NCBI RefSeq assembly: GCF_003478335.1
Contig: NZ_QUFB01000044.1
Coordinates: 1-24,845 of the forward strand
Source: Clostridium sp. AM49-4BH
GTDB lineage: Bacteria > Bacillota > Clostridia > Lachnospirales > Lachnospiraceae
DNA length: 24,845 bases
Direction of reading: 5' to 3'
A program made the position numbers and the translations under genes. The notes under the pieces are model-generated. The model saw only the letters and a program-made list of their open reading frames with translations. It was not told the DNA's origin and ran no database searches. Below are positions 1 to 24,845 of the stretch, in pieces. How positions within the stretch are numbered: the stretch's first letter is position 1; the number at the start of each line of letters is the position of its first letter.

Positions 1-77
1 CTCTGTTCAATAAGATTTTTACTAACCGCCAAGTCAGTAGTCTTATTGTACTCTGAGGTATTTTCAATTTTCAACAT
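1..77 (-). CDS. Partial unidentified ORF running off the window edge
   Basis: An open minus-strand frame starts at ATG (75-77; an in-frame ATG also lies at 81-83) and runs off the left edge. It begins MLKIENTSEYNK and continues TTDLAVSKNLIEQ with no stop. It overlaps the tail of the truncated AbiEii frame, which stops at 64-66. A TATAAT-like string lies just upstream. I do not recognise the family. It could be the start of a real neighbouring gene or chance coding after a deletion junction. The 13 bases at 69-81 also occur at the abiEi start (859-871), so this start may have been created by recombination. Confidence 0.3.
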   Translation of the reverse strand, partial: MLKIENTSEYNKTTDLAVSKNLIEQ

Positions 78-258
78 CCACATTTTTTATTATACAGGAA
101 GCTCCTTTAAAAACCATGTCTTCCAATTTTTCCGACAATTTCTTAAGCGCAATAGTAACATAATAATCTTTCTCAATGATGTCTGTTGGGATAGCTAATT
201 CATTTGCTGCGCCAATTAACAACTCATCAAACGCCTCTCTATCATCATGCAAATTCAT
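64..258 (-). pseudogene. Truncated AbiEii-family toxin (5' remnant)
   Basis: The 64-residue product matches the N-terminus of AbiEii-type nucleotidyltransferase toxins as I know them: MNLHDDREAFDELL, then IPTDIIEKDYYVTIAL, then VFKGAS, where the family has VFKGGTS. The nucleotidyltransferase aspartates that should follow VFKGG(T/S) are absent. The frame instead continues with unrelated residues (CIIKNVDVEN) and stops. Family members are usually more than 250 residues, so most of the catalytic domain is lost. The start overlaps the end of the antitoxin remnant (stop at 245) by 14 nt, the usual abiEi-abiEii coupling. The toxin is very probably inactive. Confidence 0.8.
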
Positions 259-867
259 AAATTATCCCCCATTCAATCATCTTTTTTGCCGTAGCTTCTG
301 TCAATGCAGAAGTCACCTCCGATAGCTGTCCTTTTGTAAATTGTTTTTTTCTTATATATAAAATCAATTTATCAATCGTCTCTTTTATCGTAAGTTCCGT
401 ATAGCGTTCAGCTTGACCAACGCTGTCAAGCAATTGTAAAAGTTCTGCATTAGATTCTGATACAATAATGGGTGAACTCTTTACCCTCACTCGCTGATTG
501 CCTAGTGTAATTATGCGTCCATTCGTTGATTCACGATTTGTAACTATTTCAATCATAGCAGGCATTTGTGTTGTTAAACCTAATTGATTGGCAAATGATA
601 GTCCGGTAACATATCCATATTTATCTGACTTATTTTCTACATATTTACGCATAATAACTTCTGTTGGATCAAGATAACTTTTTCCAAGCAGTCCACCGAA
701 TCTCGAATATAATATATTCCGTTATCATATCTCTCCAGAAATCCAATTGCCGTCAACCGCTTTACCGACTGGCGTACTGCATTTTGAGATAATCCATCTA
801 TCGACAGTTCCTTTATGAATATTGGCTCATTATACCCATAATTTTCCATCAAATATGCTTTCAACAT
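245..867 (-). pseudogene. AbiEi-family antitoxin, disrupted by a frameshift
   Basis: Two consecutive minus-strand frames together make one AbiEi-like protein. The first frame starts at ATG 865-867, 6 nt after a GGAGGTGA site, and encodes a winged-helix N-terminus (MLKAYLMENYGYNEPIF, then SQNAVRQSVKRL, then GIYYI). The second frame reads RFGGLLGKSYLDPTEV, then YGYVTGLSFANQLGLTTQMP, and continues to the stop at 245. The frames join only if one base is added or removed near 700-715, just after GIYYI. In the first frame, translation runs past the shift into non-family residues. Such antitoxins normally bind and repress their own promoter. With the toxin also truncated, the module is dead. A sequencing indel could explain this break but not the toxin truncation. 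Confidence 0.8.
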
Positions 868-1011
868 CCACTCACCTCCATGCAGTACCAATTTTATATT
901 GTTATAGTTAATATATATGTCACATTATATAAAAAATATACTTAATTTTCAAGCAAAATAATATAAAATTATAGTGATATCGCAGAAAAATCAATAAAAA
1001 ATCAACTTGTT

Positions 1012-1191
1012 TTACAGTTTCCTTATCGGATGCCTAATAACCGTTTTACATTTTTCCGGTGCCGTTTTCCTTGGGTCTGACAAATAAATTTCATGATGTC
1101 GCCGTTTACCAGTGAAATCATTCACATAACCGCTCTCCTCAAGATACTTGTCCATCATTGCCACCGATTCAGGTTCATTATCAAATGCCAT
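1012..1191 (-). pseudogene. GyrI-like small-molecule-binding protein, C-terminal remnant
   Basis: A 59-residue frame from ATG 1189-1191 to TAA 1012-1014 reads AFDNEPESVAMMDKYLEE, then HHEIYLSDPRK, then KTVIRHPIRKL. This is the typical end of GyrI-like / AraC effector-binding (SOUL-fold) proteins, which are around 150-210 residues. The N-terminal two thirds are missing. The frame is closed upstream by a TAA immediately before the ATG and overlaps the end of the DUF3795-like chimera, so it has no start or ribosome site of its own. I read it as a deletion remnant. Its position next to a WYL regulator and DUF3795 suggests an ancestral regulator plus ligand-binding gene group (inference). Confidence 0.7.
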
Positions 1192-1396
1192 TTATTGCAT
1201 CCCCACTTTCTAAAATCTCTTTTTGTTTCTTTTTACTGAATCCCCCAAGCACGAGATTATACGATTTATCTAACAAATCTTTTAGCAAATCGTCTTCGAC
1301 CTCACCGTTAGGATTGTCAATATTAGCACACCCCTTACATTTTTCAGTCTGTTTCCAATTGCATTTGCTACACAAAATTCCACATCTTGATTCCAT
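1181..1396 (-). pseudogene. Chimera: DUF3795 N-terminus joined to a YjbR-like C-terminus
   Basis: The 71-residue frame starts 12 nt after the WYL regulator stop with a good site (GAGGAGG before ATG 1394-1396). Residues 1-26 (MESRCGILCSKC, then EKCKGCANI) are the cysteine-rich N-terminus of DUF3795 proteins, with Cys5, Cys9, Cys12, Cys20 and Cys23. The second cysteine cluster usual for that family is absent. From about residue 30 the sequence (VEDDLLKDLLDKSYNLVL, then KKKQKEIL) resembles the C-terminal end of MmcQ/YjbR-like proteins. An internal deletion that fused two neighbouring genes explains this best. It may still be translated, but neither parent fold is complete. Confidence 0.6.
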
Positions 1397-1408
1397 TCAC
1401 ATTCCTCC

Positions 1409-2329
1409 TCAGCCATCCGCCACATTGTCATATTTTTTCTTCATCTGCAAAATACTTTGGTGTAATTGTTCTCTTATTTCTTTCGGTTCCAACAGTTCCA
1501 CCTTATCCCTAAAAGATAATAACCAGGTAAGCAAATTGTCTTGATTTGTATAGTCTGCCTGAAATAGAAGCGTTCCATCTTTTTGTTCTTGAAAACAATG
1601 TGGTCCAAATTCTTCTACCAGTCTCCATTTACAATCCGCCTCAAACAAAGCTTTTACCTTAATTCCACCAGTGAAGATTCTTTCGTCTCTCAAATCCGGC
1701 AAAGGTGCTGTTCTATCGGAAAAAACATGCCCGGACAGATGCACTTTGTCCATACGATTTAATTTAAAAAGGCGAAAATCTTCTTTGCTTTTACACCATC
1801 CCCATACATACCAGCTTGACCATCGAAAGATAAGATAACAAGGCTCAATGACACGCTGAGATTCACCCCCCGGAGCATAATAAAAGAACTCTAATTCCCG
1901 GTGCTGCTCTATTGCCTTTCTTATCACTTCTATCTTCGGAGCAAGAGAATCTTTGTACCATGAAGAGAGGTCGATCAACACCGATTGATTTCCCACTAAA
2001 AAATCAGAAGATCCTATGGATAATTTTTCCATCAACTGCCCATATCTGTTCGTCCCATTTACACTATCCAGGCTTCGCAGACCGGCAAGGATATCCTGCA
2101 TTTCATCATGAGTCAGCATTGTTTTATCAATTTTGTATCCATCAATAATTGAAATTCCTCCGTTTGCTCCTTGTCTGGTCACAATCGGTATACCAGCCTT
2201 ACATAAATCTTCAATATCCCTGTTTATGGTTCGTCTGGACACCTCAAACATTTCTGACAAATAAGGTGCTGTAACAGATTCCTTCTGCAATAATATGGAT
2301 AAAATTCCTAATTGCCTATCTATCTTCAT
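1409..2329 (-). CDS. WYL-domain transcriptional regulator (YafY-type, HTH_11 plus WYL)
   Basis: A 306-residue regulator. Residues 1-60 form a winged helix (LSEMFEVSRRTINRDIEDLC recognition region). Residues about 140-215 form the WYL domain, with the signature WYVWGW and basic residues around it. A C-terminal WCX-like extension follows to the stop at 1409. Length and order are normal for the family. WYL domains bind ligands, in several known cases nucleotides or nucleic acids, and switch DNA binding. The start is preceded by AAAGGAG at normal spacing. An extended -10 (TGC then TAATAT, 2351-2359) and a perfect 11-bp dyad (2363-2390) lie upstream, suggesting autoregulation. The downstream genes it probably controlled are now fragments, so its present target is unknown. 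Confidence 0.92.
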   Translation of the reverse strand: MKIDRQLGILSILLQKESVTAPYLSEMFEVSRRTINRDIEDLCKAGIPIVTRQGANGGISIIDGYKIDKTMLTHDEMQDILAGLRSLDSVNGTNRYGQLMEKLSIGSSDFLVGNQSVLIDLSSWYKDSLAPKIEVIRKAIEQHRELEFFYYAPGGESQRVIEPCYLIFRWSSWYVWGWCKSKEDFRLFKLNRMDKVHLSGHVFSDRTAPLPDLRDERIFTGGIKVKALFEADCKWRLVEEFGPHCFQEQKDGTLLFQADYTNQDNLLTWLLSFRDKVELLEPKEIREQLHQSILQMKKKYDNVADG

Positions 2330-2350
2330 CGTTACTCCTTTACAAAATGC

Positions 2351-2390
2351 ATATTAGCATAAGAAACATGACAGCTGTATGTCATGTTTC
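2351..2390 (-). promoter_or_regulatory. Promoter and operator-like dyad of the WYL regulator
   Basis: On the minus strand an extended -10 (TGC followed by TAATAT, plus-strand 2351-2359) lies about 20 nt before the WYL regulator start. Immediately upstream is a perfect 11-bp inverted repeat, GAAACATGACA (2363-2373) and TGTCATGTTTC (2380-2390), with a 6-nt centre. It covers the spacer and -35 zone. No T-run follows the repeat, so an operator is more likely than a terminator for the NUDIX gene that ends at 2396. It could still act as an RNA hairpin. Confidence 0.5.
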
Positions 2391-2395
2391 CTATA

Positions 2396-2941
2396 TTATT
2401 TCCTGTTATTCACACTATTTTCGCCTTGCAATATTTCCCTTGCCCGATATAAAACCGGTAATTCTCTGTTTGCTACAAGCTTTCCTATTTTGGTATTTGC
2501 CCTGTCTTTATACTCTTTCACCGCCTCTTCATAAGATAATTTCAGCGTCGATAAATGAAAACTGTTGATCTCATCTTCGGTCAGATTTTTATCGCCAAAC
2601 GACTCCACTTTACACAAAAAATAATTATTGATGTTATGTCTATGGATCAAATTATAATAATCACTGACAACTCCAATTTTGCAAATTATCGTTACCGTTA
2701 CGCCTAATTCTTCTTTGAGTTCTCTCCGTATCGCAGTCAACAGGTCTTCCCCATCCTCAACACCGCCACCAGCCGTTTCTATCAGTGTTGCTTTCCCAAA
2801 ATCATCATCCCTCTGCGCTCTTACAAAGTAAAATTGTCCACTTTCATCATAAACGATTGCCCTAGCAATATTTCTATCATGATCAATATAGTCCAATTCC
2901 CACTCTGTATCCTGTAAATCAATGTTTATTTTTGTGTGCAT
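2396..2941 (-). CDS. NUDIX hydrolase
   Basis: A 181-residue protein with a complete Nudix box around residues 77-99 (GGGVEDGEDLLTA, then RRELKEELGV), matching GX5EX7REUXEEXGU. Family members cleave a nucleoside diphosphate linked to another moiety with Mg2+ or Mn2+. The exact substrate cannot be read from sequence. I chose the internal ATG at 2939-2941 because it follows GGAGGTGA by 6 nt, whereas the longer frame (to 2968) lacks a site. The gene is monocistronic in appearance: a terminator-like hairpin and a 10-bp dyad lie upstream and a dyad lies downstream. Function is probably housecleaning or ADP-ribose/sugar-nucleotide turnover (inference). Confidence 0.9.
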   Translation of the reverse strand: MHTKINIDLQDTEWELDYIDHDRNIARAIVYDESGQFYFVRAQRDDDFGKATLIETAGGGVEDGEDLLTAIRRELKEELGVTVTIICKIGVVSDYYNLIHRHNINNYFLCKVESFGDKNLTEDEINSFHLSTLKLSYEEAVKEYKDRANTKIGKLVANRELPVLYRAREILQGENSVNNRK

Positions 2942-2972
2942 ACAGTCACCTCCAATGTATATCATCAACGCA

Positions 2973-2995
2973 TTTGTTTAATCCTATTAAACAAA
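2973..2995. promoter_or_regulatory. Perfect 10-bp dyad upstream of the NUDIX gene
   Basis: TTTGTTTAAT (2973-2982) and ATTAAACAAA (2986-2995) are perfect inverted repeats around a 3-nt centre, 32 nt from the NUDIX start. The near absence of a loop favours a protein-binding palindrome over an RNA hairpin. It directly follows the T-run of the terminator described at 2993-3033. No regulator for it is evident nearby. Confidence 0.4.
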
Positions 2996-3033
2996 AAATA
3001 AACGCAGGACATACCACAGCATGCCTTGCGTTT
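2993..3033 (-). terminator. Rho-independent terminator after the HEPN-type gene
   Basis: Arms 3000-3012 and 3021-3033 pair with one mismatch and one G-T pair around an 8-nt loop. On the minus strand the stem is followed by ATTTTTTG. It lies 4 nt beyond the stop codon of the HEPN-type gene, as expected for an intrinsic terminator. Confidence 0.65.
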
Positions 3034-3036
3034 ATC

Positions 3037-3447
3037 TTACATCCAATTGCTTTCAACCTCTTCCAACTTCTTCAGCAGTATATTTTTGAGAGCTGTAAAA
3101 GCCGGAATAAAACTGTCATGTATCAACACAATCATTTCATCCACTTCATCTTCATTATAGCTATACACAGAAGTATTATATTTTTTTAACATAAGCAGCC
3201 ATATCTGAGAATCATTGATAAATCCAATTTTATACCCAAGCTGTAGAATTTCACGGGGAGATCCTGTAGTTGCCTCTTCTACGCTGTGCAATCTCATAAT
3301 TTCCTGTAACGCTTTCCATGCAAGTTCAAAAGTAAGATTAAACTGTCCAATGATCCCCATCCGATATATATCATTCGTTTCTGCAAATTTAAAATCGGCA
3401 TTTGCCAATATGGACAAACAATTTGTAAAGTTATCAAGCTTTTTCAT
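3037..3447 (-). CDS. HEPN-type protein of the HI0074 / nucleotidyltransferase-substrate-binding family, catalytic motif lost
   Basis: A 136-residue, probably all-helical protein. Residues 35-50 (FNLTFELAWKALQEIM), 61-70 (TGSPREILQL) and 77-100 follow the HI0074 family, which normally pairs with a small MNT nucleotidyltransferase (type VII toxin-antitoxin, HepT/MntA-like). In active HEPN members the last conserved block carries R-N-x-x-x-H. Here the aligned block is KYNTSVYSYNED, with Tyr90 and Tyr95 in place of Arg and His. No MNT gene is adjacent: the neighbours are a GNAT and a NUDIX gene. I used ATG 3445-3447 because GGATGGTG precedes it at good spacing; a start at 3462 is possible. RNase activity is doubtful, and a binding role is possible. 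Confidence 0.8.
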   Translation of the reverse strand: MKKLDNFTNCLSILANADFKFAETNDIYRMGIIGQFNLTFELAWKALQEIMRLHSVEEATTGSPREILQLGYKIGFINDSQIWLLMLKKYNTSVYSYNEDEVDEMIVLIHDSFIPAFTALKNILLKKLEEVESNWM

Positions 3448-3534
3448 AAATTGTAACACCATCCTTTTTTATTTAATTAGCAAGTAATTCAACTGATACA
3501 AACCATCCTATGGAATATATCAAAATACATCTAT

Positions 3535-4314
3535 TCACCGCATATTCTCAATCACAAGCAATGCCACAATCAAAATAGCATATGATATATATAAGCTAGC
3601 CTTTCTATGAATTTTGACCCACTCAAATCTTTTCTCCAAGAAATATAATGGTATACGGATAACCATTTCAACTACCATTATCAGCCCTACACCTAGAACC
3701 CCATCTAAGAAGTTATGTACATTCCAGCCACCTAACATTAGGCAAAAAACGCATCCGCAAATCAAAATTCTAATAAGAATATTTCTTACTATTTCCTTAG
3801 GCGATCCATACGCCTCACCTACACTGTTAGTCCACGCAACCCACTCATATAACACATCTTTTTCCATTTTTGCGATATCCTTAGCAATATCAATCTGCTG
3901 CCATATCATCGCATAATCTTTTTCATCGGTATCGTCATCCAAACCTTCGCTCTGAATCTCAAACCCCTCTCTTTGGTAAAAGCGCACTGCCCGTGTATTC
4001 TTTTGGTATACCTTTAAGAGTAATTTCGATTTTCGATCCTTTGCATAATCTAACAAAAGTTTACCTATGCCCCTCGACTGCATTTCAACCGCGACAAAAA
4101 TTCCTTCTATATATTCGCCATTCAGACCTATAAAGCCTTGTATCTTTTTATCATTTTCATATACATAGCCTTCCGCCTGTGGTAACATTTCTTTCACGAA
4201 TTCAAAATTCGTGTTCCAGTATTCAGCAGAGATAAAATTATGCGCTTTCAGATTGGTGTCTAACCACAAATTTGCGACATCATTTAAGTCTGCTTTCTGC
4301 AATTTTCTGATCAT
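3535..4314 (-). CDS. GNAT N-acetyltransferase fused to a three-helix membrane domain
   Basis: A 259-residue protein in two parts. Residues 1-140 are a GNAT domain: MIRKLQKADLNDVANLW start, then GIFVAVEMQSRGIGKLLLD (acetyl-CoA pyrophosphate loop, Q/R-x-x-G-x-G/A form), then NTRAVRFYQREGFEI. Residues about 175-259 hold three hydrophobic segments (LIRILICGCVFCLMLGG; VLGVGLIMVVEMVIRI; SLYISYAILIVALLVI). GNAT proteins of the YjaB/YjdJ type normally end near residue 145-150, so the membrane tail is an addition. The junction (WQQIDIAKDIAKMEKDVLY) is in frame with no sign of a shift. The start follows GGGAG. Substrate unknown. Confidence 0.85.
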   Translation of the reverse strand: MIRKLQKADLNDVANLWLDTNLKAHNFISAEYWNTNFEFVKEMLPQAEGYVYENDKKIQGFIGLNGEYIEGIFVAVEMQSRGIGKLLLDYAKDRKSKLLLKVYQKNTRAVRFYQREGFEIQSEGLDDDTDEKDYAMIWQQIDIAKDIAKMEKDVLYEWVAWTNSVGEAYGSPKEIVRNILIRILICGCVFCLMLGGWNVHNFLDGVLGVGLIMVVEMVIRIPLYFLEKRFEWVKIHRKASLYISYAILIVALLVIENMR

Positions 4315-4336
4315 AAATATTGCTCTCCCTCAAATG

Positions 4337-4765
4337 CTATAGTTTATATTGCAAATTTTTACGCATCCATGTATGCGGACAATATTCATCCATATGAATA
4401 TCATTCAACTCCGTATAGCCCTGTTTATTATAAAAATCTGCTACACGACATTGCGCAGACAATTCTACCACTTTGCCTCCAAGATCTCTAACTGCTTTTT
4501 CTGCGCCCTGCAGCACCTTTTCGCCATATCGCTTCCCACGAAACTCTTTGCAAACCGCAATTCTGCCGATAACATAGCAGTTCCTCTCTTCTGAAAAAAA
4601 GAATCTGCAAGTTCCTACCGGAATGTCTCCGTCAAAAAGCAACACATGTTTAGCAAAGTCATCTATCTCATCAAATTCATCTTTAAATCCCTGTTCCTTG
4701 ATGAACACTGCTTCCCGTATTGTCTTTGCTTCCTCTGGTATCTCATCGTAAAGCTTTATAAACAT
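4337..4765 (-). CDS. ElaA/YjcF-like GNAT N-acetyltransferase
   Basis: A 142-residue single-domain GNAT. Residues 10-30 (EEAKTIREAVFIKEQGF) are the distinctive start of the ElaA/YjcF group. The acetyl-CoA loop is IAVCKEFRGKRYGEKVL around residues 69-86, and AQCRVADFYNKQGY forms motif B. The length is typical and the start follows AGGAGAGG. The gene lies 22 nt upstream of the fused GNAT and may share its transcript. The acceptor substrate is not predictable. Expected to be cytoplasmic. Confidence 0.88.
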   Translation of the reverse strand: MFIKLYDEIPEEAKTIREAVFIKEQGFKDEFDEIDDFAKHVLLFDGDIPVGTCRFFFSEERNCYVIGRIAVCKEFRGKRYGEKVLQGAEKAVRDLGGKVVELSAQCRVADFYNKQGYTELNDIHMDEYCPHTWMRKNLQYKL

Positions 4766-4819
4766 CGTTATCCTCTCCTGTATTTAATAATAGCAACTCC
4801 CAGATAAACTGGAGGTTAT

Positions 4820-5176
4820 CTAGTTCTCCTTTTTAAGCAATTTCTTTTTCATTACATTATGTTCAAACTCAACCCACCCTATCTCGATAAATAAAGCTAG
4901 CATAGCAATAATCACCTGAAGCAAAATACTATCCAGCTTTTCAATAAAATATCCAAGAACCGATAGTGTAATAAAAAGTACACAACCCAAAATAATAAAA
5001 TTTCTGCCATGTCTATGGTTCCATTCAGCAACACTCGTCAGTTCATCTTCACGAGGTGGTTTCTCCCCCGTGTTTATTGCTACTGGTTTTTCAGCCCTAT
5101 ACTGACTTATGCCAAGTATAATAAATACAAGTGAAACCAATAATGAAATCACCAAATAAACAATTGTAGCACCCAT
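4820..5176 (-). CDS. Hypothetical three-TM membrane protein
   Basis: A 118-residue protein with hydrophobic segments at about 5-24 (VYLVISLLVSLVFIILGIS), 61-77 (ILGCVLFITLSVLGYFI) and 83-100 (ILLQVIIAMLALFIEIGW), and a lysine-rich C-terminus. A polar stretch between the first two segments contains VAEWNHRHGRNF, which looks conserved for a family I cannot name. GGGAGG precedes the ATG. It is 17 nt downstream of the hydrolase and probably co-transcribed with it. No function can be assigned. Confidence 0.65.
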   Translation of the reverse strand: MGATIVYLVISLLVSLVFIILGISQYRAEKPVAINTGEKPPREDELTSVAEWNHRHGRNFIILGCVLFITLSVLGYFIEKLDSILLQVIIAMLALFIEIGWVEFEHNVMKKKLLKKEN

Positions 5177-5193
5177 AACTATCCTCCCGACTT

Positions 5194-6030
5194 TTATATA
5201 GTCTTCCTTATAAAATCTTGTATAATTGACAAAATAGTTTTTGAAAAATATATATTCCCTCCGTGTTCGTCCACATCCTTTATCTCATAATATTCCACAC
5301 TGTGATTTGTCTCTTCTAATTTTTCAAATAATGTTCTACTATTTTCTACGGAAACAACAGGATCATTTGTGCAATGAAATATCAATACAGGTGGTATTAT
5401 TATATCTTCGGCAATTAAAGACACACAAGATGCCTTATATGCAATTCCTTCATTTCCCTCAATACTATCAACACCAAGGAGAACTGTTGATGGTCGAACC
5501 GACATCCACGATGGCAATGGCTCACTAGAACAAATCAAAATATCAGATGATGCACTCTCCAAAATTACTCCTTTAACATCTGGAATTTCAATCATTCCAC
5601 AAGCATTGTGTAGTACTGCCATCATAGCCAAATGACCACCTGAAGAATGTCCCATAAGATATGCTTCATTCATGTCAAAGGGAAGATCAAATTCTGATAT
5701 CTTGCTTGCAACACACTCCATTGCATTTTTGATATCCTCTACCTGCGCCGGAAAAATTGCAATATCAGACTCACGAACCTCAATTGACACAATAGCAACT
5801 CCCTGTTTCGCCAACTCCGCCAGTTTCGGAATATCATTATACAGTTCCTGCTTGTGCCATGCAGCTCCTGAAACATAAAAAATAACAGGATATTTCTTTT
5901 CAAGTCCTTTTCTCCTATATGGCATGATAACCTGTAAATGGCGCTTGCAATTCCCATAATCAAAATATTCCCAATTCTGAGAATACAACCATTCCAAATC
6001 ATCAAATTTAACTTCTATTTCCTTCTTCAT
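5194..6030 (-). CDS. Alpha/beta hydrolase (BD-FAE/esterase-like)
   Basis: A 278-residue cytoplasmic hydrolase. The nucleophile elbow GHSSGGH lies near residue 128, a likely acid is in HCTNDPVVSV, and the catalytic His is in DEHGG near the C-terminus. The oxyanion strand (PVIFYVSGAAWHK) has Ser-Gly-Ala in place of the usual HGGG, an atypical feature. The overall pattern suits esterases or acylaminoacyl-peptidase-like enzymes acting on small substrates. I chose ATG 6028-6030 because AAAGGAG precedes it; the longer frame to 6051 has no site. It follows the truncated nucleotidyltransferase by 60 nt. Confidence 0.88.
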   Translation of the reverse strand: MKKEIEVKFDDLEWLYSQNWEYFDYGNCKRHLQVIMPYRRKGLEKKYPVIFYVSGAAWHKQELYNDIPKLAELAKQGVAIVSIEVRESDIAIFPAQVEDIKNAMECVASKISEFDLPFDMNEAYLMGHSSGGHLAMMAVLHNACGMIEIPDVKGVILESASSDILICSSEPLPSWMSVRPSTVLLGVDSIEGNEGIAYKASCVSLIAEDIIIPPVLIFHCTNDPVVSVENSRTLFEKLEETNHSVEYYEIKDVDEHGGNIYFSKTILSIIQDFIRKTI

Positions 6031-6090
6031 TTTTTCTCCTTTACAATTCATTTATCTATGCAACACTATATTTCTTATTGTTTTCACTCA

Positions 6091-6633
6091 TTATATAGCA
6101 CGCTCTCCATTCAACTTGCGTTCCTTTAAATCCAGCCATGCTTTCGCCTTAAATGGAATCAGGCAAGTCTGACTTAATACCGGAATGCCATCAACCATCA
6201 TTTGTCCAGTTTTTAACAATCCATAGTATGCTTCATTTAAAAGGATTGCCGATAAACTGGATATTTCATCATCTATCGGAAGTGGAGTGAGAACTGCATT
6301 ATCTTCCAATATAATAAAATCCGGATTTCTGGAAAATATTTCTATCATATATGGATATTCTTTACTTTTCGGAGATGTGAAACGATAAAACTGTGCATTT
6401 CCAGTGCTTTTATTCAAATGCTCATATCCTGCTTCTTTGACATACTCCCAAAACTGCCTGCCAAACTCCGCTGTTATGGATTCAACAATCAATACAATAT
6501 CTACATCTTTTGTAGCACGAAATGGTAATTCTTCGTTTTCCATAATCAAATCACACGCTGTCCCACCGATGATGACATATTGATTTTCAAAACCTTGAAA
6601 TCTTTCCTTAAATTTTGTAAATCCACTAACCAT
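6091..6633 (-). CDS. AbiEii-like nucleotidyltransferase, apparently short at its C-terminus
   Basis: A 180-residue protein. Residues 19-48 carry the nucleotidyltransferase core: IIGGTACDLI followed by RATKDVDIVLIV, which supplies the GG and the D-x-D motif. Later blocks (IPFKAKAWLDLKERKLNGE) match AbiEii/AbiGii-type enzymes, but these normally run about 50 residues further after this block. Here the frame ends abruptly with RAI and a stop, which suggests a deletion or frameshift at the 3' end. The start overlaps the stop of the upstream gene by 1 nt (TAATG), as in type IV toxin-antitoxin pairs. Metal-binding aspartates are intact, so partial activity cannot be excluded. Confidence 0.75.
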   Translation of the reverse strand: MVSGFTKFKERFQGFENQYVIIGGTACDLIMENEELPFRATKDVDIVLIVESITAEFGRQFWEYVKEAGYEHLNKSTGNAQFYRFTSPKSKEYPYMIEIFSRNPDFIILEDNAVLTPLPIDDEISSLSAILLNEAYYGLLKTGQMMVDGIPVLSQTCLIPFKAKAWLDLKERKLNGERAI

Positions 6634-7565
6634 TACTCCTGCAACCTTCTTTCCTGCAATTCATCTACTGCTTCTTCAATTCTTTCATCATTTGTATCTG
6701 TAAAAGATAAAACAAGTGAAATATCATCAGCACTGTTATCCTCTGAAAATTGTTTTGGGTTGTATGCCCATAATTCAAGTCTGACCTGTTTATCCGGGTC
6801 TATCAATTCATCAGTCAGCAAGGTTTTATCATAATATTTCTCACTAATTGCATAGGTAACAACTCGGCTTGGATTTAGCATTGTTTTTTCAGAAAGTGCC
6901 GTTTCCCCTGCAAAGACCATATTTTCTGTAACTTGCGTCTTATCTATATATCCTGTTTTTCGAACAGGAGTCGTCAAATATACTTTTGCTTTTTCAAATA
7001 ATTCATCTCGCTTATATTTTGACTCAATAAACTTATTGACACCTTCTTTTGCTACAAGAAACAAATCTGTCGTTTCCAACTGCTTCACTGCTCTAGTCAA
7101 GGTCATTGCTGTAAACGGAAGCACTTTTCCGGCTTCTGAAATATACAATCGTTTTTTCTTACTGTACAGATAAAATAAAAACAACTGCTGCGTAGAGTAA
7201 ACAAACTTACCCGTCAGCTTTTGGGGTTCTTTTTCATCAGAAAGCATTGTCCCAATGAAAGGAAGAAAGACCTGCTTATCAGTAATAAACGGTATATTAT
7301 TTTCTATAAGGCTTTTTCTTCGATAATTTGATACCGTTGTAAGTTCAAATACGACTGGCACATTATCAATCTGCTGTATTTTTACAATTTGTTTTTTCAA
7401 TGCCGGAAGTGTGGCAAGTTCTTCTGTTGGAGCAAGCATTATACAGCGTCTGTTTCCAATATATGCTGTATGAAAATCATAACTCCCTGCAATATAAACA
7501 GGCAAAGAATCCTGATGATTCCATGCTTCATATTTTATAGAAATCCCGAATACGCTTGTAAACAT
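6633..7565 (-). CDS. AbiEi-like winged-helix antitoxin/regulator (candidate)
   Basis: A 310-residue protein coupled by TAATG to the nucleotidyltransferase gene downstream. Residues about 125-190 (QQLFLFYLYSKKKRLYISEA, then TAMTLTRAVKQLETTDLF) look like a MarR-type winged helix. The N-terminal 100 residues are mixed alpha/beta, and the C-terminus is acidic. Gene order, overlap and partner suit the antitoxin of an AbiE-like type IV system, whose members repress their own promoter and counter the nucleotidyltransferase. Three GTTAAAA copies upstream (7580-7622) are candidate operators. The start follows AAGGAG. The protein family assignment is mostly from context. Confidence 0.6.
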   Translation of the reverse strand: MFTSVFGISIKYEAWNHQDSLPVYIAGSYDFHTAYIGNRRCIMLAPTEELATLPALKKQIVKIQQIDNVPVVFELTTVSNYRRKSLIENNIPFITDKQVFLPFIGTMLSDEKEPQKLTGKFVYSTQQLFLFYLYSKKKRLYISEAGKVLPFTAMTLTRAVKQLETTDLFLVAKEGVNKFIESKYKRDELFEKAKVYLTTPVRKTGYIDKTQVTENMVFAGETALSEKTMLNPSRVVTYAISEKYYDKTLLTDELIDPDKQVRLELWAYNPKQFSEDNSADDISLVLSFTDTNDERIEEAVDELQERRLQE

Positions 7566-7579
7566 ATTTCTCCTTCTCC

Positions 7580-7622
7580 TTTTAACTCAATTTGTTTCAT
7601 TTTAACTTAGTCAATGTTAAAA
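7580..7622 (-). promoter_or_regulatory. Triple GTTAAAA motif upstream of the AbiEi-like gene
   Basis: TTTTAAC (7600-7606) and GTTAAAA (7616-7622) form a 7-bp inverted repeat around 9 nt, and the 9 nt contain a minus-strand TTGACT (-35-like, 7609-7614). A further TTTTAAC lies at 7580-7586, exactly 20 nt from the middle copy. Their position directly before the gene suits autorepression by the wHTH protein (inference). I do not see a convincing -10 at 17-nt spacing. Confidence 0.35.
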
Positions 7623-7623
7623 A

Positions 7624-7845
7624 TCAAGTTTTTGAGTTATTTTGAATTTGTATTTTTTTTCCGTGACCGGATACTGGTTCAATAATGTCTGTCTTTGAAA
7701 CGCTTACCTGAACTTTCTGTCTTTCGTTATAGAATGATGTGGAAGTTTCGGTAACAGAGATATTCTGACCTACATAAGTAAGCTCAACCGTATGTATTTC
7801 GCCATTCACTACCATTCCGTAAGGTACGGTAATTTCCTTGACCTG
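7624..7845 (-). pseudogene. Fragment of a SpaA/Cna-B-type surface protein
   Basis: An open minus-strand frame with no start of its own (a TAG closes it at 7846-7848) reads VKEITVPYGMVVNGEIHTVE, then YVGQNISVTETSTSFYNER, then KVQVSVSKTDI. This is the end of one SpaA/Cna-B repeat (pilin-like isopeptide domain), where T-x-x-Y-N-E-R-Q-K followed by V-x-V-x-K marks the passage to the next repeat. Such proteins are LPXTG surface adhesins of many hundreds of residues, often cargo of Tn1549-like elements. The last 15 residues leave the family pattern. It is a clear fragment. Confidence 0.65.
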
Positions 7846-7947
7846 CTAAAGTAGCTATCATCAGAAATGTTATTCATAGTCAAACCGGGGTCTCCTTGTG
7901 CTTAGAGTATATGAAGTTTTAGCTTTGTCTTGTAGTTTACGAATATC

Positions 7948-7990
7948 AAAAAAAGCCCTTTGAGAAAAGGATTTCTCCTCTCTCAAAGGG
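7948..7990 (-). terminator. Rho-independent terminator after the recombinase fragment
   Basis: CCCTTTGAGA (7956-7965) and TCTCAAAGGG (7981-7990) are perfect 10-bp arms. On the minus strand the stem is followed by GC and seven T (7948-7954). It stops transcription coming from the recombinase fragment. The rest of 7849-8026 shows no coding signal I can support. Confidence 0.85.
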
Positions 7991-8026
7991 AAAGTTGGCA
8001 AATTGGAATTTACTATCCTTACAAAT

Positions 8027-8251
8027 TCAAATAATCACCTGTGTTCCTATTCGTATTGTCTTGTCAGAGCATCCTTCTAGGTGCTTTGCTGTCAAAAACA
8101 TATCCAGAAATTCTCCGTTATCCGTTTGCAAATAGTCAGCTAGATTATTTTCTGACAAACGGTTAACTAACACTTCCTGTAATTTCTGCATCTGTGATGC
8201 ATTTAATACCTCTGCCATATCATTGATAATGTTATAAATCTCTTTACCCAT
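8027..8251 (-). pseudogene. Tyrosine recombinase, N-terminal core-binding fragment
   Basis: The 74-residue frame (MGKEIYNIINDMAEVLN, then QEVLVNRLSENNLADY, then FLTAKHLEGCSDKTIR) is the SAM-like arm/core-binding N-terminus of a XerC/D-type integrase. Family sequences continue with a tyrosine after this TIR; here the frame changes to IGTQVII and stops. The catalytic domain (R-K-H-R-H-Y) is absent. A terminator follows 37 nt later. The natural start is present with AAGGAGT 8 nt upstream, and that ribosome site sits in a perfect hairpin (8260-8277). Confidence 0.75.
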
Positions 8252-8259
8252 AAGAACAC

Positions 8260-8277
8260 ACTCCTTTTTGAAGGAGT
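8260..8277 (-). promoter_or_regulatory. Hairpin sequestering the recombinase ribosome site
   Basis: On the minus strand ACTCCTT (8271-8277) and AAGGAGT (8260-8266) pair perfectly with a 4-nt loop. The 3' arm is the Shine-Dalgarno sequence of the recombinase fragment (ATG at 8249-8251, 8 nt away). The hairpin would keep translation low, which fits tight control of an integrase (inference). Confidence 0.5.
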
Positions 8278-8353
8278 ATATCGCAGAAAAATAGGCACAG
8301 CAACAGAGCGTATTACTGAAATTTGTGGGTGAGATTGAATATCTCTTTAATAC

Positions 8354-9241
8354 TCAATTCCTTTTCGTCTTTACGCAAATGATGACTGCTACAATAATCA
8401 TTGGAATCATACTGATAATACCAATATATGCTGGACCTAGAATTGCCATATTGGAATATTCAGGTTTTACCAGATATGCAAAGATGGTAAATGCATTGAT
8501 AGCACCATGCATAAGGGATGGCAACCAAATGGTTTCTGTCTTTTCATATACATAATCAAGTAAAATACCCATCATAATAGTAGAGATACAGAATACGATT
8601 GGCCCAAGTACCGGTGCGCCGATATATTCTTTTCCATACTCATAACCGGCAAAAATCATGATCGGCCAGTGCCAAGCACCCCAGATTGCACCACCCACAA
8701 TACGGCCTTTGGTGTCACCAAACTTTTTCTTCAAATACGGATACAGTGCACCTCGCCAACCAACCTCTTCGCCTAATGCGACAAACATATTCAGAAATGG
8801 TGCAATTGTCACAGCTTGAACAGACGTAATCAGCAGATACATTGGTATCGTGATACCCTGTGCCTCGAACTGTTCCAACGCTCCCGCTTCCTCTAAAAGA
8901 CCTCTTAACGTCATAAATTCAGAGTCAAATGTATCCGGGAAAATCACAAAAAACAAGACCCCTCCAAGGATACTTAATAACGCCGGCATCCAAAGGGCAA
9001 AGAATACATAACGAAGTTTCCCTTTTAAATGTGGTACCCATCCCATACCTTTTAGCGGGATTCTGGCTACCAGTACACCAAGGAACGGCATAAACATGGT
9101 AATCATCACTATAACAGTAAACACTATCTGATTTCCATTATTACTAAAAACACTTGCTATCATTTCTAAAATCCAAGCTAGTCCAAATGCGACTGCCATG
9201 TATATCACAAATTGTTTCTTACTCAAATTAATTGTTTCCAT
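8354..9241 (-). CDS. CPBP family intramembrane glutamic endopeptidase
   Basis: A 295-residue polytopic membrane protein (about 7-8 hydrophobic segments). The CPBP/Abi motifs are complete: EE-x-x-x-R (GEEVGWRG, Glu158/Glu159/Arg163), F/W-x-x-x-H (WGAWHWP, His191) and a third motif HGAINA near 245. Members are Rce1-like proteases, in Firmicutes often linked to bacteriocin self-immunity or membrane-protein processing. The start overlaps the MerR stop by 1 nt (TAATG), so the two genes are translationally coupled and the MerR protein is the likely controller. Substrate unknown. Confidence 0.93.
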   Translation of the reverse strand: METINLSKKQFVIYMAVAFGLAWILEMIASVFSNNGNQIVFTVIVMITMFMPFLGVLVARIPLKGMGWVPHLKGKLRYVFFALWMPALLSILGGVLFFVIFPDTFDSEFMTLRGLLEEAGALEQFEAQGITIPMYLLITSVQAVTIAPFLNMFVALGEEVGWRGALYPYLKKKFGDTKGRIVGGAIWGAWHWPIMIFAGYEYGKEYIGAPVLGPIVFCISTIMMGILLDYVYEKTETIWLPSLMHGAINAFTIFAYLVKPEYSNMAILGPAYIGIISMIPMIIVAVIICVKTKRN

Positions 9242-9969
9242 TATGCATCCACCTCTTTTCTATATACTTCCAAACTCCAAATTTTCCTCCTACAACTAGG
9301 ACAAGTTAACTTTCTCATCTTTGGATTATGATTTGCCAACAGAGTTTCCATTTTCCTTGGTTGAAATCTGGTATGGCATTCCGGACAAATATACTCTATC
9401 CGTTTGTACCAATAGTTTGCTAAAAAGACAGCACAAATAGTATACACTGCCGTAGTTACAAAAAATGGTATCCAAATTCCTTGTAATATACCAATAACAA
9501 AAGTTACAATTCCTGTGATTTCTACAGGAATTCCTACGATCAGCATTTTTTTGTACATTTTCTTTCGCTTTTCTTTTTCCTCCATAATTGACGATATGTC
9601 ATGAATTGTTTTTTGTGAGCCATCCTTGAAAGAAGTCAAAAAATTTCTTATATTTTTTATTTTTTCTAATTGCTCTGTTTTTTTCTTAATATCTGCCTGA
9701 AGGTTTTTATTCAGTTCATCAAGCAAAAGTTCAATTACTTTTTTAGACTCATCAGATTCCAATATTTCAGCAATATCTTTAATAGAGATATCTAAGTCTC
9801 TCAAAAAGCATATTGTTTCCAATGTAGCAACATCCTTTTCAGAGAACAGTCTTCGTCCTCCCTCTGTCAAATCCGTTGGCACAAGAATACCTCTTTCATC
9901 ATAGTATTGAATGGTTCTTACTGAAACATTACACTTCTTTGCAAGTTCTCCTGTTGTATATAATGACAT
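9241..9969 (-). CDS. MerR-type regulator with membrane segments and a C-terminal zinc ribbon
   Basis: A 242-residue protein. Residues 1-70 are a MerR winged helix (LYTTGELAKKCNVSVRTIQY, then YDERGIL, then GGRRLFSEKDVATLE). A coiled coil follows at about 85-140, then two hydrophobic segments (about 143-165 and 168-185), then a four-Cys zinc ribbon (ICPECHTRF and LTCPSCRRK). MerR proteins usually end with a short ligand domain, so the membrane plus ribbon tail suggests a membrane-tethered regulator. The start at 9967-9969 follows GGAGG; the longer frame to 9993 does not. It is translationally coupled to the CPBP gene and has a palindromic operator upstream. Confidence 0.9.
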   Translation of the reverse strand: MSLYTTGELAKKCNVSVRTIQYYDERGILVPTDLTEGGRRLFSEKDVATLETICFLRDLDISIKDIAEILESDESKKVIELLLDELNKNLQADIKKKTEQLEKIKNIRNFLTSFKDGSQKTIHDISSIMEEKEKRKKMYKKMLIVGIPVEITGIVTFVIGILQGIWIPFFVTTAVYTICAVFLANYWYKRIEYICPECHTRFQPRKMETLLANHNPKMRKLTCPSCRRKIWSLEVYRKEVDA

Positions 9970-9991
9970 ATCCTGCCTCCTTTCAAGGCCC

Positions 9992-10040
9992 ATATTAGTA
10001 TATAACGCTGCGTGACAAGCAATATATCACGCTGCGTTAT
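9992..10040 (-). promoter_or_regulatory. MerR-type promoter with duplicated palindromic operator
   Basis: On the minus strand TTGCTT (plus 10017-10022) and TAATAT (9992-9997) are separated by 19 bp, the elongated spacing typical of MerR-controlled promoters. ACGCAGCGT lies inside that spacer (plus 10005-10013). A second copy lies upstream (10030-10038). The longer arms 10002-10015 and 10027-10040 form a 14-bp inverted repeat with one mismatch. This suits autoregulation of the merR-CPBP operon. Confidence 0.6.
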
Positions 10041-10145
10041 TTTTTATTTTTTACGCAAATAATTAATTTCTCATATCAACCAGACAGTGAGAGAAATTCA
10101 AATTTTCATGTGTTCGACAAACTGGAATTGAGATTTCATATATTC

Positions 10146-10302
10146 CAAGGGATTTAATAACTGTTATATTTTATTATCAAATATCTCTCAATCCCTTGAA
10201 AACACAAAGTTTATCGCAGGTGAGCTTTCCCTTATTGTTTCCCTTGCGTTATATCGTCCCACCAGTGTTTACGAACTCTGATAAGGGCAAAAACAAGGGC
10301 AA
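10146..10302. repeat. Non-coding tract with inverted repeat and paired 12-nt-period motifs
   Basis: The 9970-10414 interval has no gene I can support. It holds CAAGGGATT (10146-10154) and AATCCCTTG (10190-10198), perfect arms around 35 A+T-rich nt. Then come TTTCCCTT at 10226 and 10238, and the near-inverted AAGGGCAA at 10283 and 10295. Each pair has a 12-nt period and the pairs face each other. Such arrays can be recombinase or excisionase arm sites. That is inference, since no intact recombinase is present. Confidence 0.4.
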
Positions 10303-10414
10303 GAAAATTATATAAAACAGTATAACACAAAATAAAAGTGACATTGTGAACTGATTGAAATGCTTCTGATTTTTGCAACAAATGATTGATTTAACGAAAA
10401 GGAGATTTGATACG

Positions 10415-10654
10415 ATGAGAACAATATTTGCAGAATACAATCCCAAGCGCAACAGTATTGATGTTTACACCTCTGTTGGCTATATGCTCCGCATTGACTG
10501 TTGGGAAGCTGAAAAGAACTTAAAAACCACACCAGGATCAGACTGTGCATTAAACGCACTCGCCATTGATGAACCTCTTGAATATGCAAAATTATATCTT
10601 GATGGAAATTTGCAGATGTGGGTAGATGCGGAAGACTCATTAGATATTTTTTAA
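10415..10654 (+). CDS. DUF6061-like small protein
   Basis: A 79-residue acidic protein on the plus strand (MRTIFAEYNPKRNSIDVYT, then CALNALAIDEPLEYAKLYLD, ending DSLDIF). ATG 10415-10417 follows AAAAGGAG; the frame could open at 10373 but has no site there. Size, the N-terminal beta strands and the helical segment with a PLEYAKLYLDG-like block resemble DUF6061 proteins carried by Clostridia integrative elements. That match is from memory and moderate. No catalytic motif is visible. It is one of few plus-strand genes and stands alone. Confidence 0.6.
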   Translation: MRTIFAEYNPKRNSIDVYTSVGYMLRIDCWEAEKNLKTTPGSDCALNALAIDEPLEYAKLYLDGNLQMWVDAEDSLDIF

Positions 10655-10736
10655 TTTTTAAACAAATACAACAGTTTAAATCGCTATTAACCACAATATT
10701 TCCGGAAAATTCATCATATGTTTGTGCAAATGCAAA

Positions 10737-10833
10737 GAAACGGCGGCTCTGAAAATCAAAGCCGCCGTTTCATAGGCGCGTGAAAATGTGTCTGCTCTGC
10801 GACGGCTTTTTTTCTTTTGCCGTCGCGCTGCAG
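10737..10833 (-). repeat. Structured element 1 (two hairpins, shared with 15834-15945)
   Basis: Hairpin B: arms 10737-10752 and 10756-10771, 15 pairs plus one C-A mismatch three pairs from the loop. Linker ATAGGCGCG (10772-10780). Hairpin A: CTGC (10792-10795) with GCAG (10830-10833), then GCGACGGC (10799-10806) with GCCGTCGC (10819-10826), and a loop starting TTTTTTTCTTT. It lies 30 nt past the stop of the ABC permease on the minus strand, so it is that operon's 3' UTR. A short T-containing tail after hairpin B suggests it can terminate transcription. The same plan recurs at 15834-15945 with different stem bases. Confidence 0.7.
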
Positions 10834-10863
10834 ATAACCTATTCGTTCTATTTTGAACTTCTT

Positions 10864-12105
10864 TTATGCTACCTGATGTCTGCAATAGGAATGAATCGCC
10901 AAGAATGTAAACACAAATAATTCAATTCCTGCCGAAATCAAAATAACATGCGGTGTCCAGAAACTCATTCCACCGATATTCAGATAATTGAAATCTGCAA
11001 GCTGAGAAAGGAAATTGTTCTGCATACCAATTCCGGCAGATGGAAGTATGGTAGAGAGCCATGTTGCTCCCATCGCTACATAAGCAAAAAGCGGCATGAG
11101 AAGAACTACAATAGAGATCAGCAAAACTGTCAATGTGTCTTTACATTTTGCAGACAGGAACAACGTACAGCTAACCGTTGCTAATACAGAAAGTAAGCCC
11201 GCTGCTGCGAGAATTATCTGCAACTGCCCCAGATTGATGTTTGGCAGATTAATGATAGAGTATCGCATCTGAAACGATGTTTTTAAGCAATCCGTCCCGA
11301 ACGCTGCATCTAAAATCAGAATGTGTACCGTGATCCCGACAAGGAAAGTAACAACGAAAAGTGTAAATGCCGCCATAATTTTGGTAATTGCTAATTGTTT
11401 ATGCCCGTATTTGGTGGTTCGCAGGATGCTGTCACCGCCCGTTTGATATTCTCCGGCGAAAGTAGGTGCTGCGATTGCCACACACAAAATAGCAAGGAAC
11501 AAAATATAAAACTCAATATAATCAAATGCATCTTTAGAAATTCCAGAATGAAGATAAAATGGCGTATCAAGTTCTGAATATTTTTCAAGAGCTTTCTGCT
11601 GTGCGGTTTCGTTTTCTCTTTGCTCATTCCGCATGACATCCTGTAAATGTTCTGCGCACTTTTCATAATAGGCTCCGTCAATGTCATTCGGGTCAATATC
11701 CATTAAATCAGCACCAATGCCTGTTACTGGATCAGCAAACGCTTCGGACAGACCCATCAGCAAGTGACGGAACGGGACGATTTTTTCAACAAATACAGCC
11801 AGAGGAAAGCCCTCTTCCTCGACTGGCCCATATTCTCGAACGCAACTTTGATAAGTTTCCAAAGCCGATTTGATCCTATCCGGGGTCACTTCACCAGCGG
11901 ATGTTTTATATAAATCTTGTTTGTACTTGATAGCTGCCAAGCCATCTAATTCTGTAACCGTGCCATCTTCGTTTGGACGGTTAATACCCTCAAATGAAAT
12001 AGGCAGGTATGCCATGGCTACGGAAAGCAAAAGTGCGATTGCAAGTAAAATCATGGTACGCCGTGACTTCAAAATACGTTTTAGTTCAAGTCTAAAGAGC
12101 CGCAT
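10864..12105 (-). CDS. ABC-2 type transporter permease
   Basis: A 413-residue membrane protein. One N-terminal TM segment (about 18-35) is followed by a long extracytoplasmic region (about 36-210) and five more hydrophobic stretches from about 215 to the C-terminus. This is the plan of single-chain ABC-2 permeases involved in antimicrobial peptide or lipid export. The start at 12103-12105 follows AAGGAGGACAG and lies 1 nt after the ATPase stop, so the pair is coupled; the frame extending upstream to 12279 lies inside the ATPase gene and was rejected. The gene is followed by structured element 1. Substrate is unknown; self-protection against peptide antibiotics is plausible from the VanRSZ-like neighbours. 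Confidence 0.88.
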   Translation of the reverse strand: MRLFRLELKRILKSRRTMILLAIALLLSVAMAYLPISFEGINRPNEDGTVTELDGLAAIKYKQDLYKTSAGEVTPDRIKSALETYQSCVREYGPVEEEGFPLAVFVEKIVPFRHLLMGLSEAFADPVTGIGADLMDIDPNDIDGAYYEKCAEHLQDVMRNEQRENETAQQKALEKYSELDTPFYLHSGISKDAFDYIEFYILFLAILCVAIAAPTFAGEYQTGGDSILRTTKYGHKQLAITKIMAAFTLFVVTFLVGITVHILILDAAFGTDCLKTSFQMRYSIINLPNINLGQLQIILAAAGLLSVLATVSCTLFLSAKCKDTLTVLLISIVVLLMPLFAYVAMGATWLSTILPSAGIGMQNNFLSQLADFNYLNIGGMSFWTPHVILISAGIELFVFTFLAIHSYCRHQVA

Positions 12106-12106
12106 A

Positions 12107-12994
12107 TTATCTGTCCTCCTTTTCCAAGTCTGTCTGCGGGAACAACCACAGATACAGATCTTCCAATCGTGGCTCCGTTGTAACAGACCCATCAATTTCC
12201 GAATGTTCGGACAGATAACGAATAGAAACCTGATTGTGATCTTCGCCTCGCTGGTTGATAATGCGCAGCCGCATTTCACATTCCGGCAGCTTTGAGGTCG
12301 GAATTATGCAATTCCAAACCTTGCCCTCAATCCGCTTGACAAGTTCTGCGGTAGTTCCGACATCAACAATTTCTCCGGCTTTCATAATTGCGTTGCGCGT
12401 AGAAATATATTCTATGTCAGATACGATATGGGTGGAAATCAACACGATTCGATCATGCGAAAATTCGGAAATGAAATTCCGCAGACGCACGCGCTCTCCG
12501 GGATCAAGTCCTGCTGTCGGTTCGTCCATGACAAGTATCTCCGGGTCGTTCAACATAGCCTGCGCAATACCAACACGACGCTTCATGCCGCCTGACAGAT
12601 TGGAGATTTTTTTCTTTTTCACATCGGAGAGCGAAAGAATGTCCAACAAATAATTGATCTTTTTGGTAGTTGCCCTTGTATGAATATCTTTCAGCGCAGC
12701 CATATACTCCAAATAATCTTTGACCGTAAAATCCCGGTGATACCCAAAATCCTGCGGTAGAAAGCCAAACTTGCTTCGGTAGACTTCACCTAACTCTCGA
12801 ATGTCTTTTCCGTCATAGTAAACCGCTCCGTTGGTTGGTGTCATAATATCAGCAATCATGCGCATGAGCGTGGTTTTCCCTGCACCATTCGCCCCCAAAA
12901 GTCCCCAAACGCCGGGAGTCAACGTCAGATTGACATCATTTACTGCTGTTTTGTCTTTGAACTGCTTGCTTAAATGCTCTATTTTCAGTTCCAT
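12107..12994 (-). CDS. ABC transporter ATP-binding protein
   Basis: A 295-residue ATPase with Walker A GANGAGKTT (about 34-42), Q-loop FLPQDFG, signature NLSGGMKRR, Walker B ILVMDEPTAGLD and H-loop STHIVSD. It is of the CcmA/BcrA-like class that works with ABC-2 permeases. The last 75 residues are an accessory region. GGAGTG precedes the ATG. It forms an operon with the permease (1-nt gap). A terminator-like hairpin (13031-13072) separates it from the histidine kinase gene, and tandem repeats that resemble those of the response regulator promoter lie just upstream of that hairpin. Confidence 0.95.
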   Translation of the reverse strand: MELKIEHLSKQFKDKTAVNDVNLTLTPGVWGLLGANGAGKTTLMRMIADIMTPTNGAVYYDGKDIRELGEVYRSKFGFLPQDFGYHRDFTVKDYLEYMAALKDIHTRATTKKINYLLDILSLSDVKKKKISNLSGGMKRRVGIAQAMLNDPEILVMDEPTAGLDPGERVRLRNFISEFSHDRIVLISTHIVSDIEYISTRNAIMKAGEIVDVGTTAELVKRIEGKVWNCIIPTSKLPECEMRLRIINQRGEDHNQVSIRYLSEHSEIDGSVTTEPRLEDLYLWLFPQTDLEKEDR

Positions 12995-13030
12995 GCTTAC
13001 ACTCCTTTCTTTTGTTTCAGCTGAACAATA

Positions 13031-13072
13031 AAAAGCCCTTGTTCGATATCATTGTACCGAACAAAGGCTTTT
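13031..13072 (-). terminator. Hairpin between histidine kinase and ABC genes (terminator or attenuator)
   Basis: Arms 13031-13045 and 13058-13072 pair in 14 of 15 positions around 12 nt. On the minus strand the stem ends in TTTTT then ATT, as in an intrinsic terminator. Only 36 nt lie between it and the ATPase start and I see no promoter there. Transcripts for the ABC genes must therefore read through it or start at its base, so it may attenuate them. Confidence 0.7.
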
Positions 13073-13094
13073 CAATCTCAAAAATCACACGCTT

Positions 13095-13116
13095 AAATTC
13101 CTAAGTAATTCCTAAG
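13095..13116 (-). promoter_or_regulatory. Tandem 11-bp direct repeats upstream of the ABC operon
   Basis: On the minus strand CTTAGGAATTA and CTTAGGAATTT follow each other directly (11-bp period, plus-strand 13095-13116). That period is the standard spacing for OmpR/PhoB-type response regulators. A similar pair lies upstream of the response regulator gene (15510-15531). A weak -10-like GATTTT follows about 9 nt later. Binding by the local regulator is inferred. Confidence 0.5.
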
Positions 13117-13133
13117 ATCACATTCTTATTTTC

Positions 13134-14198
13134 CTAAGCGGAAAGTGGTAATGTAATCACAAAGTCTATGGTTTCGTTTTGACTGGATGCAGTAATCTTT
13201 CCACCATGTAAATGTATAATTTCTTCCGCAATAGAAAGACCAAGACCCGCACCACCTGTATTAGAAAGCCGAGCATCATCCAAGCGATTGAATTTTTCAA
13301 ATATACTGTTAAGCTGTTCCTGTGGAATTGTTTTTCCATGATTTTCAAAAGTGATCTGAATATCATGCTCTAACCGTTTGGCGGATATAGTGATTTCTGT
13401 CTGCGGGTAGCTATATGACGCTGCATTTCGTAAAAGGTTACTGAAAACTCTCGCCAGCTTTTCGGGATCAGCGTTCACAGATAAGTTGTCCTCTGCAGTA
13501 AATACCGCCGTGTTGCCATTTGCAGAGAGTGTCGGGTATATTTCATCTATTACCTGCGCAATCAGACAATGTAAATCCACAGTTTCTTTTTTGATAATAA
13601 CCGTATGTGCATTGTACTTGGTAATTTCAAAAAGTTCATTGATGAGCTTTTCAAGGCGCTCTGCCTTATTCAACGCCACTTTTACATACTTTTCCTTTTG
13701 CTGTTCAGGCATGTCAGGTGCTTCATGGAGCAGGCTCAAATAGCCGATTACTGTTGTGAGAGGGGTGCGTATATCATGTGCCAGATACATAATAATTTCA
13801 TTTTTCTTTTCTTCTGCCTGCTTTGCAGCCCGTTTGCTCAACAGAACAGACATTTTAATCTGATTGAGCTGTTCCTCCAGTTCTTTCAGTGGCTCAGACA
13901 ACGATACTGTATGATTGTTCTGCTCATAGACCGTTTGGGTTGCGTCAATTACTTCATCCAGATAGCCCCACGGCTTTTTCCAATAGTAATTGAAGATACA
14001 TATAAAGCCGAGCATCAGATACAAAATAAAAAGCAGATCAAGCCGCCAGTAGAGCCATGCAAAAATACCGTTGTCAAATTTTGAAAAGATGTAGTCCAAG
14101 ATAAGGGTCAAACCATATCCAACAACGGTATAAACCAGCAATGATAGGTATAAGCGCACTTTAAGGCGCTTTTCTGTTGTCATTTCTTTATTCGACAT
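13134..14198 (-). CDS. VanS-like sensor histidine kinase
   Basis: A 354-residue kinase. Two TM segments (about 15-38 and 47-70) enclose a very short external loop, so it probably senses within or at the membrane. A coiled stretch leads to the H-box YLAHDIRTPLT with His141, the N-box (NLLRNAASYSYP), and the G1/G2 boxes (GGAGLGLSIAEEI). The H-box wording and following GYLSLLHEAPDMP resemble the VanS class. The start at 14196-14198 follows GGAGGTG; the longer frame to 14249 lacks a site and overlaps vanZ. It lies 13 nt after the VanZ-like gene. Stimulus unknown; cell-envelope stress or a peptide is plausible. Confidence 0.93.
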   Translation of the reverse strand: MSNKEMTTEKRLKVRLYLSLLVYTVVGYGLTLILDYIFSKFDNGIFAWLYWRLDLLFILYLMLGFICIFNYYWKKPWGYLDEVIDATQTVYEQNNHTVSLSEPLKELEEQLNQIKMSVLLSKRAAKQAEEKKNEIIMYLAHDIRTPLTTVIGYLSLLHEAPDMPEQQKEKYVKVALNKAERLEKLINELFEITKYNAHTVIIKKETVDLHCLIAQVIDEIYPTLSANGNTAVFTAEDNLSVNADPEKLARVFSNLLRNAASYSYPQTEITISAKRLEHDIQITFENHGKTIPQEQLNSIFEKFNRLDDARLSNTGGAGLGLSIAEEIIHLHGGKITASSQNETIDFVITLPLSA

Positions 14199-14211
14199 GA
14201 GAATACACCTC

Positions 14212-14721
14212 CTACCGATTAGCAAACAGAAGAAAGCCAAGCAGACCAATCACGACAACACTTACTATGCCTGCCAGAATGGAAAACAGTCTGTTTGCTT
14301 TTATTCTATTTCCGATTAACCGGGCTGCCATCGAATATACAGCAAGCCCCAAAAGACCACCTGCCGTATTTGTAAGTACATCAGTAATATCAGAACGTCC
14401 GACTGCTAAGATATACTGCATAGTTTCCAATAAAAAACTTGTTCCAGCAATCAGCATGAACTTCACATATAATTTTGTTCTTGGCAGAAGCATTTGAAGA
14501 TAAATGCCCATAGGAACAAAAATCAAGAAATTTTCGAGTACCTCTGTTAAGTGAAATGCTGCGCCAACTTCTTTGTCATAGTGAAAAGGAATAAGGTTTA
14601 TACTCCTTACTTTATCCAGATCACTGATTGAAAACTGTAGTTTGAACAGTATGATCCAAACCAGAAGTGCCAGATAAATTAAGAATAAAATAGTTGCCAA
14701 ACAATTTGATTTTCTCTTCAT
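14212..14721 (-). CDS. VanZ family membrane protein
   Basis: A 169-residue protein with four to five TM segments. The VanZ core is clear: SINLIPF around residue 45, ENFLIFVPMGIYLQML, then E-x-x-QYILAVGRSDITDVL and NTAGGLLG. VanZ itself gives low-level teicoplanin resistance by an unclear mechanism, and related proteins occur with many Gram-positive regulators. The start at 14719-14721 follows GGAGAACGCT. It lies between response regulator (16 nt) and kinase (13 nt), so it belongs to that operon, an unusual place for VanZ between the two signalling partners. Confidence 0.93.
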   Translation of the reverse strand: MKRKSNCLATILFLIYLALLVWIILFKLQFSISDLDKVRSINLIPFHYDKEVGAAFHLTEVLENFLIFVPMGIYLQMLLPRTKLYVKFMLIAGTSFLLETMQYILAVGRSDITDVLTNTAGGLLGLAVYSMAARLIGNRIKANRLFSILAGIVSVVVIGLLGFLLFANR

Positions 14722-14737
14722 AGCGTTCTCCTTTCGC

Positions 14738-15433
14738 TTAAATTTTGTAGCCGACACCCCAAATCGTTTTAATATACTGCGGAGTATCGGAAGTATCGTT
14801 CAGTTTCTCGCGCAGATGCCGGATATGCACAGTAATTGTGCTGCTGTTTTTAGAGTAGTATTCATCTTTCCAAACCGCATGAAACAGTTCCTCAATGCTT
14901 ACAACATTTCCAGCACTTGACAAAAGGACGTGGAGAATAGAAAATTCTGTCGGGGTTAGAGAAACAGGTTCCCCGTCTAACAGACATTCATGGGTCTGCA
15001 CATTCAAGCACAATTTGTTATAGGAAAGTTCCGATGGAATTTTCTCTGTGATGATACCGGGTGAATATTTCTTGTAACGTCTTAACTGCGCTTTCACTCT
15101 GGCAACTACTTCAAGTGGGCGAAAGGGTTTTGTCACATAATCGTCCGCTCCCAATGTCAGCCCCGTTATTTTATCCGTTTCCTCAATTTTAGCCGTTAGC
15201 ATTATGATTGGATAAGTGTATTTCTTTCGGATAAGCTGGCAAAGTGAAAAGCCGTTCATATCCGGGAGCATAATATCCAGAATGGCAAGATCAATGTCGC
15301 CGCTTTCAATACACGACATGGCATCCGTTGCGCAGTAAAATTTATAAACAACGTAATTTTCGTTTTTCAAGTAGACCTCCAACAGATCCGCTATATCTTG
15401 CTCGTCATCTATAATCAATATCTTTTCAGACAT
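14738..15433 (-). CDS. VanR-like OmpR-family response regulator
   Basis: A 231-residue regulator. Residues 1-118 are the receiver (acidic pair DDE at 9-11, phospho-acceptor Asp53 in LAILDIMLPDM, Thr in MLTAK, Lys in VTKPF). Residues about 130-231 are a winged-helix output domain (LTPTEFSILHVLL, then SSTITVHIRHLREKL, ending YIKTIWGVGYKI). The start at 15431-15433 follows GGAG; longer frames lack a site. It is first in the operon with VanZ and the kinase. Its promoter carries an extended -10 and an 11-bp tandem repeat, so it probably controls itself and the ABC genes downstream. Confidence 0.95.
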   Translation of the reverse strand: MSEKILIIDDEQDIADLLEVYLKNENYVVYKFYCATDAMSCIESGDIDLAILDIMLPDMNGFSLCQLIRKKYTYPIIMLTAKIEETDKITGLTLGADDYVTKPFRPLEVVARVKAQLRRYKKYSPGIITEKIPSELSYNKLCLNVQTHECLLDGEPVSLTPTEFSILHVLLSSAGNVVSIEELFHAVWKDEYYSKNSSTITVHIRHLREKLNDTSDTPQYIKTIWGVGYKI

Positions 15434-15465
15434 ATTTTCAACTCCTTTGCTCATATTTCCAATTA

Positions 15466-15531
15466 AGTATAGCAAATACAACATCTAAATTCACAATGGA
15501 TTGCCTGAGAAATTATTAAGATTTTCCTAAC
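15466..15531 (-). promoter_or_regulatory. Response regulator promoter with 11-bp tandem repeats
   Basis: On the minus strand an extended -10 (TGC then TATACT, plus 15466-15474) lies 33 nt before the response regulator ATG. Centred some 50 nt further upstream, GTTAGGAAAAT and CTTAATAATTT (15510-15531) form tandem 11-bp units resembling those at 13095-13116, especially the TTAGGAA core. This arrangement suits autoregulation by the OmpR-type protein. Confidence 0.5.
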
Positions 15532-15585
15532 TTTCGAATTTAGGCAACTCAAAATGCTAACGTAATTTACATATCAGTTTTTTAT

Positions 15586-15801
15586 GTGTCATACATATTT
15601 TCCAATATACTTCCATACCAGACGGATGAGGTTGACCTGTTTTCTGATGATGACATGGATGGCGATATACAGCCAATTCCACGAGAGGATTATGAAAGAC
15701 TGATTGAATTTCTACAGAATTACAATCCACCGGCAATACTTCCAATCCAGATAGCTTATTATGCAGGACTTCGTATCGGTGAAGCCTGTGGTCTGGCATA
15801 G
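15586..15801 (+). pseudogene. Tyrosine recombinase internal fragment (catalytic Arg region)
   Basis: A plus-strand open frame reads IQPIPREDYERLIEFLQ, then PPAILPIQIAYYAGLRIGEA and CGLA before a stop. AGLRIGE carries the first catalytic arginine of phage-type integrases. The N-terminal core-binding domain, the H-x-x-R and the tyrosine are missing. The only start is a GTG without a site, so it is not a functional gene. It differs in family and strand from the fragment at 8027-8251, so at least two recombinases have decayed here. Confidence 0.75.
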
Positions 15802-15833
15802 ATGCGAAAGATTCCTTCTAGGTATACGCAAGA

Positions 15834-15945
15834 AACGGCGGTTCTGATTTCTCAAAACCGCCGTTAGGATAATAACTTAAAATAGGCGCGCAAAATCACC
15901 TGCCCCAGCCAGCGGTTTTTTTCTTTCCCCGTAGTTGGGGCAGGT
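15834..15945 (-). repeat. Structured element 2 (two hairpins, shared with 10737-10833)
   Basis: Hairpin B: arms 15834-15847 and 15852-15865, with one C-A mismatch at the same place as in element 1 but T-A pairs where element 1 has C-G and A-T. Linker ATAGGCGCG (15882-15890). Hairpin A: 15898-15909 with 15934-15945 (12 pairs, one G-T), inner CGG/CCG, and the loop tract TTTTTTTCTTT (15916-15926) identical to element 1. It lies 35 nt after the stop of the ABC exporter gene on the minus strand, forming that operon's 3' UTR. It probably terminates or stabilises the transcript. Confidence 0.7.
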
Positions 15946-15980
15946 TCATGCGCTATGCAATTATTCTTCTTTAGCTTCTA

Positions 15981-17690
15981 TCAAGCCGATATTTTTTGCT
16001 CTGCGTTCCACATAGCAGCATATTTTCCGCCTTTAGCCATCAATTCATCGTGAGTACCAGCTTCAGCAATCTTTCCGTCAGATACCACAAGGATTTGATC
16101 AGCGTTTTTGACAATGGAAAGGGTATGAGCAATCATTACCACTGTCTTTTTCTCTTTTAATAGATTAGCGATGGCCTGCTTTACGGCAAGCTCATTTTCA
16201 ATGTCAAGAGATGCTGTTGCTTCATCCAAGAGCAGGATGGGGCTATTTTTCAGTATAGCGCGGGCTATTGAAATTCGCTGACGCTCACCGCCAGAGAGAA
16301 GATTTCCGTTCTCACCAGTCGGCGTATCATATCCCTTTTCCATCTTACGGATGAAGCTGTCACAGTTAGCCTCCCGGCAAGCATCCTCGATTTCCGTGTC
16401 CGTAGCATTAGGGCGGGCGTGTCGGATATTATCCCGGATGGTATCGTCAAAAAGAAATACGTCCTGGTCTACCATAGAAACTTGTTCCAGTACACGCTCT
16501 GCGGCAACATGGTTAATGGGTTTACCTCCAATAGAAATCGTCCCGCCCGTTGCTTCATAATATTTTGCAATCAGATTCAAAATAGTAGATTTGCCAGAGC
16601 CAGAGTCTCCGACAATGGCCGTGAGCTTTTGATCTGGCACCGTAAAGGTGGCGTGTTTTAGTACAGGTTCACCGGGAACATACTCAAAATCTACATTGTC
16701 AAATGTGATTTCATGGGTAGCTGTGTGAAGCGGCTCCATGCTGCCAGTTTCCTCCGGCTCATTCATTACACTCAAGATTTTGTTTTTCGAGATCATCAGG
16801 TTCTTATAACTGGTGAGGTCTACAAAAATCGAGTTAGCCAGCTTTGCACAGAACAGGGGCAGCATACAAATCAAAAGGTAGTCCACCGTGTTCAGTGTCC
16901 CTGCGACCCAGGGTGCATAGGCCAGCAAGATAACCAGCGGGCAGGACAGCCAACTCAAAATACCAAAGACCGCACCAATAGGAAGCACTTTTGATTCGTA
17001 CACAAAGCTGATCCGACAGAACTCCCGCATAGCGTTGATAACGGTTTTATTCTTCAAACCACCTACGCCATAGGCCCGGAAAGTTTGAATACCAGACACA
17101 TACTCCACAATGCTGCTGACATTCTCTGCACAAATATCATTCTTTTCTTTACCATACTTCCGAACCATACGGAAGGAAAGCCACAGTCCAGGGATCAAAA
17201 GCAAGTCGGCAATCAGCAGGATAATTCCGGCAGGCACATAAATGGTCATCACAAAAATAATCAGCATGAGCGAAAGTGCAAAACTCTTTGCCATATCACC
17301 GATCTTATGGGTCAGGATTTTTTCATAGTTGTTTACATCGCTTGTGATGGTATTGATATAATCGCCGGTCTGTCCCTGGGTAAACCGGGAAAGCGGGATA
17401 CGCTTCAAATGGTCGCCCATAAAGAGGCGGGTATTCTTGCTGACCTCTGCACCGCCGATCTGCGCTTTGGTATAGCCATAGCTGTAAATCAGGATACGAA
17501 GAAGAAAAACCACCGCGATCACACAGGTCAGAACCAGGACACGGTTCATGTCAAATTGTCCCGACCACAAAAACTGCATGACAGAGTAAAGCAGCATAAA
17601 CAGGCTGCCGGAGAGAAGCCCTTCCAGAACAGTCCCGCCAACGCCAATATAAAAATTACGGTTCTTTTTCAATACATCATGCTCACTCAT
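15981..17690 (-). CDS. ABC exporter half-transporter (TM plus ATPase), second of the pair
   Basis: A 569-residue fused transporter. Residues 1-310 form six TM segments; the ATPase domain has Walker A GDSGSGKST, Q-loop MVDQDVFLF, signature LLSGGERQR, Walker B ILLLDEATASLD and H-loop IAHTLS, all canonical. The start at 17688-17690 overlaps the stop of the first exporter gene by 8 nt and follows GGAGG; the frame extending to 17822 lies inside that gene. It most likely forms a heterodimer with its neighbour, like YbtP/YbtQ-type or lipid-A-exporter-like pairs. Direction and substrate cannot be read; the ECF genes in the same operon suggest handling of a small ligand or metal complex. Confidence 0.93.
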   Translation of the reverse strand: MSEHDVLKKNRNFYIGVGGTVLEGLLSGSLFMLLYSVMQFLWSGQFDMNRVLVLTCVIAVVFLLRILIYSYGYTKAQIGGAEVSKNTRLFMGDHLKRIPLSRFTQGQTGDYINTITSDVNNYEKILTHKIGDMAKSFALSLMLIIFVMTIYVPAGIILLIADLLLIPGLWLSFRMVRKYGKEKNDICAENVSSIVEYVSGIQTFRAYGVGGLKNKTVINAMREFCRISFVYESKVLPIGAVFGILSWLSCPLVILLAYAPWVAGTLNTVDYLLICMLPLFCAKLANSIFVDLTSYKNLMISKNKILSVMNEPEETGSMEPLHTATHEITFDNVDFEYVPGEPVLKHATFTVPDQKLTAIVGDSGSGKSTILNLIAKYYEATGGTISIGGKPINHVAAERVLEQVSMVDQDVFLFDDTIRDNIRHARPNATDTEIEDACREANCDSFIRKMEKGYDTPTGENGNLLSGGERQRISIARAILKNSPILLLDEATASLDIENELAVKQAIANLLKEKKTVVMIAHTLSIVKNADQILVVSDGKIAEAGTHDELMAKGGKYAAMWNAEQKISA

Positions 17691-19446
17691 GCTGCTCGCC
17701 TCCCTCCAACTGATAAGTAATATTCCGGGCTGTTTCGTAGTCCTCCCACGCCTTCCGATAGTAAGCATTGTTCTTTCGGACTTCCTCATGGGTTCCGACA
17801 CAGGTAATTGTGTGATTTTCAACCACTGCTACACGCTCGCACATCTTCAACGCGCTCAAACGATGGGCTACCACAATGACAGTCTTTCCCTTACAGAGAT
17901 TTTGAATGGCTTTGTCAATCTCCATCTGATTTTCCGGGTCAGAGGCGCTTGTGGCCTCGTCTAAGATCAAAATGGGGGCATTCTTCAGGATAGCGCGGGC
18001 AATGGCAATCCGCTGTTTTTCACCGCCGGAGAAGCGAGAGCCAAAGCTGCCCACCTTCGTGTCATATCCATCCGGCAAAGACATGATGAAATCATCAATC
18101 TGCGCCTCTTTTGCGGCGGTCCGTACTTTTTCCAGAGTGGCGTTACTGCCCATGCGGATATTTTCTAAAACGCTGTCACGGGTCAGGAAGGTCTTTTGGA
18201 ACACAATGGCGACATTTTTTAGGATAGTATCATAATTGAGTTCCTTTACATTTTTCCCGCCAATCAGCACTTCGCCCTCCTGCACATCATAGAACCGGGA
18301 GATCAGCTCAATCACGGTACTTTTACCGGCACCAGACTGTCCCACAAGGGCCATGCGTTCACCATCTTTAATTTTGAGATTAACGCCTTGCAGTACATCG
18401 GTCTTGCCATCATAGGAAAACCGAACATTCCGAAGTTCAATATCGTGATTTTGGGGAAAGTCCGCTCCACCCTCATAAATTGGAATATCCAGTATCTCTT
18501 TGGTCTTAGTAACAGCGTTCAGCACATTGGCAAAATTAGTCCCCAGTTCCTGTAGGGGGCGTATTTCCGTCAGATACATGGAACCTACATAGACGAACAG
18601 CAAAAATGCGCTGGCAGCCAGTGAGCCTTTCAGGAAAAACATTCCGCCGATTGGAACCATTATCAACATCCCACATTCGATGATAACAACAAAGACCGCA
18701 TAAGGTGGCCCCATGCGCCGGGAAGTTTCATTCCACATGGCATTTTCTTCCTGGATAGCGTCTGAAAACTTTTGAAACGATTTGCTCCCCATGTTATAGG
18801 CTTTAATCAATTTCATGCCGCTGATGTACTCAATCATAACCGAGTTCAGTGTGGTAATGGAGTGATTGGCCCGTTCCATCAGGTCATCCGTATTGCGGAA
18901 CATCATCCCCATTACAACAACAGCAAGGATCAGCGGAACCAGGGAAATCAATGCCAGAGGAATATTGACGGTCATCAGATAAATAAAGATGACTACCGGC
19001 CCCACCAGATAGCACACAAGGTCAGGAAGGTTATGGGCCAGAAACAGCTCCAACTTTTCAATATCTTCATTCAGAACCGTTTTTATGTCCCCGGTGCGCC
19101 GTTCATTCAAGGCCCCTAAAGGCGCTCTGGCCATGTGTTCTGCAACCATGCAGCGCACTTTGAAAAGAGCGCCATAGGCCCCTTTGTGGGCTGCTACGCC
19201 GGAACAGCCAAACAGGGCAAACCGCAAAGTTACCGCCACTGCAATCATTACCACGGTATGTACAACAAGTTCCTGCGTGCAGGTATGATTGAAGGTGGCG
19301 TCCATCAGCCGGTAAATTCCAATGTAAGGGACGATAATGCAAAGACCGCTGACCGCCGATAGAAAAATTGCCAGGAACAGCCAGATTTTTTGCTCACCGG
19401 CCCAGTGGAGCAGCAAAGCTACTCTGTTTTCTTTTTTCTGTTTCAT
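17683..19446 (-). CDS. ABC exporter half-transporter (TM plus ATPase), first of the pair
   Basis: A 587-residue protein with six TM segments in residues 15-310 and an ATPase domain after about 340: Walker A GQSGAGKST, Q-loop VFQKTFL, signature FSGGEKQRI, Walker B ILILDEATSASD, H-loop VAHRLS. Both nucleotide sites of the pair look intact. Its start lies 3 nt after the stop of the double ATPase gene, so translation is coupled along the operon. Together with the gene at 15981 it should form one transporter in the cytoplasmic membrane. Base composition here is visibly richer in G+C than in the 1-10 kb part. Confidence 0.93.
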   Translation of the reverse strand: MKQKKENRVALLLHWAGEQKIWLFLAIFLSAVSGLCIIVPYIGIYRLMDATFNHTCTQELVVHTVVMIAVAVTLRFALFGCSGVAAHKGAYGALFKVRCMVAEHMARAPLGALNERRTGDIKTVLNEDIEKLELFLAHNLPDLVCYLVGPVVIFIYLMTVNIPLALISLVPLILAVVVMGMMFRNTDDLMERANHSITTLNSVMIEYISGMKLIKAYNMGSKSFQKFSDAIQEENAMWNETSRRMGPPYAVFVVIIECGMLIMVPIGGMFFLKGSLAASAFLLFVYVGSMYLTEIRPLQELGTNFANVLNAVTKTKEILDIPIYEGGADFPQNHDIELRNVRFSYDGKTDVLQGVNLKIKDGERMALVGQSGAGKSTVIELISRFYDVQEGEVLIGGKNVKELNYDTILKNVAIVFQKTFLTRDSVLENIRMGSNATLEKVRTAAKEAQIDDFIMSLPDGYDTKVGSFGSRFSGGEKQRIAIARAILKNAPILILDEATSASDPENQMEIDKAIQNLCKGKTVIVVAHRLSALKMCERVAVVENHTITCVGTHEEVRKNNAYYRKAWEDYETARNITYQLEGGEQHE

Positions 19447-19449
19447 AGA

Positions 19450-20922
19450 TCACCTCTCCTTTCCATCTGAAACAGAGAACAGCTCTCTCAATTTCGGGAG
19501 GGCATCCATTGTAACTGGTACATCATCGGGCATTTCGCCCTCGTCAAAATGCAGGACACGGGAGCAGGTACGGCAGACAAATTCAAAATCGTGGGTGACA
19601 ATGAAAATAACCTTTCCCATATTGGACAACCGGCGGATCATTCCCGCCACCTGCGTCATACTGTCAAAATCAAGGCCGCTGGTCGGTTCATCGAATACCA
19701 GCAGATCTTTCCCACAAATCATGCTAACAGCTACAGCTACTCGTTGCTTTTGACCGCCAGAAAGCGTATTTGGATGGCGCTCCCGATATTGGGTAAGGCC
19801 TAATTTCTCCAAAGTTGCATTTACCAGTGTTTGATCTGGATTGCGTATACCAAAGGAGCACTCTGCCTCCACGCTGTCAGCGAAAAGTTCATAATTCACA
19901 TCCTGCATAACCATGTAAGAGCGTTTCAGCCTTTCCTTACGCTCAATCGGCTCGCTTTCCCACAAAAATTGTCCATCGCAGTCTTTGTGAAGCCCACAGA
20001 GAGCGCGGGAAAATGTAGTCTTTCCAGCTCCGTTGTGGCCGACAACACCAATCACTTCGCCCTTTCCGGCGGATAGCTCAATGTCATGCAAAATTGTTTG
20101 CTTCTTGTAACGGAGCGTCACATTCCGCAGCTCCAATACAGGGGTAGGCGCAGGCAAGTGGGCTTTTTGCGGGAATACCGCCTGTAGATCAACAGCTCGC
20201 AGCCCCATGTGTTCACGATCAGGTTCAGATAGCTGCCAAAATTCTTCCGGGGTGTATATTCCTTTGATTTCTCCTTTTTCCAGATAAACAATTCGGTCAG
20301 CCAACTCCATCAGGTAGTACAGACGATGTTCCGCTATCAAAACTGTTTTGCCCTGTTTTTTTATCAGCCGCAAATGTTCCTTTAGTTCCTGGATCGAAGT
20401 CATATCCAGATTAGAGGATGGTTCATCCAATAGATAAATCTGTGGGTTCATGGCATAAACAGAAGCAAAGGCGATTTTCTGCTTTTCTCCGCCGGACAAC
20501 TCAAAAATATTTCTGTTTCGCAGCTTTTGAATATGCAAATCTTCAGTTGTCTGCTCTACTCGCTCAGCTAATTTCTCAGGAGGGCGAGCTTCATTTTCAA
20601 TTCCAAAGGCAATCTCACTGTCTGTATCAACATTAAAAAACTGCGTCCGTGGATTTTGGAAAACGGAGCCAACCTTAGCGGCAATCTGATACATGGGGAT
20701 ATTGCTGATTTCCTGACCATCTACCAGCACACGGCCATGAAGTTCCCCCTGATAAAACTGAGGGATCAGTCCATTCACCAGCCTTGTAATCGTTGTTTTT
20801 CCGCACCCGCTGCGGCCACAGAACAGGACGAATTCTCCGTCCGAAATTTTCAAATTGATGTCGCGCAGCCCACCATGTTCCTGCCCCGTATAGGAAAACG
20901 ATACATTTTCAAACTCAATCAA
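19450..20922 (-). CDS. ECF transporter ATPase with two fused ATP-binding domains
   Basis: A 490-residue protein containing two complete ABC domains. First: Walker A GRSGCGKTT, signature ELSGGEKQK, Walker B IYLLDEPSSNLD. Second (from about 260): GHNGAGKTT, TLSGGQKQR, LLVFDEPTSGLD. It corresponds to EcfA and EcfA' in one chain. I prefer the TTG start at 20920-20922: it follows GGAGG by 9 nt, overlaps the T-component stop (TTGA), and begins at the conserved IEFENVSFSY strand. The upstream alternative to 20946 adds non-family residues. It powers uptake with the T and S components encoded just upstream. Confidence 0.93.
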   Translation of the reverse strand: MIEFENVSFSYTGQEHGGLRDINLKISDGEFVLFCGRSGCGKTTITRLVNGLIPQFYQGELHGRVLVDGQEISNIPMYQIAAKVGSVFQNPRTQFFNVDTDSEIAFGIENEARPPEKLAERVEQTTEDLHIQKLRNRNIFELSGGEKQKIAFASVYAMNPQIYLLDEPSSNLDMTSIQELKEHLRLIKKQGKTVLIAEHRLYYLMELADRIVYLEKGEIKGIYTPEEFWQLSEPDREHMGLRAVDLQAVFPQKAHLPAPTPVLELRNVTLRYKKQTILHDIELSAGKGEVIGVVGHNGAGKTTFSRALCGLHKDCDGQFLWESEPIERKERLKRSYMVMQDVNYELFADSVEAECSFGIRNPDQTLVNATLEKLGLTQYRERHPNTLSGGQKQRVAVAVSMICGKDLLVFDEPTSGLDFDSMTQVAGMIRRLSNMGKVIFIVTHDFEFVCRTCSRVLHFDEGEMPDDVPVTMDALPKLRELFSVSDGKER

Positions 20923-21644
20923 CCGATCACACCTCCTCGCACACATAATTCAAAAATCAGATAAGCTACGGCAACGGCCATGACGCCCCAATCGGAAATT
21001 CCGCATTTTATCTGGACAAGACAGGTGCGTGGATTGGGATTTTCAATTCCACGAGTGACAGAAGCAACAGAAAGATCATCCGCCGCTTTTGAAGCTGCCA
21101 TCAATAAAGGCACATAAATACACTCAACCGTCATGCCCGGATGTGTTAAAAAGCCCGCCAGAGATGGTGAAACATCTCTCATCCGCATAGCGTCTGTGAT
21201 ATAGCGCCAGTCCTCTTGAATAGTTGGAATGTACCGCAGCATAACTGCCATAGGAATTACTAACTTTTTGGGTGCGCGGACACGGTTCATAGCAGACAGG
21301 AACTCATTGACTTTTGTAGTAGTCAGAACAATCCCAGCCAAGGTTCCGCACGCATAGACCTTATGAAACAAGCCTAAAAAGGCAATAAACATTGTCCGCA
21401 GCGTGCCTGTCATTTCTGCCATGATCCAAACTGTCAGGGCACAGATGACCGCATAAAAGCATACAGCCTTAATGACATATTTCCACTTTCCAAAGAAAGC
21501 CCCCAATATCGCAATCAGCATAACAAGGATAAATTGATATGCAAGTGAGGGCGCAAACATGGACGATAAAACACACATAAGAATAAGAAAGAGCTTGGCC
21601 CGTGGGTCGAGCCAAAGCTCTTTCTTATGGCGTTTACCGCTCAT
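20919..21644 (-). CDS. ECF transporter T component (EcfT/CbiQ family)
   Basis: A 241-residue membrane protein with five to six TM segments. The two coupling helices carry the short Ala-Arg-type signatures that dock on the ATPases: DAMRMRDVSP near residue 150 and SVTRGIENP near 195. The start (21642-21644) overlaps the S-component stop by 4 nt (ATGA) and its end overlaps the ATPase start, so the three ECF genes are coupled in fixed proportion. The dedicated arrangement in one operon suggests a group I ECF transporter serving a single substrate. Confidence 0.92.
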   Translation of the reverse strand: MSGKRHKKELWLDPRAKLFLILMCVLSSMFAPSLAYQFILVMLIAILGAFFGKWKYVIKAVCFYAVICALTVWIMAEMTGTLRTMFIAFLGLFHKVYACGTLAGIVLTTTKVNEFLSAMNRVRAPKKLVIPMAVMLRYIPTIQEDWRYITDAMRMRDVSPSLAGFLTHPGMTVECIYVPLLMAASKAADDLSVASVTRGIENPNPRTCLVQIKCGISDWGVMAVAVAYLIFELCVRGGVIG

Positions 21645-22252
21645 GCTGTAATACCTGCTTTTTCAAACTGCTTTTTCAGCATTTTGCAGCCTACAAAAGC
21701 GCTGATTGCAGATGTAATGATAACAGCAACAAACATGGCAATCAGGATGCCGGTATTTGCAGTTGCCTGCATGGTGTCGATGTAACTCTGTTCAGTTCCG
21801 TTCCCCAGCATGGTCTGTGCCCAGCCGTTGGGGTCAACAAAGAACACGATATATGAACCAGTGCCACCGAGAGAGAACAGGATATAAGACAGGCTGTTGA
21901 GTTTTTTGCTTTTGTACTGCCCTGCACCAGCAACAAAGTCCGCGACAATCGCCATGATCATGTAGCCCAATGCAAAAGCCCAGTGCATACCAGTCACGAA
22001 CCAAATAATACCCATGATAACGCCCATTATAGAAAGGCTCCAACGCTTATGTACTTTTGCAATCAGCAAAAGATAAATGGGGCCAGCAAGCAGCCCACCT
22101 CCTGCTGGCATGAAAAAAGTAAGTACAGGATTCGTTGCAAAAAAGACACCGCCCACCAATACAAAAACAAATAACAGTGCAGTAAAAATACCTGTTGTTA
22201 CAAGGTCTTTCACTGTCAGACCTTTGTTCATAGAATTTACTTGATTACTCAT
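21641..22252 (-). CDS. MptD/Trep_Strep-type ECF transporter S component
   Basis: A 203-residue membrane protein with about five to six TM segments. It starts MSNQVNSMNKGLTVKDLV, then TTGIFTALLFVFVLVGGVFF and PAGGGLLAGPIYLLLIAKV, the pattern of the Trep_Strep (TIGR02185) / MptD family of putative S components. Charged loop residues HKRWS and GQYKSKKLN lie inside. GGAGGTC precedes the ATG. As first gene of the operon it defines the imported ligand, but that ligand is not established for this family to my knowledge. AraC-type sites lie 50-160 nt upstream. Confidence 0.88.
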   Translation of the reverse strand: MSNQVNSMNKGLTVKDLVTTGIFTALLFVFVLVGGVFFATNPVLTFFMPAGGGLLAGPIYLLLIAKVHKRWSLSIMGVIMGIIWFVTGMHWAFALGYMIMAIVADFVAGAGQYKSKKLNSLSYILFSLGGTGSYIVFFVDPNGWAQTMLGNGTEQSYIDTMQATANTGILIAMFVAVIITSAISAFVGCKMLKKQFEKAGITA

Positions 22253-22276
22253 TTTGACCTCCTACCTTTCATTGTC

Positions 22277-22305
22277 TTGACTCGACAAGTGGTTTGTGAT
22301 ATTCT
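22277..22305 (+). promoter_or_regulatory. Predicted promoter of the AraC gene
   Basis: TTGACT (22277-22282), 17-nt spacer, TATTCT (22300-22305), with TG one base before the -10 (extended -10). The transcript would start near 22312 and have an untranslated leader of about 125 nt that contains most of the repeated TTCGTCTAAT-like sites. Confidence 0.5.
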
Positions 22306-22410
22306 TCGGTTAGATACCTCTAATCTTCGTCTAATACAATACGCATTTATCGAACAACATTCAATAGGTTCCGGCAATGTTCGTCTGTTCCTTTCAAAAG
22401 TTCGTCTAAT
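22305..22410. promoter_or_regulatory. Two pairs of 21-bp-spaced TTCGTCTAAT-like sites
   Basis: TTCGGTTAGA (22305), TTCGTCTAAT (22326), TTCGTCTGTT (22380) and TTCGTCTAAT (22401) lie in the same orientation in the divergent AraC/ECF interval. Within each pair the starts are exactly 21 bp apart, two helical turns, the spacing of classic AraC half-sites. The proximal pair is close to the ECF operon start and the distal pair is close to the AraC start. Binding by the local AraC protein is inferred. Confidence 0.55.
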
Positions 22411-22438
22411 CGTTGCAAAAAGGAGGCGGTCTGTTTTC

Positions 22439-23407
22439 ATGTCTGAAATTATTGACCAGTTTTATACACCGCTACTAATTGAACACGGTTTTATCCGTGA
22501 CCCAGACAACCAGCAATATGGGGCATTAGGTGACTGCTGGAAACTTTCTCCCGAAGTTGGAGAAGGCACCTACTGGACTTATGGACAGAAAGACTTATAT
22601 GATATTAAAATCCATAACTTTTCCTTCCACGAAGATTTCATGTTGGAATGCTCCATGCCGGAATGTCTGAGTATCACTCGGTATGACTCTATTTCCGGGG
22701 AGGAATTATCTCCATACCGTAGACTGTCTGCCGGTTGTATCAAAACATTTATTGGAGGCTACACTCCATACAAGGCTTTGATACATAAAAATATTCCAAT
22801 CCGTTCGGTTGGGATTGAGATTGCACCGGCATATTATGAGGACTACCTGAAAAAACTGTACCCGGAGGCACAGATCAATCCTGTGGATGCATTTCGGAAG
22901 ATCGACCAAACATCCGACTTTCCAGAAATGTCACGGTTACTCACAGAAATCAAAGACTATCGCGGGGAAGGGATTGCAGCAAAACTTTTTTATGAGGGTA
23001 AAGTTGCAGAAGCTGTTTCAATGGTGGTGGAATATCAGAAGAAACATCCTGATAAACCAGCCCATAAGCTCTCTCAACAGGATATTGAAAATCTCCAAAT
23101 AGTTGCCGCTTATCTTAGCGATCACTATGCTTTTGATATTCCTCTGGAACGGCTAACACAGATTGCCTGCATGGGAACAACAAAGCTCAAAAGCTGTTTT
23201 AAGAAATACTACGACTGCACCATCACGGAATATGTTCAACAGCGGCGCATGAGCCAAGCAGAATATCTGCTGGCATATACAGAGCTGACAGTCGGGCAAG
23301 TTGCCCAAACAGTAGGCTATTCCACTTCAAGCCGATTTGCAGAATTATTCCGAAAAAGCACGGGATTGTTGCCATTAGAGTACAGAAAAAACGCACAGCG
23401 AAAGTAA
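22439..23407 (+). CDS. AraC family transcriptional regulator
   Basis: A 322-residue regulator. The N-terminal 200 residues are a probable ligand-sensing domain. Two helix-turn-helix motifs occupy about 225-315: IPLERLTQIACMGTTKLKSC, then FKKYYDCTITEYVQQRRM, then LTVGQVAQTVGYSTSSRFAE with the C-terminal FRKSTGLLPLEYRK. I chose ATG 22439-22441, preceded by AGGAGG at a slightly long 12 nt; the frame stays open to 22241 but crosses the ECF promoter zone. Divergent placement indicates that it controls the ECF/exporter operon and itself. AraC proteins of this type next to iron-chelate transporters often respond to the chelate (family knowledge; here unproven). Confidence 0.92.
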   Translation: MSEIIDQFYTPLLIEHGFIRDPDNQQYGALGDCWKLSPEVGEGTYWTYGQKDLYDIKIHNFSFHEDFMLECSMPECLSITRYDSISGEELSPYRRLSAGCIKTFIGGYTPYKALIHKNIPIRSVGIEIAPAYYEDYLKKLYPEAQINPVDAFRKIDQTSDFPEMSRLLTEIKDYRGEGIAAKLFYEGKVAEAVSMVVEYQKKHPDKPAHKLSQQDIENLQIVAAYLSDHYAFDIPLERLTQIACMGTTKLKSCFKKYYDCTITEYVQQRRMSQAEYLLAYTELTVGQVAQTVGYSTSSRFAELFRKSTGLLPLEYRKNAQRK

Positions 23408-23411
23408 AATG

Positions 23412-23446
23412 AGCGCCAGAGGGAACTCTGGCGCTTGTAAAATTTT
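23412..23446 (+). terminator. Rho-independent terminator of the AraC gene
   Basis: AGCGCCAGAG (23412-23421) and CTCTGGCGCT (23426-23435) pair perfectly over 10 bp with a GGAA tetraloop. TGTAAAATTTTT follows. It starts 4 nt after the AraC stop codon. Confidence 0.85.
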
Positions 23447-23467
23447 TCACCCACATTCTAGTCGGGC

Positions 23468-23631
23468 TTAGCCATGTGTTGTGGAATATATACGGAATGC
23501 ATCGTCAATATTCCACTGCTGCTTGCGGTTGTTACCAAGATAGTGAGAGCTCATCTGAACACAAAGTTTCCATTGCCCTTTTTCGTACCTAAACGAAGTA
23601 AGATTTCATGTGCATGCTCATCACTGAATTT
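23468..23631 (-). pseudogene. Possible remnant of an integrative-element protein in two frames
   Basis: One minus-strand frame (23551-23631) reads FSDEHAHEILLRLGTKKG, then NGNFVFR before TGA. A second, overlapping frame (ending 23468) reads YEKGQWKLCVQMSSHYLGNN, then RKQQWNIDDAFRIYSTTHG. Neither has a start and site, and both look protein-like. They may be one gene broken by a frameshift near the ATGAGC at 23550. I do not recognise the family; its place beside a DUF6040-like gene hints at a mobile-element origin. The remaining 23632-23685 shows nothing. Confidence 0.3.
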
Positions 23632-23685
23632 TTAGAATAATCTGTCCTAGCACGAAAGTAAATATGAATAGTTTCTAATAGTTTT

Positions 23686-24654
23686 TTAATAATATCCTCT
23701 GGCTTCTTGCCATCCTTTTACATACCACCTAATTCCAACATATACCAGTTGCACCAATAATAAGAGAAATAGCATATTGATCGGCAAGACTGTCTTTATC
23801 CAATCTCCAAAGTAGATTGCTATTTCCAGGCTTATAAGTGTTACCAGTATGGTAATCATATCCCAACAGTATTTCTTATATAGCCCTGCAATCTTTATCC
23901 CTATAAACGCTACAAGTATTCCCGCACCCACCAGACATCCACCGCAAATCAATATTCTTATCAGCCAGTATATAATTCTGTCAATGACAGGATTGGATAT
24001 TCCATTACTAATCTGTGCCACATTCTTTCCTATCAGTGCAATCCAGCCAGCAATAGTCTGTGTGAAAGTTTCGATTGTATCAAAGAATACCACGCAATCA
24101 GAAATAAATATTTTTGACCGTATCATCTGGAAAAGAGTAGTTGATACGGAATACCATATCAGCAGAAACATCAATGCTTCATACATGACTGTTTTTGTTT
24201 TATATCTGCCTGCCAGTTTTTCCCTCTGCGTATCATACTTTTCTTTGGCTTTCAGATAAGCTGTCTGATTACAATTCTGACACTTTTGATAGAGTACCGG
24301 CTTTTCAACCGGTATCTCTACTTTTTTCTGATGAAAGAGTGCATAGTCCCGTTCCTGTTCTGCCTGCCTTAGCTTATCTTGACATTCCTCTGTCATGATT
24401 TCGGCAGCGTGCGTTTTCTCTTTCTCGCTCTGCAACAATTCTTTTGTTTTCCTCAAGTCGTTCTTTAAGGCTTGAATGTTCCCTGCTCTGTTCTCGCTGT
24501 TTAACCTCTCGTTCAAGGTCAGCGATTCGTCGAGCTGCACTTTCAGTTTCCTGATAGTCCGGTCTTTCTGGTCGAGTTCTTCCTGCATCTGCTCCGTCAG
24601 CATTAGCAGTTCTTCCAGTTGATCGTCGTTCTTTGAGTTTCTTAATTCGTTCAT
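23686..24654 (-). CDS. DUF6040-like coiled-coil membrane protein
   Basis: A 322-residue protein. Residues 1-120 are a charged coiled coil (EELLMLTEQMQEELDQK, then ERLNSENRAGN, then LRKTKELLQSEKEK). A CQNCNQ motif near 132 could bind metal with partner residues. Four hydrophobic segments follow (about 158-180, 235-260, 270-288, 293-312). This matches DUF6040 proteins carried in Tn1549-type conjugative elements, near the relaxase region (from memory). AAGGAAGG precedes the start; ATG 24652-24654 or the TTG just before are both possible. Its function is unknown; a role in conjugation or envelope association is only context. Confidence 0.75.
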   Translation of the reverse strand: MNELRNSKNDDQLEELLMLTEQMQEELDQKDRTIRKLKVQLDESLTLNERLNSENRAGNIQALKNDLRKTKELLQSEKEKTHAAEIMTEECQDKLRQAEQERDYALFHQKKVEIPVEKPVLYQKCQNCNQTAYLKAKEKYDTQREKLAGRYKTKTVMYEALMFLLIWYSVSTTLFQMIRSKIFISDCVVFFDTIETFTQTIAGWIALIGKNVAQISNGISNPVIDRIIYWLIRILICGGCLVGAGILVAFIGIKIAGLYKKYCWDMITILVTLISLEIAIYFGDWIKTVLPINMLFLLLLVQLVYVGIRWYVKGWQEARGYY

Positions 24655-24672
24655 CAATCAACCTTCCTTTCT

Positions 24673-24845
24673 CTAATTGCTGTTCAAGTTCAGTAATTCG
24701 CTGTTCTGTTTCTGCAATAGCCGGTTCTCGCTGTTCAATTTCTGTGCCAATTCCTGCCATTGCTGATTTTCGTCTGTGAGTTTCTGTATCTGGTCTGTCT
24801 TTTCTTCCAGAAGCATCAACAGTTCTTCTGTATCCGGTAAGATTT
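24673..24845 (-). CDS. Partial coiled-coil protein, C-terminal end, similar to the next gene's N-terminus
   Basis: The frame enters from the right edge and reads PDTEELLMLLEEKTDQIQKL, then QELAQKLNSENRLLQKQNSE and LLNLNSN before TAG (24673-24675). It ends 19 nt before the DUF6040-like start. The blocks EELLML and LNSENR are shared with the N-terminus of that downstream protein in the same order, so the two coiled coils look like diverged tandem copies. Because the membrane part is absent here, this is either a truncated copy or the end of a different coiled-coil protein. Confidence 0.6.
   Translation of the reverse strand, partial: ILPDTEELLMLLEEKTDQIQKLTDENQQWQELAQKLNSENRLLQKQNSELLNLNSN

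What the first reader, a model, noticed from the sequence alone, without database searches (positions are those of the whole stretch)
10737..15945. Two copies of an unrecognised two-hairpin element with compensatory changes, each behind an ABC transporter gene
Seen: both elements have hairpin B with a C-A mismatch exactly three pairs from the loop, the linker ATAGGCGCG, and hairpin A whose loop contains the identical tract TTTTTTTCTTT. The stem bases differ but pairing is kept (GGCGGCT/AGCCGCC against GGCGGTT/AACCGCC; hairpin A stems are wholly different). Each lies 30-35 nt past the stop of an unrelated minus-strand ABC transporter gene. Inference: a conserved 3' UTR RNA (terminator plus stabiliser or protein-binding loop) or a mobile structured repeat. 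On the transcribed strand the loop is purine-rich (AAAGAAAAAAA).
Basis: seen in the sequence. Interest (0 to 1): 0.7.

Follow-up and report, generated by a model that had tools for sequence, protein, structure and literature searches.

The report
Transposon leader-RNA remnants behind transporter operons
The two hairpin elements look like leftover copies of the switch-like RNA leader that sits in front of the regulator gene orf7 of Tn916-type conjugative transposons, and in other gut bacteria and plasmids the same leader is found at the end of varied cargo operons, some antibiotic-resistance operons among them.

Summary
In detail: two related structured elements lie at w:10726-10836 and w:15821-15946, about 30 and 35 nt past the stops of two minus-strand ABC genes. 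A covariance model finds the element in many Clostridia and behind vanB and bcrABDR operons. The gene before it varies (57 sequence clusters); the gene after it is usually one, an Orf7-like sigma-region-4 protein (119 of 157 places). Rfam SQ2397 (RF03532) is the same RNA: 229.8 bits in a Tn916-type region, beside orf9 and before orf7. So the element is the front half of the orf7 leader, with cargo fused to its 5' edge. Besides hairpins A and B a third, mutually exclusive helix (M2:M3) is kept, as in attenuators. Both window copies have lost the orf7 part, so here they are probably plain terminators. The switch is inferred, its trigger unknown. New variant of a known kind.

The parts
10726..10836 (-). 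element copy 1 (front half of an orf7-type leader)
   Evidence: R1 match 93.2 bits (the copy is in the model's own alignment); folds z -6.9
10792..10833 (-). copy 1 hairpin A: M1 10819-10833, loop AAAAGAAAAAAA 10807-10818, M2 10792-10806
   Evidence: fold; pair counts on the family
10737..10771 (-). copy 1 hairpin B (M3, M4), an intrinsic-terminator-like hairpin followed by a U-rich stretch on the minus strand
10758..10810 (-). copy 1 alternative helix M2:M3 (10800-10810 with 10758-10767), excludes both hairpin A and hairpin B
   Evidence: duplex -15.1 kcal/mol; family counts
15821..15946 (-). element copy 2
   Evidence: R1 match 91.0 bits (in the model's alignment); SQ2397 26.1 bits, E 0.0068
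15898..15945 (-). copy 2 hairpin A with loop containing AAAGAAAAAAA
15834..15865 (-). copy 2 hairpin B (M3, M4) followed by a U-rich stretch on the minus strand
15854..15919 (-). copy 2 alternative helix M2:M3 (15910-15919 with 15854-15863)
   Evidence: duplex -12.9 kcal/mol
10864..15484 (-). cargo operon 1: response regulator, VanZ-like, histidine kinase, ABC ATPase, ABC-2 permease; its last stop codon is about 30 nt before copy 1
15981..22252 (-). cargo operon 2: Trep_Strep membrane protein, CbiQ-like, double ABC ATPase, two ABC exporters; its last stop codon is about 35 nt before copy 2
10373..10654 (+). DUF6061 gene, convergent with cargo operon 1, on the side where most relatives have the orf7-like gene
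   Evidence: PF19537, 42.8 bits; no orf7-like gene found beside either copy
15600..15817 (+). fragment that reads like a tyrosine integrase (by eye; start approximate), joined at about 15798 to the last ~20 nt of a second DUF6061 copy
   Evidence: integrase resemblance recalled, no family search made

Best explanation
What it is (shown by comparison): each element is the 5' half (hairpins A and B) of the leader RNA of orf7, the sigma-region-4 regulator gene of Tn916/Tn1549-type conjugative elements, the RNA that Rfam holds as SQ2397. In some relatives the leader begins next to the divergent repressor-like gene orf9; in many others 1.2-7.7 kb, where annotated a cargo operon, lies between orf9 and the leader and ends just before hairpin A, so that cargo transcription would run into the leader. 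How it works (partly inferred): on the minus strand M1:M2 (hairpin A) forms first and leaves M3 free to pair with M4 (hairpin B). In the cargo-fused lineage hairpin B is an intrinsic terminator; in Tn916 the same position is a hairpin that holds the Shine-Dalgarno sequence of a small leader ORF. If M1 is kept from M2, M2 pairs with M3, hairpin B cannot form, and transcription or translation proceeds into the leader ORF, a second terminator-like hairpin and orf7. Default is thus off. The trigger that opens hairpin A is not known; a ribosome finishing the cargo gene is one candidate. In this window both copies have lost everything after hairpin B, so they are remnants that today most likely just end the two transporter transcripts.
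For: Constant downstream gene: orf7-like within 1200 nt on the same strand in 119 of 157 places with at least 700 nt held; the upstream side (both strands) and the downstream opposite strand gave 1 place in all. Rfam SQ2397: 229.8 bits (cut-off 100) in the tet(M)-bearing Tn916-type region L235, beside orf9 and before orf7, and over cut-off at three places that R1 also finds; 0 of 14 control genomes. Orf9-like gene on the opposite strand upstream of 37 of 175 places (7 at 83-99 nt, 30 at 1.2-7.7 kb), same strand 2, downstream 3. In L001-L004 the last cargo gene is bcrD or vanX-B. Terminator strand: 5 or more U of 9 after hairpin B in 90 of 91 on minus, 6 of 91 on plus. Helix M2:M3: 93.3% of 883 cells paired, shuffles 90.6% (0 of 500 as high), covariation score 0.223 against 0.170 (0 of 500); minus strand 824 of 883, plus 708; all six core pairs in 62 of 78 against 6 of 65 for the matched control M1:M4. 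Small ORF with its Shine-Dalgarno in a hairpin: regular-expression hits at 95 of 157 places, 43 of the 48 printed encode Lys-Lys; the Tn916 leader ORF does too.
Against: The energy model prefers A plus B; blocking M1 in silico still gave hairpin B, not M2:M3, so the switch would have to be kinetic or factor-driven. The cargo stop lies -6 to 146 nt from hairpin A (133 places), often too far for a terminating ribosome. Covariation at M2:M3 is modest: two of five measures are reached by 8 and 24 of 500 shuffles, one slid version exceeds it on two counts, the main changing pair splits two lineages, and the M1:M4 control fails mainly at two of its six positions. 38 of 157 places, the window's included, show no orf7-like gene. 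R1 itself scores Tn916 only 26.4 bits; the link runs through SQ2397 and intermediates. In L236 a mef(H) piece lies between leader and orf7-like gene. The 91 rows were found with a model whose 3' tail is U-rich. No expression data were seen. Window copies fail Rfam's cut-off.
Confidence: 0.74

Rival explanations
1. Plain tandem terminators: hairpins A and B are an inert insulating terminator pair at the end of ICE cargo operons; M2:M3 is a by-product of A and B being similar palindromes.
For: Hairpin B has terminator features on the minus strand; A plus B is the most stable fold. For the two window copies, with no orf7 left, this is the likeliest present role.
Against: If M2:M3 were a by-product of palindrome likeness, M1:M4 should pair as well; it forms all six core pairs in 6 of 65 against 62 of 78, though the failure is mainly at two positions. 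In Tn916 the hairpin-B position has no U-run but holds a Shine-Dalgarno sequence, yet M2:M3 pairs.
Confidence: 0.3
2. Recombination site or cassette end: the structured DNA marks a place where cargo modules are joined, like the 3' site of integron cassettes, and its conservation reflects DNA rather than RNA.
For: Varied upstream genes right up to hairpin A (57 clusters); two units 4.5 kb apart in L230 and four elements within 18 kb in another genome; the window holds a 5.15-kb module absent from two relatives, and L195 carries cargo 1 with hairpin A but diverges before hairpin B.
Against: Pairing is asymmetric between strands in a way that RNA of one strand explains. The orf7-like gene is repeated in the arrays too, so ordinary homologous recombination between repeated leader-orf7 stretches would suffice.
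Confidence: 0.12
3. 3' UTR stabiliser or protein-binding RNA for the transporter mRNAs, with the A-rich loop as the binding site.
For: The A-rich loop is kept in most of the 91 model-found rows (by eye), though the model was built on sequences picked for the tract.
Against: The upstream genes change, the downstream gene does not; seven relatives have the element 83-99 nt from a divergent orf9-like gene, four of these looked at in full.
Confidence: 0.12
4. Plus-strand attenuator: TTTTTTTCTTT is the U-run of a terminator on the plus strand.
For: On the plus strand the complements of M3 and M2 can partly pair just before the T-run (seen in the sequence).
Against: M3:M4 forms 834 of 1007 pairs as plus-strand RNA against 970 on minus; one M2:M3 position 17 of 83 against 83 of 83.
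Confidence: 0.03

Closest known systems
Rfam SQ2397 (RF03532), 'cis-regulator of HTH transcription factor' (Rfam 14 paper PMC7779021, passages with its table seen; its cited source PMC3649979, passages only, does not name SQ2397 in the main text)
   Same: Hairpin A with A-rich loop, the following hairpin, the strand and the downstream gene; above cut-off at three R1 hits and in two Tn916-type regions.
   Different: About 104 model positions before hairpin A are missing in copy 2 (16 nt instead); window copies score 26.1 and 15.0 bits against 100; hairpin B has a terminator U-run, whereas in Tn916 it holds a Shine-Dalgarno sequence.
Tn916/Tn1549 regulatory region orf9-orf7-orf8 (PMC7288454, passages seen; Celli and Trieu-Cuot 1998 known only from its reference list)
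   Same: Gene order orf9, leader, orf7, small HTH gene, xis, int (L235; L004, with vanB between).
   Different: In L235 the resistance gene tet(M) lies before orf9; in the cargo-fused relatives the cargo lies between orf9 and the leader.
tet(M) leader of Tn916 (Rfam sRNA_0030, RF02864; attenuation described in a passage of PMC7288454)
   Same: A leader with a small ORF in front of an ICE gene; both Rfam families hit the same record.
   Different: Other sequence and other gene.
trp-type transcription attenuators (general knowledge)
   Same: Three consecutive mutually exclusive helices, the last a terminator.
   Different: The small ORF seen here comes after hairpin B; an ORF over the first arm was not searched for; no trigger known.

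Membership tests
Rfam SQ2397 (RF03532) | Score at or above the gathering cut-off of 100 bits | tested here: not met
   Window copy 2: 26.1 bits, copy 1: 15.0. Met by Tn916-type L235, L236 (229.8) and by one place each in G180, G283, G213.
Rfam SQ2397 (RF03532) | Hairpin with A-rich loop followed by a second hairpin, on the sense strand of the regulator gene | tested here: met
   alignments.
Rfam SQ2397 (RF03532) | Located upstream of an HTH or sigma-like regulator gene | tested here: not met
   Met at 119 of 157 places, not for the two window copies.
Intrinsic terminator | G+C-rich hairpin followed by a U-run | tested here: met
   Hairpin B mean -19.2 kcal/mol, mean 6.2 U of 9, 90 of 91 with 5 or more U.
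Intrinsic terminator | Terminates transcription | not testable with these tools
   No RNA data.
Attenuator (mutually exclusive helices) | An alternative helix that excludes the terminator, kept by covariation | tested here: met
   caveats: shared ancestry, two of five measures weaker.
Attenuator (mutually exclusive helices) | Read-through changes with a signal | not testable with these tools
   -
Integron attC site | Core sites and extrahelical bases of attC; an integron integrase nearby | not tested
   Considered from memory only.

The most novel reading that the evidence does not exclude
Cargo operons of many kinds (vanB and bcrABDR resistance operons, ABC exporters, a MATE pump and others) have been placed in front of one and the same RNA switch of the ICE activator gene orf7, so that induction of the cargo operon feeds transcription into the switch and couples cargo expression to excision and transfer. 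[quoted passage not shown]
Probability: 0.33. Interest if true: 0.82.

Novelty: new variant of a known kind. Interest (0 to 1): 0.6.

Why it matters
It ties an unexplained repeated hairpin to a concrete gene-control region, gives the sparsely described Rfam family SQ2397 a place (the orf7 leader of Tn916-type elements) and a testable three-helix switch, and shows that varied cargo operons end at this leader. If cargo induction is gated by the leader, it bears directly on how antibiotics or other signals set off transfer of conjugative elements in gut bacteria. For the window itself the consequence is modest: two remnants that probably end transcription.

Tried and rejected
Plus-strand attenuator idea: my first reading, dropped when the mismatches proved to be G-U pairs on the minus strand. 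Own promoter just before hairpin A in cargo-fused copies: no -35/-10-like column conservation in 72 distinct upstream stretches out of 97, but the script anchored several rows on a wrong TGC, so the test is rough. Ribosome occlusion by the cargo gene as a general trigger: stop-to-hairpin distances are too variable. Forcing M1 unpaired in the folding program did not produce M2:M3. Mapping the M2/M3 letters on an orf7 protein tree: set aside, because my motif parser took part of the hairpin-A arm for M3 in several sequences (10 apparent mismatches among 118, against 3 of 80) and because leader and gene may recombine. First covariation counts used sequences picked by a pattern that fixes part of the motif; replace them. 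Rfam at gathering threshold found nothing in the window.

Rows dropped and overlaps: two of the 93 rows of alignment A3 (opposite-strand matches) were left out but are counted. The stricter pattern lost L024 and L067; one search also left out 20 of 117 by a filter, some of which one search took back. The pattern-found and model-found sets overlap in species and in some loci fetched twice (for example L009 and L132; window copy 1 counts twice), so counts are of places, not of independent events. The orf9 profile was built from five sequences, L206 and L002 among them, so L206 and the bcr relative L001 match partly by construction. No opposite-strand control was run for the upstream ORFs.

Paper searches for a prior description (terms): SQ2397 is named in one held paper; among the titles listed I saw none on an orf7 leader switch. 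Of papers I saw only passages of PMC7779021, PMC3649979 and PMC7288454; the rest as listings.
Full report
WHAT IS IN THE WINDOW. Read on the minus strand, the strand of the ABC genes, each is: M1, A-rich loop AAAGAAAAAAA, M2 (hairpin A), a linker with CGCGCCUAU, M3, short loop, M4 (hairpin B), then UUUCUU. The minus-strand fold of hairpin B is uninterrupted (16 pairs in copy 1, 14 in copy 2), because the plus-strand C-A mismatch is a G-U pair there. The last stop codons of the two transporter operons lie about 30 and 35 nt before hairpin A. Cargo operon 1 is response regulator, VanZ-like, histidine kinase, ABC ATPase and ABC-2 permease; cargo operon 2 is Trep_Strep, CbiQ-like, double ABC ATPase and two ABC exporters.

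RELATIVES. Copy 1 is 90-95% identical to a stretch in 135 of 156 matching plasmid records, mostly Enterococcus; in the four looked at first it lies at the 3' end of bcrD. A copy-2-like stretch (75-76% over 60% of the query) is in 14 records; in the one looked at it follows vanX-B of a Tn1549-type vanB region. A covariance model R1 from 42 aligned copies was run on whole genomes: 78 of 250 sampled genomes of the nearest genome's family and 49 of 398 of its phylum have a match at E 0.01 or better; at 45 bits or more, by my count of the listings, 39 of 250 and 8 of 398. Weak matches may be chance.

CONTEXT. Of 171 places with enough flank, 133 have a codirectional ORF of at least 100 aa whose stop lies -6 to 146 nt before hairpin A; these ORFs fall into 57 BLAST clusters (limit 1e-8). 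Pfam matches among the 57 representatives include ABC-2 permeases, FtsX, methyltransferases, D-Ala-D-Ala dipeptidase, BacA and MatE (25 of 87 families shown). I saw no conserved promoter before hairpin A (rough test). On the other side, 119 of 157 places have an orf7-like gene within 1200 nt on the same strand (68 of 83 pattern-found, 51 of 74 model-found); searching the upstream side on both strands and the downstream opposite strand gave one place. The profile for that gene was built from pattern-found neighbours, but the model-found places were selected by RNA alone. Of five examples three pass the Pfam cut-off of sigma-70 region 4 and two fall below their cut-offs (NCBIfam similar but below cut-off); two more in L230 pass.

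TN916. In four relatives (L203, L206, L207, L210) the order is orf9-like gene on the opposite strand, about 100 nt, hairpin A, hairpin B, a hairpin with AGGAGG and a small ORF, another hairpin, the orf7-like gene and an orf8-like gene (the Tn916 gene names are recalled, then matched by position to the annotated Tn916-type region L235). Rfam SQ2397 scores 229.8 bits in L235 and L236, starting at the first bases of orf9 and running towards orf7, and 184-233 bits at three places that R1 finds as L203, L204 and L206. R1 alone gives Tn916 only 26.4 bits (E 9.8e-5), so the link runs through SQ2397 and the intermediates. An orf9-like gene lies upstream on the opposite strand of 37 of 175 places: 7 at 83-99 nt, 30 at 1.2-7.7 kb; same strand 2, downstream 3; of 56 places with at least 4 kb held upstream, 23 opposite and none same strand. 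Where annotation was seen (L001, L002, L004) the stretch between is the bcr or vanB operon. An exception: in L236 a mef(H) piece lies between the leader and the orf7-like gene. I infer that cargo has been placed between orf9 and the leader, many times or by repeated exchange.

STRUCTURE AND MECHANISM. On the 91 rows used from the model-made alignment A3 (86 distinct), M3:M4 forms 970 of 1007 pairs as minus-strand RNA against 834 as plus-strand RNA, M2:M3 824 of 883 against 708. The stored structure (A and B) has 17 pairs with changes on both sides and 94.2% paired, above all 500 shuffles; A3 was fitted to that structure. For M2:M3, to which A3 was not fitted, 93.3% of cells pair against 90.6% in shuffles and covariation is 0.223 against 0.170 (0 of 500 each); cells changed on both sides 45 against 21.8 (0 of 500); but pairs with a change on both sides (5) and further pair types (17) are reached by 8 and 24 of 500 shuffles, and the -3 slide exceeds it on these two counts while pairing only 54.0% of cells. 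Pairing each M2 with another sequence's M3 lowers the mean from 6.97 to 6.70 of 8 (0 of 2000 as high). M1 and M4, which should pair equally well if A and B were merely similar palindromes, form all six core pairs in 6 of 65 against 62 of 78 for M2:M3; the failure is mainly at two of the six positions (22 of 82 and 48 of 80 paired). In Tn916 the same M2:M3 helix can form (10 pairs), but there M3 and M4 flank the GGAGG of a leader ORF (MKYIIYNKFPYIGFLSKKVVYLQ), followed by a U-rich terminator-like hairpin (-21.6 kcal/mol) before orf7. In the cargo-fused leaders a small ORF has its AGGAGG inside GGCGGC...GCCGCC-like arms; a regular expression finds such a start at 95 of 157 places, and 43 of the 48 printed products contain Lys-Lys, mostly KKA. 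I infer a default-off leader: A then B; M2:M3 as the alternative state. Against it, the folding program prefers A plus B, also with M1 blocked, and no trigger is visible.

TERMINATOR. Hairpin B averages -19.2 kcal/mol and is followed by 5 or more U of 9 in 90 of 91 rows on the minus strand, 6 of 91 on the plus strand; the rows were found with a model whose tail is U-rich, which favours this count.

THE WINDOW COPIES TODAY. Neither has an orf7-like gene within 1200 nt; copy 1 faces a convergent DUF6061 gene. Two relatives (L159, L221) carry the DUF6061 side joined directly to copy 2 and its operon, without w:10642-15797; L150 has the window's arrangement over w:10119-12336 at 99.3%; L195 matches w:10766-13830 at 97.8% and diverges between hairpins A and B. 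So the window holds two stacked cargo-element units, or the two relatives have lost one. Stacking with orf7-like genes kept is seen elsewhere: two units in L230 and four elements in 18 kb in another genome, each with an orf7-like match. I conclude that the window copies are remnants that probably serve as terminators.

CERTAINTY. Identity as orf7-type leader about 0.93; terminator on the minus strand about 0.9; functional M2:M3 switch about 0.65; coupling of cargo induction to ICE activation about 0.33.

Noticed in passing
window 10622-10641 and 15798-15817: An imperfect 20-nt repeat (TAGATGCGRAAGAYTC) at the two edges of a 5.15-kb stretch that L159 and L221 lack; it is the 3' end of the DUF6061 gene and of a truncated second copy.
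   Followed up: partly
L235:3464-3564, L004:6616-6713, L238:2846-2943, L008:3420-3517, L029:424-521, L076:5277-5391, L090:2461-2558: Rfam 'pemK' RNA (RF02913) lies near the integrase side in several loci, in Tn916-type L235 just beyond xis; it may be a second RNA of the same elements.
   Followed up: no
L231-L232 (four elements at G107:C1 2424737, 2431920, 2438657, 2442490): Tandem modules of cargo, element and orf7-like stretch, 4-7 kb apart, as if cargo accumulates by recombination between repeated leader-orf7 stretches.
   Followed up: partly
small ORF after hairpin B, e.g. L012, L021, L235: The small ORF encodes Lys-Lys in 43 of 48 printed cases, where letters were seen by AAAAAA within an A-run before G; the same kind of A-run-GCC string occurs in loop/M2 of hairpin A and is complementary to M3; not explained.
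   Followed up: partly
L090, just upstream of its element: A further hairpin-A copy of the other sequence type lies directly before the element: a partial tandem copy.
   Followed up: no
window 23686-24657 (-): DUF6040 gene (E 3e-104) near the right end of the window.
   Followed up: no
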